NCBI RefSeq assembly: GCF_000526155.1
Contig: NZ_JAFN01000001.1
Coordinates: 2,505,014 to 2,569,013 of the forward strand
Source of the DNA: Deferrisoma camini S3R1
Lineage (GTDB): Bacteria; Desulfobacterota; Deferrisomatia; Deferrisomatales; Deferrisomataceae
DNA: 64,000 nucleotides
Reading direction: 5' to 3'
The position numbers were made by a program, and so were the translations under genes. This document shows positions 1 through 64,000 of the stretch, piece after piece; position 1 is the first letter of the stretch, and each line of letters starts with the position of its first letter. The notes beneath the pieces are model-generated. The model saw nothing but the letters and a program-made list of their open reading frames with translations, ran no database searches and was not told the origin of the DNA.

Positions 1-338
1 GCCGTGACCTTGGTCCCCTTCCGGAGGTTCAGCAGCTGGTCCGCCTGGGGATGGTCCTTCTTGAGGTAGAGCCGCACCAGGCTGGGGCTGCCCAGGGCGA
101 AGCAGAAGTAGTCCCGGGTGTTGATCTTGGTTTTCCGGATCTGGTAGCAGAAGTCGCTGCCCGTGAACAGGAACACCCCGGTCACCTGCACCTTCTTGCC
201 CTTGTACGCGTCGCGGTTGCTCACCAGCTCCGACTGGCTGACCGCTTGGTAGTCGGCCGGGCGAAGCTCGGCCCGGGCCGCACCGACCATCAGGCACCAA
301 CACGCCAACACCGCCCACGTCCACCGCATCGTCTTCAT
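1..338 (-). CDS. Secreted protein of unknown function (partial, runs off the window)
   Basis: The reading frame starts at 338 and is still open at position 1, so only the first 112 or so codons are present. A typical signal peptide opens the protein (basic MKTMRW, hydrophobic core, cleavage likely after AARA), so it is probably exported. The visible mature part has a short beta-rich stretch around GKKVQVTGVF and two cysteines, which could suit a small OB-fold-like domain, but I recognise no family. The start is supported by AGGAAGG about eight bases upstream. An in-frame ATG at 329 is the alternative. Confidence 0.6.
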   Translation of the reverse strand, partial: MKTMRWTWAVLACWCLMVGAARAELRPADYQAVSQSELVSNRDAYKGKKVQVTGVFLFTGSDFCYQIRKTKINTRDYFCFALGSPSLVRLYLKKDHPQADQLLNLRKGTKVT

Positions 339-389
339 CGCCGCCTTCCTCGTCCAAAGGGTGAAACCACCGCCTGCCGGGCGCAGGGA

Positions 390-1187
390 TCAGGGGGCCG
401 TGGCAGCCACCAGGTGCCACACCTGGGCGGCCGCCCGCCCCTCCTGCGCCCACCGGCGGGCCAGCCGCTCCACGGCCCTCCTCCGCTCCGGGTAGGGGAG
501 ACGGGGCAGCAGCCCCGCGCTCATCGGCTCGAGCCCGTAGAACCCCACGAAACGGTCCGGAGGCAAGGATACTTCCATTCGTCTCATCGCCACGGGGCCG
601 AACTCCCGTTCCAAGCAGTCCAGGACCCGGTCCCAGGTCGAGACCGCATGCCGGCCCGGCGAATGGCCCTCGGCCGCCAGCAGATCCGCCACGGGGGTGC
701 GGGACTCGGCCTCGTACACCCCCTCCAGGTACGAGGCCAGGAGCACCCCCCCGCGGCGCAACAGCTGCCGGGCCCCGCGGACGGAGGCCCCGGCGTCCGG
801 CAGCATGAACAGCACGGCGTTGTACACCACCGCGTCGAACGGCCCCCGGAACGCCTCCAGGCGACAGGCGTCGGCCAGCGCGAACCGGGCGCCGGCCACG
901 GCCTGCCGGGCCCGGCGCAGCATGCCCAGGCTGATGTCCACCCCCACCACCCGGCCCCCCGGGCCCGCGGCCGCCGCCAGCACCCGGGTGGACGCCCCGG
1001 TCCCGCAGCCCACGTCCAGGATGCGGCCGCCGGTCACCACCCCTTCGGGGGCCATGGCCAGGAGGGCGGAGGTCAGCTCCTGGAAATGGGCCGTCTCCTC
1101 CTCGAACCGATGGTACCCGTCGGCGCCCCGGTCGAAGTTCTCTCGGATCCGGTCCCGGACGGCCCGGGCCTTGTCGGCTGGCAGCAT
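390..1187 (-). CDS. Class I SAM-dependent methyltransferase
   Basis: The protein has 265 residues. The S-adenosylmethionine-binding motif I (ILDVGCGTGAS) lies near residues 56-66, followed by an acidic motif II (VVGVDIS) and a later FDAVVYNAVLF segment, the pattern of UbiE/BioC-like small-molecule methyltransferases. The substrate cannot be read from sequence. I chose the ATG at 1187 because AAAGGA lies about eight bases upstream; the open frame extends much further upstream, but that part overlaps divergent fabH and looks like GC-rich shadow. The gene stands alone, divergent from fabH with a 220-base gap. Confidence 0.8.
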   Translation of the reverse strand: MLPADKARAVRDRIRENFDRGADGYHRFEEETAHFQELTSALLAMAPEGVVTGGRILDVGCGTGASTRVLAAAAGPGGRVVGVDISLGMLRRARQAVAGARFALADACRLEAFRGPFDAVVYNAVLFMLPDAGASVRGARQLLRRGGVLLASYLEGVYEAESRTPVADLLAAEGHSPGRHAVSTWDRVLDCLEREFGPVAMRRMEVSLPPDRFVGFYGLEPMSAGLLPRLPYPERRRAVERLARRWAQEGRAAAQVWHLVAATAP

Positions 1188-1264
1188 GGGAGAGGTCCTT
1201 TCCTCTGGCGGCCCCGCCCGCAACTGTACGGCAGGGCGGCGGATCCGGTTACCCCGGTGTGGGC

Positions 1265-1293
1265 ATTGTACCAGGACCCGCTCCAGGGCCCAA
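1265..1293 (-). promoter_or_regulatory. Candidate sigma-70 promoter for the methyltransferase gene
   Basis: On the minus strand TTGGGC (1288-1293), a 17-base spacer and TACAAT (1265-1270) form a plausible promoter about 75 bases upstream of the methyltransferase start. The -10 box is good (5 of 6) and the -35 weak (3 of 6). Confidence 0.4.
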
Positions 1294-1410
1294 CCGGCTG
1301 CCGGTGCTGGCAAAACGCCCCCCGCACCCCTACAATGGGTGACTTCGTTTCGCCCGGTCCGGCCCGGATGCGGGGCCGGGCGGGATCTGGGATCCGAAAG
1401 GAGGGACGCC

Positions 1411-2394
1411 ATGGTCATCGCGGCCACGGGCTCATACCTTCCCGAGCGGGTGCTCCACAACCGCGACCTGGAGAAGATGGTCGACACCTCGGACGAGTGG
1501 ATCTTCACCCGCACCGGCATCCGGGAGCGGCGGATGGCCGCCCCCGACGAGGCCACCTCGGACCTCTGCCTCCGGGCTGCCCGCCGGGCCCTGGACGAGG
1601 ACGGCACGGCCCCGGACGACCTGGACCTGATCGTGGTCACCACGATCACCCCGGACACCATGTGCCCCTCGGCCGCCTGCTGGCTCCAGAACAAGCTGGG
1701 CGCAGACCGGGCCGTGGCGTTCGACCTGGCCGCGGCGTGCTCGGGTTTCTTGTTCGGGCTGAAGACCGTGCAGTCGTTCCTGGCCGCCGACCCCCGGATC
1801 CGCAACGTGCTCCTGTGCTCGGCCGAGGTCATGACCCGAACCGTGGACTACACCGATCGGGCCTCGTGCATCCTGTGGGGCGACGGCGGCGCGGCGGCCC
1901 TGATCCGGCGGGACGGCCCGGGGCTGCACCTGCGGCGGGTGGAGATCCGGACCCAGGGAGCTTACGGCGAGGACCTTCTCCTGCCGGGCGGGGGCTCCCG
2001 AACCACCCCGATCTCCCACGAGAGCGTGGACCGGAACCTCCACACCCTCAAGCTCGAAGGGAAGAAGACCTTCCGGGTGGCGGTGCGGTGCATGGCCGGG
2101 ATCGCCAGGGAGGTGCTCGAGGCCGAGGGGCTGGGGGTGGAGGACGTGGACTGGGTGATCCCCCACCAGGCCAACCGCCGCATCCAGGAGGCCGTGGCCC
2201 AGGTTCTCAAGCTTCCCCTGGAGAAGATGGTGTTCACCATCGAGAAGTACGGCAACATCTCGAGCGCCACGATCCCCATCGCCCTGGACGAGGCCCGGCG
2301 GGACGGCCGGATCCGACCCGGCCAACGGGTGCTGCTGACCGCGTTCGGCGGAGGCCTGACCTGGGGAGCGGCCCTGCTGGAGGCCCAGGGGTGA
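1411..2394 (+). CDS. fabH: Beta-ketoacyl-ACP synthase III
   Basis: This 327-residue enzyme condenses an acyl-CoA with malonyl-ACP to begin fatty acid synthesis in the cytoplasm. The Cys-His-Asn triad is intact: Cys110 in AAACSGF, His252 in PHQANRR and Asn282 in YGNISSATIP. Length and motif spacing match E. coli FabH (317 residues, Cys112). The start has AAAGGAGG eight bases upstream. The gene is not beside other fab genes here, and two or more FabH paralogues are common in such bacteria, so a specialised priming role cannot be excluded. Confidence 0.93.
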   Translation: MVIAATGSYLPERVLHNRDLEKMVDTSDEWIFTRTGIRERRMAAPDEATSDLCLRAARRALDEDGTAPDDLDLIVVTTITPDTMCPSAACWLQNKLGADRAVAFDLAAACSGFLFGLKTVQSFLAADPRIRNVLLCSAEVMTRTVDYTDRASCILWGDGGAAALIRRDGPGLHLRRVEIRTQGAYGEDLLLPGGGSRTTPISHESVDRNLHTLKLEGKKTFRVAVRCMAGIAREVLEAEGLGVEDVDWVIPHQANRRIQEAVAQVLKLPLEKMVFTIEKYGNISSATIPIALDEARRDGRIRPGQRVLLTAFGGGLTWGAALLEAQG

Positions 2395-2570
2395 GAGGTT
2401 CTAGCCTCCTATTACCCAGCCGACAAAATAGGCGAATTTCCTCGGGAGGCGGGGCAAGGGACCTGCGTTTCAAGGGCCAGGGTGCAGAGGTCTGCTCTGG
2501 TAGGCCGCGAGGCGGCCTGGTTTCGAAACCGTAACCTGCACCGACCCAGCCCCGCAGATTTGGCGGCAGA

Positions 2571-2750
2571 GCATGGGGTCTGTTTCCGGCCGCGCGCGAA
2601 GCCGGGCATGAGATTCGCCGCGCAGGCACGGGGCCGCAACAATGGTTTCATGACCGTGCGGCCGGGGATGAACGGTTTCGCGGTACGAGCGTTGGAGGCC
2701 CTGCGCGGCGATCTGAGGAGCCGCACTCGGCTCTCCAACAGACCCCATGC
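2571..2750. repeat. Palindromic intergenic repeat, copy 1
   Basis: The ends GCATGGGGTCTGTT and AACAGACCCCATGC are exact inverted repeats. Inside lie the arms shared by the family (CGCGCGAAG near the left, TTCGCCGCGCAGG and CCTGCGCGGCGA facing each other) and the conserved core GGTTTCATGACC. A stray end of the other sequence type, GGGGCAAGGGACCTGC, lies at 2451-2466, so the gap between fabH and the next gene (2395-2846) appears to hold remains of two insertions. This copy differs from copy 2 at many positions, including both arms together. Confidence 0.85.
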
Positions 2751-2800
2751 CCCGGAAGGGGTTGGCGGCGGCTCGGGAGCCGCCCCGACCGACGACGGTT

Positions 2801-2821
2801 GACCGTAGACCGAAGACCGAG
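2801..2821. repeat. Tandem heptamer array (three units)
   Basis: Units GACCGTA, GACCGAA and GACCGAG follow each other directly, ending 25 bases before the start chosen for the radical SAM gene. The same heptamer family recurs at 9137, 22616, 50412 and 50803. Confidence 0.7.
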
Positions 2822-2846
2822 GCTACTGGCAAGAGGAGAGGCTCTT

Positions 2847-4145
2847 TTGCTGAGTGAACGAGTTCTGACCTTCGCGCTCCGGCAGATCAACCGCCGGGTG
2901 CTCCGGGTGCGGGTGGCCCCGGACGTCACCCTGCCGCCGGCGCGGGACGACCGGCCGTGCCTGCTGTACATCCACGTGCCGTTCTGCGAGCGGCTGTGCC
3001 CGTACTGCTCGTTCAACCGCTACCCGTTCCGGGACGACCCGGCCCGGTCCTACTTCCGGAGCCTCCGGGACGAGATGCGCCGGGTGGCGGACCTGGGATA
3101 CCGGTGCACCTCGGTGTACGTGGGCGGCGGCACGCCCACGATCCTCATCGACGAGCTGGTGGACACCCTCGACCTGGCCCGGGAGCTGTTCCCGGTGCGG
3201 GAGGTGTCGTGCGAGACCAACCCGAACCACCTCATCCCCCGGGTGGTGGACCCCCTCACCGAGCGGGTCCAGCGGTTCTCGGTGGGGGTGCAGAGCTTCG
3301 ACGACCGGCTGCTCGAGCAGATGGACCGGTACGACAAGTACGGGAGCGGCCGGGAGATCCTGGAGCGGCTCCAGGCCACCGCCGGCCGGTTCCACTCCCT
3401 GAACGTGGACATGATCTTCAACTTCCCGAGCCAGACCCGGGAGTCCCTCCTGCGCGACGTGGAGATGCTCACCGAGTCGGGCGCGAACCAGACCACGTTC
3501 TACCCCCTGATGAGCTCGCCGGCCGTGCGCCGGAAGCTGCGCGAGACCGTGGGCCCGGTCAGCTACACCCGGGAGCACCGGTACTACGAGGCCCTGTGCC
3601 AGGCCCTGGGCGGAGCGTTCGAGCCGGCCACGGCCTGGACCTTCTCCCGCCGGGCCGGCCAGATGATCGACGAGTACATCGTGGACTACGAGGAGTACGT
3701 GGGCGTGGGCAGCGGGGCGTTCAGCTACCTGGACGGAACCATCTACGTGAACACGTTCAGCCTGCGCGAGTACGACGAGCGGATCGCCTCGGGCCGGCTC
3801 TCCGCGGCCGCGGCCCGGCGCTACCCGTTGAAGGAGCAGATGCGCTACCGGTTCATGATGGACCTGTTCGGCCTCAGGCTCGACAAGAAGGCGTTCCGGG
3901 AGCGGTTCGGGAAGGGCGTGGAGCGCGGCCTCGCGCTGGAGATGGCGTTCTTCCGGGCGGTGGGGGCGTTCGAGCGGGACGACGCCGAGGCGCTGACCCT
4001 CGCCCCCAAGGGACGCTACCTTCTCGTGGCCATGATGCGGGAGTTCTTCGCGGGGGTGAACCAGTTCCGCGACCAGGCCCGGGCGGCCCTGCCCCCGGAG
4101 GAGCGGCGGGTCCTGTTCGGGGAGGGGGCGGGATGCGGGGCATGA
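2847..4145 (+). CDS. Coproporphyrinogen III oxidase-like (HemN/HemW family) radical SAM protein
   Basis: The 432-residue protein carries the radical SAM cluster motif C47-X3-C51-X2-C54 (CERLCPYC) just after YIHVPF, a typical HemN/HemW start, then a glycine-rich YVGGGTPT segment and the QRFSVGVQSF motif. Family members are oxygen-independent coproporphyrinogen oxidases, haem chaperones (HemW) or haem-degrading enzymes, and the exact role is open. I placed the start at a TTG (2847) with AAGAGGAGAGG just upstream; a longer frame from TTG 2799 would translate the heptamer array. It overlaps the downstream phosphatase gene by 13 bases, so they are probably cotranscribed. Confidence 0.8.
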   Translation: MLSERVLTFALRQINRRVLRVRVAPDVTLPPARDDRPCLLYIHVPFCERLCPYCSFNRYPFRDDPARSYFRSLRDEMRRVADLGYRCTSVYVGGGTPTILIDELVDTLDLARELFPVREVSCETNPNHLIPRVVDPLTERVQRFSVGVQSFDDRLLEQMDRYDKYGSGREILERLQATAGRFHSLNVDMIFNFPSQTRESLLRDVEMLTESGANQTTFYPLMSSPAVRRKLRETVGPVSYTREHRYYEALCQALGGAFEPATAWTFSRRAGQMIDEYIVDYEEYVGVGSGAFSYLDGTIYVNTFSLREYDERIASGRLSAAAARRYPLKEQMRYRFMMDLFGLRLDKKAFRERFGKGVERGLALEMAFFRAVGAFERDDAEALTLAPKGRYLLVAMMREFFAGVNQFRDQARAALPPEERRVLFGEGAGCGA

Positions 4146-4945
4146 GCCGGGACGATCTGCTGGAGATCGCGGTCGAGGCCGCCCGGGCCGCGGGCCGGAT
4201 CCTGCGGGACCGGTTCGAAACCGGGTTCGGCGTGCGCCACAAGGGCGCCGTGGACCTGGTGACCGAGGTGGACCTGGAGTGCGAGGAGGCGATCCGGCAG
4301 GTCCTGGGCCGCCTGGCCCCCGGCACCCCCGTGCTGGGCGAGGAGGAGGGGCTCACCGGCACCGGCGACGCCGGCCGGTGGATCGTGGACCCCCTGGACG
4401 GCACCACCAACTACGCCCACGGGTTCCCGGCCTGCTGCGTGTCGATCGCCTGGGAGGAGGGCGGGCGGGTCCGAGCGGGGGTGGTGTACGACCCGCTCCG
4501 CGGCGAGTGGTTCACGGCCCGGCAAGGCAGGGGGGCCCAACGGAACGGCGAGCCGATCCGGGTATCGGAGACGGCCCGCCTCTCCGAGGCCCTTCTGGCC
4601 ACCGGGTTTCCTTACGACCGGGGGGAGAACCCGAGGAACTACCGGGAGTTCTGCCACCTGACCCAGATCACCCAGGGCGTGCGGCGGACCGGATCGGCCG
4701 CCCTGGACCTGGCCTACACGGCCTGCGGCCGGCTCGACGGGTTCTGGGAGCCGGGACTGAAGCCCTGGGACCTGGCGGCCGGGTGCCTGCTGGTGGAGGA
4801 GGCGGGCGGGGTGGTCACCGGATACGACGGGGGGCCGTTCACCCCCTACGACCGCGACGTGGTGGCCGCCAACCCCAAGCTCCACCCGGAGCTCCTGGAA
4901 GCCCTGACCGACGCCCGGGGCAGGCCGGTCCCGGGGGAGAGGTGA
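4133..4945 (+). CDS. suhB: Inositol monophosphatase family protein
   Basis: This 270-residue protein has the metal-binding motifs of the inositol monophosphatase/SuhB family: GEEEG (Glu70 region), DPLDGTTN at 86-93 with its two catalytic aspartates, and a C-terminal KPWDLAAG motif. Members hydrolyse inositol-1-phosphate or related sugar phosphates with Mg2+; SuhB itself also acts in rRNA antitermination. The start at 4133 has GGAGG seven bases upstream; an ATG at 4142 that forms an ATGA overlap with the previous stop is nearly as good. Confidence 0.88.
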   Translation: MRGMSRDDLLEIAVEAARAAGRILRDRFETGFGVRHKGAVDLVTEVDLECEEAIRQVLGRLAPGTPVLGEEEGLTGTGDAGRWIVDPLDGTTNYAHGFPACCVSIAWEEGGRVRAGVVYDPLRGEWFTARQGRGAQRNGEPIRVSETARLSEALLATGFPYDRGENPRNYREFCHLTQITQGVRRTGSAALDLAYTACGRLDGFWEPGLKPWDLAAGCLLVEEAGGVVTGYDGGPFTPYDRDVVAANPKLHPELLEALTDARGRPVPGER

Positions 4946-4954
4946 GGTAGCCCC

Positions 4955-5266
4955 TCACTGCGCCGTGGCCAGTTTCTCGGCCATCTCCTCCACCTCCTCG
5001 GCCCCCTCCTTGTAGAACTTCTGCTCGTCCGGGGCCAGGTGGTGGAGCAGGCGCAGGAACTCGCCGGCGTGGACCCGCTCCTCGTCGGCGATGTCCCGGA
5101 GCACCGCCTGGGCGAGGGGATCGTCGGTGCTCTCGGCCAGCTGCATGTAGAGCTGGATCGCCTCGTACTCGGCGGCCACCATGAACCGGACGGCTCGCAC
5201 GAGCTCCTCGCGGGTGAGCTTGCGATCGTTGGCAAGGCCGGAGAAGGGGGCTGCGAACTCGGGCAT
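4955..5266 (-). CDS. Small ferritin-like (rubrerythrin-fold) protein
   Basis: A 103-residue protein with a two-helix ferritin-like half-domain. Iron-ligand candidates are in VAAEYEAIQLY (Glu, about residue 33) and DIADEERVHAGEF (Glu-Glu-x-x-His, about 61-65). Overall it resembles the short ferritin-like proteins that hyperthermophiles pack in encapsulins: same length, same KEEL-like start and EEVEEM end. No encapsulin gene is present in the window and no obvious cargo-loading tail is seen, so it may simply be a free iron- or peroxide-handling protein. The start is supported by the GAGGAGGAGC stretch upstream. Confidence 0.75.
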   Translation of the reverse strand: MPEFAAPFSGLANDRKLTREELVRAVRFMVAAEYEAIQLYMQLAESTDDPLAQAVLRDIADEERVHAGEFLRLLHHLAPDEQKFYKEGAEEVEEMAEKLATAQ

Positions 5267-5438
5267 GGAAGCTCCTCCTCTCTTCGTCGCGGAGCTTGGC
5301 GCAAACCGTGACTCGACCAGTCTGCCACGCGAGAGCCCTTGCGCAAGGCGTGGAAACACGTCGGCCGGCCCTGGTATTCTTCCCCCGCGCCAAAGACCAA
5401 GGCCGACCTTGCCCCAGACCGCCCTGTGGAGGCTTCCC

Positions 5439-6194
5439 ATGTCCGAACGTCGAGACACGTTCACCTGCAGCCGGTGTAGCGCCGTGTGGACCAAGCAGGG
5501 GTCCACCCACTGCTGGAGCGGCGATCCCGAGAACGGCCCGCCCCGGCCAGGGAACTGCCCCTCGGCGGTGGCGCCCGAGGTGATCGACGAGGCGTTCGCC
5601 CTATATCGCGGCGACGGCGAGGACGCCCGCATGGCCCGGGTGGCCGCGGTGGTGGAGGGGTTGTGCTACCAGCCCGAGCCGGGCAGCGACGCGGTCAACG
5701 CCCGGTGGACCCGGGTGGAGGACACGGTCGCGTTCGCCAAGCTCATGGGCTACGCGAAGATCGGCATCGCCACCTGCATCGGGCTTCTGGACGAGACGAA
5801 CCGGCTGACCCGGATCCTGGAGGCCCAGGGGTTCGAGGTGGCCAGCGTGTGCTGCAAGTCGGGGAGCATCGACAAGCTCGAACTGGGGCTGGCCGAGGAG
5901 AACAAGGTGCGGCCGGGCACATTCGAGCCGGCCTGCAACCCGGTGGCCCAGGCCCGCCTCCTGAACCGGGTGGGGACCCACCTCAACCTGATCGTGGGAC
6001 TGTGCGTGGGCCACGACATCCTGTTCACCAAGCACTCCGAGGCCCCGGTGACCACCCTGGTGGTGAAGGACCGGGTCACCGGGCACAACCCCGTGGCCGT
6101 GCTCTACGGACAGAACTTCTACTACAAGCGGCTCCAGACCCGGCCCGTGGAAGTGCCGGCTGGGACGGGCGGCGACGGGGGCGCCGGTGGGTGA
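5439..6194 (+). CDS. DUF1847 domain protein, probable metal-binding
   Basis: The 251-residue protein begins with a zinc-ribbon-like CSRC...HCW...NCPS cysteine pattern and continues with the conserved blocks of DUF1847 (ARVAAVVEG, GYAKIGIATCIG, VASVCCKSG, ACNPVAQA, GLCVGHDILF). Many cysteines suggest metal binding. The biochemical function of the family is unknown to me. The start has GTGGAGG upstream. Its stop overlaps the start of the aminopeptidase gene by eight bases, suggesting coupled translation. Confidence 0.8.
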   Translation: MSERRDTFTCSRCSAVWTKQGSTHCWSGDPENGPPRPGNCPSAVAPEVIDEAFALYRGDGEDARMARVAAVVEGLCYQPEPGSDAVNARWTRVEDTVAFAKLMGYAKIGIATCIGLLDETNRLTRILEAQGFEVASVCCKSGSIDKLELGLAEENKVRPGTFEPACNPVAQARLLNRVGTHLNLIVGLCVGHDILFTKHSEAPVTTLVVKDRVTGHNPVAVLYGQNFYYKRLQTRPVEVPAGTGGDGGAGG

Positions 6195-7947
6195 CGAGGT
6201 CCGGTCCCGCCTCCAGGCCCTGCGCCGGCTCATGGCCGAGCGGGGGATCACCCACTACGTGGTGCCCTCGGCGGACGAGCACCTGTCGGAGACGCCCCCC
6301 CCGTGGCGACGCCGGCGGGAGTGGCTGAGCGGGTTCACCGGCTCGGCCGGGGACCTGCTGGTGGGGCTCGACCCGGGGGAGACCTGGCTGTTCACCGACA
6401 GCCGCTACCACCTCCAGGCCGAGGCCGAGCTGGCCGGCTCCGGGATCGGCCTGGAGCGGGTGGGCGCGCCCGGAGGGCGCACCCTGTCAGAGGCGGTCCA
6501 GGACCTGGCCGACCGCCACGGCTCCCGGCTGCGCCTGGGGTTCGACCCGTGGTGCGCCCCGGACGCCGCGGCCCGGGACTGGGAGGGCCGGGTGAGGGAG
6601 GCGGGGGGAGAGGCGGTCCCGACCGAGCCGAACCTGGTGGACCTCGTGTGGACCGACCGGTCCGGGCCGCCCCTGGGCCCCCTGTTCGCCTGCCCGAAGG
6701 AGTGGAGCGGCGAGGACCTGGCCGGGAGGCTGGCCCGGGTGAGGGAGCTCCTGGAAAAGAAGCGGAGCCCGTTCTATGTCACCGTGAGTCTGGACGAGAC
6801 GGCCTGGCTCACGGGACTCCGGTGCTTTGACGAGGTTCCCCACACCCCGGTGTTCGAGTCGTTCCTGGTGCTCGGCCCGGAGGGGGTGGACCTGTTCGTC
6901 CGGGCTCCCCAGGACCGCGTGCCCCCCGAGCTCGACCGCCTTCCGGACTTCCGGGCCCGACCCTACGAGACGTTTCCGGAGGCCCTTCGCTCCCTCTCCG
7001 GCCGGGTGGCCGTGGACCCGGCCCGGGTCACCCGGGGCGTAACCCGGGCCCTGGAGGCGACCGGCGTGGAGCCGGTCCGCGTGACCTCACCCGTGGCCGA
7101 GGCCAAGGCGCTCAAGACCGGGGCCGAGCTTCGGGCCATGGAGCGGGCGGGCGTGCTGGCCAGCCGGGCCAAGGCCCGGGCCCTGGAGTGGCTCCGCAGG
7201 GAGCTCGCCTCCGACCGGACCGTGACCGAGGCCGAGTTCCGGAGCCACCTCGAGGCGCTTTATGCGGAACTGCCGGGGTTCCGGGGACTTGCGTTCCCCA
7301 CCATTGCGGCCACGGGCGAGCACGGGGCCATCGTCCATTACTCGGGCGCGGACGACACCCCCCTGCGGCCCGGCGACCTGTTCCTGGTGGACTCGGGGAT
7401 CCACCTGGACGGGGGCACCACCGACGCCACCCGCACCGTGGCCGTGGGCGAGCCCTCGGCCGAGCAGCGCCGCGTCTACACCCGGGTGCTCCGGGCCCAC
7501 ATCGCGGCGGCACGCCTGGAGTTCCCCGAAGGCACCCCCGGGGCCGCGGTGGATGCGGTGTGCCGGGCGGTGCTCTGGGAGGCCGGGCTCGACTACGGCC
7601 ACGGCACCGGCCACGGCGTGGGCGCGTTCCTGTCGGTGCACGAGGGCCCCTTCGCCCTGGCCCCGGCCAGCCGCCGGCCCGCCTCGGCCGTTCCCCTGCG
7701 GGCCGGCATGATCACCTCCATCGAGCCGGGGCACTACCGGCCCGGGTTCGGGGGGGTTCGACTGGAGAACCTCTACCGGGTCGTGGAGACCGATCGGACC
7801 ATCGATGGCCGCAAGGCCCTGGCCTTCTCTCCTCTCACCTGGATTCCGTTCGATCCCCGCCTCACCGATCTCGACGAACTGCCCTCCACCCACCGCGGCT
7901 GGTTGGACCGGTACCATCGGGAGTGCTCGGAACGACTCGGGATGTGA
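6187..7947 (+). CDS. Xaa-Pro aminopeptidase (M24B, aminopeptidase P type)
   Basis: At 586 residues this matches the long three-domain aminopeptidase P: two creatinase-like N-terminal domains, then a pita-bread metalloprotease domain from about residue 310. Metal ligands are visible in VDSGIHLDGGTTDATRT (two Asp), GHGTGHGVG (His), SIEPGHY (Glu) and GGVRLEN (Glu). It would remove an N-terminal residue preceding proline from cytoplasmic peptides. It starts with GTG at 6187, overlapping the DUF1847 gene. Confidence 0.9.
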   Translation: MGDEVRSRLQALRRLMAERGITHYVVPSADEHLSETPPPWRRRREWLSGFTGSAGDLLVGLDPGETWLFTDSRYHLQAEAELAGSGIGLERVGAPGGRTLSEAVQDLADRHGSRLRLGFDPWCAPDAAARDWEGRVREAGGEAVPTEPNLVDLVWTDRSGPPLGPLFACPKEWSGEDLAGRLARVRELLEKKRSPFYVTVSLDETAWLTGLRCFDEVPHTPVFESFLVLGPEGVDLFVRAPQDRVPPELDRLPDFRARPYETFPEALRSLSGRVAVDPARVTRGVTRALEATGVEPVRVTSPVAEAKALKTGAELRAMERAGVLASRAKARALEWLRRELASDRTVTEAEFRSHLEALYAELPGFRGLAFPTIAATGEHGAIVHYSGADDTPLRPGDLFLVDSGIHLDGGTTDATRTVAVGEPSAEQRRVYTRVLRAHIAAARLEFPEGTPGAAVDAVCRAVLWEAGLDYGHGTGHGVGAFLSVHEGPFALAPASRRPASAVPLRAGMITSIEPGHYRPGFGGVRLENLYRVVETDRTIDGRKALAFSPLTWIPFDPRLTDLDELPSTHRGWLDRYHRECSERLGM

Positions 7948-8103
7948 ACGGATTTCGCCCCCCCTTCCGCCGGCTTGCCCCGCCGCGAACCAGCCCAAAG
8001 ACGAACGCCGTATGCGAGCGAGAAGCCGCGCCCACCCAGGACCTTCCGAACGAGGTTTGCCGTGCCGCCCAAAAACCTCCGCACGAGCTGAGAAAACCGG
8101 ATG

Positions 8104-8149
8104 ACCCCAAAAATTTTGAGGGTCGGCACAAAAAACGTTGTTTTGGGGT
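8104..8149. repeat. Inverted repeat in the gap after the aminopeptidase gene
   Basis: ACCCCAAAA (8104-8112) and TTTTGGGGT (8141-8149) are exact inverted repeats around a 28-base centre. This is an AT-rich island in GC-rich DNA. It could end the upstream transcript or be a protein-binding site next to the candidate promoter at 8149. The rest of 7948-8100 shows no feature. Confidence 0.45.
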
Positions 8150-8249
8150 TGCATCCGCCCGACGACCATGCTAGAAAAGAAACAGCTGTTGAAAACACAG
8201 CGCGGATGGCAACTCCTCCCTCGGGGGCCCTCGGGCCCCTCTTTTTTTG
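8149..8249 (+). ncRNA. Candidate small RNA with own promoter and terminator
   Basis: TTGCAT (8149-8154), a 17-base spacer and TAGAAA (8172-8177) make a plausible sigma-70 promoter. About 65 bases downstream lies a strong intrinsic terminator (8224-8248). No start codon with a ribosome site lies between, so the transcript would be a short untranslated RNA of about 65 nt. The 5' half has a small ACAGCTGTTG palindrome. I do not recognise an RNA family; it could also be a leaky leader. Confidence 0.4.
8224..8248 (+). terminator. Intrinsic terminator
   Basis: GGGGCC, loop CTCG, GGCCCC, then TC and seven T residues: a textbook Rho-independent terminator on the plus strand, ending either the candidate small RNA or the transcript of the aminopeptidase gene. 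Confidence 0.85.
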
Positions 8250-8415
8250 CCCTTCTTCCCCCAGCAACTTCGGTCATCGATCTGGGGCCCCTGGGCGGCT
8301 AGGCTGCCAGGGGGCCCTGGAACCGCGCCAAAGCTCGATGGGGCCTGCCAATGAGCCAGCGCTTTCCCTAGCTTCTAGTCTCTTGCTTCTGTGCTCCGGC
8401 ACTCGCCCCCGGCCC

Positions 8416-8444
8416 TTGCCCTTTGTAGTAGGATGTTCTACATT
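8416..8444 (+). promoter_or_regulatory. Candidate promoter and operator of the phd-vapC pair
   Basis: TTGCCC (8416-8421), 17 bases, TACATT (8439-8444) form a promoter 30 bases before the antitoxin start. TGTAG (8424-8428) and CTACA (8438-8442) are inverted repeats overlapping the -10 box, a fitting place for autorepression by the antitoxin, which is the usual control in this family. Confidence 0.45.
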
Positions 8445-8473
8445 CTGGGGGCATTTTCCGGCGGAGGAGACAG

Positions 8474-8731
8474 ATGGAGATCCGCGTGAGCCTGAGGGAG
8501 GCAAATCAGCGTTTCTCACGCTACGTGAGAGCCGCGGAACAGGGGAACGTGGTCGTGATCACCCGCAGGGGCCAACCGGTGGCACGGCTCGTGGCCGAAC
8601 CCCAAACGCACTCGCTCTCCCCCGAGCAGATGGAGGCCCGCCTCCGTACGAGGGCCCGGATGCGGAGAGGATACCCCCTCGGCGGAGTGCGAATCGACCG
8701 GACGGACCTCCATGAACGCGGAGCGGGTTAG
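8474..8731 (+). CDS. Phd/YefM-family antitoxin
   Basis: An 85-residue protein with the Phd/YefM DNA-binding N-terminus: VSLREANQRFSRYV, then VVITRRGQPVARL. The C-terminal part is basic and presumably wraps the toxin. GGAGGAGA precedes the ATG. Its end overlaps the PIN toxin gene by 20 bases, the standard antitoxin-first operon. Antitoxins of this fold usually repress their own promoter, and an inverted repeat lies just upstream. Confidence 0.85.
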   Translation: MEIRVSLREANQRFSRYVRAAEQGNVVVITRRGQPVARLVAEPQTHSLSPEQMEARLRTRARMRRGYPLGGVRIDRTDLHERGAG

Positions 8732-9137
8732 CCTCGACACCAACCTCTTGATCTACGCGGTCGACCGGGATGCCGGGGAGAGGCACGAACTCGCCGCCGA
8801 ACTGGTGGACCGGGCGGTGGAGTGGGACTGTGTGCTCCCGCTACAGGTGCTGTGCGAGTTCTTCGCGGCCGTGACCCGCAAGGGGAAGATGCCCGTGGAG
8901 GACGCCGCGGCCCAGGTGCGGGACTGGCAGATCCTGTTTCCCGTGATCCCGAGCGAGCCCGCCGACCTCTCCCGGGCCCTGGACGCGGTGGTCCGACACA
9001 CCCTCTCGTTCTGGGACGCCCTCCTGTGGGCCACCGCACGCCGGGCCGGCGTGGCCGTGCTCTACACCGAGGACTTCCAGCACGGCCGCGAACTCGGCGG
9101 TGTGCGCTTCGCGAACCCGTTCGCCGCTTCCCAGTAA
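8712..9137 (+). CDS. vapC: PIN-domain toxin (VapC-like ribonuclease)
   Basis: The 141-residue PIN domain has the acidic metal-binding residues of the family: Asp9 in SLDTNLLIY, Glu in VLCEFFA, Asp in SFWDALLWA and Asp in YTEDFQHG. VapC toxins cut tRNA or rRNA when freed from the antitoxin. It is translationally coupled to the Phd-type antitoxin upstream. A heptamer repeat array begins right at its stop codon. Confidence 0.88.
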   Translation: MNAERVSLDTNLLIYAVDRDAGERHELAAELVDRAVEWDCVLPLQVLCEFFAAVTRKGKMPVEDAAAQVRDWQILFPVIPSEPADLSRALDAVVRHTLSFWDALLWATARRAGVAVLYTEDFQHGRELGGVRFANPFAASQ

Positions 9138-9168
9138 CTTCGGTCCACGGTCTTCGGTCTTCGGTCTC
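9137..9168. repeat. Tandem heptamer array after vapC
   Basis: Four heptamer units of the TTCGGTC type (ACTTCGG, TCCACGG, TCTTCGG, TCTTCGG) start at the vapC stop codon. This is the reverse complement of the GACCGAN family seen at 2801 and 50803. Confidence 0.65.
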
Positions 9169-9213
9169 CTGGCCCTCAGGACAAGTGGCTCTCGCCAACC
9201 CGGCGGAGGGGGG

Positions 9214-9660
9214 TCAGTGCTCCGGCTCCTTCTCGGGCTTCTGGGAGCTCCGGTAGAGGGCCAGAAAGTTCACCGGGTCCAGCAGGAACGGCGGGAACCC
9301 CCCGTCCACCACCACCTGGCTCACGATCTGGCGGGTGAACGGGAACAGCTGGGTGGGGCAGTCCACCGCCAGCACGGTTCCCATGTGCTTCTCGGGCACG
9401 TTCCTCACCAGGAACAGCCCCGCGTGCTCCACCTCAACGATGAACACCACCTTGTCCCCCGAGCGCACCGTGGCGTGGAGCTCGATCGCCACCTCCCAGT
9501 GATCCCCATCGATCTTCCGGTTCCGCAGTTGAAGATTCAGGTCCGCCTGGGGCGAGACCTTTTCCCGGAACACCTGGGGGGCGCCCGGGTTCTCGAACGA
9601 CAGGTCCTTCACGTACATGCGCACCAGCCGCAACAGGGGGGCCTGCGATGCCTCGGCCAT
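9214..9660 (-). CDS. secB: Protein-export chaperone SecB
   Basis: The 148-residue protein has the SecB signature near its start (YVKDLSFENPGAP) and the conserved DCPTQLFPFTRQIVS and GGFPPFLLDPVNF blocks. SecB is a homotetramer that keeps preproteins unfolded and delivers them to SecA. Length matches the family. AGGAGGATCC precedes the ATG at 9660. It is a lone gene, convergent with vapC. Confidence 0.92.
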   Translation of the reverse strand: MAEASQAPLLRLVRMYVKDLSFENPGAPQVFREKVSPQADLNLQLRNRKIDGDHWEVAIELHATVRSGDKVVFIVEVEHAGLFLVRNVPEKHMGTVLAVDCPTQLFPFTRQIVSQVVVDGGFPPFLLDPVNFLALYRSSQKPEKEPEH

Positions 9661-9901
9661 GGGATCCTCCTTTTTCTCTCGGGGTGGCCCCCGGGTCCCG
9701 TGCAAGGGTTTTCCCGGGGGTGTCGATTGTAGCAGAATGCAGGCTCGGTGCGCCGGGAGACCGCGGATCGGAGGCGGCCGGGGTCCGGCCAGGCAACCAA
9801 TACCGATCCCAACGGAAGTATTGCCAGGCGCGTGCCCCCTTCCCCTTGGGGAGTACGGGGTGGGGGCCTGGTGGAGCGCCGGGTGCGGCCCCTCGGAGGG
9901 C

Positions 9902-10087
9902 GGGGCAAGGGACCTGCCTCCGGCCGGGCGCGAAGCCGGTCATGAGATTCGCCGCGCAGGCACGAGACCGAAGAGCTGGTTTCATGACAACTCGGTGGAA
10001 TCCAAACCATTTCGCGATCCGAGCGTCGGAGGCGCTGCGCGGCGAGCTAAGGAGCCGCGCCCGGGTCTCCGGCAGGTCCCTTGCCCC
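9902..10087. repeat. Palindromic intergenic repeat, copy 2
   Basis: A 186-bp element with exact 17-bp ends GGGGCAAGGGACCTGCC / GGCAGGTCCCTTGCCCC. Nested inner arms are CCGGGCGCG / CGCGCCCGG and CGCCGCGCAG / CTGCGCGGCG, around the core GGTTTCATGACAACTCGG. Together with a fragment near 9855-9900 and flanking AT-richer bits it fills most of the gap 9661-10169. The right flank (GCGCCTGTTTATCCGCCGGG type) is shared with copies 6 and 10. Confidence 0.9.
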
Positions 10088-10169
10088 CCCGAGCAGGGAA
10101 CGATAACGCCTGTTTATCCGCCGGGTTAATCACAACGGACGTTTTCCGGCCCCTCCTGAGGAGGTTCCC

Positions 10170-10532
10170 ATGCCCAGTCTCGTCTACGTGGCCCTGGGGG
10201 CCGTTTTCGGCGCTTCGGGCCGGTACCTGGTGGCCGGCTGGGTCTCCCGCGCCGCATCCGGCGTGTTCCCTTGGGGCACCCTGTGCGTGAACCTGATCGG
10301 ATGCTTCGTGATCGGGGCCGCGTGGGGGCTCGCCGAGCGGTCGCTGTGGCCGCCGGCGTTCCGGACCTTCTTCTTCGTGGGGCTCCTGGGTTCGTTCACC
10401 ACCTTCAGCTCGTTCGGGCTGGAGACCCTGCACCTGCTGCGGGACGGGGAGCTCGGCCTGGCCGCGGGATACGTGCTGGGGTCGAACCTGCTGGGGTTCC
10501 TGCTGGTGTGGCTCGGCCTTTCCCTGACGTGA
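10170..10532 (+). CDS. crcB: Fluoride channel Fluc/CrcB
   Basis: The 120-residue protein has four hydrophobic segments and the CrcB signatures GAVFGASGRY, VNLIGCFVIG and GLLGSFTTFSSFGLET (the phenylalanine-containing pore motif). It works as an antiparallel dimer in the inner membrane exporting fluoride. TGAGGAGG precedes the ATG. I looked for the fluoride riboswitch consensus upstream and did not see it. It forms an operon with the DUF190 gene 14 bases downstream. Confidence 0.92.
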   Translation: MPSLVYVALGAVFGASGRYLVAGWVSRAASGVFPWGTLCVNLIGCFVIGAAWGLAERSLWPPAFRTFFFVGLLGSFTTFSSFGLETLHLLRDGELGLAAGYVLGSNLLGFLLVWLGLSLT

Positions 10533-10546
10533 CGGGAGGACACCGC

Positions 10547-10885
10547 ATGACCCTTCCCGAAGACGGCATGCTGCTGCGCATCTTCATCGGCGAAGCCGAC
10601 AAGCACCACGGCCGCCCCCTGTACGAGGCCATCGTGCTGAAGGCCCGGGAGCTGGGCTTGGCGGGCGCCACGGTCCTTCGGGGCGTCATGGGGTTCGGGG
10701 CCCACAGCCGGCTCCACACGACCAAGGTCCTGCGCCTGAGCGAGGACCTGCCCATCGTGGTGGAGCTGGTGGACACCGAGGAGAACCTCCAGCGGCTCCT
10801 GCCCTGGCTCGACGAGGTGGTGGAGGAGGGCATGGTCACCCTGGAGAAGGCGAGGGTGCTCCGGTACCGGCATGGTGCGAAGTAG
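10547..10885 (+). CDS. DUF190 family protein
   Basis: A 112-residue protein with the DUF190 pattern: LRIFIGEADKHHGRPLYEAIV, GLAGATVLRGVMGFG and a C-terminal ferredoxin-like fold (VVELVDTEENLQRLLP). The family resembles PII-like trimeric regulators and is very often encoded beside crcB, as here, suggesting a role in fluoride tolerance. GGGAGGA precedes the ATG. Its end overlaps the next gene by 14 bases. Confidence 0.85.
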   Translation: MTLPEDGMLLRIFIGEADKHHGRPLYEAIVLKARELGLAGATVLRGVMGFGAHSRLHTTKVLRLSEDLPIVVELVDTEENLQRLLPWLDEVVEEGMVTLEKARVLRYRHGAK

Positions 10886-11699
10886 CATTCTACTCCTGCT
10901 CTGGATCCTTGCCCTGGCAGCCCCTGCGGGCGCCTCGGAGATCGAGGTGTTCGCCGGCTCGGCCTCGAAACCGGCCGCCGAAGAGGTGGCCCGGCGGTTC
11001 GAGCAGCGTACCGGCACCGCGGTGCGGATCCACTTCGGGGGCTCGGGCACGGTGCTCGCCCAGATGGATCTGGCCCGGCGGGGCGACGTGTACCTCCCCG
11101 GCTCGTCGGACTTCATGGAGAAGGCCAAACGCAAGGGGCTGGTGGACCCGTCCACCGAGGTGCGGGTGGTGTACCTGCTGCCCGCCATCAACGTGGCCCG
11201 GGGCAACCCCAAGGGGATCCGGTCGCTCGCGGACCTGGCCCGGCCCGGCATCCGGGTGGGCATCGCCCGGCCCGACGCGGTGTGCGTTGGCCTGTACGCC
11301 GTGGAGGTCATGGAGCGGCAGGGGCTGGCGGACCGGATCCGTCCTCACATCGTCAACTACGCCGAGTCCTGCACCAAGACGGCCCAGATGCTCGCCTTGG
11401 GGCTCGTGGATGCGGTGCTCGGCTGGGACGTGTTCGACGACTGGAACCCCGAGCGGATCGAGACGATCCTGTACCCCCCCGACGAGGTTCCCCGCATCGG
11501 CTACATCCCTGCCGCGGTCTCGGTGTTCACCGGAAACCGAGGGGCGGCCCTGGCGTTCCTGGAGTTCCTCACCGGACCCGAAGGCCGGGAGATCTTCCGG
11601 CGCCACGGGTACCTGACCTCGCTGGACGAGGCCCGGCGGTTCGCCCGTGCCGACACCCCGGTGGGAGGGGAGTTCCCCCTGCCCGCGCGGTGGAGGTGA
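10872..11699 (+). CDS. Oxyanion (molybdate/tungstate-type) ABC transporter substrate-binding protein
   Basis: The 275-residue protein opens with a signal peptide (cleavage after APAGAS), then the ModA-like start EIEVFAGSASKPAAEEVARRFEQRTG, a GSGTVLAQM segment and a later GLVDAVLGWDVF block. It should bind molybdate, tungstate or a similar anion in the periplasm. It overlaps the DUF190 gene and is followed by its permease and ATPase. It is clearly different from the ModA of the nif island, so the window encodes two such systems. Confidence 0.8.
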   Translation: MVRSSILLLLWILALAAPAGASEIEVFAGSASKPAAEEVARRFEQRTGTAVRIHFGGSGTVLAQMDLARRGDVYLPGSSDFMEKAKRKGLVDPSTEVRVVYLLPAINVARGNPKGIRSLADLARPGIRVGIARPDAVCVGLYAVEVMERQGLADRIRPHIVNYAESCTKTAQMLALGLVDAVLGWDVFDDWNPERIETILYPPDEVPRIGYIPAAVSVFTGNRGAALAFLEFLTGPEGREIFRRHGYLTSLDEARRFARADTPVGGEFPLPARWR

Positions 11700-11701
11700 G
11701 G

Positions 11702-12478
11702 GTGACCGACCGGGTTTTCTGGTTTCTCACCGGGGCCGCCCTGGCCCTGGCCTCGGGGGCCGTGGCCTCCATCCTCTGGTCCCAGGCCGGCTACGCGGGG
11801 CTGGGGGCCCCCCTGGCCGCCCTCGGCAGGCCCGGGATCCGGCAGGCCGTGACCCTGAGCCTCGGCACGGCCACCCTCTCGGCGCTCATCGCCCTGGCCG
11901 TGGCCGTGCCCACCGCCTACCTCCTGGCCCGCCGGCCGTTTCCCGGGTCGGCCGTGCTCGATCTGCTGCTGGACCTGCCCGTGGTCCTGTCGCCCGTGGC
12001 CCTGGGGGTCTCCCTCCTGCTGTTCTTCCGAGGCGGCCTGGGCCAGTGGGTCGAGACCCACCTGGTGCGGTTCGTGTTCGAGGTGCCCGGGATCGTGCTG
12101 GCCCAGACCACCGTGGCCACGGCCCTGGCGGTGCGGGTGCTCAAGGCCAGCTTCCAGGGTGTGGACGAGCGCTACGAGCACGTGGCCCGGTTCCTGGGGT
12201 GCACGGCCTGGGGTGCGTTCCGGCGGGTGACCCTGCCCCTGGCCCGAAAGGGCGTCTTGGCCGCCTTCATCCTGGCCTGGGCCCGGTCGGTGGGCGAGTT
12301 CGGGGCCACCGTGACCCTGGCCGGCGCCGTGCCCGGGAAAACCGAGACCGTGCCCGTGGCCATCTACCTGCGTCTGGCCGAGGCCGACATCACCGGCGCC
12401 GTGGGGCTGATCCTGCTCCTGTCGATCCTGAGCCTGGGCGTGCTGGTGGGACTGCGGGCCCTGGGAGGATGGAGGTGA
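11702..12478 (+). CDS. Oxyanion ABC transporter permease
   Basis: A 258-residue inner-membrane protein with about six hydrophobic segments and the binding-protein-dependent permease signature near the C-terminal half (ARSVGEFGATVTLAG, the EAA-type loop for the ATPase). The ModB/CysT/WtpB family is the closest match. I chose the GTG at 11702, right after GGAGGTGAG; GTGs at 11690 and 11696 are alternatives. It overlaps the ATPase gene by ten bases. Confidence 0.85.
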   Translation: MTDRVFWFLTGAALALASGAVASILWSQAGYAGLGAPLAALGRPGIRQAVTLSLGTATLSALIALAVAVPTAYLLARRPFPGSAVLDLLLDLPVVLSPVALGVSLLLFFRGGLGQWVETHLVRFVFEVPGIVLAQTTVATALAVRVLKASFQGVDERYEHVARFLGCTAWGAFRRVTLPLARKGVLAAFILAWARSVGEFGATVTLAGAVPGKTETVPVAIYLRLAEADITGAVGLILLLSILSLGVLVGLRALGGWR

Positions 12479-13578
12479 TCCGGGCCGAGGGGCTCACCGT
12501 ACGGTTCGGGGGCTTCGTGCTCCGGAGCATCGACCTGGCCGTGGCTCCGGGGGAGAGCTTCTTCGTCCTCGGCCCGTCCGGAGCCGGGAAGACCCTCCTT
12601 TTGGAGGCCCTCCTGGGGATCCGCAGGCCCCAAGCCGGCCGGGTGCTCCTGGACGGCCGGGACGCCACCGACCTGCCCCCCGAGGCCCGGAACGTTGCCT
12701 ACGTGCCCCAAGACCTCGCCCTGTTCCCCCATCTCTCGGTCCGCGAGAACATCCTGTTCGGCCTTCGCGCCCGGGGCCAGCGGGTCTCCGGAGTGGAGGA
12801 GCGGCTGCGGCACTGGGTCGAGCTGCTGGACCTGGGCCGGGTGATCGAGCGCGAGGACGTGCGCACCCTGTCGGGCGGGGAGCGACAGAGGGTGGCCCTG
12901 GCCCGGGCCCTGGTCACCGAGCCCCGGGTGATCTTCCTGGACGAGCCGTTCTCCGCCCTGGACGCCGCCCTGCGCCGGCGGCTGCAGGTGGAGTTCCGGC
13001 ACCTCCAGCGCCGGCTGGGGGTGACCGTGGTCCAGGTGACCCACGACCCGGAAGAGGCGTTCCTGATGGCCGACCGGATGGCCATCCTGATGGCCGGCCG
13101 GATCGAGCAGACCGGCCGGCCGGCCGAGCTCTACAACCGGCCGGCCAACCTGCGGGTGGCCCGGTTCCTCATGCTCCAGAACCTGTTTCCGGCCACCGCC
13201 GGGCCGGTGGGTGACGACGGCTACCAACGGCTCCGCATCCACGGGCTGGCCCGGGAGCTCCTGGCCGCGCCGGACCCGCGCTTCCCCGAAGGGGCTCCCG
13301 TGGTGGTGGGCATCCGGCCCGAGGAGGTGATCCTCGTCCCGCCCGACCGGCCTCCGGCCCCCGAGCGGCAGAAAAACCTGCTCCGGGCCGAGATCCTGGA
13401 ATGGGTCGACCTCGGCCACTCCCGCCTGCTGAGGCTTCGCGTCGAGAGCCTTACCCTGGACGCCTGGCTCAACATCCGGGCGGCCCGGGAGTACCCCATG
13501 GAGCCGGGCCGAAAGGTCTGGTGCCACGTGCGGCCCTGGAGCTTCTGCCTGCTGCCGCCCGAAACGCCGGACGGATAG
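12469..13578 (+). CDS. Oxyanion ABC transporter ATP-binding protein
   Basis: This 369-residue ATPase has Walker A (GPSGAGKT, about 34-41), Q-loop (YVPQDLALFPHLSV), signature LSGGERQR and Walker B (VIFLDEPFSALD). A C-terminal regulatory extension of about 130 residues has a TOBE-like stretch (VVVGIRPEEVILV). That layout is usual for ModC/WtpC-type importers. It closes the operon that starts with crcB. Confidence 0.87.
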   Translation: MEVIRAEGLTVRFGGFVLRSIDLAVAPGESFFVLGPSGAGKTLLLEALLGIRRPQAGRVLLDGRDATDLPPEARNVAYVPQDLALFPHLSVRENILFGLRARGQRVSGVEERLRHWVELLDLGRVIEREDVRTLSGGERQRVALARALVTEPRVIFLDEPFSALDAALRRRLQVEFRHLQRRLGVTVVQVTHDPEEAFLMADRMAILMAGRIEQTGRPAELYNRPANLRVARFLMLQNLFPATAGPVGDDGYQRLRIHGLARELLAAPDPRFPEGAPVVVGIRPEEVILVPPDRPPAPERQKNLLRAEILEWVDLGHSRLLRLRVESLTLDAWLNIRAAREYPMEPGRKVWCHVRPWSFCLLPPETPDG

Positions 13579-13587
13579 ATGGGTCGA

Positions 13588-14892
13588 TCACTGGTACATC
13601 AGCCGGGGGAGGAAGGTGATGATGCCGGGGAGGGCGATCAGGGAGAGGGTGCCCAGGACCAGGGCGATCAGGAACGGCATCACCCCCCGGAAGATCGTCT
13701 GCAGGGGGATGTCGCGGGCCACGCCGTTCACCACGTACACGTTGATGCCCACGGGCGGGGTGATCACCCCCATCTGGCCGACCAACACGATGATCACCCC
13801 GAACCAGATCAGGTCGTAGCCCAGGTCGGTGACGATGGGGGCGAAGATGGGGATGGTGAGCATCACGAGCGCCATGGCGTCGATGAAGCACCCCGCCACC
13901 AGGTAGATGCCCACGATCGCGGCCATGATCAGCCATCCCGGCAGGGGCAGACCACCCACCCACGAGGCCAGCTCGAACGGCAACCGGGTCACGGCCAGGA
14001 AGTGGCCGAAGATCGTGGCTCCGGCGATCAGCAGGAGCACCATGCACGAGGTGCGAACGGTCTCGTACAGGGACTTCACGATGCCGGGCCAGGAGATCTG
14101 GCGCCGGACCAGGGCCAGCACGAGGATCAGGAACGCCCCCACCGCCCCGGCCTCGGTGGGCGTGAAGAACCCCAGGAACAGCCCGCTCATCACCAGCACG
14201 AACACGAGCAGGGTCTCCCACAGCTCCAGCAGGGACAGGAGCCGCACCCTCCAGGGCAGGCGCTCGCCGGCCGGGGCATGGTCGGGATGGCGTCGGCAGT
14301 AGACCCAGATGGCCCCGAGGAACCACAGGGTCATGTACAGCGCCGGCACCACGCCGGCCACGAACAGGGCCCCGATGGACTGCTCGGTCAGGATGCCGTA
14401 GACGATCAGGAGCACCGACGGGGGCATGAGCATGCCCAGCCCGCCCCCGGCGGCCACGCTGCCCGCGGCCAGGCCCGGGTCGTAGCCGTATCGGCGCATC
14501 TCGGGCAGGCCCACCACGGCCATGGTGGCGGCCGTGGCCGGGCTCGACCCGCACACCGTGCCGAAGGCGGTGCAGGCGGCCACGGTGGCCGCGGCCAGCC
14601 CGCCTCGGGCGCCCCCCAGCACCTTGTAGGCGCAGTCGTAGAGCCGGCGGCTGATGCCGGCGTTGTAGGCGATCTGCCCCATCAGGATGAACAGGGGGAT
14701 CACGGTGAGCCCCTCGGACGTGAACACCCCCCAGATGTCGCGGGCGGTCAGGTTCAGGGCCGCGGCAGGGTTCACCATGTACCCGAACCCGGCCACGCCG
14801 ATCAGGGTCATCACGTAGGCCACCGGCATTCCGGTGAAGAAGCACGCCACCAGGACGAGGATCCCCGCCACCCCCACGGCCATGGGGCTCAT
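13588..14892 (-). CDS. dctM: TRAP transporter large permease (DctM)
   Basis: The 434-residue protein is almost wholly hydrophobic, with about twelve membrane segments. It has TRAP large-subunit hallmarks: IPLFILMGQIAYNAGI, CTAFGTVCGSSPATAATMA, GMLMPPSVLLIVYG and GVITPPVGINVYVV. It forms the Na+-driven channel for an organic acid delivered by DctP. Its start overlaps the dctQ stop by four bases. It is convergent with the ABC operon, ten bases apart. Confidence 0.92.
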   Translation of the reverse strand: MSPMAVGVAGILVLVACFFTGMPVAYVMTLIGVAGFGYMVNPAAALNLTARDIWGVFTSEGLTVIPLFILMGQIAYNAGISRRLYDCAYKVLGGARGGLAAATVAACTAFGTVCGSSPATAATMAVVGLPEMRRYGYDPGLAAGSVAAGGGLGMLMPPSVLLIVYGILTEQSIGALFVAGVVPALYMTLWFLGAIWVYCRRHPDHAPAGERLPWRVRLLSLLELWETLLVFVLVMSGLFLGFFTPTEAGAVGAFLILVLALVRRQISWPGIVKSLYETVRTSCMVLLLIAGATIFGHFLAVTRLPFELASWVGGLPLPGWLIMAAIVGIYLVAGCFIDAMALVMLTIPIFAPIVTDLGYDLIWFGVIIVLVGQMGVITPPVGINVYVVNGVARDIPLQTIFRGVMPFLIALVLGTLSLIALPGIITFLPRLMYQ

Positions 14893-15386
14893 GGCGCGTC
14901 TCCCTGCGATCGCCCGATCACCTTTCGGACGGAGGCGATCACGTCCAGCCCATAGACGAGGGCGAACAGGAAGAAGGCCACGGCGATCAGGTAGATCACG
15001 GGGTAGGTGGGGATCCGCAGGGTCATCGAGACCTCACCGGCCCGCCGCATGGTGGTGCCGTACTCCCACATCTGCACCCCGATCACGAAGAACAGGGCGG
15101 TGCCCACGCTACCGGTGACCAGGTCCACCGCGGCCCGGGGCCGCTCCCCCAGCCGCATGACCACGAGCTCCACCCCCACGTGGGCCCGGGCCCGGTGGGC
15201 GTAGGGCATGGAGAACGCCAGGGCCATGGAGGCCAGCATCCCCGTGACCTCCACCGCGCCCAGCACGGGACGGCCGAGCGCCCGGCCCACCACGTCGGCG
15301 CAGGTGAGCAGCATCATCCCGGCCAGGCACGCCGCACTCAGCGCGTTGGCCGCCTCTGTGACCTTCTGGACGAGGTCTCGTGCCAC
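14889..15386 (-). CDS. dctQ: TRAP transporter small permease (DctQ)
   Basis: The 165-residue protein has four membrane segments and DctQ features (CADVVGRALGRPVLGAVEV near the first loop, then AFSMPYAHRARAHVGVEL). I selected the GTG at 15386 because CGGAGG lies eight bases upstream. An upstream extension to 15440 is open but has no ribosome site and runs into the repeat. It is separated from dctP by a 250-base gap holding palindromic repeat copy 3. Confidence 0.87.
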   Translation of the reverse strand: MARDLVQKVTEAANALSAACLAGMMLLTCADVVGRALGRPVLGAVEVTGMLASMALAFSMPYAHRARAHVGVELVVMRLGERPRAAVDLVTGSVGTALFFVIGVQMWEYGTTMRRAGEVSMTLRIPTYPVIYLIAVAFFLFALVYGLDVIASVRKVIGRSQGDAP

Positions 15387-15435
15387 GGGGATCGCCTCCG
15401 GTTCGGGGCTGCCGGGCGGGCGCCGCCGGGCGCCC

Positions 15436-15623
15436 GGCACTCATACCCAGTTGCGTTCAAAGCTATCGGCCCCCCGAACGGTGGGGCAAGGGTCCTGCCG
15501 GAGAGCCGGGCGCGGCCCCTGCGCGGCGAATCTCAGTGCCTGGCTTCGCGCCCGGCCGGAGGCAGATCCCTTGCCCCGCCCCCGGCTGGGTATCCTGATG
15601 GAGGGCAACTTGGCATGAGTGCC
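15436..15623. repeat. Nested palindromic repeat, copy 3, inside the dct operon
   Basis: The outer arms GGCACTCATACCCAGTTGC (15436-15454) and GCAACTTGGCATGAGTGCC (15605-15623) are near-perfect inverted repeats. Inside them lies an internally deleted 95-bp version of the 185-bp family (15483-15577) with ends GGGGCAAGGGTCCTGCC / GGCAGATCCCTTGCCCC. It lies between dctP and dctQ, on the same transcript, where a stable hairpin could limit readthrough from the abundant binding-protein gene to the permease genes. Confidence 0.85.
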
Positions 15624-15635
15624 GGATAAGGGGGG

Positions 15636-16646
15636 TCACTGGTACTTCTTCAGCACGGTGCGCACGATCTCCACGGCCTTGCGGCCCGGCAGCCCCCGGG
15701 CCTCTTTCTCCTTCACGTACTCCTCGATCACCGGCTCCACCGCCCTCTTCCACCGGGCCGCCTCGTTCGGCGAGAGCTCCACCAGGTGACCGCCCTGCTT
15801 CTCCAGATAGTACTTCCTGCCCTCCTCGTCGATCTGGTCCCAGGCCGCGGCGGTCTTGGCGATCCACTCCTGGCTGACCTGATCGATCACCTTCTTGGCC
15901 TTGTCGGACAGGGCGTTCCACTTGTCCTTGTTCATCACCACGAAGAAGCCCGAGGTGTAGGCCATGGAGTAGTTGAGGGTCGTGTACTTCACCACCTCAC
16001 CCAGGCGCCAGCCCCGCAGGGCCTCCATGGGGAACAGGCCGCCGTCCACCACCCCCTTGGACAGGGCCTGGTAGGTCTCGGGCATGGGCATGGCCACCGG
16101 GGTCCCTCCCAGGGCCTTCACGATCTTCGCGGCGAACCCGGTGGCGCGGAACTTGAGCCCACGCAGGTCCTCCAGGCTGCGCACCGCCTTGGACCGGCTG
16201 TTGAGCAGCCCGGGGCCGTGGGCGTGGAGGTAGAGCACCTTCACGTCGTCCAGCTCCTTGGGCCGAAGCTGCCGGTACACCTCGTTGATCGCCTCGGTGG
16301 CCGCCTTGGCGTTGGGGTACCCGAACGGCAGGTCCACGGCCTCCATCACCGGGAACCGGCCCGGGGTGTACCCGAACAGCGACAGGGCCACGTCCGAGAT
16401 GCCGCTCACCACTCCGTCGTAGGCCTGCTTCCCTTTGGTGAGGGTCTGGCCCGGGAAGTACTGGAACGTGACCTCGCCGTTGGTGCGCTTCTCGATCTCC
16501 TTGCACCAGGCCTCGGCCAGCTTGCTGTGGACGTGGCTCGGGGGGAACAGGTTGCTGTAGGTCAGCGTGACCCCGGCCCACGCGGCGACGGGGAACCAGA
16601 GGACCAGGGCGACGGGAATCCAGGCGGCTCGAAACCGGTTTCTCAT
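15636..16646 (-). CDS. dctP: TRAP transporter substrate-binding protein (DctP)
   Basis: The 336-residue periplasmic protein starts with a signal peptide (cleavage after AAWA) and has DctP/TAXI-type TRAP features: LTYSNLFPPSHVHSKLAEAW, DLPFGYPN, LRGLKFRATG (the conserved Arg that binds the carboxylate) and a helical basic C-terminus. AAAGGAGGAGC precedes the ATG. It is the first gene of dctP-dctQ-dctM, behind a good sigma-70 promoter. The substrate is probably a C4-dicarboxylate or other organic acid. Confidence 0.9.
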   Translation of the reverse strand: MRNRFRAAWIPVALVLWFPVAAWAGVTLTYSNLFPPSHVHSKLAEAWCKEIEKRTNGEVTFQYFPGQTLTKGKQAYDGVVSGISDVALSLFGYTPGRFPVMEAVDLPFGYPNAKAATEAINEVYRQLRPKELDDVKVLYLHAHGPGLLNSRSKAVRSLEDLRGLKFRATGFAAKIVKALGGTPVAMPMPETYQALSKGVVDGGLFPMEALRGWRLGEVVKYTTLNYSMAYTSGFFVVMNKDKWNALSDKAKKVIDQVSQEWIAKTAAAWDQIDEEGRKYYLEKQGGHLVELSPNEAARWKRAVEPVIEEYVKEKEARGLPGRKAVEIVRTVLKKYQ

Positions 16647-16816
16647 GACGCTCCTCCTTTCCGGGTGGTCCGGCAGACGAGGCTGCCGGGTGGACAGGGG
16701 CCTCGGCCGGGAAACGCGGAGATTTTGGAACGCGATTACCCCCGCCGAAGCCGCAAAACCGGGACGTTTCGTGCAACCGCAGAGAGAAACACGGCATAAA
16801 CAAAACAAGGTTCTAC

Positions 16817-16845
16817 ATTATGCCCGGTCCCGGAAGGGCCGTCAA
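16817..16845 (-). promoter_or_regulatory. Sigma-70 promoter of the dct operon
   Basis: On the minus strand TTGACG (16840-16845), exactly 17 bases, CATAAT (16817-16822): both boxes match 5 of 6. It would start transcription near 16810, giving a leader of about 165 bases before dctP. Confidence 0.7.
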
Positions 16846-16892
16846 TGCAGATCGTGGGGGGCAGGGAGCGATGAGGCTCCCCGAAGGGCGGG

Positions 16893-18647
16893 TCAGGAGG
16901 GAGGGGGATGTCGAGGCAGCGTCACGGTGACCCGGGTGCCGTGGCCGGGCCGGCTCTCGATGCGCAGCCCCCCGCCCAGGAGCTCGGCGAGGTGCTTGAC
17001 GATGGCGAGGCCCAGGCCGGTGCCGCCCGTGGCCCGGGACCGGGCGGGGTCCACCCGGTAGAACCGCTCGGTCACCCGGGGGATCTCGTGGTCCGGGATG
17101 CCGATGCCGGTGTCCTCCACCGCAAAGGTCACGGTGTCGGCGTCGGCGGACACCTCGGCCCACACCCGCCCCCCCCGGGGGGTGTAGCGCACCCCGTTCT
17201 GTACCAGGTTCACCAGGATTGACTCGACCTTGTCGGTGTCCAGGTCCGCGGGGACCTCGGCCGGCGGCACCCGGGCCTCCAGGTTCACCCCGGCCTTCTC
17301 GGCCTCGGCCCGGAACATCTCCACGACCTGCCGCACCGGCTCCCGGGCGTCGAGGGGGGCGAGGCGAACCGGGGCGCCCCCGGCCTCGATCCGGGCCAGG
17401 TCCGACACGTCCCGCAGCAGCGCCTCCAGCCGGAGGGCGTTGCGGTGGATCGCCTCGACGAACCGCAGGGCCGCCTTCGGGTCGCCCAGGGCGGTGTGAC
17501 GCAGGGTCTCGGCCGCCCCCCGGATCGCGGTAAGCGGTGTCCGCAGCTCGTGGCCCAGGTTGGCCACGAAGTCGGTGCGCATCCGCTCCAGCTCGTGCTG
17601 GCGGGTCACGTCGCGCAGCACCACCAGGGTGCCCGGACGGCCGGCCTCGTCCGGGAACGGCACGAACCGCACCAGCAGCCGGCAGGGAGGGTCGGGCCAG
17701 TCCACGGCCACCGGCTCTGCGGCGGCCTCGGGATGCCGGCTCCACCGGTCCAGGGCCTCGAGCAGGTCCGGGTGGCGAAGGACCTCGGGGCCGGTGTGGG
17801 CGGTGGGGTCGTCACCGAGGCGGAGGATGTGTCGGGCGGCGGGGTTGGCCAGACGGACCCGGCCGTCCCCGCCCAGCACCAGCACCCCGTCGGGCAGGTG
17901 CTCCAGCAAGGCCTGGAGCCGCTCGTGCTCCCGCCGAATCTCGGCCAGGTCCTGGCGCAGGCCGTCCCGCAGCGCCAGGAGCGCCCGTTCCAGGTCGGCC
18001 AGGTCGTCGGCGCCGTGGACCGCGAGCTCGGCGCCCAGGTCCCCCTCGGCCGCCCGGGCCGCGAACCGCGTCAGGGCCCCGATCCGGCGGGTCAGCGACC
18101 GGGAGAACCACCAGGCCAGCACCAGGGCCGCGGCCACCCCTCCGAGCGCGGCCAGCGCAACCCGCCGGCGCATCTCGGCCCGCACGTTCGCGACCGAGGC
18201 CAGGCTCTGGGCCGCCCGCACCACCGGCACCCCCGGCACCGCCACGTACAGGAGCGGCTCCCCGATCGAGGCGCTGCGACGCCGGGCCACCCCGGTCCGC
18301 CCTGCCAGGGCCTCGCGCACCTCGGGCCGGCCGGCGTGGTTCTCCATGGTGGCGGGATCCCGGTGGCTGTCGGCCAGCACGCGACCGTCCCCCGCGATCA
18401 CGGTGAACCGCAGGCCGGTCCGGTCCGAGAGCTCCCGAACCCGTGCCCCCAGGAACTGGGCCGGCGCGGTCCGGAGGCCCTCGGCCGCGGCCCAGGCCAC
18501 CCGCTCCAGATCCCGGGCCACCCGCCCCGTCTCCCACCGGGCCAGGAACCGGTCGCCCAGGAGCCCGGCGGCCGCCACGAACACGGCCAACACCACCGCG
18601 GACTGGAGGAACAGGCGGCCGGCGAGGGAGCGGGGCACGGCGCTCAT
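16893..18647 (-). CDS. phoR: Phosphate-regulon sensor histidine kinase
   Basis: The 584-residue kinase has two N-terminal membrane segments (about 11-30 and 165-185) enclosing a sensor region of about 135 residues, then a HAMP linker, a PAS-like domain, the phosphoacceptor motif (His in NLGHELRTPLTAIRG) and an ATPase domain (LVNLVQNGVRY, DTGIGIP, GGTGLGLAIVK). It is the last gene of the pst-pho operon and its ATG overlaps the phoB stop. Its partner is PhoB. The periplasmic domain is larger than in E. coli PhoR, which has almost none. Confidence 0.9.
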   Translation of the reverse strand: MSAVPRSLAGRLFLQSAVVLAVFVAAAGLLGDRFLARWETGRVARDLERVAWAAAEGLRTAPAQFLGARVRELSDRTGLRFTVIAGDGRVLADSHRDPATMENHAGRPEVREALAGRTGVARRRSASIGEPLLYVAVPGVPVVRAAQSLASVANVRAEMRRRVALAALGGVAAALVLAWWFSRSLTRRIGALTRFAARAAEGDLGAELAVHGADDLADLERALLALRDGLRQDLAEIRREHERLQALLEHLPDGVLVLGGDGRVRLANPAARHILRLGDDPTAHTGPEVLRHPDLLEALDRWSRHPEAAAEPVAVDWPDPPCRLLVRFVPFPDEAGRPGTLVVLRDVTRQHELERMRTDFVANLGHELRTPLTAIRGAAETLRHTALGDPKAALRFVEAIHRNALRLEALLRDVSDLARIEAGGAPVRLAPLDAREPVRQVVEMFRAEAEKAGVNLEARVPPAEVPADLDTDKVESILVNLVQNGVRYTPRGGRVWAEVSADADTVTFAVEDTGIGIPDHEIPRVTERFYRVDPARSRATGGTGLGLAIVKHLAELLGGGLRIESRPGHGTRVTVTLPRHPPPS

Positions 18648-19333
18648 CCCCTCGGGTTGAACCGGTACCCCGCGCCCCGCACGGTCTCGATCCACCGGGG
18701 CCGGGTCGGGTCGGGCTCGAGCCGGGCCCGCAGGCGCCGCACGTGCACGTCCACCGTGCGGGGGTCCACCACCACGTCCGGATCCCAGGCGTGCTGGAGC
18801 AGGGCCTCCCGGGAGTACACCCGGTTCGGGTGGGAGGCCAGGAACTCCAGCAGCCGGTACTCCTGGGGCGCGAGCTCGACCTCCTGCCCACCGCGCCACA
18901 CCCGGCGGGCGCCCGGGTCGATCTCCAGCTCCCCGTGCCGGATCGGCCGCGCCCCGGCCTCCGGGTTCGCCGCCCGCTTCAGCACGGCCCGGACCCGGGC
19001 CACCAGCTCCCGGGGGCTGAACGGCTTGACCACGTAGTCGTCGGCCCCCAGTTCGAACCCGGCCAGGCGGTCGGGCTCGCCGCCCCGAGCCGTGAGCAGG
19101 ATCACCGGCACCTCCCGGGTGGCGTCGCGGGAGCGCAGGATCCGGAGGACCTCGAACCCCTGCAGGTCGGGGAGCATGACGTCCAGCACCACCAGGTCCG
19201 GCCGGACCTCGGCCGCGGCCCGAAGGGCCTCGTGCCCCGTGAGGGCCTGGGCCGTCTCGAACCCTGCGGCCTCCAGGTTGTAGGCCACCAGGTCCACCAG
19301 GTCCTCTTCGTCGTCCACCACCAGGATGCGCAT
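18644..19333 (-). CDS. phoB: Phosphate-regulon response regulator
   Basis: The 229-residue OmpR-family regulator has a receiver domain with Asp7/Asp8, phosphoacceptor Asp51 (VVLDVMLPD), Thr in LLTARGG and Lys in VVKPFSP. The winged-helix C-terminus includes LAPQEYRLLEFLASHPNRVYSRE and RTVDVHVRRLR. It would bind the half-site arrays at 23046-23073 and 23123-23150. It lies between phoU and phoR in the operon. Confidence 0.93.
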   Translation of the reverse strand: MRILVVDDEEDLVDLVAYNLEAAGFETAQALTGHEALRAAAEVRPDLVVLDVMLPDLQGFEVLRILRSRDATREVPVILLTARGGEPDRLAGFELGADDYVVKPFSPRELVARVRAVLKRAANPEAGARPIRHGELEIDPGARRVWRGGQEVELAPQEYRLLEFLASHPNRVYSREALLQHAWDPDVVVDPRTVDVHVRRLRARLEPDPTRPRWIETVRGAGYRFNPRG

Positions 19334-19354
19334 CGGCTCCCTCTTCGAGGCGGA

Positions 19355-20041
19355 TCAGCCGCCCTCCCCTCCCGGCACGTGGGTGTGCCGGATGTCCTTG
19401 CCCTTGACCAGGTAGATCACCATCTCCGAGATGTTGGTGGCGTGGTCGGCGATCCGCTCCAGGTACCGGGCGATCAGGATCAGCCCCAGGGCTCGGGAGA
19501 TGTTGGCCGGGTTCTCCATCATGTAGGTCAGCAGCTCCCGGAAGATCTGGTCGTTCAGGCGGTCCACCACGTCGTCGCTCTCGCACACCGCCTTGGCGGC
19601 GGCGGCGTCGCGCTGCACGTACGCGTCCAGGCTGCGCCGAACCATGTCGCGGGCGGCGTCCGCCATCCGGGGCAGGTCGATCAGGGGCTTGAGCGGCGGC
19701 TGATCCACCAGCTCCAGGACCCGCTCGCTCATGTTCACCGCCAGATCCCCGATCCGTTCCAGGTCGGTGGAGATCTTCAGCCCGGTGATGATCAGCCTGA
19801 GGTCCGTGGCCGCGGGCTGCCGCAGGGCCAGCAGCTCGATGCACCGCTCGTCGATCTCCACCTCGTACCGGTTGATCTCGTGGTCCCGGGCGATCACCCC
19901 CTGGGCCCGCTCGCCGTCCCGCTCCACCAGGGAGGCCATGGCGTCCTCGATGGCCTTCTCCACCAGCGCACCCATGCGCAGGATCTGCTGCTGGAGCCGC
20001 TCCAGCTCCGACTCGAACGCCTTGCTCGTGTGGGGTTTCAT
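19355..20041 (-). CDS. phoU: Phosphate signalling protein PhoU
   Basis: The 228-residue all-helical protein has two repeated three-helix units with the metal-binding ERIGDLAVNMSE and RIADHATNISEMVIY motifs of PhoU. It links Pst transport to PhoR, keeping the regulon off when phosphate is plentiful. It follows pstB after 25 bases and precedes phoB after 21 bases. Confidence 0.93.
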   Translation of the reverse strand: MKPHTSKAFESELERLQQQILRMGALVEKAIEDAMASLVERDGERAQGVIARDHEINRYEVEIDERCIELLALRQPAATDLRLIITGLKISTDLERIGDLAVNMSERVLELVDQPPLKPLIDLPRMADAARDMVRRSLDAYVQRDAAAAKAVCESDDVVDRLNDQIFRELLTYMMENPANISRALGLILIARYLERIADHATNISEMVIYLVKGKDIRHTHVPGGEGG

Positions 20042-20066
20042 GATCCGACTCCGGAGGGGGCCCGAA

Positions 20067-20828
20067 TCATCCGAACCGGCCGGTGATGTAGGCCTCGGTC
20101 TGCTCCTGGGCGGGGGAGGTGAAGATCGTCTGGGTTCGATCGTACTCCACGAGCCGACCCATGTAAAAAAAGCCCGTGTAATCGGAGACCCGCGCCGCCT
20201 GCTGCATGTTGTGGGTGACGATCACGATGGTGTAGCGCTCCTTGAGCTCGCCGATCAGGTCCTCGAGGCGGGCCGTGGAGATGGGGTCGAGGGCGCTGGC
20301 CGGCTCGTCCATGAGGAGCACCTCCGGCTCCACGGCCAGGGCCCGAGCGATGCACAGCCGCTGCTGCTGGCCCCCCGAGAGCTCCAGGGCGGACGACCGG
20401 AGCCGGTCCTTCACCTCGTCCCACAGCGAGGCCTTCCGGAGGGCGTCCTCCACGATCTCGGCCAGGCGGGCCTTGTCCCGGATGCCGTGGATGCGCGGCC
20501 CGTAGGCCACGTTGTCGAAGATGGACTTGGGAAAGGGGTTCCACCGCTGGAACACCATGCCCACCCGGCGGCGCAGGTCCACCACGTCGGTGGCAGGGGA
20601 GAGGATGTCCTCCCCGTCCAGCAAGATGCTGCCGCGGGTGCGGGCGCCCGGCACCAGATCGTTCATCCGGTTCAGGCACCGCAGGAACGTGCTCTTGCCG
20701 CACCCGGACGGCCCGATGAGGGCCGTGACCCGGTTCGACGGGATCCGGATCGAGATGCCGTGGAGGGCCTGCTTCGAGCCGTACCACACCTCGACGTTCT
20801 GGCAATCGATGCGTACCGGTTCGTCCAT
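20067..20828 (-). CDS. pstB: Phosphate ABC transporter ATP-binding protein
   Basis: The 253-residue ATPase has PstB landmarks: [14 protein letters not shown], Walker [10 protein letters not shown], the [14 protein letters not shown]-loop, the [15 protein letters not shown] signature and Walker [14 protein letters not shown]. It powers PstC/PstA phosphate import and follows pstA after 19 bases. Confidence 0.95.
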
Positions 20829-20847
20829 GAATCGTGCCTCTGCGGCG

Positions 20848-21708
20848 CTACCGGGCCGTCTCGAGCCGGCGGCGCATGCGGCTTCGCACGGCGAACGCCG
20901 TGAGGTTCAGGGTGAACACGAGCCCCACCAGCACCAGGGCCGTGCCGTAGGCGATGGGCCGGACCTTCTCCAGGGAGTGGTGCTGGGTGGACAGGATGTA
21001 GAGGTGATAGGGCAGGGCCATGAACTGATCGGAGAGGCTCGTGGGCGCGAACGGCAAGAAGAACGCCACCCCGGTGAACAGGATCGGCGCGGTCTCGCCG
21101 GCGGCCCGGCTGAGCCCCAGGATCGCGCCCGTGAGGATGCCGGGGAGGGCCGGCGGCAGCACCACCGTGCGCACGGCCTGCCACCGGGTGGCGCCCAGGG
21201 CCAGGGCGCCGTCCCGGTAGGCCCGGGGCACGCTCTTCAGGGCCTCCTCGCTGGCGGTGATGATCCACGGCAGGGTCAGCAGCCCCAGGGTGAGCCCGGC
21301 CGACAGGAGGCTGGTGCCCAGCCCCAGCAGATCCACGAACAGCACCACGCCGAACAGCCCGTACACGATGCTGGGCACGCCCGAGAGGTTCCGGATGGCC
21401 AGCCGGATCCAGCGGGTGGTCCGGTTGTCCGGGGCGTACTCCGTCAGGTAGATGGCCGCTCCCACCCCCAAGGGCAGCGAGAAGACCACGGTGAGCAGGC
21501 TCACCAGGGCCGTGCCCGCGATGGCCGGGAAGATGCCGCCTTGGGTCATGCCCTTGCGGGGCCGGTCGGTGAGGAACTCCCACCCCATCACCTGCCAGCC
21601 CTGGCGGGCGATGTGCACCAGAAAGAGCACCAGCACGGCCACCACCAGCACCGTGCTCAGCACCAGCCACGACCGCCCCAGGGCCGACCAGATCCGCTTC
21701 GCTCTCAC
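20848..21708 (-). CDS. pstA: Phosphate ABC transporter permease PstA
   Basis: The 286-residue membrane protein has six hydrophobic segments and PstA motifs ([48 protein letters not shown]). Translation starts at GTG 21708 in a GTGA overlap with the pstC stop. It pairs with PstC to form the membrane channel. Confidence 0.93.
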
Positions 21709-22610
21709 TGGGCCCTCCTCCCCCGCCGGATGAACCCGTCGGCCACCCAGTTCACGGCGAACGAGATCACGAACAGGGCGAACCCCACCGCGAACAGGGC
21801 GAAGTAGTGGGCCGTGCCGTGGGGCACCTCGCCGAGCTCGATGGCGATGGTGGCCGTCATGGTCCGCACCGGCGACAGGAGCCCCGAGGGGAACGCCGGC
21901 GCGTTGCCCGTGGCCATGAGCACGGTCATGGTCTCGCCGATGGCCCGGCCCATGGCGAGCATCATCGCCGCCAGAATGCCGGGGGCCGCGGCGGACAGGG
22001 TGACCTTGACCAGGGTCTCCCAGGGGTTGGCCCCCAGGGCCAGGCTGGCCAGACGGTGGTCCCGGGGCACCGCCCGCAGGGCGTCCTCGGACAGGCTCAC
22101 CGCCGTGGGCAGGGCCATGACCGTGAGCAGCACGGCCCCATTCAGGGCGGTGAGCCCGTTGGGCAGCCCGAACAGCCGCGCGATCGCCGGCCCCACCACC
22201 ACGATGCCGATGAACCCCACCACCACGCTGGGAATCGCGGCCAGCATCTCCACGGCCGGCTTGAGCACCTCGCGGACCCGCGCGGGCGCGAACTCCGACA
22301 GGTACGCGGCCACCCCGATCCCCAGGGGCACGGTGAACGCCATCGCCCCGAGGGTGACCAGAAAGGTGGAGGCCACCATGGAGCCGATGCCGTACCTCGC
22401 CCCCTCCGGGCTCGTGGGGTCCCACCGGGCCGTGGTGAGGAACTCCCAGATCGGGACCTCGCGGAAGGCCCGGGCGCCCTGCCACAGGAGCAGCACGAAG
22501 ATCCCGGCCAGCACGAGGACCGAGGTGTACCCGCACAGGGCGAGAACCCCTTCCATCAGGCGTTCCCCCGCCCGGAAGCGGCGACGGGTCACGGTCATCG
22601 AATCTCTCAT
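21705..22610 (-). CDS. pstC: Phosphate ABC transporter permease PstC
   Basis: The 301-residue permease has six hydrophobic segments and PstC motifs (EMLAAIPSVVVGFIG, MALPTAVSLSEDALRAVP, AMGRAIGETMTVLMATG). It is the first gene of pstC-pstA-pstB-phoU-phoB-phoR. The ATG at 22610 and another at 22598 are both possible. Its predicted Pho-box promoter lies 420 bases upstream, so the leader would contain a heptamer array, an octamer array and palindromic repeat copy 4. Confidence 0.93.
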   Translation of the reverse strand: MRDSMTVTRRRFRAGERLMEGVLALCGYTSVLVLAGIFVLLLWQGARAFREVPIWEFLTTARWDPTSPEGARYGIGSMVASTFLVTLGAMAFTVPLGIGVAAYLSEFAPARVREVLKPAVEMLAAIPSVVVGFIGIVVVGPAIARLFGLPNGLTALNGAVLLTVMALPTAVSLSEDALRAVPRDHRLASLALGANPWETLVKVTLSAAAPGILAAMMLAMGRAIGETMTVLMATGNAPAFPSGLLSPVRTMTATIAIELGEVPHGTAHYFALFAVGFALFVISFAVNWVADGFIRRGRRAQ

Positions 22611-22615
22611 GCGGA

Positions 22616-22641
22616 TCTCGGTCGTTGGTCGTTGGTCGATT
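22616..22641. repeat. Tandem heptamer array before pstC
   Basis: Units of the TCGGTCG / TTGGTCG type are repeated three times just upstream of the pstC start. Same family as 9137 and 50412. Confidence 0.6.
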
Positions 22642-22671
22642 GGGCCTTCAGCCCGCTGGAAGGGTCAAAGG

Positions 22672-22711
22672 CTAGAACGCTAGAAAGCTGGGAAGCTGGA
22701 AGCCTGAAAAC
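22672..22711. repeat. Tandem octamer array (five units)
   Basis: CTAGAACG, CTAGAAAG, CTGGGAAG, CTGGAAGC and CTGAAAAC follow in perfect eight-base phase. The reverse complement of the same pattern occurs at 58822-58861 in front of the DUF4340 gene. Confidence 0.65.
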
Positions 22712-22757
22712 CTCTTTCATCTCCCAGCAGTTGCGCAGGGTTACGCCAAAGTCTGGT

Positions 22758-22942
22758 GGGCATGGGGTCTACCGGAGAGCCGGGCGCGGCTCCTATGTTC
22801 GCCGCGCAGTGCCTCCGGCGTCCGGACCGCGAAAGGGTACCCATTCCCCACCGCCGTGATGAAACCAACTCCCGTGTCTTGTGCCTGCGCGGCGAATCTC
22901 AACGCGCGGCTTCGCGCCCGGCCGGAGGTAGGCCCCATGCCC
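22758..22942. repeat. Palindromic intergenic repeat, copy 4, in the pstC leader
   Basis: A 185-bp element with ends GGGCATGGGGTCTACC / GGTAGGCCCCATGCCC. The inner CGCCGCGCAG arms and CCGGGCGCG arms are conserved while the end arms are of the 'CATGGGG' type, like copy 1. A further left-end fragment (22999-23029) lies next to the predicted promoter. On the transcript from that promoter the element would fold into a long hairpin. Confidence 0.85.
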
Positions 22943-23029
22943 TCCACGCAACGCTCGGGCCGACGCTTACGCGATGTTTGCGGCCGCCGAATCCGCAAGG
23001 GCATGGGGCCTGGTGAATCGCCGGGCGGG

Positions 23030-23073
23030 AGTGTACCAAGGGAATGTTACGGGAAGGTTACGACCGTGTTGCG
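23030..23073 (-). promoter_or_regulatory. Predicted PhoB-dependent promoter for pstCAB-phoUBR
   Basis: Three half-sites, GTTACG (23046), GTTACG (23057) and GTTGCG (23068), are spaced exactly 11 bases apart, the helical phase of known Pho boxes. On the minus strand a -10 box TACACT (23030-23035) follows the array after ten bases. The arrangement mirrors the pstS side exactly. Confidence 0.65.
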
Positions 23074-23122
23074 AAACGATGACATCCCCGGCCCGCTGGG
23101 CGTCTGGCGATCTTCACGAACC

Positions 23123-23166
23123 CGTCATCGTTTCGTAACCCGGCCGTAACATCGGCCGGGTACCAT
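23123..23166 (+). promoter_or_regulatory. Predicted PhoB-dependent promoter for pstS
   Basis: CGTCAT (23123), CGTAAC (23134) and CGTAAC (23145) are spaced 11 bases apart. Ten bases after the last comes a -10 box TACCAT (23161-23166). This is the same architecture as the divergent pstC promoter, in mirror image. The pstS start lies 55 bases further on. Confidence 0.65.
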
Positions 23167-23220
23167 GGCCACCGTGGAAGACGAACAAACCCCATCCGAA
23201 GAGGAAAGGAGACGAGCCCC

Positions 23221-24108
23221 ATGCGCACCCTCACAGCCCTGCTCACCCTCACCGCCGTGGCCGTGGCCGGCCCTGCCCTGGCGGGGCGTAAGATGGTCCA
23301 GGTCAAAGGATCCGACACCCTGGTGAACCTGGCCCAGGCCTGGGCCGAGGCGTTCCTGGACGAGACCGGTCAGTTCGTGGCCGTGACCGGCGGCGGCTCC
23401 GGCACCGGCATCGCGGCCCTCATCGACGGTCGGGCCGACATCGCGGACGCCTCGCGTCGGATCAAGCCCAAGGAGATCGAGCTGGCCCGGAAGAACGGGG
23501 TGGAGCCCGTGGAGTTCGCCGTGGCGGTGGACGGCCTGTGCGTCATCGTAAGCGACCAGAACCCCATCGACGCCCTCACCGTGGACGAGGTGGGGCGGCT
23601 GTTCCGGGGCGAGCTCAAGAACTGGAAGGCCCTGGGCGGCCCCGACCGGCCGGTGACCCTGTACGGCCGGCAGTCCAACTCGGGCACCTACGTGTTCTTC
23701 CAGGAGCACGTGCTGGGCAACCGGGACTACGCCCAGACCATGAACCGCATGAACGGAAACGCCCAGATCCTGGAGGCCGTGGCCCGGGACGCTTCGGCGG
23801 TGGGCTACGTGGGCATCGGCTACGTGGTGGACGAGCACGGCAACGTCCGCAAGGGCATCAAGCCCCTCAAGATCAAGACCGCCTCGGGAGAGGCCCTGAG
23901 CCCCCTGGATCGGGAGGCCGTGAAGGCCGGCCGCTACCCCTTGGCCCGGGCCCTGTACCAGTACACCAACGGCACCCCCCGCGGCGTGGTGGCCGAGCTC
24001 CTGAAGTTCGAGCTGTCGGAAGCCGGCCAGAGGATCGCGGAGGAGCAAGGGTTCTACCCCGTGGGCGGGGAACTCCTCGAAAAGAACCGGAAAGCCCTGG
24101 GCGAGTAG
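23221..24108 (+). CDS. pstS: Phosphate ABC transporter substrate-binding protein
   Basis: The 295-residue periplasmic protein starts with a signal peptide (cleavage after GPALA). It has phosphate-contact motifs of the PstS family: KGSDTL near the N-terminus, TGGGSGTGIAALIDGRADIADASR, and RQSNSGTYVFF. It is divergent from the pst-pho operon behind its own Pho-box promoter. GAAAGGAG precedes the ATG. Confidence 0.94.
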   Translation: MRTLTALLTLTAVAVAGPALAGRKMVQVKGSDTLVNLAQAWAEAFLDETGQFVAVTGGGSGTGIAALIDGRADIADASRRIKPKEIELARKNGVEPVEFAVAVDGLCVIVSDQNPIDALTVDEVGRLFRGELKNWKALGGPDRPVTLYGRQSNSGTYVFFQEHVLGNRDYAQTMNRMNGNAQILEAVARDASAVGYVGIGYVVDEHGNVRKGIKPLKIKTASGEALSPLDREAVKAGRYPLARALYQYTNGTPRGVVAELLKFELSEAGQRIAEEQGFYPVGGELLEKNRKALGE

Positions 24109-24137
24109 CCGGTTCCCGCCCACAACCGAGCCCTCGA

Positions 24138-24167
24138 ACGAAGGCCCCGCCACGGCGGGGCCTTCGT
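24138..24167. terminator. Strong hairpin between pstS and glnB
   Basis: ACGAAGGCCCCGC, loop CACG, GCGGGGCCTTCGT: a perfect 13-bp stem 30 bases after the pstS stop. There is no T-run, so it may work in both directions for the convergent pstS and glnB transcripts or simply protect 3' ends. Confidence 0.6.
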
Positions 24168-24202
24168 CGTCTGTCAACCTGGCGCCTGAACAGACGCGCT
24201 CT

Positions 24203-24275
24203 GGGGGGCATGAAGCCTGCCGGGGTACCGGGCGCGGCGAGTCTCGCGCCCGGGCGGAAGCAGGTCCCCTGTCCC
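24203..24275. repeat. Degenerate palindromic repeat, copy 5 (short)
   Basis: A shrunken member of the family: CCGGGCGCG and CGCGCCCGG arms face each other directly across eight bases, with the core gone, and CAGGTCCCCTGTCCC at the right end. Its left flank CAGACGCGCTCTGGGG is almost the same as that of copy 8 at 47776. Confidence 0.6.
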
Positions 24276-24328
24276 GGCGTCGAAAAGGCGCACCACGCTT
24301 GCTGTCGGTTCGACAACCGCACCCCGCC

Positions 24329-24697
<369 letters not shown>

Positions 24698-24776
24698 TCA
24701 CCGATGGGTTCGAGCGGTCGAGGGCCCGGTCGCCGCCGCCACGCACAGGGCCTTCTGCCGCTCGTTCCCCACTCCT

Positions 24777-24792
24777 TACACGAACCGTGCCA
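24777..24792 (-). promoter_or_regulatory. Possible weak sigma-54 promoter for glnB
   Basis: On the minus strand TGGCACG (24786-24792) is a perfect -24 element, but the -12 element reads GTGTA (24777-24781), lacking the usual GC. It lies about 110 bases upstream of glnB. Because of the poor -12 box I rate it low. Confidence 0.3.
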
Positions 24793-25018
24793 GGCCGGCA
24801 CGGCCTCGGCCCACCTCCCTGGCGGAACGAGGCGAAACGGGGAATCTCCGTAAAAAACACAATTGTCCCAAAGAAACGCAGCGCTACATTTTTGTCTGAT
24901 ACGACACTCAACGGTCCGATTTTGTCTCACGATCCCCCACCCCGCCCTCCTCTCCGAGAGAAGAAAACCAAAGACATCTCAATGTGTTACACCGTATACC
25001 TCTCCAAGACGGACCGGC

Positions 25019-25034
25019 TGGCACGCCTCTGGCA
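25019..25034 (+). promoter_or_regulatory. Sigma-54 promoter of amtB
   Basis: TGGCACG, four bases, TGGCA matches the sigma-54 consensus (TGGCACG-N4-TTGCA) at all but one fixed base, with the essential GG and GC at the right spacing. Transcription would start near 25045, 48 bases before amtB. Two direct repeats, ATTTTTGTCTGA (24888) and GATTTTGTCTCA (24918), 30 bases apart in the AT-rich region upstream, are candidate activator sites. The stretch 24668-25018 holds nothing else I recognise. Confidence 0.7.
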
Positions 25035-25092
25035 CGGGGCCCTCGGTGTCGCCGCCGCGACAAGGACCCCAACCAGCAAAGGAGACGGTACG

Positions 25093-26481
25093 ATGAAACA
25101 CGCGATCCGAAGGCTTTCCTCCGCAGGGCTTTTCGCCCTCGTTCTCACCGGGGCGGCGTGGGCAGCCGACGAGCCCCTCACCGCCGATGTGGTGCAGACC
25201 CATCTCAACTACGTGTGGACCCTGGTGGCCGCCTTCCTCGTGTTCTTCATGCAAGCGGGGTTCGCCATGGTGGAGGCCGGGTTCACCCGGGCCAAGAACG
25301 TGTGCAACATCCTGATGAAGAACTTCATGGACTTCGGGATGGGAGCGCTCGCCTTCTTCTTCGTCGGGTTCGGGCTCATGTTCGGGCTGTCGAACGGCTG
25401 GATCGGGACCTCTGGGTTCATGCTCCGCGATTTCGCCGTGGATGGGGACCCGTGGGTGTATGCCTTTTTCATGTTCCAGGTGGTGTTTGCGGCCACCGCC
25501 GCCACCATCGTGTCGGGCGCCGTGGCGGAACGGATGAAGTTCAGCGGGTACCTCGTGTTCAGCGCCCTCATGACCGCGATCGTCTACCCGGTGTTCGGCA
25601 GTTGGGCCTGGGGCAGCTTGTACAAAGGTGGCGGCTGGCTCGAGGGGCTGGGGTTCATCGACTTTGCGGGCTCCACGGTGGTCCACTCCGTTGGCGGCTG
25701 GGCGGCCCTTGCCGGCGCCATCGTGGTGGGGCCCCGGATCGGCAAGTACAAGAACGGTAAACCCCAGGCCATCCCGGGCCACTCCATTCCGCTGGCAGCC
25801 CTGGGCGTGCTGATCCTCTTCTTCGGGTGGTTCGGGTTCAACCCGGGGTCCACCACCGCGGGCGACACCTCCATCGCCCTGATCGCGGTGACCACGGCCC
25901 TGGCGGGTGCGGCGGGGCTCGTCTCGACCATCTACTACACGTGGGTTCGGTTCGGGAAACCTGACGTGGGCATGACCCTGAACGGCTGTCTGGCCGGGCT
26001 CGTGGGCATCACGGCTGGCTGCGCCAATGTCAGCCCCCTGTCGGCCATCGTGATCGGGCTCGTGGCCGGGGTGCTCGTGACCGAGTCGGTGGTGCTCTTC
26101 GACAAGGTGGGGGTGGACGACCCCGTGGGCGCGGTGTCGGTGCACGGCGTGTGCGGCGCCTGGGGCACGCTGGCGGCAGGCCTGTTCAACTCGGCGGGGT
26201 TCTCCTGGAGCGTGGTGGGGGTGCAGGTCCTCGGGATCGCCGTGGCCTTCGTGTGGGCCTTCGGCTCCAGCTTCGTGCTCTTCCGGATCCTCAAGGCGGT
26301 GATGGGGGTGCGTCTGAGCGCGGAGGAGGAGCTAACGGGCTGCGACCTGTCCGAGCACGGCCTGAGCGCGTACCCCGAGTTCCTCTTTCCCACCGTGATC
26401 GGCTCAGCAGGCTCTGGACCCAACGACGGCTCCGAAGCGCGTCTGGGCGCGGCCGGAAAACTGGCCTCCTCCGAAGTCTGA
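25093..26481 (+). CDS. amtB: Ammonium transporter AmtB
   Basis: The 462-residue protein has a signal peptide (cleavage after AAWA) and about eleven membrane segments. The twin pore histidines lie in TVVHSVGGWAALAG and AVSVHGVCGAWGTLA, and the family signature FGFNPGSTTAGD is present. It imports ammonium and is gated by PII. GGAGACGG precedes the ATG. The gene is followed by a porin gene 49 bases on, and nif control genes lie beyond. Confidence 0.94.
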   Translation: MKHAIRRLSSAGLFALVLTGAAWAADEPLTADVVQTHLNYVWTLVAAFLVFFMQAGFAMVEAGFTRAKNVCNILMKNFMDFGMGALAFFFVGFGLMFGLSNGWIGTSGFMLRDFAVDGDPWVYAFFMFQVVFAATAATIVSGAVAERMKFSGYLVFSALMTAIVYPVFGSWAWGSLYKGGGWLEGLGFIDFAGSTVVHSVGGWAALAGAIVVGPRIGKYKNGKPQAIPGHSIPLAALGVLILFFGWFGFNPGSTTAGDTSIALIAVTTALAGAAGLVSTIYYTWVRFGKPDVGMTLNGCLAGLVGITAGCANVSPLSAIVIGLVAGVLVTESVVLFDKVGVDDPVGAVSVHGVCGAWGTLAAGLFNSAGFSWSVVGVQVLGIAVAFVWAFGSSFVLFRILKAVMGVRLSAEEELTGCDLSEHGLSAYPEFLFPTVIGSAGSGPNDGSEARLGAAGKLASSEV

Positions 26482-26530
26482 TCCTGAACCCGATGGACGT
26501 TTTCTCCGTCTCCAGCGAAAGGGGCACCCC

Positions 26531-27289
26531 ATGAGCACGAACCCCGTCATTGCGGCTGCTCTCGTCGCCGCGCTCATCACCGCGCCTGCCACCGCGGCCG
26601 ACGTGGAGGACTGGCTGGCGCCCGCCAACTTCACGGGCAACGTGGCGTACACTTCGGACTACGTGTTCCGCGGCGTCTCCCAAACGGACTCCAACTGGGC
26701 CGTCCAGGGCGGGCTCGACTACGCCGCCCCTGCCGGTGTGTACGTCGGCACCTGGGCCTCCAATGTGAGCTTCGGGGGGGGTGTGGAGATGGACCTCTAC
26801 GGCGGGTTCGCGTCGGAGATCTCTGGAGTGTCGTATGACGTCGGGGTCGTCTATTACGCATACCCAAAATCCAACGACGACCCGGAGATGAACTATTACG
26901 AGGCATCGCTCCGCCTCGGCTACACCCTGCCCGGCTGGGGGGCTCTCTCGCCGTCGGTGGGGCTCGGGTACTCATATTCGCCTGACTTTTTCGGGGAGGA
27001 CGGGGCCGCCCATTACCTCGTCGCCGACGCCAGCCTCGGCCTCCCCCATGGCCTGACCCTTTCGGGCGAGGTGGGGTGGCAGACGGTGGAAGGCGACCAG
27101 ACCACCGGGCACGGTCGAGGGCTCGACGGCGGTGATGGATTCGACTACGTGCATTACCGGGTGGGCATATCCGGATCGGTCAAAGGAATGGACCTCGACC
27201 TCAGCTACCACAACACCACCGAGCCTGACTTCCTCGGCGAGGACGTCGCAGACGGTCGGCTCGTGTTCACGGTGTCCCGTTCCCTCTGA
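26531..27289 (+). CDS. TorF-family putative outer-membrane porin
   Basis: The 252-residue protein starts with a signal peptide (cleavage after APATA) and continues with alternating beta strands rich in Tyr and Gly. The block GNVAYTSDYVFRGVSQTDSNWAVQ is recognisable as the TorF/TIGR02001 porin family, which is often encoded next to amtB. The C-terminus (LVFTVSRSL) fits an outer-membrane barrel. It probably lets small solutes, perhaps ammonium or amino acids, cross the outer membrane. An intrinsic terminator follows. Confidence 0.8.
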   Translation: MSTNPVIAAALVAALITAPATAADVEDWLAPANFTGNVAYTSDYVFRGVSQTDSNWAVQGGLDYAAPAGVYVGTWASNVSFGGGVEMDLYGGFASEISGVSYDVGVVYYAYPKSNDDPEMNYYEASLRLGYTLPGWGALSPSVGLGYSYSPDFFGEDGAAHYLVADASLGLPHGLTLSGEVGWQTVEGDQTTGHGRGLDGGDGFDYVHYRVGISGSVKGMDLDLSYHNTTEPDFLGEDVADGRLVFTVSRSL

Positions 27290-27307
27290 ACAGGTTGCAC
27301 AGCCCAC

Positions 27308-27338
27308 GGCCCCCAGCCCTTGTGGCCGGGGGCCTTTT
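27308..27338 (+). terminator. Intrinsic terminator after the porin gene
   Basis: GGCCCCC, a 13-base loop, GGGGGCC and TTTT lie 18 bases after the porin stop. It separates amtB-porin from draT, whose start lies ten bases beyond. Confidence 0.7.
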
Positions 27339-27348
27339 GGGCGCTCCC

Positions 27349-28155
27349 GTGCCCGTGCCCCCCCCGCTCCCCTCGTTCAACCTCTGCAACGTGCCGCCCC
27401 CGGTGCTCGCCTCGGTGGCGTTCCAACGCCACCCCCGGCCGGTTCACATCCAGGGGGTCCGCCGCACCCACCGCCGGCTGTTCGCGTGGCTCCGGCGCAC
27501 CCGGGATCCCCAGGACCGAAGCCGCCGGTTCCGGGAGTACATGGACGTGGCCTTCCGCCTCCACCAGTGGCGTGACGAGCCCGAAGGATCCGGACGCGCG
27601 AGTCTGCGGAACAGCTACTTCCGGTACCTGCGCGGATGGATGGTGGACTCGAACTCCCGGGAGGCCGCCGTCCTGAAAGCCTGGGCCGAGAGCCGGTTTG
27701 GGCTTCCGCCCTGTCATCACGGGGCCCCGATCCGGGGGACTGACGACCCGTCGTACCTGCGCTACCGCACCGCCGCGGCCCGGGGCGAGGGGAGGACGAA
27801 TGCCCTGCGTCTGCAGCTCGACCTCCTGTTCGAGTTCATCCAAGACGAGGTGCGGCGCCGGTACCCAGGGCCTCCGCGGGGTCTCAAGCTGTACCGGGGC
27901 ATCCACGACCTCGAGGAGCACGAGGTGACGGCGCGCCCGGCCCGCGACCGGGTCGTGGTATGGCTCAACAACCTGGTGTCGTTCACCCGTGACGCGGAGC
28001 GGGCCTGGGAGTTCGGTAGCCGGGTGCTGGAGGTGACCGTTCCCACGAGCAAGATCGTGTTCGACGGCCGCCTGCTGCACACGAGCCTGCTGGCCGGGGA
28101 GGAGGAGGTGCTGGCGCTGGGCGGTCAGGTGGAGGCAAAGGTGCGGTGGTGGTGA
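27349..28155 (+). CDS. draT: NAD+-dinitrogen-reductase ADP-ribosyltransferase
   Basis: DraT switches nitrogenase off by attaching ADP-ribose from NAD+ to an arginine of NifH after ammonium addition or energy loss. The protein (268 residues from this start; R. rubrum DraT has 276) shows the family opening SFNLCNVPPPVLASVAFQ, then FREYMDVAFRLHQW, SRLRNSYFRYLRGWMVDSN-like and KLYRGIHDLEEHEV blocks. The target arginine is present in NifH (CAGRGI). The start is uncertain: GTG 27349 or 27355, neither with a strong ribosome site. The end overlaps draG. Confidence 0.88.
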   Translation: MPVPPPLPSFNLCNVPPPVLASVAFQRHPRPVHIQGVRRTHRRLFAWLRRTRDPQDRSRRFREYMDVAFRLHQWRDEPEGSGRASLRNSYFRYLRGWMVDSNSREAAVLKAWAESRFGLPPCHHGAPIRGTDDPSYLRYRTAAARGEGRTNALRLQLDLLFEFIQDEVRRRYPGPPRGLKLYRGIHDLEEHEVTARPARDRVVVWLNNLVSFTRDAERAWEFGSRVLEVTVPTSKIVFDGRLLHTSLLAGEEEVLALGGQVEAKVRWW

Positions 28156-29027
28156 CGGCCGGGGTGTGCGACCGGGCCCGGGCGGCGATGCTCGGCTTCG
28201 GAGTGGGCGACGCCCTGGGGGCCACGACCGAGTTCATGACCGCGGCGGAGATCCGGCATCGATACGGAGTGCATCGGACCCTGCGGGGCGGAGGGTGGCT
28301 CGGGCTGCGGCCTGGCCAGGTCACCGACGACACCGGCATGCTTCTGGCCCTGGCCGAGGCCGTGGCGGAAACCGGGCGCTGGGACCTTGAGGCGATCGCC
28401 CAGGGGTTCGTGGCCTGGCTCCGGTCGCGGCCGGTGGACGTGGGCGCCACCTGCGCCCGAGGGATCCGGCGGCTCCTCGTGGAGGGCACCCTCCAAGCCC
28501 CCCCGGGAGAGTGGGACGCCGGAAACGGGGGCGCCATGCGGGCCCCGGCCGCCGGGATTGCTTCGCTGTCGAGCCCCCTTGCGGCGGGGACCCGCGCCGT
28601 ACGCCAGGCCCGCATCACCCACAACCACCCCCTTTCCGACGCCGCGTCGGCGGCGGTGGCTCTCATGGTGCGGGCGGCCGTGCTCGGGCTTGGGTTCGAG
28701 GCCGTCGACCGGGTGGCCCGGGCCCTGGGCCGCAGGCATCCGGCGTTTCGGGCCACCGGCATGCGGCCGGTGTCGAGCCCTTACGTGGTGGACACCCTCA
28801 GGACCGTGCTCTACTTCCTCCGGACGACCGGGTCGTTCGAGGAGTGCCTGGTGGGGGTGGTGAACCAGGGGGGCGACGCCGACACGGCGGGCGCCATCGC
28901 AGGCGCGATCGCGGGCGGCCTCGGGGGCACGGCCGCGGTCCCCCGCCCCTGGCTCCGCCGGCTCGACCCGCGGGTCCGCGACCGGTTGGAGGTGGCCGCG
29001 GGGAACCTGATCCGCCTCGGGGGATAG
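28146..29027 (+). CDS. draG: ADP-ribosyl-[dinitrogen reductase] hydrolase
   Basis: DraG removes ADP-ribose from NifH and turns nitrogenase on again. The 293-residue protein belongs to the ADP-ribosylglycohydrolase family: AMLGFGVGDALGATTEF at the start, the Mn-binding TDDTGM motif, GNGGAMR, and the second metal site NQGGDADTAGAIAGA. It overlaps draT. GTG starts at 28146 and 28152 are both possible; 28146 sits ten bases after GGAGG. Confidence 0.93.
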   Translation: MVVTAGVCDRARAAMLGFGVGDALGATTEFMTAAEIRHRYGVHRTLRGGGWLGLRPGQVTDDTGMLLALAEAVAETGRWDLEAIAQGFVAWLRSRPVDVGATCARGIRRLLVEGTLQAPPGEWDAGNGGAMRAPAAGIASLSSPLAAGTRAVRQARITHNHPLSDAASAAVALMVRAAVLGLGFEAVDRVARALGRRHPAFRATGMRPVSSPYVVDTLRTVLYFLRTTGSFEECLVGVVNQGGDADTAGAIAGAIAGGLGGTAAVPRPWLRRLDPRVRDRLEVAAGNLIRLGG

Positions 29028-29039
29028 GCGGAAACGGGT

Positions 29040-29516
29040 TCAGCCCCGACGCCGGACCGCCCAGCCGGCCCGGCGGAGCGCCAGGAGCCGGGTGGGGTGC
29101 CAACGCCGGTGCCGGTAAAACCGAAGGGCCGGGGCGTTGTCCCGGTCGGCCAGGAGCTGGAGCCTAAGGAGGCCCCGGCCGTGGGCCCAGGCCTCGGCAG
29201 CCTCCAGGAGCGTCGCGCCGATCCCCCGGCCGCGGAATCCCTCGTCCACCACCAGGTCCTCCAGGAGGCCCACTTCTCCGCCCTCGGCCGTGGATATGAG
29301 AACCTGCACGCTCACCATACCCACCGGCCGGCCCGCCGCCTCGGCCACGAAGACCTGCGCCCGGCGCGGATCTGCGGCCAGAAGCCACGCCAGGCCGCGG
29401 GCTTGGCGCGCGGGGTCGGAGGCGAAATCGGCCTCCAGACGAAAAAGTTGCTCCAGCAGCCGGCACAGAGCCGGCACATCGTCAGGCCGGGCTGGGCGGA
29501 CGGTAACAGCTTCCAT
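29040..29516 (-). CDS. GNAT-family N-acetyltransferase
   Basis: The 158-residue protein has the GNAT fold: an N-terminal VRPARPDDVPALCRLLEQLF, strand 4 EVGLLEDLVVDEGFRGRGIGATLLEAA with the acetyl-CoA-binding RGRGIG loop, and a final RFYRHRRW. The acceptor is unknown. AGGAGA precedes the ATG at 29516. It lies between draG and nifK and is convergent with draG, so any link with nitrogenase is only positional. Confidence 0.85.
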   Translation of the reverse strand: MEAVTVRPARPDDVPALCRLLEQLFRLEADFASDPARQARGLAWLLAADPRRAQVFVAEAAGRPVGMVSVQVLISTAEGGEVGLLEDLVVDEGFRGRGIGATLLEAAEAWAHGRGLLRLQLLADRDNAPALRFYRHRRWHPTRLLALRRAGWAVRRRG

Positions 29517-29534
29517 GGGGTCTCCTGGTAACGG

Positions 29535-29640
29535 CGGTCTACGGTTTTCGGTTGCCGGTCGCTTCTCGGGTGGTCTCGGCCGGAAGGCCAAAAGGATGGA
29601 AATCCAGAAGGCCGGAATCCTACTCGATTCCAGGTTGTTC
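29535..29640. repeat. Degenerate short repeats between GNAT and nifK genes
   Basis: A worn heptamer run (GGTCTAC GGTTTTC GGTTGCC GGTCGCT) is followed by purine-rich GGAAGGCC / GGAAATCC / AGAAGGCC units resembling the octamer family. Only loosely periodic. Confidence 0.35.
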
Positions 29641-29680
29641 GACCCGGCTGGCCGCAGGCTCCGGGCCGCCGGCATGGGGG

Positions 29681-31057
29681 CTACAGGACCAGCTCGAACG
29701 CGGCCTCGTCGGGTTCCCGGTCGATCCGGTCGAGGAACGCGTCGAGGATCTTCTCAGCGAGCCGCATGGCGCCCCGGTACCCCACGGTGGGGAAGAATTG
29801 GTGGCCGACCCGGTCGAGCACCGGAAACCCGTGGCGCACCAGGGGGATCCCTTCGTCCCGGGCGATGTACTTGCAGTAGGTGTTGCCGATGATGAGGTCC
29901 ACCGGCTCGTTCTTGATGAGCTGGTGGAAGTGGAACATGTCGGACGCCTGGGCCACGTTGCCCTCGACCCCGGCTTCCCCCAGGAGTCCTCGCACCCGTT
30001 CCTCGAACCGTTTGCCCGGGGTGCCTGTGACCACGTGCACGGGCTTCATGTCGAGGGTGAGGCAGAACTCCGTGAGCGGGATGAGGGGATCGGGATCCCC
30101 GACCAGGGCCACCTTCTTACCGTAAAAGTACTGGGACATGTCGGCCAGCAGGTCCACGAGCCGGCCCCGCTCCCGGGTGACCGAGGCCGTGACCTCCACC
30201 TTCCCGACCCGCCGCAGGGCATCCACGAACCGGTCGGTGGCGAGAAGCCCGATGGGCGTGTCGAGCACCTCGAAGGGGACCTGGGCCTTTTTCTCCAGGG
30301 CCTCCGCGGCCGGGGCCGAGGCCCAAGCCCCGAGGGCCAGGGTGGCTCGGCTGCCGCCCACGGTCCGCAGATCCTCCACCCGCACGCCCCCTTCCGGATA
30401 GAACTCGTGGCGGCCGGTCATGGGGGCGTCGAGAACGCCCGAGGTGTCGGGGAAAAGGAGGCTCTCCACGCCCATCTCGGCCGCCAGGTGCTTGAGCTCG
30501 GCCATGTCCGCGGGTTCCACGAACCCGGGGATCACGTTGATGCGATCGGCCGGGACCGTGCCGGGCTCGGCAAAATACTCCACCAGGGCCTTGGTCATGT
30601 TGGCGAACCCCGTGATGTGTGACCCCACGAAGCTCGGGGTGTTGGCGTGGATCACGGTCTTCCCCTCGGGGATCTTGCCCGCGTCCGTTGCGCTCTTGAC
30701 GATCTGGGGGATGTCGTCGCCGATCACCTCGGAAAGGCAGGTGGTGTGCACGGCCACCACGTCGGGGTCGTAGAGTGCAAAGATGTTCTCGATGGCCTGC
30801 GTCAGGTTGGCCATGCCCCCGAACACCGAGGCGCCCTCGGTGAACGAGCTCGTGGCCGCCATCACGGGCTCCTTGGTGTGGCGGGTGAGCATGCTACGGT
30901 GGTAGGCGCAACAGCCCTGGGACCCGTGGCTGTGGGGCAGGCACCGGTGCACCCCGAGGGCGGCGTAGAGCGCCCCCACGGGCTGGCAGGTCTTGGCGGG
31001 GTTTGTGGTGAGGGCCGATCGGTCTCGGATTTCTTTGTGGGTGTGTCGCAGCAACAT
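29681..31057 (-). CDS. nifK: Nitrogenase MoFe protein beta chain
   Basis: The 458-residue subunit has the P-cluster region NPAKTCQPVGALYAALGVHRC and HGSQGCCAYHR, and the beta-chain TTCLSEVIGDD block. At 458 residues it matches the Clostridium-type NifK and lacks the long N-terminal arm of the Azotobacter protein (523). It is the last gene of the nifH run, 30 bases after nifD. Confidence 0.95.
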   Translation of the reverse strand: MLLRHTHKEIRDRSALTTNPAKTCQPVGALYAALGVHRCLPHSHGSQGCCAYHRSMLTRHTKEPVMAATSSFTEGASVFGGMANLTQAIENIFALYDPDVVAVHTTCLSEVIGDDIPQIVKSATDAGKIPEGKTVIHANTPSFVGSHITGFANMTKALVEYFAEPGTVPADRINVIPGFVEPADMAELKHLAAEMGVESLLFPDTSGVLDAPMTGRHEFYPEGGVRVEDLRTVGGSRATLALGAWASAPAAEALEKKAQVPFEVLDTPIGLLATDRFVDALRRVGKVEVTASVTRERGRLVDLLADMSQYFYGKKVALVGDPDPLIPLTEFCLTLDMKPVHVVTGTPGKRFEERVRGLLGEAGVEGNVAQASDMFHFHQLIKNEPVDLIIGNTYCKYIARDEGIPLVRHGFPVLDRVGHQFFPTVGYRGAMRLAEKILDAFLDRIDREPDEAAFELVL

Positions 31058-31087
31058 GGGTCACCTCATCTGGCACGAAGCGGGGGA

Positions 31088-32716
31088 TCAGGACGCCTGG
31101 CGCAGGACCTCGGGCTGGGGTTTCTCGGCCCACGGCGGGGTCACGTGCCGCCAGATCCGGGTGTTCACCATACGATCGATCTCGCGGTAGAACCGGATCG
31201 CCCCGCGGAATCCGGCGTAGGGGCCGTGATAGTCGTAGTTGTGGAGCTGCTTCATCGGGATGCCGTGCTTCTGGATCACGTACTTCTCCTTGATGCCGGC
31301 GCAGAATACGTCGGGCCGGTAGAGCTCGATGAGCCGCTCGGTCTCATGGTGGGTGATGTCGTCGATGACCAGGCTCCCCACCTCCATGTCGGCCATGAGC
31401 CCCTCGTACTCCCCGAAATCCAGGCCCTGGGCCCGAAGGGCCTCGAGCTCGTCCGCGGTCTTGCGGGGCCGGTACTGCTCGGGGTCGGGCTCCACATCGA
31501 GCTCCTCGATGTTGCGGCTGTCGGCGTCGACCTTGATGAACGGCAGCACCTTTCGGCCTTCGTAGTCGTCCCGGTGGCCGAACTCGTACCCGGCCGCCAC
31601 GGTGCGCATGCCGATCTCCCGGAACAGCTCCTGGTAGTGGTGGGCCCGCGAGCCGCCGACGAACAGCATGGCGGTCTTGCCCCCGGTGCGGGGGCGGATT
31701 TCGTCGATTACGGCTCGGACCGCGGGCATCTCCTCGGCGATGACCCGCTCCACCCCGTCGATGAGCTCCGGGACGCCGAAGTACTGGGCGATCTTCCGCA
31801 GCGACTTGGCCGTGGCCTCGGCTCCGATGAAGTTCACCTTGATCCAGGGGATGCCGTACTTTTCCTCCGTCATCTCCGCCATGTAGTTAATGGAGCGATG
31901 GCACATGACGGCATTCAGGTCTGCCATGTGGGCCCGGGCGAACTGGTCGTACGAGGCGTTTCCGCTGAACGTGGACACCAAGGTGATCCCGCAGCGCTCC
32001 AGGATCCGCTCGATCTCGAACGCGTCGCCCCCGATGTTGTACTCCCCGAGCAGATTGATCCGGAACCGGCCCTCCGGCGGCTCGTCTTGGGTGCCCACCA
32101 CGTGCTGGAAGATGCCGTTGTTGGCGATGTGGTGGCCGGCCGACTGGCTCACTCCCTTGTAGCCCTCGCAGCTGAAGGCGAACACGTTGATGCCGAGCTC
32201 CTCCTTCATGTCGCGGGCCACGGCGTGGATGTCGTCGCCGATCAGGCCCACCGGGCAGGTGGCCGCGATGGCTATGGCCTTGGGCCGGAAGATCTCGTAG
32301 GCCTCCCGGATGGCCTTCCGGAGCTTCTTCTCCCCCCCGAACACGATGTCGTTCTCCTGCATGTCGGTCATGAGGGCGTAGGGCATGTAGTTGGGGGCGT
32401 CCTCCGAGGGCGGCCGGGTCTGGTTCCGGCGGGTGAGCCAGCTGTAGAACCCGCATCCCACGGGGCCGTGGGTGATGGTGAGGATGTCCCGGACCGGGCC
32501 GAGGATCACCCCCTTGCACCCGGCGTAGGAGCAGCCCCGCTGGGTGATCACGCCGGGCGTGGTCCGGGTGTTGGAGAGGATCTGGGGCCGGAACCCCTCC
32601 GTGTCGGGGGGGGCGTTCACCACGATCTGCTTGGCGCGCTTGCGGGCCGCCTTGGAGGGGTAGGCCTCGGTTATCACTCGTTTGGTGTCTTCGGGCCGCG
32701 GGGCTTCGGATGCCAT
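31088..32716 (-). CDS. nifD: Nitrogenase MoFe protein alpha chain
   Basis: The 542-residue subunit carries the P-cluster cysteines (GCSYAGCKGV, ATCPVGLIGDD), the FeMo-cofactor cysteine (CHRSINYM) and histidine (YHGPYAGFRGA). An insertion of about 50 residues around 395-450 (charged, DVEPDPEQYRPRK region) is the hallmark of Clostridium-type NifD (about 534 residues) and is absent from the 492-residue Azotobacter form. It follows nifX by 36 bases and precedes nifK. Confidence 0.96.
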   Translation of the reverse strand: MASEAPRPEDTKRVITEAYPSKAARKRAKQIVVNAPPDTEGFRPQILSNTRTTPGVITQRGCSYAGCKGVILGPVRDILTITHGPVGCGFYSWLTRRNQTRPPSEDAPNYMPYALMTDMQENDIVFGGEKKLRKAIREAYEIFRPKAIAIAATCPVGLIGDDIHAVARDMKEELGINVFAFSCEGYKGVSQSAGHHIANNGIFQHVVGTQDEPPEGRFRINLLGEYNIGGDAFEIERILERCGITLVSTFSGNASYDQFARAHMADLNAVMCHRSINYMAEMTEEKYGIPWIKVNFIGAEATAKSLRKIAQYFGVPELIDGVERVIAEEMPAVRAVIDEIRPRTGGKTAMLFVGGSRAHHYQELFREIGMRTVAAGYEFGHRDDYEGRKVLPFIKVDADSRNIEELDVEPDPEQYRPRKTADELEALRAQGLDFGEYEGLMADMEVGSLVIDDITHHETERLIELYRPDVFCAGIKEKYVIQKHGIPMKQLHNYDYHGPYAGFRGAIRFYREIDRMVNTRIWRHVTPPWAEKPQPEVLRQAS

Positions 32717-32752
32717 GGTCGTCTCCTCTTGGCTTGGGGGAAGGAGGCGTGT

Positions 32753-33061
32753 TCAGGGGGCCGCCGGAAGGGGGCCGGGTTGCACCACCACCTCGATGCC
32801 GCGGGCGGCCAACTCGGCGGCCGGCCGCTCGCCGATCCGGGCGCAGTACACCCGCCGGCAGTCTTCGAGGACCTCGGCGATGCCGACGAACCGCCCCTCG
32901 TCGAAAGGGTGGTCGGGGGCGCCGGTGGAAAGCGGGGTCACCGGTCGGGCGGCCACGAACCGGGGGCCGCCGGCCTCCAGGTCGTAGATCCAGAATCGGC
33001 GGGCCCGGCCGAAGTGCTCGTCCACGCTCTTGCCGTCGGTGGATGCGATCGCGAAGCGCAT
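32753..33061 (-). CDS. nifX: NifX/NifB-C family cofactor-binding protein
   Basis: A 102-residue single-domain protein of the dinitrogenase iron-molybdenum cofactor family: MRFAIASTDGKSVDEHFGRARRFWIYD at the start and CARIGERPAAELAARGIEVV later. Such proteins carry NifB-co or other FeMo-co precursors between NifB and NifEN. It lies directly after nifB, whose own C-terminus has a related domain. The symbol is assigned by position and family. Confidence 0.82.
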   Translation of the reverse strand: MRFAIASTDGKSVDEHFGRARRFWIYDLEAGGPRFVAARPVTPLSTGAPDHPFDEGRFVGIAEVLEDCRRVYCARIGERPAAELAARGIEVVVQPGPLPAAP

Positions 33062-33102
33062 GGGTCACCTCCTGGGGTGGGGAGTGGAAAGGGCGCGGGG
33101 AC

Positions 33103-34377
33103 TCAGCCGCACCCGGAGCCGTCGCCGCCGCAGCCGGGCCCGCGGGAGCAGCCGGCCCGGCGCCGGCGGAACCGCGTGGGATCGACGCCCGAGAACACGG
33201 CGGAGAGCCCGAGCTCGATGAACCCGTCCATCTCGATGGGTACGACCCCGGCCTCGGTGAGGATCGCCCGGGGCCCCTCCCCGACCCCGCTCACCAGCAC
33301 GGCGCGACAGTCGCCGAGCCCCTCGGCAAGCCGTCGCCACCGGTCGGGTCCGCCCCCGGGCGGAGGGGCCGGCCGCTCCTCCACAAGCAGAAACCCGGCC
33401 CCCTTCCGGGCCCACACCTGAAACGAGCGGGCCTCGCCCAGGTGCTGGTTCACGAGCATGCCCTCCCGGGTGGCCACGGCCACGTGGGGTCGGTCGGTGC
33501 GAAGGGGCGGGGGCGCTTCGGCAGCCTCTTGGAGGAGCGGCGCGAACTCGCCGGAGCGGTCCTCCCCCAGGAGCCCCACGGCGTCGGCCCGGCACCGGCG
33601 GCAGTGGCGCATCTGGGGCAGGAACCGCTCGGCCTCGGCGCGCAGCTCCCGCAGGAGCTCGGGCCCCGGCTCGGGCACGTCGGCCAGGGGGGTGCCCGCC
33701 GTGGGCACCAGCCCCATCACGTTCAGGACGTCGGCGCCCCATCCGGCCACAGTGCGGGCCACCTCGGCCACGTGGTGGTCGTTCACCCCGGGCACCACGA
33801 TGCAGTTAACCTTGACGAGGATCCCCCGGGCCTTGAGCCCGGTTACGGCCAGGCGCTGGCGCTCGAGGAGGACGGCGGCCGCCTCGGGGCCCCGGTAGAT
33901 CACCTTCCCGTCCCGGGCCCAGGCGTAGAGCGACGCTCCCACGGCCGGATCCACGGCGTTCACCGTGACCGTCACGTGGGTCACCCCTAGCGCGGGAAGT
34001 TCGTCGAGCAGCGGCGGCAGCCCCAGCGCGTTGGTGGCGACGCACAGGAGCATCTCGGGGCAACGCTCCCGCACGAGCCGGAGCGTCGTCAGGGTCTCGT
34101 CGGGGTTGGCGAATGGGTCGCCCGGGCCGGCGATGCCCACCACCGAGATGCGGGGTTCCGCGGCCACGACCCGCTCCAGATACCCAACGGCCTGGTGGGG
34201 CGAGAGCACGGCGCTCGTGACCCCGGGCCGGCTTTCGTTCACGCAGTTGTACCGGCGGTTGCAGTAGGCGCACTTCAGGTTGCACCGGGGCGCCACCGGA
34301 AGATGGATCCGGCCGCAGTGACCGTGGCTCTCCGCGTGGAAGCAGGGATGGCGGTTGAGGTCGAGGGCGGGGTTCAT
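33103..34377 (-). CDS. nifB: FeMo-cofactor biosynthesis radical SAM protein NifB
   Basis: The 424-residue enzyme makes NifB-co, the Fe8-S9-C core of the cofactor. The N-terminal HPCFHAESHGHCGRIHLPVAP and radical SAM CNLKCAYCNRRYNC (CX3CX2C) are plain, followed by a TIM-barrel part. A C-terminal NifX-like domain from about residue 310 contains REGMLVNQHLGEARSFQVW. The last 15 residues are unusually rich in Gly and Cys (GCSRGPGCGG). It starts 20 bases after the intended nifN stop, with GGAG upstream. Confidence 0.95.
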   Translation of the reverse strand: MNPALDLNRHPCFHAESHGHCGRIHLPVAPRCNLKCAYCNRRYNCVNESRPGVTSAVLSPHQAVGYLERVVAAEPRISVVGIAGPGDPFANPDETLTTLRLVRERCPEMLLCVATNALGLPPLLDELPALGVTHVTVTVNAVDPAVGASLYAWARDGKVIYRGPEAAAVLLERQRLAVTGLKARGILVKVNCIVVPGVNDHHVAEVARTVAGWGADVLNVMGLVPTAGTPLADVPEPGPELLRELRAEAERFLPQMRHCRRCRADAVGLLGEDRSGEFAPLLQEAAEAPPPLRTDRPHVAVATREGMLVNQHLGEARSFQVWARKGAGFLLVEERPAPPPGGGPDRWRRLAEGLGDCRAVLVSGVGEGPRAILTEAGVVPIEMDGFIELGLSAVFSGVDPTRFRRRRAGCSRGPGCGGDGSGCG

Positions 34378-34453
34378 GGGAGATATACTCCGGCGGTTTA
34401 GAGATAGCCGTAGCCCACGTCGGAGGCCTCCTGCCGCTGGGCGAGCAGGGCGT

Positions 34454-35770
34454 TCACGACGCGGTCGAAAAGGTCCTGGGTGCCGGCGTACCCGAGGAGC
34501 CGCTGCCGGGCCGCCCCGAACCGGTCGTGGATGGGGAATCCCACCCGCACCAGGGGATGCCCCGGTCCCGAGCCAGGGGATACGCCTTGCTCGTGCCCAC
34601 CACGAGGCCGAGCCCCAGGTCCCGGGTCTCCTCGGCGACGGTGTAGTAGTCCACCCCCTCCCGCACGGCCGGCGGCTCCCGGAGGAGTCCGGCCGTGGCG
34701 GCCTCCACGGCACCCTCGAGGATTCCGGATCGATCCCCGGTGGCCACGTACGCGACCTGAATCCCGGTCTCGGCGAGAAACCCGGAGAGGCCTGCGGCCA
34801 GGTCCTCGTCGGCCACCACGGCCGCCCGGACCCCGGCCAGATACTTGTGAGCATCCACGTAGGCGTCCACGAGCCGCCCCCGCTGGGCCCGGACCCGCCC
34901 CGGGGTGGGCCGGCCCGAGAGTTCCTCCAGCGCCGCGAAGAACCGGTCGGACGCCCGAATCCCCACGGGAAGGGGTAGGGGGAGGAGCTCCACCCCAAAC
35001 CGATCGCGCACCCAGGCCCCGGGGCCCGAGGCGTCGCCGGCCGCGCAGCCGAACGCCACCGTGGCCCGGGCACGGCCCGCGGCCTGGAGCGCCTCAAGGG
35101 GGGTTCCGCCGGGGGGCACCGAGGTGTAGGAGTCCCAGGCGGGCCCGTCCAGGGGGTCGGAGGGGTCGGGGATCACGGCCGCCTCGAGGCCGAAGGCGCG
35201 GACCACGTCCTTCAGGTGCCGGAGGTCGGCCGGGGAGGCCATGCCCGGCAGGAGGTTTAGGTGGGAACCGGCCGGCCCGGGACGGGCCAGGGCCTTGAGG
35301 AGCGCCCGCACCGCCCGCCGGAACCCCTCCGTGTGGGTGCCCCCGAAGCTCGGGGTCCGGACCGTCACCACCCGGGGGAGGATGACGCCGGGGTTCTTCC
35401 CGGCGAGTTCGGCTAGAAACGCCTCGACCAGGGGGCCCGGCTCCTCCCCGATCGTCTCGGTGAGGCAGGTGGTGGCCACCCCGATGACCCGGGGCCGCAT
35501 GGCCGTGATGACGTTCCACAGCCCCTGGCGCAGGTTGGGGCCTCCCCCGAACACGGCCTGCCGCTCCCCCAGCGACGACGAGGCGATGTCCACGGGTTCC
35601 CTGTAGTGGCTGATGAGGTACCGGCGCATATAGGTGGCGCAGCCCTGGGACCCGTGGAGGAACGGCACGCCACCCTCGACGCCCTTGAAGGCAAGGCACG
35701 CGCCCAGGGGCATGCACAGGTGGCAGGCATTGGTGGTCGAGACGAAGGCGGGGGCGGCGGTCTCAGGCAT
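34454..35770 (-). CDS. nifN: Nitrogenase cofactor scaffold subunit NifN, frameshifted near the 3' end
   Basis: NifN pairs with NifE as the scaffold on which FeMo-co is finished. The protein starts with ACHLCMPLGACLAFKGVEG and HGSQGCATYMRRY, and has CLTETIGEE and TPSFGGTHTEGF blocks. As read, it has 438 residues, but after about codon 405 (minus-strand ATCCCCTGG, 34553-34556) the frame is lost. Adding one C restores GIPLVRVGFPIHDRF and a natural ending at the TAA at 34398-34400, about 457 residues and 20 bases before nifB. It overlaps nifE by eight bases. The lost base is in a C run, so a sequencing error is likely. Confidence 0.88.
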   Translation of the reverse strand: MPETAAPAFVSTTNACHLCMPLGACLAFKGVEGGVPFLHGSQGCATYMRRYLISHYREPVDIASSSLGERQAVFGGGPNLRQGLWNVITAMRPRVIGVATTCLTETIGEEPGPLVEAFLAELAGKNPGVILPRVVTVRTPSFGGTHTEGFRRAVRALLKALARPGPAGSHLNLLPGMASPADLRHLKDVVRAFGLEAAVIPDPSDPLDGPAWDSYTSVPPGGTPLEALQAAGRARATVAFGCAAGDASGPGAWVRDRFGVELLPLPLPVGIRASDRFFAALEELSGRPTPGRVRAQRGRLVDAYVDAHKYLAGVRAAVVADEDLAAGLSGFLAETGIQVAYVATGDRSGILEGAVEAATAGLLREPPAVREGVDYYTVAEETRDLGLGLVVGTSKAYPLARDRGIPWCGWDSPSTTGSGRPGSGSSGTPAPRTFSTAS

Positions 35771-37133
35771 GGCAGACCTCCCGGGAGCCGGTCCGGCGCG
35801 GGGCGAACCGCCACACCGGGCTCGTGACGGTGCGGTGGACCTCCTCGGCGAACCGGAGCATCCCCTCGAACCCGGCCAGGGGAAGCTTGCGTTCGTGGTT
35901 GTGGTCGCAGAACCCGATGCCGAGCTTGTAGGCGATGGGCCGCTCTTTGACCCCGCCCACGAGGAGATCCGCCCCCTGCTCCAGCAGGAGCGTGCTCAGC
36001 TCCAGGGGGTTCGTGTCGTCCACGATCACCGTGCCGGGATCGGTGATCTCGTGCAGTTCCCGGTAGTCTTCGGCGGTGCCGGTCTGGGAGCCCACGATCA
36101 CCGTGCGCATGTCCAGAAGCCGGAACGCCTTGACGAGGGAGAAGGCCTTGAACGCGCCCCCGACGTAGATGGCCACCCGCCGGCCCTCCAGGTCGGCCCG
36201 GATCGACCGGAGGCGGGGCTCCAGGGCGGAGAGTTCCTCGCGGACGAGCTCCCGAGCCCGGCCGGGCAGGCCCGGATCCCGGTCGGCGAAATGGTCGCCC
36301 ACGGCGTAGAGGGCCTCGGCCATGTCGTCCACCCCGAAGTACGACACCCTCCGGAACGGCACGCCGTAGGCCTCCTCCATGCGGCGGGCCAGGGCCAGGG
36401 TGGCTCCCGAGCACTGCACCAGGTTGAGCGCCGCGCCGTGGCACCGCGCGATGTGGGCGACGCGGCCGTCGCCGGTGAGGTTGGCCACCACCTCGACCCC
36501 CATGCGCTCCAGGTAACCCCGGACGATCCACAGCTCACCGGCCAGGTTGAAGTCCCCGAGGATGTTGACGCTCACCGGCGAGATCCCGTCCGTGGGCCCC
36601 GTGCCCACCAGGCGGAACAGGGCCTCGCAGGCCGCCGCATATCCGGCCCGCTTGGTGCCCTGGAACCCCTCGGACCGGACCGGGATCACCGGGATCCCCT
36701 GCTCGGCGGCGACCCGCTTGCACACGGCCCCCAGGTCGTCGCCGATCAGCCCCACCACGCAGGTGCTGTACACGAACGCCCCGGCCGGGCGGTGCCGGTC
36801 GATCAGCTCGGTGAGGGCCCGGTAGAGCTTCTCCTCGCCGCCGAAAATGACCTCCCGCTCCCTGAGGTCGGTGCTGAAACTCAGGCGGTGGAGTTGGGGG
36901 CCCGACGAGAGGGCCCCCCGAATGTCCCAGGTGTAGGCCGCGCACCCCACCGGCCCGTGGACCAGGTGGAGGGCGTCGGCCACCGGGTAGAGCACCACCC
37001 GGGCCCCGCAGAACACGCAGGCCCGCTGGCTCACGGCGCCGGCGAGGCTCTCCCGGTCGCAGGCGAGGCGGAAGGCGCCGTCTCCCTTGCGGTGCACCTG
37101 GTCGCGGCGGGCCTCGAAAGGCAGGGCGGTCAT
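35763..37133 (-). CDS. nifE: Nitrogenase cofactor scaffold subunit NifE
   Basis: The 456-residue protein resembles NifD: SQRACVFCGARVVLYPVADA with cluster cysteines, HGPVGCAAYTWDIRG, STCVVGLIGDDLGAVC and C-terminal HNHERKLPLAGFEG. It forms the NifEN scaffold with NifN. The ATG at 37133 has a short AGGA upstream. It begins ten bases after the ferredoxin gene. Confidence 0.94.
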   Translation of the reverse strand: MTALPFEARRDQVHRKGDGAFRLACDRESLAGAVSQRACVFCGARVVLYPVADALHLVHGPVGCAAYTWDIRGALSSGPQLHRLSFSTDLREREVIFGGEEKLYRALTELIDRHRPAGAFVYSTCVVGLIGDDLGAVCKRVAAEQGIPVIPVRSEGFQGTKRAGYAAACEALFRLVGTGPTDGISPVSVNILGDFNLAGELWIVRGYLERMGVEVVANLTGDGRVAHIARCHGAALNLVQCSGATLALARRMEEAYGVPFRRVSYFGVDDMAEALYAVGDHFADRDPGLPGRARELVREELSALEPRLRSIRADLEGRRVAIYVGGAFKAFSLVKAFRLLDMRTVIVGSQTGTAEDYRELHEITDPGTVIVDDTNPLELSTLLLEQGADLLVGGVKERPIAYKLGIGFCDHNHERKLPLAGFEGMLRFAEEVHRTVTSPVWRFAPRRTGSREVCHA

Positions 37134-37143
37134 GCGGAATATC

Positions 37144-37449
37144 CTACGGTTCGTCGATGCGGTGCGCGCCGGAGGCGCGCCCCTCCTCGAGGGCGTCCAG
37201 GATCTCGTCGGCCACCTCCTCGTCCACCCCGCCGTACCAGGCGCCGTGGGGGTACACGACCACCACGGGCCCCCGGTCGCAGGCCTTGAGACAGCCGGTC
37301 GTCGAGACCAGGGCATCGAGGCCCCGGTCGGCTACCTCGGCCTCGAGGTAGGCCACCAGGCCGTGGGAGCCCTTCTGGAGGCAGACCCCTTTGGCCTCGG
37401 CACCCCGGAAGCTTCCGCACACGAGGAGGTGATGGGCGGGTCGTCGCAT
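37144..37449 (-). CDS. Thioredoxin-like [2Fe-2S] ferredoxin
   Basis: A 101-residue protein with the thioredoxin-fold ferredoxin cysteines: Cys11 in HLLVCGSFRG, Cys23 in GVCLQKG, and TTGCLKACDRGP (C-X3-C), followed by VVVYPHGAWYGG. Relatives are common in nif clusters and may carry electrons or protect nitrogenase. It sits between nifH and nifE, 18 bases after nifH, so it is presumably made with nitrogenase. Confidence 0.85.
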   Translation of the reverse strand: MRRPAHHLLVCGSFRGAEAKGVCLQKGSHGLVAYLEAEVADRGLDALVSTTGCLKACDRGPVVVVYPHGAWYGGVDEEVADEILDALEEGRASGAHRIDEP

Positions 37450-37467
37450 GGGTTCGCCTCCTCTCGC

Positions 37468-38379
<912 letters not shown>

Positions 38380-38522
38380 CTAACCTCTTGGAACGTATTG
38401 TGGATTTTTATTTCGGACTGAATCCTCCGGGATATGGTTTCTCTAGGATCTCACAAAAAAGTAGATCACGGTTTACATCGAGGTGACGTAGAGATTCAGG
38501 CCTGTAAACAACAGGTCAAACA

Positions 38523-38550
38523 GAAAACCCCCGGCAGCAACGCCGGGGGC
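38523..38550 (-). terminator. Intrinsic terminator after nifA
   Basis: Read on the minus strand: CCCCCGGC, a six-base loop, GCCGGGGG, then TTTTC. It follows the nifA stop by 25 bases and separates nifA from the nifH promoter. Confidence 0.85.
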
Positions 38551-38574
38551 CCGGAGGGGGGCGCCGGGGCGGGG

Positions 38575-40134
38575 TCAGAGGGGAGGCGTCGTGGTACGGG
38601 AGCGGTTGGCCCGCACGCGGTCCAGCAGGCCATACTTGCGGATACGATACCCGATCTGCCGGAGGGTGAGCCCCAGTTCCCTGGCAGCGCGCGACTGGAC
38701 CCAACCGTTCCGTTCCAAGGCGGCCACCACCTCCCGCCGCTCCATCTCCTTGAGGGGTGGGAGCTCCTCGGGGCTCCGCTCCTCGTGGAGCCCGGCCGCC
38801 ACCACGTGGGGGGGGAGATGTCCGATGTCGATCTCGCCCCCGTCGTTCAGGATCGCCAGCCGTTCCATCAGGTTCTCCATCTCTCGGACGTTCCCCGGCC
38901 AGCGGTACTCCAGGAGGGCTCGCCGCGCCTTCCCGGTGAGGCGGAGGGGTTTTCCGTACTCGGCGCCGAACTTGGCGAGGAAATGGTCGAGGAGAAGGGG
39001 GGTGTCGGCCGGCCGGTCCCGCAGGGGAGGGACCACAATGGGAAACACGTTGAGCCGGTAAAAGAGGTCCTCCCGGAATGTCCCTTCCGCCACGGCCTCG
39101 GCGAGTTCCCGGTTGGTGGCGGCCACGATGCGCACGTCTACCTTGCGGGTCCGGGTGGAACCGAGGCGCTCGAACTCCTGGTCCTGCAGAAATCGCAGGA
39201 GCTTCGCCTGGAGCAGCAGGGGCATTTCGCCCACCTCGTCCAGGAACAGGGTTCCCCCGTCGGCGTCCTCCACCCGGCCGGGCTTTACCCTCTCCGCGCC
39301 GGTGAAGGCGCCCCTCTCATACCCGAAAAGCTCCGCCTCCAGGAGGTTGTCGGGGATGGCAGCACAGTTGAGCTTGACGAACGGCCCGTCGGCCCGGGGG
39401 CTCATCTCGTGGAGGATGCGGGCGATAAGGGTCTTCCCGGTGCCTGACTCCCCCAGGAGCAGCACCGACGCCCGGCTCGGGGCAACCTTGCGCACCAGCT
39501 CCTGCACCTCAGCCATGGCCCGGCTGCGGGCCACCAGGAAAAAGCCCTGGTACCTCTCCGAGAGCTCGGTGCGCATGGCGCGGTTCAAACGCTCGAGCCG
39601 ACGACGCTCGTGTTCCGCCGAGCGATTCAGGGCCACGAGCTGGGCCACGAGGGCGGCGACCACGGTCAGAAACTCGATGTCCCGCTGGAGGGAGACCTCG
39701 GGCCCGAACATCCGGTCGGCGGTCATGACCCCGATGGGCTGACCCCGAAGCAGGATCGGCACCCCGAGGAACGCCACGCCGTCCTTGCCGATGTTGCGGG
39801 CTCTGGTGCGGTTGAGGAACAGGGGCTCCGACCGGATGTCGGGCACCACCACCGGCACCCTCCGGGAGAACACCTGGCCGGTAACACCCTCGCCGGGCGC
39901 GTAGACCCCCCGACCCTGGGCCGCGGGACTGAGGCCGTGGGCCGCCCGGATCACGAGCCGTTTGGCCTCCTCGTCGTAGAGCACCACCGTGCCGCGGGTC
40001 ATCCCCAGGTGTTCAGAAAGCACTGTCAGGACCCGGGCTAGGGTATGGTCGAGGTCGAGCGCGCCCCCGATGAGACGGCAGATTTCGAGCAGCGCGTTCC
40101 ATTCGAGTTCGCGGATCGAAGCGTTCAGCGGCAT
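38575..40134 (-). CDS. nifA: Nif-specific sigma-54 activator NifA
   Basis: The 519-residue activator has an N-terminal GAF domain (about 15-165), an AAA+ domain with Walker A GESGTGKT, the sigma-54-contacting GAFTGA loop and Walker B LFLDEVGE, and a C-terminal Fis-type helix-turn-helix (SRAARELGLTLRQIGYRIRKYG). There is no cysteine pair in the linker before the helix-turn-helix, so it is not the oxygen-sensing Cys type of rhizobia. No nifL is seen. It is 88 bases downstream of nifV on the same strand. Confidence 0.94.
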   Translation of the reverse strand: MPLNASIRELEWNALLEICRLIGGALDLDHTLARVLTVLSEHLGMTRGTVVLYDEEAKRLVIRAAHGLSPAAQGRGVYAPGEGVTGQVFSRRVPVVVPDIRSEPLFLNRTRARNIGKDGVAFLGVPILLRGQPIGVMTADRMFGPEVSLQRDIEFLTVVAALVAQLVALNRSAEHERRRLERLNRAMRTELSERYQGFFLVARSRAMAEVQELVRKVAPSRASVLLLGESGTGKTLIARILHEMSPRADGPFVKLNCAAIPDNLLEAELFGYERGAFTGAERVKPGRVEDADGGTLFLDEVGEMPLLLQAKLLRFLQDQEFERLGSTRTRKVDVRIVAATNRELAEAVAEGTFREDLFYRLNVFPIVVPPLRDRPADTPLLLDHFLAKFGAEYGKPLRLTGKARRALLEYRWPGNVREMENLMERLAILNDGGEIDIGHLPPHVVAAGLHEERSPEELPPLKEMERREVVAALERNGWVQSRAARELGLTLRQIGYRIRKYGLLDRVRANRSRTTTPPL

Positions 40135-40221
40135 GTTCTTTCTCGCCTCCCAACCGGCGCAGGGTCGATGCAACGGGCCCGGGTGGGGCGGTCGGTACGC
40201 CCCGCCGCGCGGAGCCGGGGG

Positions 40222-41211
40222 CTATCCGACCCGGCGCAGCCAGGCCAGCGCCTTTCGGCCCGAGTGCTTTCCCCGGACGATCTCGTGGCGCCGCCCGACG
40301 AGCTGGGGGGGAAAGGGCTCGTAGAGCCCTGGGGATTTCAGGAGCCCGTCCACGTGGATGCCCGACTCGTGGCGGAACGCGTCACGGCCGACCACGGGTT
40401 TGCCCGGGGGAATGGGCCGCGACGCCCGCCGAGCCACGCCATGGGCAAGCCCGGAGAGGCGGGAGAGCCGCACGCCCGTAGGCACCCCGAGACAACGCCA
40501 CAGGGCCACAGCCACCTCCTCCAGGGCTGCGTTGCCCGCCCTCTCGCCGAGTCCGAGCACCGTGACGCTCAGCCAACCGGCGCCGGCCCGCGCCGCCGCC
40601 ACCGCGTTGGCCGTGGCCATGCCGAGGTCGTTGTGGCCGTGGAACTCCAGGGGCACGGAAACCGAGGTGGAGAGCCCCTTCACCAGCACCTGCGCCTCAG
40701 CCGGGTCGAGCACCCCGACCGTGTCGGCCACCCGGACCCGAAGCGCCCCCGCGCGCTCGGCGGCCCGGGCGGCCTCGGCAAGGAACCCCCGATCGGCCCG
40801 GGAGGCATCTTCGAGGCCGAGCACGATCTCCATCCCTAGACGACGTGCGTGGCGCCCCAGCTCCCCGATCCGGCGCAGCGCGGTGGTCCGGCTCCAGCCG
40901 AGCTTGGTACCGATCATGAGATCGGACGCCGGCACGCACACCCCGGCCCGCCGCGCCCCCAAGGCGCGGGCAGCCTCGAGGTCACGCTTCCGGGCGCGGC
41001 ACCACACAGAGACCGGAACCGGGAGGCCGAGCCGGAGCACCCGACGGATCCCTTCGGCCTCGTCCCCCCCCATGGCCGCGGTGCCCGCCTCGATCTCGTC
41101 GACCCCTGCCTCGGCCAGGGCCTGTGCCAGTTCTTCCTTGACCTCCGGGCGGAACGCCACCCCCGGGGTCTGCTCCCCGTCCCGGAGCGTCGTGTCGCAC
41201 AGCCGGATCAC
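40222..41211 (-). CDS. nifV: Homocitrate synthase NifV (short form)
   Basis: The enzyme joins acetyl-CoA and 2-oxoglutarate to homocitrate, the organic ligand of FeMo-co. It has the DRE-TIM family start LCDTTLRDGEQTPGV, the EFHGHNDLGMATAN metal site and FRHESGIHVDG, and stops right after GKHSGRKALAWL. At 329 residues it is shorter than usual (about 375-400) and lacks the C-terminal extension; only 88 bases separate it from nifA, so this is the natural length. GTG start in a GTGA overlap with modC. Confidence 0.9.
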   Translation of the reverse strand: MIRLCDTTLRDGEQTPGVAFRPEVKEELAQALAEAGVDEIEAGTAAMGGDEAEGIRRVLRLGLPVPVSVWCRARKRDLEAARALGARRAGVCVPASDLMIGTKLGWSRTTALRRIGELGRHARRLGMEIVLGLEDASRADRGFLAEAARAAERAGALRVRVADTVGVLDPAEAQVLVKGLSTSVSVPLEFHGHNDLGMATANAVAAARAGAGWLSVTVLGLGERAGNAALEEVAVALWRCLGVPTGVRLSRLSGLAHGVARRASRPIPPGKPVVGRDAFRHESGIHVDGLLKSPGLYEPFPPQLVGRRHEIVRGKHSGRKALAWLRRVG

Positions 41212-41945
41212 GGTGCCGCCTCCCGGCGCACGGCCGGGACCAGATGCTCGGCTGCGAAACGCGCGATCCGTCGTTTCCGGCAGATGCGCCGAAACGAGAG
41301 GACCTTCTCCACGGTCCCCTCCCGGAGCACCACCAGGTCGTCGGCCAGGGCCTCCACGTCGGCCGGGTCGTGGGTCACGAGGATCGTGGGCACCCGTTCG
41401 GGGGCGATAGCCCCGGCCAGGGACTCCCTGGCCCGGCGACGCAGGGGCGGATCGAGGGCGGAAAACGGCTCGTCTAGAAGGAGGATCCGGGGCCTGGGCG
41501 CCAGGGCGCGGGCGATGGCGACCCTCTGGGCCTGGCCGCCCGAAAGATTCTCGGGCCGCTCATGGGCGAGCGCCGAGAGTTCGAACGCGTCGAGAAGTTC
41601 CTCGACCCTACACCGCGCCTCGGCCGACCAGCGGGACCGGGGGCCCAGGGCGTAGCCCACGTTCTCGGCCACGCTCAGGTGAGGGAACAGAGCATAGCCC
41701 TGGAACACCATCCCCACCAGGGGCGGGGCCCTCCGGCTCCGGGGCGGGGCAAGGGGAGCTCCGTCGACGGCCACCCGACACCGTGCACCGGACTCCAGCC
41801 CGGCGATGCTACGCAGGAGCAGGGTCTTTCCGGAGCCCGAGGGGCCGAACACCGCTACGCGGGGCCCGTCGCACCGAAACGCGATGGCCGCCCGGAAAGT
41901 GCGCCGGCCGGACCGGCGTTCGTACCAAACCTCCACGTCGATCAT
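41208..41945 (-). CDS. modC: Molybdate ABC transporter ATP-binding protein
   Basis: The 245-residue ATPase has Walker A GPSGSGKT, the GMVFQGYALFPHLSVAENV Q-loop, LSGGQAQR signature and ILLLDEPFSALDP Walker B. It lacks the C-terminal molybdate-binding TOBE domain of E. coli ModC. It overlaps both modA and nifV by four bases, tying molybdate supply to homocitrate synthesis. Confidence 0.9.
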   Translation of the reverse strand: MIDVEVWYERRSGRRTFRAAIAFRCDGPRVAVFGPSGSGKTLLLRSIAGLESGARCRVAVDGAPLAPPRSRRAPPLVGMVFQGYALFPHLSVAENVGYALGPRSRWSAEARCRVEELLDAFELSALAHERPENLSGGQAQRVAIARALAPRPRILLLDEPFSALDPPLRRRARESLAGAIAPERVPTILVTHDPADVEALADDLVVLREGTVEKVLSFRRICRKRRIARFAAEHLVPAVRREAAP

Positions 41946-42688
41946 GGCTCTTCCTCCTGGCAGGGGCCGAACCCCGCCTCGGCAAAGAGGGACCGGGCTA
42001 CCGAGCCCCGGAGGAATGCGAGGAACCGGTATGCCTCCTCCTCATGGGGGCTTCCCGCCACCACGCCGACCACGTATCGGGCCCTGAGGGAGCTTGCGTC
42101 CACCACTCGGACCTCGGGGACGCCGGCACGGGCGTCGGTGCGAAACACGATCGCAGCGTCCACCTCGCCCCGGCGGGCGTAGGCCAGAGCCTGGCGCACG
42201 CTCGCCGCTAACACCGCCTTCGGGACCACCGCCTGCCACAATCTAAGCGCCTCCAGATGCTGGCGAGCGAGCCGGCCGGCCGGCACAAGGGACGGGTTCC
42301 CCAGGGCCACGCGTCGGACCGCGGCGGTTCCCAGGTCCGTCCATGAAGACACAAATCGGGCTCCCCTAGGCGCCACGAGGGAGATCTCGTTGGTTGCGAC
42401 GCACGCGAGGGAGTCACGGATGAGAACCCCCTCCCGAGCAAGGCGAAGGGCCTGGTCGGCATCCGCGAGCACCACGGCGTCGAGGGGGGCGCCCGCAGCC
42501 ACCTGCCGGCCGACCGTGCCGGAACCGGCGAAGCTCATGGCGGGCGGAGCATCATCGACGGCCGAGGCGAACTCTCGGCCCACCGTCGGGAGGACGTCGG
42601 TGAGGCTCGAGGCCGCCCCCACCGTCAGGGGAGTTGCCGCGGCCAAGCCCGGCGCGAGAAGGCACAGGAGTAGAAGCTCCGGCCTCAT
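41942..42688 (-). CDS. modA: Molybdate-binding protein ModA
   Basis: The 248-residue periplasmic protein has a signal peptide (cleavage after GLAAA) and the ModA pattern LTVGAASSLTDVLPTVGREF, SFAGSGTVGRQVAAGAPLDAVVLAD and ARRGEVDAAIVFRTDA. It is the second gene of a modB-modA-modC-nifV operon, overlapping both neighbours. Confidence 0.9.
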   Translation of the reverse strand: MRPELLLLCLLAPGLAAATPLTVGAASSLTDVLPTVGREFASAVDDAPPAMSFAGSGTVGRQVAAGAPLDAVVLADADQALRLAREGVLIRDSLACVATNEISLVAPRGARFVSSWTDLGTAAVRRVALGNPSLVPAGRLARQHLEALRLWQAVVPKAVLAASVRQALAYARRGEVDAAIVFRTDARAGVPEVRVVDASSLRARYVVGVVAGSPHEEEAYRFLAFLRGSVARSLFAEAGFGPCQEEEP

Positions 42689-43341
42689 CGCCCCCCCCGC
42701 GAGAGGACAGCGTCCGCGACAACAAGTAAGACCCCTCCGGTCAGCGCGGCCACAGCCACGAGAAAGAGGGCCTCCTGGTCACGCCCGGCCTGCACGGCCT
42801 CGTACACGGCCATGGGGAACGTCCGGGTGCGGCCCGGGAGGCTCCCGGCCACCATGAGCGTGGCCCCGAACTCCCCCAGGGCCCGGGCGAGGCCGAGGGC
42901 CATGCCAGCCGCGATGGGTTTCCATGCCAGGGGCAGCAGCACCCGCACGAAGGCATGGGCCCGTGTGGGGCTGTAGAGCCGGGCCGCCTCCCGGAGTTCC
43001 ACGGGAATCCCTTCCAGCCCGGCCCGGGCGGCACGGTACACCAGCGGGAAGGCCATGACCGCTCCGACCACCACGGCAGCGGTGGGGGTGAACACGAGGC
43101 GGGTCCCCAGGAACTCCCAGAGCCAGCCCAGCGGGCCGAACCGGCCGAGGAGCACGAGGAGCCCGAATCCAATCGCGGTGGGCGGGAGTGCCAGGGGGAG
43201 GGTGAACGCCACGTCCCACAGCCGGCGGCCGGCAGTGCGGCCGCCCACCCACGCGGCCGCCCCCACTGCCACTACGGCCGCCAGAGCCGTGGCCGCCGCC
43301 GCGATGCGCCACGATGTCCAGAGAAGTGCTCCAAGTTCCAT
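42685..43341 (-). CDS. modB: Molybdate ABC transporter permease ModB
   Basis: The 218-residue permease has five to six membrane segments, the LPLALPPTAIGFGLLVLLG motif and the ARALGEFGATLMVAGSLPGRTRT loop of ModB. It is first in the operon, an unusual order (B-A-C). The start at ATG 43341 has GGAGG about 12 bases upstream. Confidence 0.9.
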   Translation of the reverse strand: MELGALLWTSWRIAAAATALAAVVAVGAAAWVGGRTAGRRLWDVAFTLPLALPPTAIGFGLLVLLGRFGPLGWLWEFLGTRLVFTPTAAVVVGAVMAFPLVYRAARAGLEGIPVELREAARLYSPTRAHAFVRVLLPLAWKPIAAGMALGLARALGEFGATLMVAGSLPGRTRTFPMAVYEAVQAGRDQEALFLVAVAALTGGVLLVVADAVLSRGGR

Positions 43342-43470
43342 GGGAACGCGCAACCTCCGAGGAGGCCGGGATGGCCCCGACGGACGAAACGGATAGCAAG
43401 AGGTGGGCCGGGCAGAAACAGCCCGGAATTCTTGGAGGTTACAGGCCGAGGGACGCAAAAAATGGCCCAA

Positions 43471-43499
43471 AATGTAATTTTTGGACTCAAGAGAGACAA
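43471..43499 (-). promoter_or_regulatory. Candidate promoter and operator of the modBAC-nifV operon
   Basis: On the minus strand TTGTCT (43494-43499), 17 bases, TACATT (43471-43476). CCAAAA (43467-43472) and TTTTGG (43479-43484) form an inverted repeat over the -10 box, a possible repressor site such as for a ModE-type regulator. No molybdenum-cofactor riboswitch or sigma-54 site was seen. The AT-rich patch stands out from its surroundings. Confidence 0.4.
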
Positions 43500-43699
43500 T
43501 AATGTCCTACCAGGCGAAGACCCCTTGCCTCGCCGTCCCTCGGAGTGGGCCGTGAATCGGGCGTAGGGCCGTCGGCGTGCGGCACCCCCCTCCGACAATT
43601 ATCCACTCGCACCCCGCGCCGAGGAGGAGGGGCCTACGGCTCCCCTCCCGGAGTGACGGGAAGGTCAGATCCTCCTGAATCGGAGCGGCTGCGCATTTC

Positions 43700-44827
43700 T
43701 TACGCCGCCAGAGCCGAGGCGGTGCGCTCGGCAAGGGCCCGCCTTTTGCGGTACGCCTCGCGGCAGATCCGCATGTCCTCGAAAAACGCCTCCATCTCCT
43801 CCATGAGCATGGCCTGGGGGCCGTCGCACAGGGCCTTTTCCGGCCGGGGGTGGAAATCCACCAGCACCATGTTGGCCCCGGCGATCACCCCCTGGGCGGC
43901 GGCGTGCCAGATGTCGAGGATACGATCGGGAGCCGGCACCTTCTTGCCCACGGAATGGGAGGGGTCGATGCACACCGGAAGCCGGGTCTGGCGCTTCACC
44001 ACCGGGACCTGGGCGAAGTCCACCAGGTTCCGGTGGGGGTCGCCCAGGTTCGTTTTGACCCCCCGCAGGCAGAACACGATCCGGTGGTTTCCGTTGGTGG
44101 CCACGTACTCGCAAGCGTTCAGGCTCTCCTCCAGCGTGATGCCCATGCCCCGCTTGAACAGCACCGGAAACTCGTGCTGGCGGCCCACGTGCTTCAGCAG
44201 CTCGAAGTTCTGGGCGTTGCGGGTGCCGATCTGCACCATCACGCCCGTGGGATGCCCCGCCTCGGCCAGTGCGTCGTGGATCTCCTCCAGATGGGCCTCG
44301 TGGGTCACCTCCATGGCGATGACCCGGATGCCGTACCTGCCGGCCAGCTCGAACACGTAGGGCAGGCACGCCCTGCCATGCCCCTGGAAGTCGTAGGGGG
44401 AGGTCCGGGGCTTATAGGCCCCCATCCGGGTGGTGGTGATCCCAAGGCGCGCCAGGGCCTGCATCATGACCTCCACGTGCTCCCGGGTGTCCACGGCGCA
44501 AAGACCGGCGAACACGTGAAAGCTGTCCTGGGAGAAGGTCAACCCCTGGTACTCGAACCCCACCTCGGGGGCCTGGCCGTCATGGCGGCCGATGATCCGG
44601 TACTTGGAGCTCACCCGGATCACCTTCTGCACGAACGGGAGCTCCTCGAACGCCTCGGTGGGCACCTGACGGGTGGGACCGAACACATAGACCTCGTGGA
44701 GGTCCTGGAGCGCGCCCCGCACCCGGTGGAACCGGAGCTCCAGGTCGGGGTACCGGGCCGCCACCGCCCGCAGGGCGGCTCGCTCCGAAGGGCCGGGCTG
44801 GGTGTCGGGTTTGAGCACGACGATCAT
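43700..44827 (-). CDS. aroF: 3-deoxy-7-phosphoheptulonate synthase (DAHP synthase)
   Basis: The first enzyme of aromatic amino acid synthesis, joining PEP and erythrose-4-phosphate. The 375-residue protein has a ferredoxin-like N-terminal regulatory domain (MIVVLKPDT...VQKVIRVSSKY) as in the Thermotoga enzyme, then a TIM barrel with GAYKPRTSPYDFQG, QIGTRNAQNF, LFKRG and CIDPSHSVGKK. The metal-binding cysteine motif reads FAGLCAVD instead of the usual AGPCSVE but keeps the Cys. GGAGGAGG precedes the ATG. A leader peptide and terminator upstream indicate attenuation. Confidence 0.93.
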   Translation of the reverse strand: MIVVLKPDTQPGPSERAALRAVAARYPDLELRFHRVRGALQDLHEVYVFGPTRQVPTEAFEELPFVQKVIRVSSKYRIIGRHDGQAPEVGFEYQGLTFSQDSFHVFAGLCAVDTREHVEVMMQALARLGITTTRMGAYKPRTSPYDFQGHGRACLPYVFELAGRYGIRVIAMEVTHEAHLEEIHDALAEAGHPTGVMVQIGTRNAQNFELLKHVGRQHEFPVLFKRGMGITLEESLNACEYVATNGNHRIVFCLRGVKTNLGDPHRNLVDFAQVPVVKRQTRLPVCIDPSHSVGKKVPAPDRILDIWHAAAQGVIAGANMVLVDFHPRPEKALCDGPQAMLMEEMEAFFEDMRICREAYRKRRALAERTASALAA

Positions 44828-44847
44828 CGAACCTCCTCCTGACGAAA

Positions 44848-44880
44848 GGGGCCGTGGGCGGCTCGCCAACCCACGGCCCC
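44848..44880 (-). promoter_or_regulatory. Second hairpin in the aroF leader
   Basis: GGGGCCGTGGG and CCCACGGCCCC form an exact 11-bp stem with an 11-base loop, between the attenuator terminator and the aroF ribosome site. It could be a back-up terminator (weak T-run, TTTCGTC) or shield the ribosome site. Confidence 0.6.
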
Positions 44881-44927
44881 AAAAACGAAACGGCCACGGG
44901 CTGGCGGTTTGCCTGCCCGTGGCCGTT
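44881..44927 (-). terminator. Attenuator terminator of aroF
   Basis: On the minus strand AACGGCCACGGGC (44915-44927), a 13-base loop, GCCCGTGGCCGTT (44889-44901), then TCGTTTTT: a perfect 13-bp stem with a T-run, 54 bases before the aroF start. Its left arm and loop contain CGGGCAGGC (44911-44919), which pairs exactly with GCCTGCCCG (44979-44987) in the leader-peptide gene, giving the alternative antiterminator. Confidence 0.85.
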
Positions 44928-44962
44928 GGCTGTGCGGGATCTGAGTTCGTCGCGGACCGTCC

Positions 44963-45052
44963 CTACACATCCGCCGCGCGGGCAGGCTTCCGAAACCAGA
45001 AGCCCCCAAAATAAAAGCAATAGCCGGCGGTAAAGTAACGGACGGTCTGCAC
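44963..45052 (-). CDS. Aromatic leader peptide controlling aroF (attenuator)
   Basis: A 29-residue reading frame starting with GTG at 45052, with GGAGAGG at good distance, and ending in TAG. The peptide contains nine aromatic residues, three Tyr, five Phe and one Trp, clustered in RYF, GYCFYF and GFWF. A small hairpin GGCTTC...GAAGCC (44986-45005) covers the FWF codons and competes with the GCCTGCCCG antiterminator segment. Ribosome stalling at Tyr/Phe/Trp codons would favour antitermination and aroF expression. Too small for most gene finders. Confidence 0.82.
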   Translation of the reverse strand: MQTVRYFTAGYCFYFGGFWFRKPARAADV

Positions 45053-45086
45053 GGCGACCTCTCCAAACGAGTTATCTACCCTGATT

Positions 45087-45115
45087 CGTATACCCGAGAC
45101 TCTCGCTCCTGTCCA
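45087..45115 (-). promoter_or_regulatory. Promoter of the aroF leader
   Basis: On the minus strand TGGACA (45110-45115), exactly 17 bases, TATACG (45087-45092), placing the start near 45080, 28 bases before the leader-peptide GTG. The spacer contains the palindrome CGAGA-G-TCTCG, a possible operator. Confidence 0.65.
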
Positions 45116-45131
45116 GGAAAAAGTCCAGCGC

Positions 45132-46163
45132 TCAGGCCAGCCCATCCATGGCGGCGACCTTCTCGAGCAAGTCCACCACCCGGCAGGCGTACCCCCACTC
45201 GTTGTCGTACCACGCCACCACCTTGGCCATGTGGTCCTTGCGCACGTGGGTCAGCAGGCTGTCGAAGATGGCCGAGTGGGGGTTGTTGATGATGTCCACC
45301 GACACGATCGGGTCGGTGCAGTACTCCATCACCCCCTTGAGCTCGCCCTCGCAGGCCGCCTTCATGGCCTCGTTGATCTCCTCGGCCGTGGCCTTCTTCT
45401 CCAGCATCACCGTCAGATCGATGACCGACCCGGTGGGCACCGGCACGCGGAATGCCAACCCCTCGATCTTGCCGTCCAGGTCCGGGATCACCCGGCCCAG
45501 GGCCTTGGCCGCGCCCGTGGAGGTGGGGATGATCGACAGCGTGGCCATGCGGGCCCGGCGGAAGTCCTTGTGGGGGTAGTCGAACAGGCGCTGGTCGTTC
45601 GTGAACGCGTGCACCGTGGTGAGATAGCCCTTCTTGATGCCGAAGTTCTCCAGGAGCACCTTGGCCACCGGCGCCGCGCAGTTGGTGGTGCACGACGAGT
45701 TGGAGATGATCGTGTGATCCGGCCGGAGGATGTGGTCGTTCACGCCCATGACGATCGTGGCCTCCAGGGGATCCTTGGACGGCACGGTCAGGATCACGCG
45801 CCGGGCTCCGGAACGGATGTGCCCTTGGAGCTGGTCCACCTTCCGGAAGGCGCCCGTGGCCTCCACCACGTAGTCGATGCCGAACTCCTTCCACGGCAGG
45901 TCCAGGGGATCGTCGCTTCGGCGACCCGGCCCGCTCAGGACCTGGATCGGCTTGCCGTCGATCACGATGGTGTCCTCGGTCCAGGAGACCTCGCCCGGGA
46001 ACGCCCCGTGGATCGAGTCGAACTTGGTCACCAGCCCCAGGGCGTCCACGGGGGCCAGGTCGTGGATCACCACGAACTCGAGGTCTGCGTTCTTCTTCTT
46101 GGCCGCCCGAAGCACGAGCCGGCCGATGCGTCCGTAGCCGTTGATGGCGATGCGCGCAGGCAT
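45132..46163 (-). CDS. gapA: Glyceraldehyde-3-phosphate dehydrogenase, type I
   Basis: The 343-residue enzyme oxidises glyceraldehyde-3-phosphate with NAD(P)+ in glycolysis/gluconeogenesis. The dinucleotide motif INGYGRIGRLVLR, catalytic Cys in SNSSCTTNC, and substrate-site TGAAKALGRVIP and WYDNEWGYACR are intact. It lies upstream of the aroF leader on the same strand; the aroF promoter lies just after its stop. AAGGAGGGA precedes the ATG. Confidence 0.95.
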   Translation of the reverse strand: MPARIAINGYGRIGRLVLRAAKKKNADLEFVVIHDLAPVDALGLVTKFDSIHGAFPGEVSWTEDTIVIDGKPIQVLSGPGRRSDDPLDLPWKEFGIDYVVEATGAFRKVDQLQGHIRSGARRVILTVPSKDPLEATIVMGVNDHILRPDHTIISNSSCTTNCAAPVAKVLLENFGIKKGYLTTVHAFTNDQRLFDYPHKDFRRARMATLSIIPTSTGAAKALGRVIPDLDGKIEGLAFRVPVPTGSVIDLTVMLEKKATAEEINEAMKAACEGELKGVMEYCTDPIVSVDIINNPHSAIFDSLLTHVRKDHMAKVVAWYDNEWGYACRVVDLLEKVAAMDGLA

Positions 46164-46240
46164 GGCTTTCCCTCCTTACATCGATCGGGGATCACAGCGG
46201 GTTGTCAGACTACTCCGGATCGGCGGCCCCGCAAGGAGAC

Positions 46241-46424
46241 TTAACCCGCATTATTCATGAAGCCTTCTGCTGCAACCGCCGATTGCACGCCATCTCGGGG
46301 CGTGCTCGCGCCTCGGGGCTCGACGTACCGTCCAGTACGCCTGCACCCCTCGTTGCTGCGCTTGCCCCGATCTACCGCACACTCGACGGTTTCGCGACAA
46401 ACGCTCATGAATAATGCGGGTTAA
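46241..46424. mobile_element. MITE-like element with 20-bp terminal inverted repeats
   Basis: TTAACCCGCATTATTCATGA (46241-46260) and its exact reverse complement (46405-46424) bound a 184-bp element without a coding frame. Both ends carry TTAA, which could be the target duplication of a TTAA-specific transposase, leaving 16-bp inverted ends CCCGCATTATTCATGA. The ends look like those of an IS family, so this is probably a non-autonomous derivative. It sits five bases after the HEPN gene. Confidence 0.8.
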
Positions 46425-46429
46425 AGGTT

Positions 46430-46843
46430 TCACCCCGCATTCCGGTCGATGCGGCTCTCCGCCCACTCCACCGCTTCCCGCGCCAGGTCCACGGCTCGGC
46501 GCGCCGTGTCCCGGTCGTACACCCGCGCGGGGATCCCGGCCGGGAGCCCGTTGGGGTAGCGCGTGGGGATGTAGAACCCGTCGAGCACGCTCCAGCGCTT
46601 CACGGAATCCCGGATCTCCGGATACCGGTCGGCCAGTTCGGAGCCCAACCGTTCCACCGAGTGCCCCAGAACGATCTCGGCCCCATCCGCATACCGCACG
46701 GCCTTCAGGGCCTTTTCCGCAACCTGTTGCGCAAGGAAGCAGGCGAGGTGCCAACCTCCCTCCCGGGCCAGATGGTCCGCCCACTTGAGGTCCTCCTGGG
46801 CCTGCTCCAGCCAGCGACGGCCTTCCTCAATGCTGTCTCTCAT
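46430..46843 (-). CDS. HEPN-domain protein (putative toxin of a HEPN/MNT pair)
   Basis: The 137-residue helical protein has the HEPN pattern: [39 protein letters not shown], then LGHSVERLG and [12 protein letters not shown]. The catalytic R-X4-6-H ribonuclease motif is not clearly formed, so activity is uncertain. It overlaps the nucleotidyltransferase gene by 17 bases. Such pairs act as toxin-antitoxin (type VII) modules in several bacteria, the MNT partner modifying the HEPN protein. Confidence 0.82.
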
Positions 46844-47180
46844 ACAAAACCCTCCCTGTTTCGAGGGCGCTTCTCAAAAACGGTTCCCCTCGCATCCGCT
46901 CGAACTCCTCGGGAGTGTAGACCAGGAGGTCCGAATCCACCTCCAACCCCAACAGCGGCAGGAGTTTGGCTGCTCGCATGGGAAACGGCTCGTCGGTTCG
47001 CATGACCACGAGGAGGTCCAGATCGGTGAACAGATCCCGACGACCCCGGGCCGCGGACCCGATCAGAATCACCCGCTCCACCTCTGGAAGACGCCCGAGC
47101 CGCTCCGCGACCCGGCTCACGGCACGGTCCAGTCGCTCGGCATATCGCCGTCGTTCGGCATCCAAAGGGGTCGGCATCAT
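46827..47180 (-). CDS. MNT-family nucleotidyltransferase (putative antitoxin)
   Basis: The 117-residue protein has the minimal nucleotidyltransferase motif: [22 protein letters not shown] with GSxARG and the DxD metal pair. It probably adenylylates the HEPN partner encoded downstream. The pair is bracketed by a MITE-like element on one side and three palindromic repeats on the other, suggesting recent gain. Confidence 0.85.
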
Positions 47181-47264
47181 CGCTCCCGGGTGGTTCGGTT
47201 TTTCCTATTACTCCGGTGGCTATTAACCCGGCGGATAAACAGGCGCTATCGCTCCCTGCTCGGA

Positions 47265-47450
47265 GGGGCAAGGGACCTGCCGGAGAGCCGGGCGCGGCCC
47301 CTTAGCTCGCCGCGCAGCGCCTCCGACGCTCGGATCGCGAAATGGTTCGGATTCCACCGAGTTGTCATGAAACCAGCTCTTCGGTCCCGTGCCTGCGCGG
47401 CGAATCTCATGCCCGGCTTCGCGCCCGGCCGGAGGCAGGTCCCTTGTCCC
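47265..47450. repeat. Palindromic intergenic repeat, copy 6
   Basis: 186 bp, nearly the exact reverse complement of copy 2, with ends GGGGCAAGGGACCTGCC / GGCAGGTCCCTTGTCCC. The flank CCCGGCGGATAAACAGGCGC to its left is the reverse complement of the right flank of copies 2 and 10, so the repeated unit is longer than the palindrome. The 860-base gap 47181-48040 holds copies 6, 7 and 8 and nothing coding that I can support. Confidence 0.9.
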
Positions 47451-47541
47451 GCCCTCCGAGGTGCCGCGCCTATTTTGCCGCCAGGTCAATACTAACACCA
47501 ACGGAACTATTGTCAGATCCACGGCGTTCACAAGGGAACCA

Positions 47542-47732
47542 GCGGGTGGGGGGCTGGTGGAGAGCCGGGCGCGGCCCCTTACGTCGCCGCGCCCTCACCC
47601 GGCTTGGATCGCTTTGGAAGTTCAGGAACTTCCGCCACCGGTGCCCCGGCCTACCGGGCTGACAACGGCATGCGAAGGCGCGGCGAAAAGGGTGCCGCGC
47701 TCGCGCCCGGCCGGAGCCAGTCCCCCACCCGC
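47542..47732. repeat. Palindromic intergenic repeat, copy 7 (divergent)
   Basis: Ends GCGGGTGGGGGGCTGG / CCAGTCCCCCACCCGC, matching at 15 of 16. GGAGAGCCGGGCGCGGCCCC follows the left end as in other copies, while the core is unrelated. A small hairpin GGAAGTTC / GAACTTCC lies inside. Confidence 0.75.
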
Positions 47733-47775
47733 GTCCGGCAATACCTTCGTAGGCCTTAGTAAATAGACGCGCTCT

Positions 47776-47949
47776 GGGGCGTGGGGCCTGGTGGAGAGCC
47801 GGGCGTGGCCGTACCAGGGGTCAGAGTTCGGAAAACAGTGGGCAGGAAACCCCTTCCACCGTGTGCTCCAACGTTCCACGAAGTCTTTGGATTCAGCCCG
47901 GACTTCTGCCTTCTGCCCCCTGATACCCGAATCGCAGGCCCCACGCCCC
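47776..47949. repeat. Palindromic intergenic repeat, copy 8 (divergent)
   Basis: Ends GGGGCGTGGGGCCTG / CAGGCCCCACGCCCC, exact. GGTGGAGAGCCGGGCG after the left end is family-specific; the core is different (CAGAAGTCCGGGC type). Shares the left flank AGACGCGCTCTGGGG with copy 5. Confidence 0.75.
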
Positions 47950-48040
47950 TGCGACCACCTGCGCGCCTCTATCGTCGCCGGGTTCATAAGCTCCAGTAGA
48001 GTCGGGCCTCCTCCGGATGTCAACCGCCCTCGGAGTCGGG

Positions 48041-50407
48041 TCACCTCAGCCGCCAAGACTGGCCCTTGTGCTCTACCCGCACCGAGAAGCCCCGGTACGC
48101 CGGAAGAAACGTGAGGGACGGAGGCTCCCGGCGATGCCCCGAGGCGAGCCGCAACACCACCTGACGCCGCCGGAAGTCATAGAACGCCCGGTAGGTCCCG
48201 TCGCCCACCCGGACCTCCGCCGGGAAGTGCCCGTCCATCCACGCGGCCAGAGGCGGAGCAAGGCCAGCCGGGACAAGATCGTCCTCGGTGAGCAGGGCCA
48301 GGTCCTCGCCGGAATCGAACCCCAGGGCCGCCAGGCGAGCCGTGACCCACGCCTCGTCCTCTTCTGGAACGTCCTCCTCCGGGGCCCAGGGGACGAGGTT
48401 CGGGGGCAGGAGCCCGGTCCGGGCCAGGGCGGTTGCCCGGCGGACCTCGGCCAGGCCGGCCCGGACCCGGGGCCAGAGCCCCGGGAACACCCGTTCCTCG
48501 ACCAGGGCCCGGACCAGGGCCTCCCGGGCGAGGGGCCCCCGGGGCACCTCCTCCCGCCGGGCCAACACCTGGCCGGCGTGAACGGTCTCGATCTCGCAGA
48601 CGAGCCGGTCCCCATCGACCCGAATCCGCCCCGCCCGCTCCTCCCCCACCCCGGCCTCCTCCAGCCAGGCCGGGGGCACCGGCATGGCCGCCGGGATCAC
48701 GAGCCGGGTCTTCCGGTACCCCGTCCCGACCGCCCGCACCTCCAGGGCGGCCAGGCACCGGTGCTCGGAAGGGTCCACGGCGCTCTCCCGGGCCAGCAGG
48801 GCCTCCCCCAGCCCGTTGGCCCAGGCCACGGCCTTCTTGCGGCGGCGGGCCACGTGGGCCGCCCGGGGATCGGCCCGCAGCACGGCCAGGGCCAGGGCCT
48901 TGCGGTCCCGGGGCCCCCCGCGGCGGGGGCCGGGCCCGGGCAGGCCGAAGGCCTCGCGCAGCTCCCTCCGGATCGTTCGGGCCTCGGCCAGCACGTGGCC
49001 GTGCACCGGATGCACCCCGGCCCGAGCCTCCCGAACGGCCCGGACCAGGCCGACCGCGTCGCACCCCTCGTCCCGGAGGGGATCGCCCCGGGGCGGGCCG
49101 GCGAACACGGGCCGGCCCACGGCCAGGGCGGCCACCAGGTCCACGGCGTCCTCGAGGCACCCCAGGCGCTCGGCCTCCACCAGGATCGCGCCCAGGGGCG
49201 CGTCGAGCGGCAGGCCGAACAGCCTCCGCCCCCGCTCCGTGATCCGGCCCTGAGCGTTCAGGGCGCCGAGGGCGGCCAGGCCCTGGCGGGCCGCGTCCAA
49301 AGCGTAGGGCTTGGGCGGGTCGAGGAACGGCAGGTCCTCGGGGGCCTCGCCGCAGGCCTCGGCCGCCAGGACCAGGGGCTCCAGGGCCTCCCGGTGGATC
49401 TCGGGGGGCGAGGTCTCCGACAGGATCGCCTCGGGGCTCCACAGCCGGTAGCACACCCCCGGCGCGGTGCGGCCGGCCCGGCCGGCCCGCTGCTCGGCGC
49501 TGTCCCGGGCCACCGGAAGCAGGGTCAGGAACCCCCGGCCGTTGTGGTACCGGGTGCGGCGCACGAGCCCCGAGTCGATCACCACGCCCACCCCGGGGAT
49601 CGTGAGCGAGGTCTCGGCCACGTTGGTGGCCAGGATCACCCGCCGCCGTTCGGCCGGCCGGAACACCCGGCCCTGCTCCTTCAGGGACAGGCCGCCGTGG
49701 AGGGGCAGCACCTCCAGGTCCTGCCGGTTCGCGAGAGCCCGGGCCGCCGACGCGATCTCGGCCTTGCCCGGCAGGAACACCAGCACGTCGCCCGGGTCGT
49801 TCCGGGCCTGATCGAGCGCCTCGACGATCCGCTCCTCCAGCCCCCGGACGTCGGGCAGGAACGCCCGGCCGGGCACGTGGTGCACGCGCACGGGGAACCG
49901 CCGCCCTTCGGCCCGAAGCACCCGAGCCCCCAGATGCCGCCCCACCCGATCCGCATCCAGGGTGGCCGACATGACCACCAAACGGTGCCGGCCCCTGCGC
50001 AGGAGCAGGGCGAGCAGCAGATCGAGGTCCAGGCTGCGCTCGTGGAACTCGTCGAGCACCATCACCCCGAACTCCTCCAGCGGCCCCGAGGCGAGCCACC
50101 GGAGCACCACCCCGGGCGTGGCGAACACGATCCGGGTCTGCGGCCCGGCCCGGTTCTCCGCGCGCACCACGTACCCCACGCCCCGGCCGAGGGGGGTGCG
50201 CTCCAGCTCGGCCACCCGTTCCGCCAGGGCCCGGCACGCGACCCGGCGGGGCTCCACCACCAGCACCCGGCCGGCGGCCGCGGCCCACCGGGGCACCTGG
50301 GTGGACTTGCCGGTGCCGGTGGGCGCCGAGATCACGACCCTTCCCCCGGCCAGGGCCGCTTTGAAGTCGCCTGCCAGGGTGTCGATGGGAAGCCGTTCGT
50401 TTTCCAT
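48041..50407 (-). CDS. hrpB: ATP-dependent helicase HrpB
   Basis: The 788-residue DEAH-type helicase has Walker A APTGTGKST, the HrpB-typical DEFHERSLD motif II, SATLD motif III and QRAGRAGRT motif VI, then the long HrpB-specific C-terminus ending in GFSVRVEHKGQSW. In E. coli it is a putative RNA helicase of unclear role. The start MENERLP at 50407 lies next to a heptamer array, leaving no clear ribosome site. Confidence 0.92.
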   Translation of the reverse strand: MENERLPIDTLAGDFKAALAGGRVVISAPTGTGKSTQVPRWAAAAGRVLVVEPRRVACRALAERVAELERTPLGRGVGYVVRAENRAGPQTRIVFATPGVVLRWLASGPLEEFGVMVLDEFHERSLDLDLLLALLLRRGRHRLVVMSATLDADRVGRHLGARVLRAEGRRFPVRVHHVPGRAFLPDVRGLEERIVEALDQARNDPGDVLVFLPGKAEIASAARALANRQDLEVLPLHGGLSLKEQGRVFRPAERRRVILATNVAETSLTIPGVGVVIDSGLVRRTRYHNGRGFLTLLPVARDSAEQRAGRAGRTAPGVCYRLWSPEAILSETSPPEIHREALEPLVLAAEACGEAPEDLPFLDPPKPYALDAARQGLAALGALNAQGRITERGRRLFGLPLDAPLGAILVEAERLGCLEDAVDLVAALAVGRPVFAGPPRGDPLRDEGCDAVGLVRAVREARAGVHPVHGHVLAEARTIRRELREAFGLPGPGPRRGGPRDRKALALAVLRADPRAAHVARRRKKAVAWANGLGEALLARESAVDPSEHRCLAALEVRAVGTGYRKTRLVIPAAMPVPPAWLEEAGVGEERAGRIRVDGDRLVCEIETVHAGQVLARREEVPRGPLAREALVRALVEERVFPGLWPRVRAGLAEVRRATALARTGLLPPNLVPWAPEEDVPEEDEAWVTARLAALGFDSGEDLALLTEDDLVPAGLAPPLAAWMDGHFPAEVRVGDGTYRAFYDFRRRQVVLRLASGHRREPPSLTFLPAYRGFSVRVEHKGQSWRLR

Positions 50408-50411
50408 GGAA

Positions 50412-50447
50412 CTTCGGTCGTTGGTCGTCAGTCGTTGGTCGTCAGTC
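50412..50447. repeat. Tandem heptamer array before hrpB
   Basis: Five units (CTTCGGT, CGTTGGT, CGTCAGT, CGTTGGT, CGTCAGT) start five bases upstream of the hrpB ATG, occupying the place where a ribosome site is expected. Confidence 0.7.
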
Positions 50448-50501
50448 TGGGGCCTTCGGCCCGCCGGTCTGTTACGCAAAAACGTACATCCATTCCGGGG
50501 C

Positions 50502-50654
50502 GGGGCTGGGGGCTCCGACGAAGCGCGACGACCGAGCAACTCGGGCCGACCGGCGCCAGGGGAGCGGCCGCGGCGCGTGCTCTCACGCGCCGCAGCGGAC
50601 CGCGCCGAGGCGGCCCCTGCGAGGCCGTTCAGCGAAGGAGGGGCCCCCAGCCCC
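50502..50654. repeat. Large palindromic element with an internal perfect hairpin
   Basis: Ends GGGGCTGGGGGC / GCCCCCAGCCCC are exact inverted repeats. Inside lies GCGGCGCGTG, loop CTCT, CACGCGCCGC (50570-50593), a perfect 10-bp stem. It resembles the 185-bp family in layout but not in core sequence. With the two heptamer arrays it fills the 50408-50834 gap. Confidence 0.65.
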
Positions 50655-50802
50655 ACCCCCTCGGGGAATGCACGAATTTACGAACCACGCCACTAGTCCG
50701 CAGGGGCCTGAGGGAGCTTCCAGCCCGAAAGTCCTCCGCAACGTTGACTTTGGGCTCCGGGGAGTTTAGCAAGGAACCTCGGCCCGGTTCATGGGGGCCG
50801 CA

Positions 50803-50830
50803 GACCGTAGACCGACGACCGGAGACCGAC
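50803..50830. repeat. Tandem heptamer array (four perfect-phase units)
   Basis: GACCGTA, GACCGAC, GACCGGA, GACCGAC end four bases before the ATG of the next gene. Confidence 0.75.
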
Positions 50831-50834
50831 CCCT

Positions 50835-51080
50835 ATGGAGATCGTGCGGGGACGGCTATACAGGGTGGTGGTGGAGTACCCCTGGGGCCGGAAGGTCGAG
50901 GTCCTGACCCGGGAGGTGGTGCGCGAGGCCGACGGAACGGTCCGTTGGAGCGGAGAAGGGGGCTGGGCCGCTTTGGACGTGGTGATCGGCGAGACCGCGG
51001 ACCGGGTGACGGGCTGGCACGAGGGGCACACCGACGTGACCGTGCGCATCGAGCCCGCGGGACGGGAGGAGGAACGGTGA
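50835..51080 (+). CDS. Small protein of unknown function
   Basis: An 81-residue frame that overlaps the aldo/keto reductase start by four bases. The sequence is beta-rich (YRVVVEYPWGRKVEVLTREVV, then DVTVRIEPAG) without cysteines or membrane segments. I recognise no family. Codon use (strong G/C at third positions) and the translational overlap support a real gene. The only upstream ribosome-like site (GGAG) lies inside the heptamer array. Confidence 0.6.
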   Translation: MEIVRGRLYRVVVEYPWGRKVEVLTREVVREADGTVRWSGEGGWAALDVVIGETADRVTGWHEGHTDVTVRIEPAGREEER

Positions 51081-52195
51081 ACCATCGAATACTGGGACGA
51101 ACCGGGCTACGGGTGTCGGCCCTGGGGCTGGGGTGCATGCGCCTGCCCACCGTGGGGGGCGACGAGACCCGGATCGACGAGGCCGCGGCCGGGGCGCTGG
51201 TGCGTCGCGCCCTGGAGCTGGGGGTGAACTACCTGGACACGGCCTACCCCTACCACGGCGGCGAGAGCGAGCGGTTCCTGGGCCGGGTCCTGGCAGAGGG
51301 CTTGCGGGACCGGGTGCTTCTGGCCGACAAGATGCCGCCTTGGTTCGTGAACGAGCCGGCCGACCTGGAGCGGATCTTCGGGGAGCAGTTGGACCGGCTG
51401 CGCACCGACCGGATCGACCTGTACCTGCTCCACAGCCTGAACCGCCGGTTCTGGAAGCGGTTCCGGGAGCTCGGCGCGCTGGAGTTCCTGGAGCGCAAGC
51501 GCCGCGAGGGCCGGGTCCGGTTCGTGGGGTTCTCGTTCCACGACCGGCTCCCCGTGTTCCGCGAAATCGTAGACGCCTACGACTGGGACTTCTGCCAGGT
51601 GCAGTACAACTACATGGACGAGGAGGTCCAGGCCGGCACCGAGGGGCTCCGGTACGCCGCCCACAAGGGGCTCGGGGTCGTGGTGATGGAGCCCCTGCGC
51701 GGCGGCCGGCTGGCCCGGGCCGAGGGGCGGGGGTTGTCGGAGATCTGGCAGGGCACCGATCCCGCGGCCGCGGCCCTGCGATGGGTGTGGAGCCACCCCG
51801 AGGTCTCGGTGGTGCTGAGCGGCATGGGCCGGGTGGCCGAGCTCGTGGCCAACGCCCGGGCGGCCGACCGTTCGGCCGAACCGCTGGGGCCCGATCTGGA
51901 AGAACGGATCCGCCGGGCCCGGGAGTGGTACCGCCAGCGGGTGCGGGTGCCGTGCACCTACTGCCAGTACTGCCTGCCGTGCCCGGAAGGGGTGAACATC
52001 CCCCGCGTCTTCGAGCTGGTGAACGACGCGAACATGTTCGAGGACTGGTCGGCCGTGCGGCGGCGGTACCAACGGTTCACACCTGCGGACGAGCGGGCCG
52101 ACAACTGCGTGGCCTGTGGGGCGTGCGAGGAGGTCTGCCCCCAGGGGATCTCGATCATCCAGGAGCTACAGAAGGCCCACGAAGAGCTCGGATGA
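51077..52195 (+). CDS. Aldo/keto reductase with C-terminal ferredoxin domain
   Basis: The 372-residue protein has an aldo/keto reductase barrel (LGRTGLRVSALGLGCMRLP; catalytic Asp and Tyr in DTAYPYHGGE, Lys in LADKM, His in LLHSL). The C-terminal part has two cysteine clusters, CTYCQYCLPCPEGV and CVACGACEEVCPQGI, for iron-sulfur centres. Such fused enzymes are common in anaerobes and may couple NAD(P)H to ferredoxin; the substrate is unknown. GTG start with GGAGGA upstream. Confidence 0.9.
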   Translation: MNHRILGRTGLRVSALGLGCMRLPTVGGDETRIDEAAAGALVRRALELGVNYLDTAYPYHGGESERFLGRVLAEGLRDRVLLADKMPPWFVNEPADLERIFGEQLDRLRTDRIDLYLLHSLNRRFWKRFRELGALEFLERKRREGRVRFVGFSFHDRLPVFREIVDAYDWDFCQVQYNYMDEEVQAGTEGLRYAAHKGLGVVVMEPLRGGRLARAEGRGLSEIWQGTDPAAAALRWVWSHPEVSVVLSGMGRVAELVANARAADRSAEPLGPDLEERIRRAREWYRQRVRVPCTYCQYCLPCPEGVNIPRVFELVNDANMFEDWSAVRRRYQRFTPADERADNCVACGACEEVCPQGISIIQELQKAHEELG

Positions 52196-52284
52196 GCCTC
52201 GCCATCGCCGGAGGGGTAGGGGCGAGTGGCGCGCGAACCGCACTCGCCCTCGCCGGGACCGGCCACCCCTACGTCGGCCGTGCC

Positions 52285-52552
52285 TCATACCGAGTTGTAT
52301 TCAAAACTATTGGCCCCCTGCCCGGAGGGGCAAGGGGCCTGTCGGAGAGCCGGGCGCGGCTCCCTAGCTCGCCGCGCAGCGCCTCTGACGCTCGGACCGC
52401 GAAAGGGTTCGGATTCCACTGAGCTGCCATGAAACCAGCTCTTCGGTCCTGTGCCTGCGCGGCGAATCTCAAGCCTGGCTTCGCGCCCGGCCGGAGGCAG
52501 ATCCCTTGCCCCGCCCCCGGATCCGTATGCGATGGATGGCAACTTGGTATCA
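52285..52552. repeat. Nested palindromic repeat, copy 9
   Basis: The outer arms CATACCGAGTTG (near 52286) and CAACTTGGTATCAG (ending 52552) enclose a full 186-bp copy (52327-52512) with ends GGGGCAAGGGGCCTGTC / GGCAGATCCCTTGCCCC. The outer right arm touches the stop codon of the chemoreceptor gene. It fills the gap between two convergent genes. Confidence 0.85.
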
Positions 52553-54076
52553 GGCGACCCGGAAGCGGGAGGTGAGTTCCCGCATGTCCTCGGCCCGTGA
52601 GGCCACACTCTCGGCCGTCGCCGCCACCTCCGAACTGGCTCCCATGGCCTGGGCCACCCCCTTGGCGATCTCGTCCATGTTGACGGCCATCTCCTGGATC
52701 GTGGCCGACAGCTGCTCGGTGGCCGCGGCGATCTGCTCGGCCTGCTCGGCCGCGTGAACCACTGCGCTCTCTATCTCGTGGATCGAACGGCCGGCCCTCT
52801 CCCCGAGTTCCCTGCCCCGGGCCACGGTGTCCATCCCCTCGTCGATGGCATCGACGGCCCGCTGACTCTCTTGCTGAATCCGAGCGATGGTGGCGGCGAT
52901 CTCCTGCGTGGCTTTCACGGTCTTTCCAGCGAGCTCCCGGACCTCTGCGGCCACCACCGCGAACCCCTTGCCGTGGTCCCCCGCCCGAGCCGCCTCGATC
53001 GCCGCGTTCAACGCCAGCAGGTTGGTCTGGTCCGCGATCTCCTGGATGAGACGGACGATATTGCCGATCCTACGGGTCTCCTCGCCCAGCGTTCGCACGG
53101 TGGAGGCCGCGTGCTCGACCACGCGGGCGATCTCGTTCATGGCTCCGACCGTCTCGCCGATCACCTCGCCTCCCTGCGTCGCGGAGTTCCGGGCGCCTTC
53201 GGTGGCCTCGCTGACCAGCCGGGCATTTCGAGCCACCTCCTCAACGGTCGTCCGCATCTCCTGGGCTCCCCCCGCCACCTCGCGAGACTGGGCCGAGATC
53301 TCTTCGGTGCTGGAGGCGATGTGACTCGTGGTGGCCAGCAGCTCCTCCGATATCGACGCGAGTTCCTGGCTCCCCTCCGAGGCTTGGACCACCAAGGTCC
53401 TGAGGGTCTCGATCATGGCGTTGGCCGAAGCCGCCACCTCGGCGATCTCGTCGTCGTCCCCGCCCACATCGAGCCTCACGGTCACATCCCGTTCCGCCAC
53501 CCGTTGCAGCCTGTCCGCCACGTAGCGCAACGGCGCTGCCACCTTGACGAGCAGGGTCCGCCACACCACGCCCACGGCCGCCAGAATCGACAGCGTCACG
53601 ACCGAAAGCGCCACCAGAAACCAGGTGACCTTGGCCCTGCTGAACCTCTCGGCCGCGAACACCGCCTCGTTCGTCAGGCCGAAGTACCTCTCGCTGTCAT
53701 CCACGAGCCGCGCTCGGAGGGAGGGGTCCGAGCGAGCCCGCAGCACGGTTTGCCGAAGCCGTTTCCAAGCTTCTCGGACCGCCATCATCTTCTGCCGGTA
53801 TTCGGAATCCGTGGCGCGAGGGAGCTGCAGTTCCTCGTCCCCCTCGACCAGGCCCGCCACCAGGCGATCCAGTTTGGCCATGAGCTTGTCGTTCGGCCGG
53901 CCCGCGAGCTCCAGCTTCACGAGGCGCTGGGTGGCTCCGCGCACAATGCCCGTGTGGTTCACCACCCGGCCGTCGTACTCCATGCTTCGCACCTGCCGGT
54001 AGGCGCCCCCCGCTCCCAAGACCACCGCCACGACGACTACCCCCATCGACAAGCTCATGCGGGTCGCGATGTTCAC
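52550..54076 (-). CDS. Methyl-accepting chemotaxis protein
   Basis: The 508-residue receptor has two membrane segments (about 12-30 and 187-207) around a periplasmic four-helix-type sensor of about 155 residues, then a HAMP domain and the long coiled-coil signalling domain with the highly conserved tip [21 protein letters not shown] and [15 protein letters not shown]. The ligand is unknown. I took GTG 54076, seven bases after GAGG. A sigma-28 promoter lies upstream, linking it with motility genes outside the window. Confidence 0.92.
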
Positions 54077-54219
54077 AGCCACACCTCTTTTCTGTGGGTC
54101 CATCCACGGGACAAGCCCATCAGGCTTCCGACGCCCGGGTCGGACGCCGAGTTTCGGCGCAGTCGGAAAAACCGGCACCGGCCCCCGGTCGGCCCTGTAC
54201 CCGGTGCCGACCTTGAAGA

Positions 54220-54246
54220 CTATCGACTTTTGACGAAAAAACTTTA
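54220..54246 (-). promoter_or_regulatory. Sigma-28 (FliA) promoter of the chemoreceptor gene
   Basis: On the minus strand TAAAGTTT (54239-54246), exactly 11 bases, GTCGATAG (54220-54227) matches the flagellar sigma-28 consensus TAAAGTTT-N11-GCCGATAA at 14 of 16 positions. The start would be near 54213, with a leader of about 137 bases. The rest of 54077-54400 has no feature I recognise. Confidence 0.8.
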
Positions 54247-54400
54247 AGACCCGTCTCGCAAAGGTTTTCGACCGAGCGAGGCGATGGGGGGGCCGATTCC
54301 GGGAGCATCGGAGCAAAAGCGGTGCTGTCGACTCGGAGCTTGGGGGGCTCTCGGCGGCAACGCCCCCCTCGCGCGCGGGAAACCGCTCCCCGGCCGGGGC

Positions 54401-55075
54401 TCACCTCAGCAGCCGGGCGATCGCGTCGTCGATGTCCGAGGGGGCCACGCCGGCGTCGTGGAACAGGGAACCCCAGGTCGCCTCGCCCGCCCGCACCTTT
54501 TTCAAGAACCCCACCGGCTCCTTCCCCGTGAGGCGACCCAGCACGCTCGCGGCCACGGTCTCGGCGTCCGAGGCGCCTGCCGCCCGCAGGGCAGCGATCT
54601 GGTCCCGGGGCACGCCCATTCGGGTCGCAAGGGTCTCGTCCACCACGGCAGGGGCCGGGTCCTGGCCGGCCCTCACCAACTCTCCCACCCTCCCCCCGAC
54701 CCGGGCCGGGTCGTACCCCAGTCGCTCCAGGGCCCGGGCCCAGGAGCCGGCCTGGCCGTGGGCCGTGAGCAGGTCGTCGGCCCGCAGCCCGGTGCGCGCG
54801 GCCAGGCCGTGGGCGGCCCACAGGGCCTCGGGCGCGGTCCCGGTCATGAGCGAGCGCACCACCGTGCCCTTGGACACCCCGAACGCGGCCGCCAGCAGGG
54901 AGTTGCGCGAGGTGGCCAGCACGTAGGTGTCGGCCGCCGCCGGCCGGGCCGGATCGAAGCTCCGGTCCCGGAAGCAGTGGCAGCTCACCGTGGACGCGGC
55001 CCACGCAAAAGGGGCCCCCACCAGCCCCAGCCCGATCACGACCCCGACCAAGACGCTGCGAAACGAAACGAACAT
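54401..55075 (-). CDS. Secreted or membrane-anchored protein of unknown function
   Basis: The 224-residue protein begins with a hydrophobic signal or anchor (FVSFRSVLVGVVIGLGLVG, possible cleavage after FAWA), then VSCHCFRDRSF with a Cys-x-Cys pair, and a helical, alanine-rich remainder containing two look-alike stretches (GVSKGTVVRSLMTG and GVAPSDIDDAIARLL). I recognise no family. Upstream lies a short copy of the outer repeat. Confidence 0.65.
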   Translation of the reverse strand: MFVSFRSVLVGVVIGLGLVGAPFAWAASTVSCHCFRDRSFDPARPAAADTYVLATSRNSLLAAAFGVSKGTVVRSLMTGTAPEALWAAHGLAARTGLRADDLLTAHGQAGSWARALERLGYDPARVGGRVGELVRAGQDPAPAVVDETLATRMGVPRDQIAALRAAGASDAETVAASVLGRLTGKEPVGFLKKVRAGEATWGSLFHDAGVAPSDIDDAIARLLR

Positions 55076-55094
55076 CGCGCACCTCCTGCACTGA

Positions 55095-55189
55095 ATACCA
55101 AGTTGCGTTCAAAGCCATCAGACCCCTGAGCCGGCGGGGCAAGGGGCCTGGTTCCCCGTATGGATCTTGGTTTGAACGCAACTTGGAAT
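55095..55189. repeat. Outer-type inverted repeat without the inner element
   Basis: ATACCAAGTTGCGTTCAAA (55095-55113) and TTTGAACGCAACTTGGAAT (55171-55189) are inverted repeats matching at 18 of 19. The same arms, less well kept, surround copies 3 and 9. Between them only GGGGCAAGGGGCCTGG of the inner family remains. The rest of the gap up to 55456 shows nothing clear. Confidence 0.8.
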
Positions 55190-55456
55190 GAAACGGGCCA
55201 ACGGCCCGGTCGCGGGAACGGCTCCAGGTTACTCGACCCGCCGCCCGGGGGCCATGACCGGGATCAAGGGTGGGTTCGGCTGGGAAGGTCTCTCATCGTT
55301 TTCTAATACGCGACTAATGCCTTCCTAAAGTTGAGGTGACATCTTGAGGGGCCGGTTCTTTTTTCGCGGGATTCCGGCAGTGGCGACGTGGGGTTGCCGG
55401 GCCGCCCGCCGCTCTCCTTATTCCCGGGTCTGGTGTGGACATCTGAGGAGGACGTC

Positions 55457-56431
55457 ATGATCCAAGCCGAGAACCTCACCAAGTACTACGGGGATGTGCG
55501 CGCCCTGGACGGCGTGTCGTTCCACGTGGAGCGGGGTGAGATCGTGGGGCTCCTGGGGCCGAACGGCGCCGGGAAGACCACGGCCATGAAGATTCTCACC
55601 TGCTTCATGCCCCCCACCTCGGGAACGGCGCGGGTGGCCGGGCACGACATCTTCGAGCAGCCGCTCCAGGTCAAGCGCAACGTGGGGTACCTGCCCGAGG
55701 AGCCCCCGGTCTACCCGGAGCTCACGGTCCAGGAGTACCTGTCGTACGCCGGCCGGCTCAAAGGGCTCGGGGGTGCGAACCTCAAGCGGGCCATGGGCCT
55801 GGCCATGGAGAAGTGCGGGGTGGACCACGTGGCCCGGCGCCTGATCGGAAACCTTTCGAAGGGGTACCGCCAGCGGGTGGGCCTGGCCCAGGCTCTCCTG
55901 CACAACCCGCCGGTCCTGATCCTGGACGAGCCCACCGTGGGGCTCGACCCGGTGCAGATCCTGGAGATCCGGGCTCTCATCAAAGACCTGGCCCAGGAGC
56001 ACACCGTGATCCTCTCGACCCACATCATGCAGGAGGTCGAGGCGGTGTGCGGCCGGGTCATCATCATCAACGAGGGCCGGATCGTGGCCGTGGACACGGC
56101 CGACAACCTGCGCACCCAGATGGGCACGAGCCGCAGGATCCTGATGCGGGTGGCCCGGCCCGGTCAGGACCTGGTGCAGAAGCTCATGGCCCTGGACGGG
56201 GTGTTGGACGTGGAGGCCGAGGACGACGGCCGTGTGCGCATCGAGAGCCAGCTCGACCGGGACGTGCGCGAGGACGTGGCCCGGGTGGCGGTGGAGAGCG
56301 GCGCCGGCCTGCTCGAGCTGACCGGGGTGGCCGTGAGCCTGGAGGAGGTGTTCCTGAAACTCACCACTGAGGACGTTCCGGCCGCCCTTGCGGACGAGGC
56401 GGCCCCCAGCGCGGCGGAGGGAACGGCATGA
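55457..56431 (+). CDS. ABC transporter ATP-binding protein (GldA-like)
   Basis: The 324-residue ATPase has Walker A GPNGAGKT, a YLPEEPPVYPELTV Q-loop region, a modified signature NLSKGYRQR (Ser-Lys-Gly instead of Ser-Gly-Gly), and Walker B VLILDEPTVGLDP, then a C-terminal DUF4162-like domain. It starts the module ATPase-permease-GldG-DUF4340, which in many non-gliding bacteria has an unknown export role. GAGGAGGA precedes the ATG. Confidence 0.88.
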   Translation: MIQAENLTKYYGDVRALDGVSFHVERGEIVGLLGPNGAGKTTAMKILTCFMPPTSGTARVAGHDIFEQPLQVKRNVGYLPEEPPVYPELTVQEYLSYAGRLKGLGGANLKRAMGLAMEKCGVDHVARRLIGNLSKGYRQRVGLAQALLHNPPVLILDEPTVGLDPVQILEIRALIKDLAQEHTVILSTHIMQEVEAVCGRVIIINEGRIVAVDTADNLRTQMGTSRRILMRVARPGQDLVQKLMALDGVLDVEAEDDGRVRIESQLDRDVREDVARVAVESGAGLLELTGVAVSLEEVFLKLTTEDVPAALADEAAPSAAEGTA

Positions 56432-57192
56432 GCCGGGTGCTGACGATTGCGGGTAAGGAACTTCGAACGTACCTGGTCTCGCCCATGGCCTGGGTGGTGG
56501 CCACGGTGTTCCTGGGGATCAGCGGGCTTCTGTTCTACAACATCATCACCTGGTACAGCATGCAGAGCTTCCAGCTCATGCGCATGCCCCAGATGGGCGG
56601 GCACGTGAACGTGAACCGCATGGTGTTCCAGCCCACCTTCCAGAACATGGCCGTGACGCTCCTTCTGCTGGTGCCCATCGTCACGATGCGGCTGCTGGCC
56701 GAGGAGAAGCGCAATCGCACGGCCCAGCTCCTGTTCACCTCGCCGGTGCGGCTGGGCGAGATCGTGGCCGGCAAGTTCCTGGCCGCGGTGGCCCTGCTGG
56801 GGGGCATGCTGCTCCTCACCGTGTACATGCCGCTCCTGGTCTGGGCCTACGGCACCATGGACTGGGGCCCGATCTTCTCGGGGTACCTCGGCATGCTGCT
56901 CCTGATCGGCGCGTTCGTGGCCATGGGTCTGTTCGCGTCGAGCCTGACCGAGAACCAGATCATCGCGGCGGTGCTCACCTTCGGCATCCTGCTGGTCTTC
57001 TGGCTCCTGGGCTGGGCGGCCGAGCTGGGCGGAGACTTCGCCAAGGTGTTCGAGCACCTGTCGATCATCACCCATCTCGAAGGGTTCCTGAAGGGGGTGG
57101 TCGAGGTGAAGGACGTGGTCTACTACGTCTCGGTGGCGGCCTTCGGGCTGTTCCTGACCCACCGGGTTCTCGAGTCGAACCGCTGGAGGTGA
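56428..57192 (+). CDS. ABC-2 type permease (GldF-like)
   Basis: The 254-residue protein has six membrane segments and family features (GKELRTYLVSPMAWVVATVFL, RLLAEEKRNRTAQLLFTSPV). It overlaps the ATPase gene by four bases and precedes the GldG-like gene by three. Together they form a membrane complex for an unknown substrate. Confidence 0.88.
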   Translation: MSRVLTIAGKELRTYLVSPMAWVVATVFLGISGLLFYNIITWYSMQSFQLMRMPQMGGHVNVNRMVFQPTFQNMAVTLLLLVPIVTMRLLAEEKRNRTAQLLFTSPVRLGEIVAGKFLAAVALLGGMLLLTVYMPLLVWAYGTMDWGPIFSGYLGMLLLIGAFVAMGLFASSLTENQIIAAVLTFGILLVFWLLGWAAELGGDFAKVFEHLSIITHLEGFLKGVVEVKDVVYYVSVAAFGLFLTHRVLESNRWR

Positions 57193-57195
57193 GCC

Positions 57196-58749
57196 ATGGC
57201 AACCGAGCTTCGCCCCCGGGCGACCATGAAGGTTTCGAGTAAGGTGGCAGGCATCGTCGGCGCGCTGTTCGTGCTGGCGAGCCTGTTCGTGACCGAGTAC
57301 TACCCCACCCAGAAAGCCCTGCTGTGGATCCTGGGCGTGGTGGGCGGGGCGGCGCTGCTCTTTTTCTTCGTGGCCGAGCGGCGCCTGCTGGTACGGGCGC
57401 CCGGAACCCGGGCCGCCCGGCACGGGGCCAACGCCTTGGCCATCACGCTGGCGTTCCTCGGCATCCTGGTGATCGTGAACGTGCTGTCGATCCGGCACAA
57501 CGAGAAGTGGGACCTGACCGCGCAGAAAATCTACACCCTGTCGGACCAGACCCTGAAGGTGCTGAAGGGCCTCGACAAGGACGTGACGGTCACGGCGTTC
57601 TTCTCGGACGGCTCCGAGGAGCGGGCCAAGATCAAGGACCTGCTCGACCGGTACGCGGATGAGACACCGCGGCTGAAGGTGAAGTACGTGGACCCGGACA
57701 AGAACCCGGCCCTGGCCCACCAGTACGGGATCCGCCAGTACGGCACCACGGTGTTCGAGGCCGGCTCCAACACCCACCGGATCACCGAGGTCAGCGAGGA
57801 GGCCCTCACGAACGCCCTGGTCAAGGTGACCCGCGAGGGCAAGAAGACGATCTACTTCCTCACGGGCCACGGCGAGCACTCCATCCAAGACACCCAGCGC
57901 TCCGGTTACCGCGAAGCCAAGAAGGCCCTGGAGGACCAGGGGTTCGCGGTCAAGGAGCTGCTCCTCCTGAAGGAGGGCGAGGTGCCCAAGGACTGCGACG
58001 TGCTAGTGGTGGCCGGGCCCACCAAGCCGTTCCTCGACAAGGAGATCGAGGCGATCCGCACGTACCTGGACGGCGGCGGCAAGGTGATGGTGCTGCTGGA
58101 TCCTCAGGTGGAGACCGGTCTCGAGCCCCTGCTCGAGGCCTGGGGCGCCAAGCTCCGGGACGACGTGGTCATCGACACCATGAGCCGGCTGTTCGGCGGC
58201 TCCTACACCACGCCGATCGTCACCGAGTACCCCAACCACGAGATCACCCGGGAATTCCGGCTGGCCACGTTTCTGCCGATGGCCCGGAGCGTCGACCGGG
58301 CCAAGAGCCTGCCCGAAGGGGTTCGGTTCCAGCCGATCGCCCGGACCTCGAGCCAGGCGTGGGGCGAGACCGACCTGTCGAACCCCAAGGCCTCGTTCGA
58401 TCCGGGCCAGGACTACCGGGGCCCGCTCACGCTGGCCGCGCTGCTCGAAAAGACCCAGGGCAAGGGAGACGACAAGACCGAGTCCCAGCTGCTCATCGTG
58501 GGCGACTCGGACTTCGCGGACAACACCTACTTCAACTTCTCCGGCAACGGGGACCTGTTCCAGAACATGGTCAGCTACCTGGCCAAGGAGGAGGACCTGA
58601 TCTCGATCCGGCCCAAGGACACCAAGCCCCAGCCCCTGGTGCTGAGCCGGGCCCAGGCGGCCACCCTGTTCTATGCCAGCGTGGTGGTGGGCCCCGCCGC
58701 CCTGGTGCTGGCCGGCCTGGGAATCTGGTGGCGCCGCCGGAACCTGTAG
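57196..58749 (+). CDS. GldG family protein
   Basis: The 517-residue protein has two N-terminal membrane segments, a large soluble region with the GldG/DUF7088 start WDLTAQKIYTLSDQTLKVLKGL, then ABC-type uncharacterised transport domain blocks (TGHGEHSIQD, DVLVVAGPTKPF, GGKVMVLLDPQ, GDSDFADN), and a final membrane anchor. It would act outside the membrane with the permease. Confidence 0.87.
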   Translation: MATELRPRATMKVSSKVAGIVGALFVLASLFVTEYYPTQKALLWILGVVGGAALLFFFVAERRLLVRAPGTRAARHGANALAITLAFLGILVIVNVLSIRHNEKWDLTAQKIYTLSDQTLKVLKGLDKDVTVTAFFSDGSEERAKIKDLLDRYADETPRLKVKYVDPDKNPALAHQYGIRQYGTTVFEAGSNTHRITEVSEEALTNALVKVTREGKKTIYFLTGHGEHSIQDTQRSGYREAKKALEDQGFAVKELLLLKEGEVPKDCDVLVVAGPTKPFLDKEIEAIRTYLDGGGKVMVLLDPQVETGLEPLLEAWGAKLRDDVVIDTMSRLFGGSYTTPIVTEYPNHEITREFRLATFLPMARSVDRAKSLPEGVRFQPIARTSSQAWGETDLSNPKASFDPGQDYRGPLTLAALLEKTQGKGDDKTESQLLIVGDSDFADNTYFNFSGNGDLFQNMVSYLAKEEDLISIRPKDTKPQPLVLSRAQAATLFYASVVVGPAALVLAGLGIWWRRRNL

Positions 58750-58821
58750 TTCAGGGGGCGAGCGTCGGAAGACGGGCGAACAGAACCAGCCCCCTCTTCC
58801 CTCGGGGGGAGAGGGGGGCTC

Positions 58822-58861
58822 CTAGCCTCCCAGCCTTCTAGCTTTCCAGCTTTCCAGCTGT
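58822..58861. repeat. Tandem octamer array (five units)
   Basis: CTAGCCTC, CCAGCCTT, CTAGCTTT, CCAGCTTT, CCAGCTGT in eight-base phase; the reverse complement of the 22672 array pattern. It ends 14 bases before the DUF4340 gene start. Confidence 0.65.
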
Positions 58862-58875
58862 CGAGGGGATCCGCC

Positions 58876-60249
58876 ATGCGCTTCAAGAGCACCTGGATCG
58901 TGATCGGCATCTTCGCGGCCCTGGCCGCGTACCTCTACTTCGTGGACCAGCCCCGGTACGAGGCGAAGCAGGAGGCCGAGAAGAAGGAGGGCCTGCTGTT
59001 CCCGGACCTGGACACGGACAAGATCACCGAGCTGGTGATCGAGCGGGGCGGCAAGACCGCCCGGGTCAAGAAGGGCGAGGACGACAAGTGGTTCCTGGTC
59101 GAGCCGGTGGAGGACCGGGCCGACGACGGCCGGGTGCGCACCCTGCTGTCGGACCTCAAGAACATGAAGGCCAAGAAGGAGGTGGCCCCGGCCGACGCCG
59201 AGTTGGAGCCGTTCGGCCTGAAGGAGCCCGAGGCCGTGATCCGCACCAAGGGGGCCGAGATCACCCTGGCCGTGGGCGCCAAGAACCCGGTGGGTGACGC
59301 CCGGTTCGTGCGGGTGGACGACGGGCCGGTGCACGTGGTCCAGAACTACGCCCTGTCCGGGTTCCTCAAGGACGTCTCGGACCTGCGCAACAAGGACGTG
59401 CTGGAGTCGTTCTCCTGGACCCGGCTCGAGGGGGTGACCATCCGGCCGGCGGACGGGTCCGTGGTGCGCCTGGTCAAGAAGGACGAGCGCTGGTACCTGG
59501 AGGAGCCGTTCCAGGCCGAGGCCGACCCGGACGAGGCCGACAAGGTCACCGACAAGCTCCGGTGGGCCCGGATCAACCGGTTCCTGGACCCGTCCCAAAA
59601 GGACGCAGACGAGAAGCTGGCCAAGGGGATTCGGGTGGAGCTCAAGCAGGAGGGCCAGGCCGACCCGGTGGTGGTGGAGATGGCCGAGGTGGACGGCCAG
59701 GTCTGGGCCCGCACCGAAGGCCGGAACGCGCTGTTCACGATCAACAAGGACGTGTACCAGGCCTTCCGGGTAGACCCCGAGAAGCTGCGACGCACCAAGC
59801 CGGTGCTCACCAAGGTGTGGAAGGTGAAGAAGCTCGAGCTCGCCATCGACGGCGAGACCCTGCTCTACGAGAAGGACGCCGGCAAGTGGAAGCGCGGCGG
59901 AGCCGAGATCCAGGACGCCGAGCGCCAGAAGCTCGACGCCCTGCTGCGCGCCTTCGAGAACACCCGGGCCGACGAGGTGATCGGATCTCCCGGTGAGGCC
60001 TCCCGGTACGGCCTCGACCAGCCGGCCTACACCGCCACCCTGACCCATACCGGGGACAAGGTCCAGGAGCTGGTGGTCGCGGAGAAGGACGGGAGCGTGT
60101 ACGCCCAGGCCGGGTCCGACGGCCCGGTGTACAAGATGCCCAAGACCTACCTCGACGCGGCCCGCACCCTGCTCGAGGCGGCCAAGGGCACCCAGGAAAA
60201 GGCGACCGCCTCGACCGAGAGCGCCTCGGAAGGGGGCGCAAAGGAGTGA
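58876..60249 (+). CDS. DUF4340 domain protein
   Basis: The 457-residue protein has an N-terminal membrane anchor (STWIVIGIFAALAAYLYFV) and a long, highly charged soluble region with two or more DUF4340 repeats (TARVKKGEDDKWFLVEPVEDRAD, then VVRLVKKDERWYLEEPF). It is the usual fourth member of the Gld-type ABC module. A strong terminator follows. Confidence 0.85.
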   Translation: MRFKSTWIVIGIFAALAAYLYFVDQPRYEAKQEAEKKEGLLFPDLDTDKITELVIERGGKTARVKKGEDDKWFLVEPVEDRADDGRVRTLLSDLKNMKAKKEVAPADAELEPFGLKEPEAVIRTKGAEITLAVGAKNPVGDARFVRVDDGPVHVVQNYALSGFLKDVSDLRNKDVLESFSWTRLEGVTIRPADGSVVRLVKKDERWYLEEPFQAEADPDEADKVTDKLRWARINRFLDPSQKDADEKLAKGIRVELKQEGQADPVVVEMAEVDGQVWARTEGRNALFTINKDVYQAFRVDPEKLRRTKPVLTKVWKVKKLELAIDGETLLYEKDAGKWKRGGAEIQDAERQKLDALLRAFENTRADEVIGSPGEASRYGLDQPAYTATLTHTGDKVQELVVAEKDGSVYAQAGSDGPVYKMPKTYLDAARTLLEAAKGTQEKATASTESASEGGAKE

Positions 60250-60277
60250 CCCCGGGCTTCCCCCCCTCCCTCCTGAA

Positions 60278-60306
60278 GCCCGCCGCGCCCAGCGGCGGGC
60301 GTTTTT
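60278..60306 (+). terminator. Intrinsic terminator of the Gld-type operon
   Basis: GCCCGCCGC, loop GCCCA, GCGGCGGGC, then GTTTTTC: a 9-bp stem with a T-run, 28 bases after the DUF4340 stop. Confidence 0.88.
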
Positions 60307-60307
60307 C

Positions 60308-60338
60308 TTGGAAACGGCCGGCGACGAGCCGGTACAAT
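60308..60338 (+). promoter_or_regulatory. Possible promoter of the Lon-like gene
   Basis: TTGGAA (60308-60313), 19 bases, TACAAT (60333-60338). The -10 box is good, the spacing long. It lies 34 bases before the chosen start. Confidence 0.35.
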
Positions 60339-60372
60339 GGCGGACCGTTTTCGCCACCGAAGGAGCCGACGG

Positions 60373-62772
60373 ATGGTCAAGCCCCTGGCACCCGAGCAGC
60401 TTAGGAAACGCGTCGATCCCGGGGAGTTCCCGTTCGAGACCACGGCCGAGCTGCCGCCCCGCCGCAGGCCCCTGGGCCAGGACCGGGCCGTGCGGGCCCT
60501 GGAGTTCGGCCTGGAGGTGGAGAGCCCCGGGTACAACATCTTCGTGCTGGGCCCCCCGGGCGCGGGGAAAAAGACGACCGCGCTCGCGCTGGTGGAGGAG
60601 GTGGCACGGTCACGGCCGGCGCCCGGGGACTGGGTGTACGTGTACAACTTCGCGGACGAGGAGCGGCCCCGGGCCATCGAGCTGCCGGCCGGCATGGGCG
60701 AGGCGTTCCGGGCCGACATGGAGCGGCTGGTCCAGACCCTACGAACCGAGATCCCCAAGGCCCTGGCCGGCGAGGGGTACGAGCGGGAGAAGAGCGCCAT
60801 CCTGAAGCGGGCCCAGGATCGCAAGGCCCAGGCGTTCCGGGAGCTGGAGTCCCTGGCCAACGAGCGCGGGTTCCTGGTGCAGCGAAGCGCCGAGGGGCTG
60901 GCCCTGGTGTACACCCACGAGGGGTCCCCCGTGAGCCAGGAGGACTTCGAGAACCTGCCCGAGGACGAGAAGCAGGCCGTGCGGGAGGCCCGGGGGGTGC
61001 TCCAGGCCAAGCTCCGGGAGACCATCGAGCGGGTGAAGGCGATCGACCGGGAGGCCAAGACCGAGGTCGAGGCCCTGGAGAAACGGGTGGCCCTGGCCGC
61101 GGTGGGCCACGAGATCGAGGCCCTGGTGCAGAAGTACCAGTCCCACCCCGGGGTGGTGGAGCACCTCAAGGCCGTGGAGGCCGACGTGGTGGAGAACCTC
61201 GACGAGTTCCGGTCGGGGGCGCCGGAGCCCCAGGGGCTGCCGTTCCCGTTCCGGATGCCCGGGGTCGAGGCCCGGGTGCGGCGCTACCAGGTCAACGTGC
61301 TGGTCAACAACCGGGACCTGGAGCACGCGCCGGTGGTGTACGAGTCGAACCCCACCTACCACAACTTGGTGGGCCGCATCGAGCACTACGTGCAGCTGGG
61401 CGCGTTCGTGACCGACTTCACCCTGATCAAGCCCGGCGCATTCCACCGGGCCAACGGCGGGTACCTGGTGCTCGACGTGCGCGACGTGCTGCTCAACCCC
61501 TTCGCCTACGACGCGCTCAAGCGGGTCCTGAAGGACCAGCAGATCCGCATGGAGGAGATCGGCGAGCAGTTCCGCCTGATCTCCACCACCACCCTGAAGC
61601 CCGAGCCGATCCCGGCCCGGCTCAAGGTGGTGCTGCTCGGGACCCCCTGGCTCTACTACCTGCTGCAGCGCTACGACGAGGACTTCCTGAAACTGTTCAA
61701 GGTCAAGGGCGAGTTCAGCGAGGACATGGAGCTCAACGAGGACAACCGCATGGCCTACGCCTTCCTGGTGGCGAGCCATGCGGCCGAGGAGGGGCTGCTG
61801 CCGTTCCACCGGGACGCGGTAGCCCGGGTGGTGGAGCACGGGCTCCGGCTGGCCGAGCACCAGTCCCGCATGGCCACCCACTACCTGGAGATCACCGATC
61901 TGGTGCGCGAGGCCAACCACTGGGCCCGTAAGGACGGCGCGGACACGGTGCGGGCCGAGCACGTGGCCCAGGCGATCCGGGAGAAGGTGTACCGGTCCAA
62001 CTACCTGGAGGAGTGGATCGGCCGGCTGATCGCCGAGGGCACCCTGATCGTGGAGACCGAGGGCACGGCCGTGGGTCAGGTGAACGGCCTGTCCGTGTAC
62101 GACCTGGGGGACTACTCCTTCGGCAAGCCCTCCCGGGTGACGGCCAAGATCTTCCTGGGCAAGGAAGGCCTGGTGAACATCGAGCGGGAGAGCGAGCTGG
62201 GCGGCCGCATCCACAACAAGGGGGTGCTGATCCTCCAGGGCTTCTTCGGATCCCGGTACGCCCGGAGGTTCCCGATCTCGTTCGCGGCGAGCCTGTGCTT
62301 CGAGCAGTCCTACGGAGGGATTGAGGGGGACAGCGCCAGCTCTGCCGAGCTGTTCGCCCTGATCTCGGCCCTGGCCGAGATCCCCCTGCGCCAGGACCTG
62401 GCGGTGACCGGGTCGGTCAGCCAGCAGGGCCAGATCCAGGCCGTGGGCGGGATCAACGAGAAGATCGAGGGGTTCTACCGGACCTGCAAGGTCAAGGGGC
62501 TCACCGGCACCCAGGGGGTGATCATCCCCAAGGCCAACGTGCCCCATCTGATGCTCGACCCCGAGGTGGTCGAGGCGGTGGATGCCGGCCGGTTCCACAT
62601 CTACCCCATCGAGAACGTGGACCAGGGCATGGAGCTGCTCACCGGGCTGCCGGCCGGCGAGCTCACGGCTTACGGCACCTACCCGGAGGGCACCGTGAAC
62701 GGCAAGGTCATGCGCAAGCTCGAGCGCCTGGCCGCCCTGTGGCGCCGGATCCACAACGGCGAGGAGACGTGA
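60373..62772 (+). CDS. Lon-like ATP-dependent protease (AAA+ with S16 domain)
   Basis: The 799-residue protein has an N-terminal nucleotide-binding motif (LGPPGAGKKT), a helical insertion with long coiled-coil character (about 140-270), a second AAA part (FHRANGGYLVLDVRDVL) and a C-terminal S16 protease domain with catalytic Ser in EGDSASSAEL and Lys in GINEKIEGF. It is the bacterial LonB/LonC-like family, distinct from classic Lon. The ATG at 60373 has AAGGAG eight bases upstream. Confidence 0.9.
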   Translation: MVKPLAPEQLRKRVDPGEFPFETTAELPPRRRPLGQDRAVRALEFGLEVESPGYNIFVLGPPGAGKKTTALALVEEVARSRPAPGDWVYVYNFADEERPRAIELPAGMGEAFRADMERLVQTLRTEIPKALAGEGYEREKSAILKRAQDRKAQAFRELESLANERGFLVQRSAEGLALVYTHEGSPVSQEDFENLPEDEKQAVREARGVLQAKLRETIERVKAIDREAKTEVEALEKRVALAAVGHEIEALVQKYQSHPGVVEHLKAVEADVVENLDEFRSGAPEPQGLPFPFRMPGVEARVRRYQVNVLVNNRDLEHAPVVYESNPTYHNLVGRIEHYVQLGAFVTDFTLIKPGAFHRANGGYLVLDVRDVLLNPFAYDALKRVLKDQQIRMEEIGEQFRLISTTTLKPEPIPARLKVVLLGTPWLYYLLQRYDEDFLKLFKVKGEFSEDMELNEDNRMAYAFLVASHAAEEGLLPFHRDAVARVVEHGLRLAEHQSRMATHYLEITDLVREANHWARKDGADTVRAEHVAQAIREKVYRSNYLEEWIGRLIAEGTLIVETEGTAVGQVNGLSVYDLGDYSFGKPSRVTAKIFLGKEGLVNIERESELGGRIHNKGVLILQGFFGSRYARRFPISFAASLCFEQSYGGIEGDSASSAELFALISALAEIPLRQDLAVTGSVSQQGQIQAVGGINEKIEGFYRTCKVKGLTGTQGVIIPKANVPHLMLDPEVVEAVDAGRFHIYPIENVDQGMELLTGLPAGELTAYGTYPEGTVNGKVMRKLERLAALWRRIHNGEET

Positions 62773-63752
62773 GGCCTCTCCGGCGGCTGCTCGCCGCGGG
62801 CCTGGTCCTGGCATGGGTCGCTCCGGCCCGACCCGCGCCGCCGCCCCGACCGTTCCCCGGAGTGAACCGCAGCCCCCTGGCCGGCCTGCACGCCCCCCTG
62901 CCCCCCCAGCCCTCCGATCTGCCGGCCGAGGGGCGCGTGCGCCTGCGCCTCACGGCAGAGGCCGCGAGCCACTTCACCTGGGACGACCGCGGCGGCGAGA
63001 GGGTCCGGTTCGACGGGGAGACCCAGGTCGTGCGCCTGGCCGCGGCCCGGGGCCTGGGTTGGGGCGAGGTGGGAGCGGAGATCCCGGTGGTGGCCCACAA
63101 CGGGGGGGTGTTCGACGGGTTCATCGAGGGGTGGCACCGGTTCTTCCACCTCCCCCAGGGGGGACGGGACGAGGCTCCCCACGGGCTCCTGGAGTACCGG
63201 TACGAGGAGGGCGGCGGGGTCCAAAAGGAGCTGGACGGCCCGGCCTGGGGGCTGGGGGACGTGCGCGTGTGGGCGGGCCGGGAGATTCCGGCGCCGGCCG
63301 GGGCCGCCGGGGCGCTGCGGGGGTGGATCAGTCTGCCCACGGGACGGGCGGACGATCTGCTGGGCTCCGGATCGGTTCAGGGGGGCATCCGGATGGACCT
63401 GGCCGGACGGGTGAGCCCCCTTCGGGCCGGATGGTACGCCGGCGCGGCCGCCTGGGCCGGCACCCCCGGCCGGGTGGTTCCGGAGCGGCGCCGACCGTGG
63501 GGGATCGGCGGCACCCTGGGGGCGGAGTGGTCTCCGGCGGACCGGGTGGTGCTGCGGGTGCAGCTCGATGCGGCCACGCCGGCGTACCGGAGCCCGCTGG
63601 TGCCGGTGGGAGCGGGATCCCTCCAGCTCTGGACCGGGGGGGCGCTCCGGCTCACCCCGTCCGCGTGGCTCGACCTGGCCGTGGGCGAGGACGTGGCCGT
63701 GGGCACGGTCCCGGACGTCACCTTCCTGGCGTCGGTGCGGTGGGAGCCCTGA
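62769..63752 (+). CDS. DUF3187 family outer-membrane-like protein
   Basis: The 327-residue protein has a signal peptide (RPLRRLLAAGLVLAWVAPARPA) and a beta-rich mature part with DUF3187 features (FPGVNRSPLAGLHAPLPPQ, IEGWHRFFHLPQGGRDEAP, SLPTGRADDLLGSGS). It ends in a beta strand with aromatic WEP, in keeping with a barrel. GTG start overlapping the protease stop, with GAGGAGA upstream. Function unknown. Confidence 0.78.
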   Translation: MRPLRRLLAAGLVLAWVAPARPAPPPRPFPGVNRSPLAGLHAPLPPQPSDLPAEGRVRLRLTAEAASHFTWDDRGGERVRFDGETQVVRLAAARGLGWGEVGAEIPVVAHNGGVFDGFIEGWHRFFHLPQGGRDEAPHGLLEYRYEEGGGVQKELDGPAWGLGDVRVWAGREIPAPAGAAGALRGWISLPTGRADDLLGSGSVQGGIRMDLAGRVSPLRAGWYAGAAAWAGTPGRVVPERRRPWGIGGTLGAEWSPADRVVLRVQLDAATPAYRSPLVPVGAGSLQLWTGGALRLTPSAWLDLAVGEDVAVGTVPDVTFLASVRWEP

Positions 63753-63776
63753 CCTTCAAACGTATTGCCAGGGTGC

Positions 63777-63962
63777 GGGGCAAGGGACCTGCCTCCGGCC
63801 GGGCGCGAAGCCGGGCATGAGATTCGCCGCGCAGGCACGGGACCGAAGGGCTGGCTTCACGACAACTCTGTGGAATCCTAACCATTTCGCAGTCCGAGCG
63901 TCAGAGGCGCTGCGCGGCGAGCTAAGGGGCCGCGCCCGGCTCTCCGACAGGTCCCTTGCCCC
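63777..63962. repeat. Palindromic intergenic repeat, copy 10
   Basis: 186 bp, same orientation as copy 2 and about 95% like it, with exact ends GGGGCAAGGGACCTGCC and matching right end (GACAGGTCCCTTGCCCC). The right flank again reads GAGCGATAGCGCCTGTTTATCC up to the window end, with only small differences from copy 2. Confidence 0.9.
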
Positions 63963-64000
63963 TCCGAGCAGGGAGCGATAGCGCCTGTTTATCCTCCGGG

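Follow-up and report, generated by a model that had tools for sequence, protein, structure and literature searches.

Leader peptides rich in aromatic residues have been described before in front of aroF. In C. glutamicum the AroR leader (Phe-Tyr-Phe) controls aroF and is reported to respond to Phe, not to Tyr (PMC4046766; PMC11802643 citing Neshat 2014). The uORFC-13-1 motif, a solely computational prediction reported only from Acholeplasma and environmental sequences, is a predicted attenuator in which a uORF with Phe codon(s) and a terminator lie upstream of aroF (PMC8632094). The E. coli pheL-pheA, pheST and trpL leaders (described in PMC11802643) follow the same 1:2 / 2:3 / 3:4 logic with codons for the end product, in front of other genes; Phe_leader and Trp_leader are families of Rfam.

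The window, a 64,000-nucleotide stretch of the Deferrisoma camini S3R1 genome, carries an arrangement of this kind upstream of a DAHP synthase gene. Its parts, given by window position in the direction of transcription, are as follows.

45087-45115, minus strand: candidate promoter by sequence, -35 TGGACA at 45115-45110, 17-nt spacer, -10 TATACG at 45092-45087
45058-45064, minus strand: Shine-Dalgarno sequence GGAGAGG of the leader ORF, by sequence
44963-45052, minus strand: leader ORF, GTG at 45052 to TAG at 44963, 29 aa, MQTVRYFTAGYCFYFGGFWFRKPARAADV; by sequence and by homologous aromatic leaders in six relatives
45008-45016, minus strand: conserved core codons TTT TAT TTT, Phe13-Tyr14-Phe15; F-[Y/F]-F in 7/7 genomes, productive stall sites in the model
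44996-44998, minus strand: Trp codon 19, the sole Trp of the leader
44980-45007, minus strand: hairpin 1:2 (anti-antiterminator), GGGGGCTTCTG / CGGAAGCC-TG-CCC, by folding
44979-44987, minus strand: strand 2, GCCTGCCCG, pairing with strand 3 in 7/7 genomes with compensatory changes
44911-44919, minus strand: strand 3, CGGGCAGGC, by complementarity to strand 2 and compensatory changes
44881-44927, minus strand: intrinsic terminator 3:4, 13-bp stem and tail TTTCGTTTTT, by folding and covariation
44848-44880, minus strand: second strong hairpin, GGGGCCGTGGG...CCCACGGCCCC, between the terminator and the aroF Shine-Dalgarno sequence, by folding (-30 kcal/mol, z -4.7)
43700-44827, minus strand: aroF, DAHP synthase of 375 aa with ATG at 44827 (PF00793), the gene proposed to be regulated

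The locus shares with AroR an aromatic leader and attenuator before a DAHP synthase, with an F-Y-F core in both, and with uORFC-13-1 the uORF with Phe codon(s) and the terminator before aroF. The likeness claimed is in each case functional only, and AroR differs from the window leader in coming from an actinobacterium and in its reported answer to Phe but not Tyr. In trpL, strand 2 is located after the leader stop codon, whereas here it lies inside the leader ORF. Because AroR and uORFC-13-1 are precedents before aroF, this attenuator adds to a kind that is already known, and leader control of a DAHP synthase is less unusual than was supposed.

Very probably, a ribosome-mediated transcription attenuator controls aroF and answers to Phe and Tyr charging. 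The promoter hexamers and the ribosome site were present as initially described; the presumed promoter, a weak match to consensus, was not called by a consensus scanner, and a -10-like hexamer (TATACA, TATATA) was found in the same place in most relatives' upstream regions. The 29-codon leader gene, probably translated, was recovered with its 3 Tyr, 5 Phe and 1 Trp codons (9 of 29), an enrichment kept in the relatives. The 5' arm of the terminator contains, at 44919-44911, the exact complement of strand 2 (44987-44979), in agreement with the 9-base segment that had been reported to pair with the terminator's left side. The 13-bp terminator with its T-run likewise stood: its arms (44927-44915 / 44901-44889, minus strand) fold at -33.9 kcal/mol (z -6.9) ahead of a T-rich tail, it lies between the leader ORF and aroF, and its stem shows covariation. 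The small hairpin that had been placed over the FWF codons was also present, but it is larger than described, with 11 bp (-16.9 kcal/mol, z -2.7); it includes three bases of strand 2 and is therefore a genuine 1:2 element. The local fold of the leader region as a whole was far more stable than that of shuffled sequences (z -4.6).

According to the proposed mechanism, when charged tRNA-Phe and tRNA-Tyr are plentiful the ribosome would reach the leader stop codon and cover or pass strand 2, leaving strand 3 free for strand 4, so that the terminator would form and transcription would end before aroF. A ribosome stalled at Phe-Tyr-Phe (codons 13-15, perhaps others) would unfold 1:2 and leave strand 2 free; 2:3 would then form ahead of the synthesis of strand 4, pre-empting the terminator, and aroF would be transcribed. 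Where translation fails, 1:2 would form and transcription would terminate. To model this scheme, RNA ending with strand 3 was folded while a ribosome footprint was set on each codon in turn. The predicted antiterminator probability for the window was 0.00 without a ribosome or with one at the stop codon, and ~1.0 with a ribosome at F15 under every assumption; a stall at Y14 was productive in most settings, the stall predictions varying with the footprint and with whether upstream RNA may pair. For two relatives, L004 and L006, the model favoured antitermination also with no ribosome present, a predicted leak in the absence of translation.

Conservation was assessed in seven Deferrisomatales genomes, the window and six further aroF upstream regions. 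The leader, strands 2 and 3 and the terminator are kept in all seven, with compensatory changes, and the aromatic-rich leaders have in common the core F-[Y/F]-F-[G/W]-G-[F/Y]. The alignment of leader regions proposed in the initial annotation thus showed the aromatic-rich frame, the 2:3 pairing and the terminator in every genome, and loss of the frame or of the pairing, either of which it had held would count against it, was looked for and not seen. The sequences of strands 2 and 3 vary by species without losing complementarity: GCCTGCCCG/CGGGCAGGC in the window, GTCTGCCAG/CTGGCAGAC in L007 and L008, CGCTGCCCG/TGGGCAGCG in L006 and GTCTGCCCG/CGGGCGGAC in L005. Across the seven genomes 96.8% of the 2:3 cells were paired, with 7 double-sided compensatory cells; this covariation score was reached by none of 500 shuffles, and slid controls were at most 39% paired. 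The 1:2 hairpin is in register in five of the seven (the window and four relatives), L004 and L006 having only a possible shifted register. In L007 and L008 the linked positions 45007, 44980, 44918 and 44898 change from G/C/G/C to T/A/T/A, which keeps the 1:2, 2:3 and 3:4 pairings all intact; since a mutual-exclusion switch predicts these four linked changes and a plain terminator does not, they support the switch. Taken together, the conserved parts and the compensatory 2:3 changes support the attenuation logic first proposed from this DNA.

Beyond the order, a covariance model (R1) whose structure comprised 1:2 and 3:4 only, with 2:3 left out, matched 60 of 395 genomes of the window's phylum; in the window's own genome its remaining matches were weak or terminator-only. 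The 2:3 pairing, absent from the model, was 93.8% paired with 12 double-sided changes in 32 aligned matches, and 92.9% paired with 14 such changes in 51 matches; an automated 2:3 finder gave wrong partners in some distant leaders (such as L012, L020 and L030), which were left out of the evidence. A second model (R2), trained without the window's genus, recovered the window at 106.9 bits (E=1.5e-18) and matched 208 of the 395 genomes, an upper estimate, as only strong matches were inspected. Twenty R2 matches were examined, none of them in training and all at E <=3e-8. Each has a leader ORF in which a run of 12 codons includes 7 or more aromatics, and in 18 the next gene is a DAHP or ADH synthase, representatives of each kind of downstream gene having been checked with NCBIfam and the others assigned by resemblance. 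Besides DAHP synthases, the downstream genes include an archaeal-type ADH synthase in L203, L208, L209, L211, L213, L215 and L217, a class I DAHP synthase in L210 and a PLP aminotransferase in L216; in L218 a second aromatic leader intervenes. Most aroF orthologues outside the order (~57-70% identity) are without an aromatic leader, so the leader does not go with this aroF subfamily as such. Clostridia, Obscuribacterales and Victivallales also yielded DAHP synthase genes preceded by an aromatic leader.

The codon content of the leaders was compared with the downstream gene. Leaders before paaK (phenylacetate-CoA ligase) are almost purely Phe, with Tyr in 4 of 71 aromatic codons as against 91 of 278 before DAHP synthases, the Fisher and binomial tests on codon content ignoring relatedness and the paaK leaders coming from two families only. 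Together with an indolepyruvate-type oxidoreductase, PaaK can make phenylalanine from phenylacetate, which is a likely reason for the Phe-rich codon content. These leaders hint at a biosynthetic use of phenylacetate, with paaK possibly contributing to the phenylalanine supply of some of these bacteria.

One possible explanation of the locus that would dispense with an attenuator is a constitutive terminator, or the 3' end of the GAPDH gene that lies upstream, combined with a chance aromatic ORF; there are 80 nt between the end of the GAPDH gene and the leader, and small ORFs do occur by chance. A control on 464 kb of the same genome (both strands, 3808 short ORFs) contradicts it: in three of the 3808, a run of 12 codons held 7 or more aromatics, and of these only the aroF leader combined this with a T-run-bearing stem of 10 bp or more and a 2:3 complementarity of 8 nt or longer. 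Moreover, the leader is kept in relatives whose directly upstream DNA differs, and the compensatory 2:3 changes would be left unexplained, so that we give this reading practically no credence. Another scenario is that a different RNA regulator (a T-box, a riboswitch or a protein-binding leader) operates here and the ORF is incidental. The attenuator does leave the second hairpin near the aroF Shine-Dalgarno sequence unexplained, but the window leader matched neither Phe_leader, Trp_leader, T-box nor any other Rfam family at the gathering threshold, nothing credible appeared in the window at a lax threshold, and the codon content of the leaders tracks the downstream enzyme; this scenario is accordingly very improbable.

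A closer alternative keeps the same attenuator and lets it truly sense all three aromatics, as had been suggested at the outset, with the Trp codon as a working stall site. Exactly one Trp codon is found in the leader of every order member and one in 21 of 28 DAHP synthase leaders of the phylum sample, Trp density in leaders is 2.6% against an assumed background of 1.3%, and W19 was productive (0.5-1.0) when only RNA 3' of the ribosome was considered. Against this, its antiterminator probability was 0-0.4 when upstream RNA was free to pair, the position of the Trp is not conserved, and Trp makes up only 8% of aromatic codons in DAHP synthase leaders, several of which have none. A ribosome stalled at codon 19 may, in the model, already cover strand 2. 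Because F15 and Y14 are productive and W19 ranges from 0 to 1 by assumption, sensing of Phe and Tyr, which conservation and geometry also back, is the supported reading, and any sensing of Trp would hang on the footprint assumed. We consider sensing of all three possible but somewhat doubtful.

For the attenuator reading Phe and Tyr, the wider interest is that control of aromatic synthesis would be placed at ribosome stalling in a largely anaerobic phylum of environmental importance, and that the controlled enzymes are not homologous yet share an entry-step role. No report of this leader family in this phylum was found in the open-access literature searched. What appears to be new is the family itself, which spans the phylum and precedes several entry enzymes that are not homologous, archaeal-type ADH synthase among them, and the Phe-rich versions before paaK seem to belong to it. 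With about even confidence we propose an undescribed phylum-wide attenuator family in which one scaffold has leader codons tuned to the downstream enzyme, so that one leader can read several aromatics at a shared entry step: Phe and Tyr, sometimes Trp, before DAHP and archaeal-type ADH synthases, and nearly pure Phe before paaK. The leader model is a ready RNA family for annotation.

Several further observations were made. The Phe-rich leaders of this RNA family before paaK are L137, L138, L139, L142, L146, L182, L183 and L195, and in L135 and L136 the attenuator also precedes an archaeal-type ADH synthase, which opens the alternative aromatic route. In L197 (Candidatus Binatia) the R2 match is a Leu-codon-rich leader before leuA (2-isopropylmalate synthase), a similar scaffold for another amino acid. 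L091 and L096 (Obscuribacterales-type) have tandem aromatic leader ORFs before one DAHP synthase, and a hairpin follows each ORF, suggestive of two attenuators in series. The second hairpin of the window (44880-44848, minus strand) has a stability near that of the terminator and is kept in the sister species; a second terminator-like hairpin occupies the same place in the distant leaders L024, L025, L030 and L117. The genome has three more loci of the DAHP synthase family (L102-L104), and a search there for an aromatic leader found none. The aroF product (43700-44827, minus strand) matches NCBIfam DAHP synthase models below their cut-offs (255 vs 335; 216 vs 267.75) and is by these scores a divergent DAHP synthase. 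At 46430-47180 (minus strand) of the window, adjacent HEPN-domain and nucleotidyltransferase-domain genes are arranged like an MNT-HEPN toxin-antitoxin pair.
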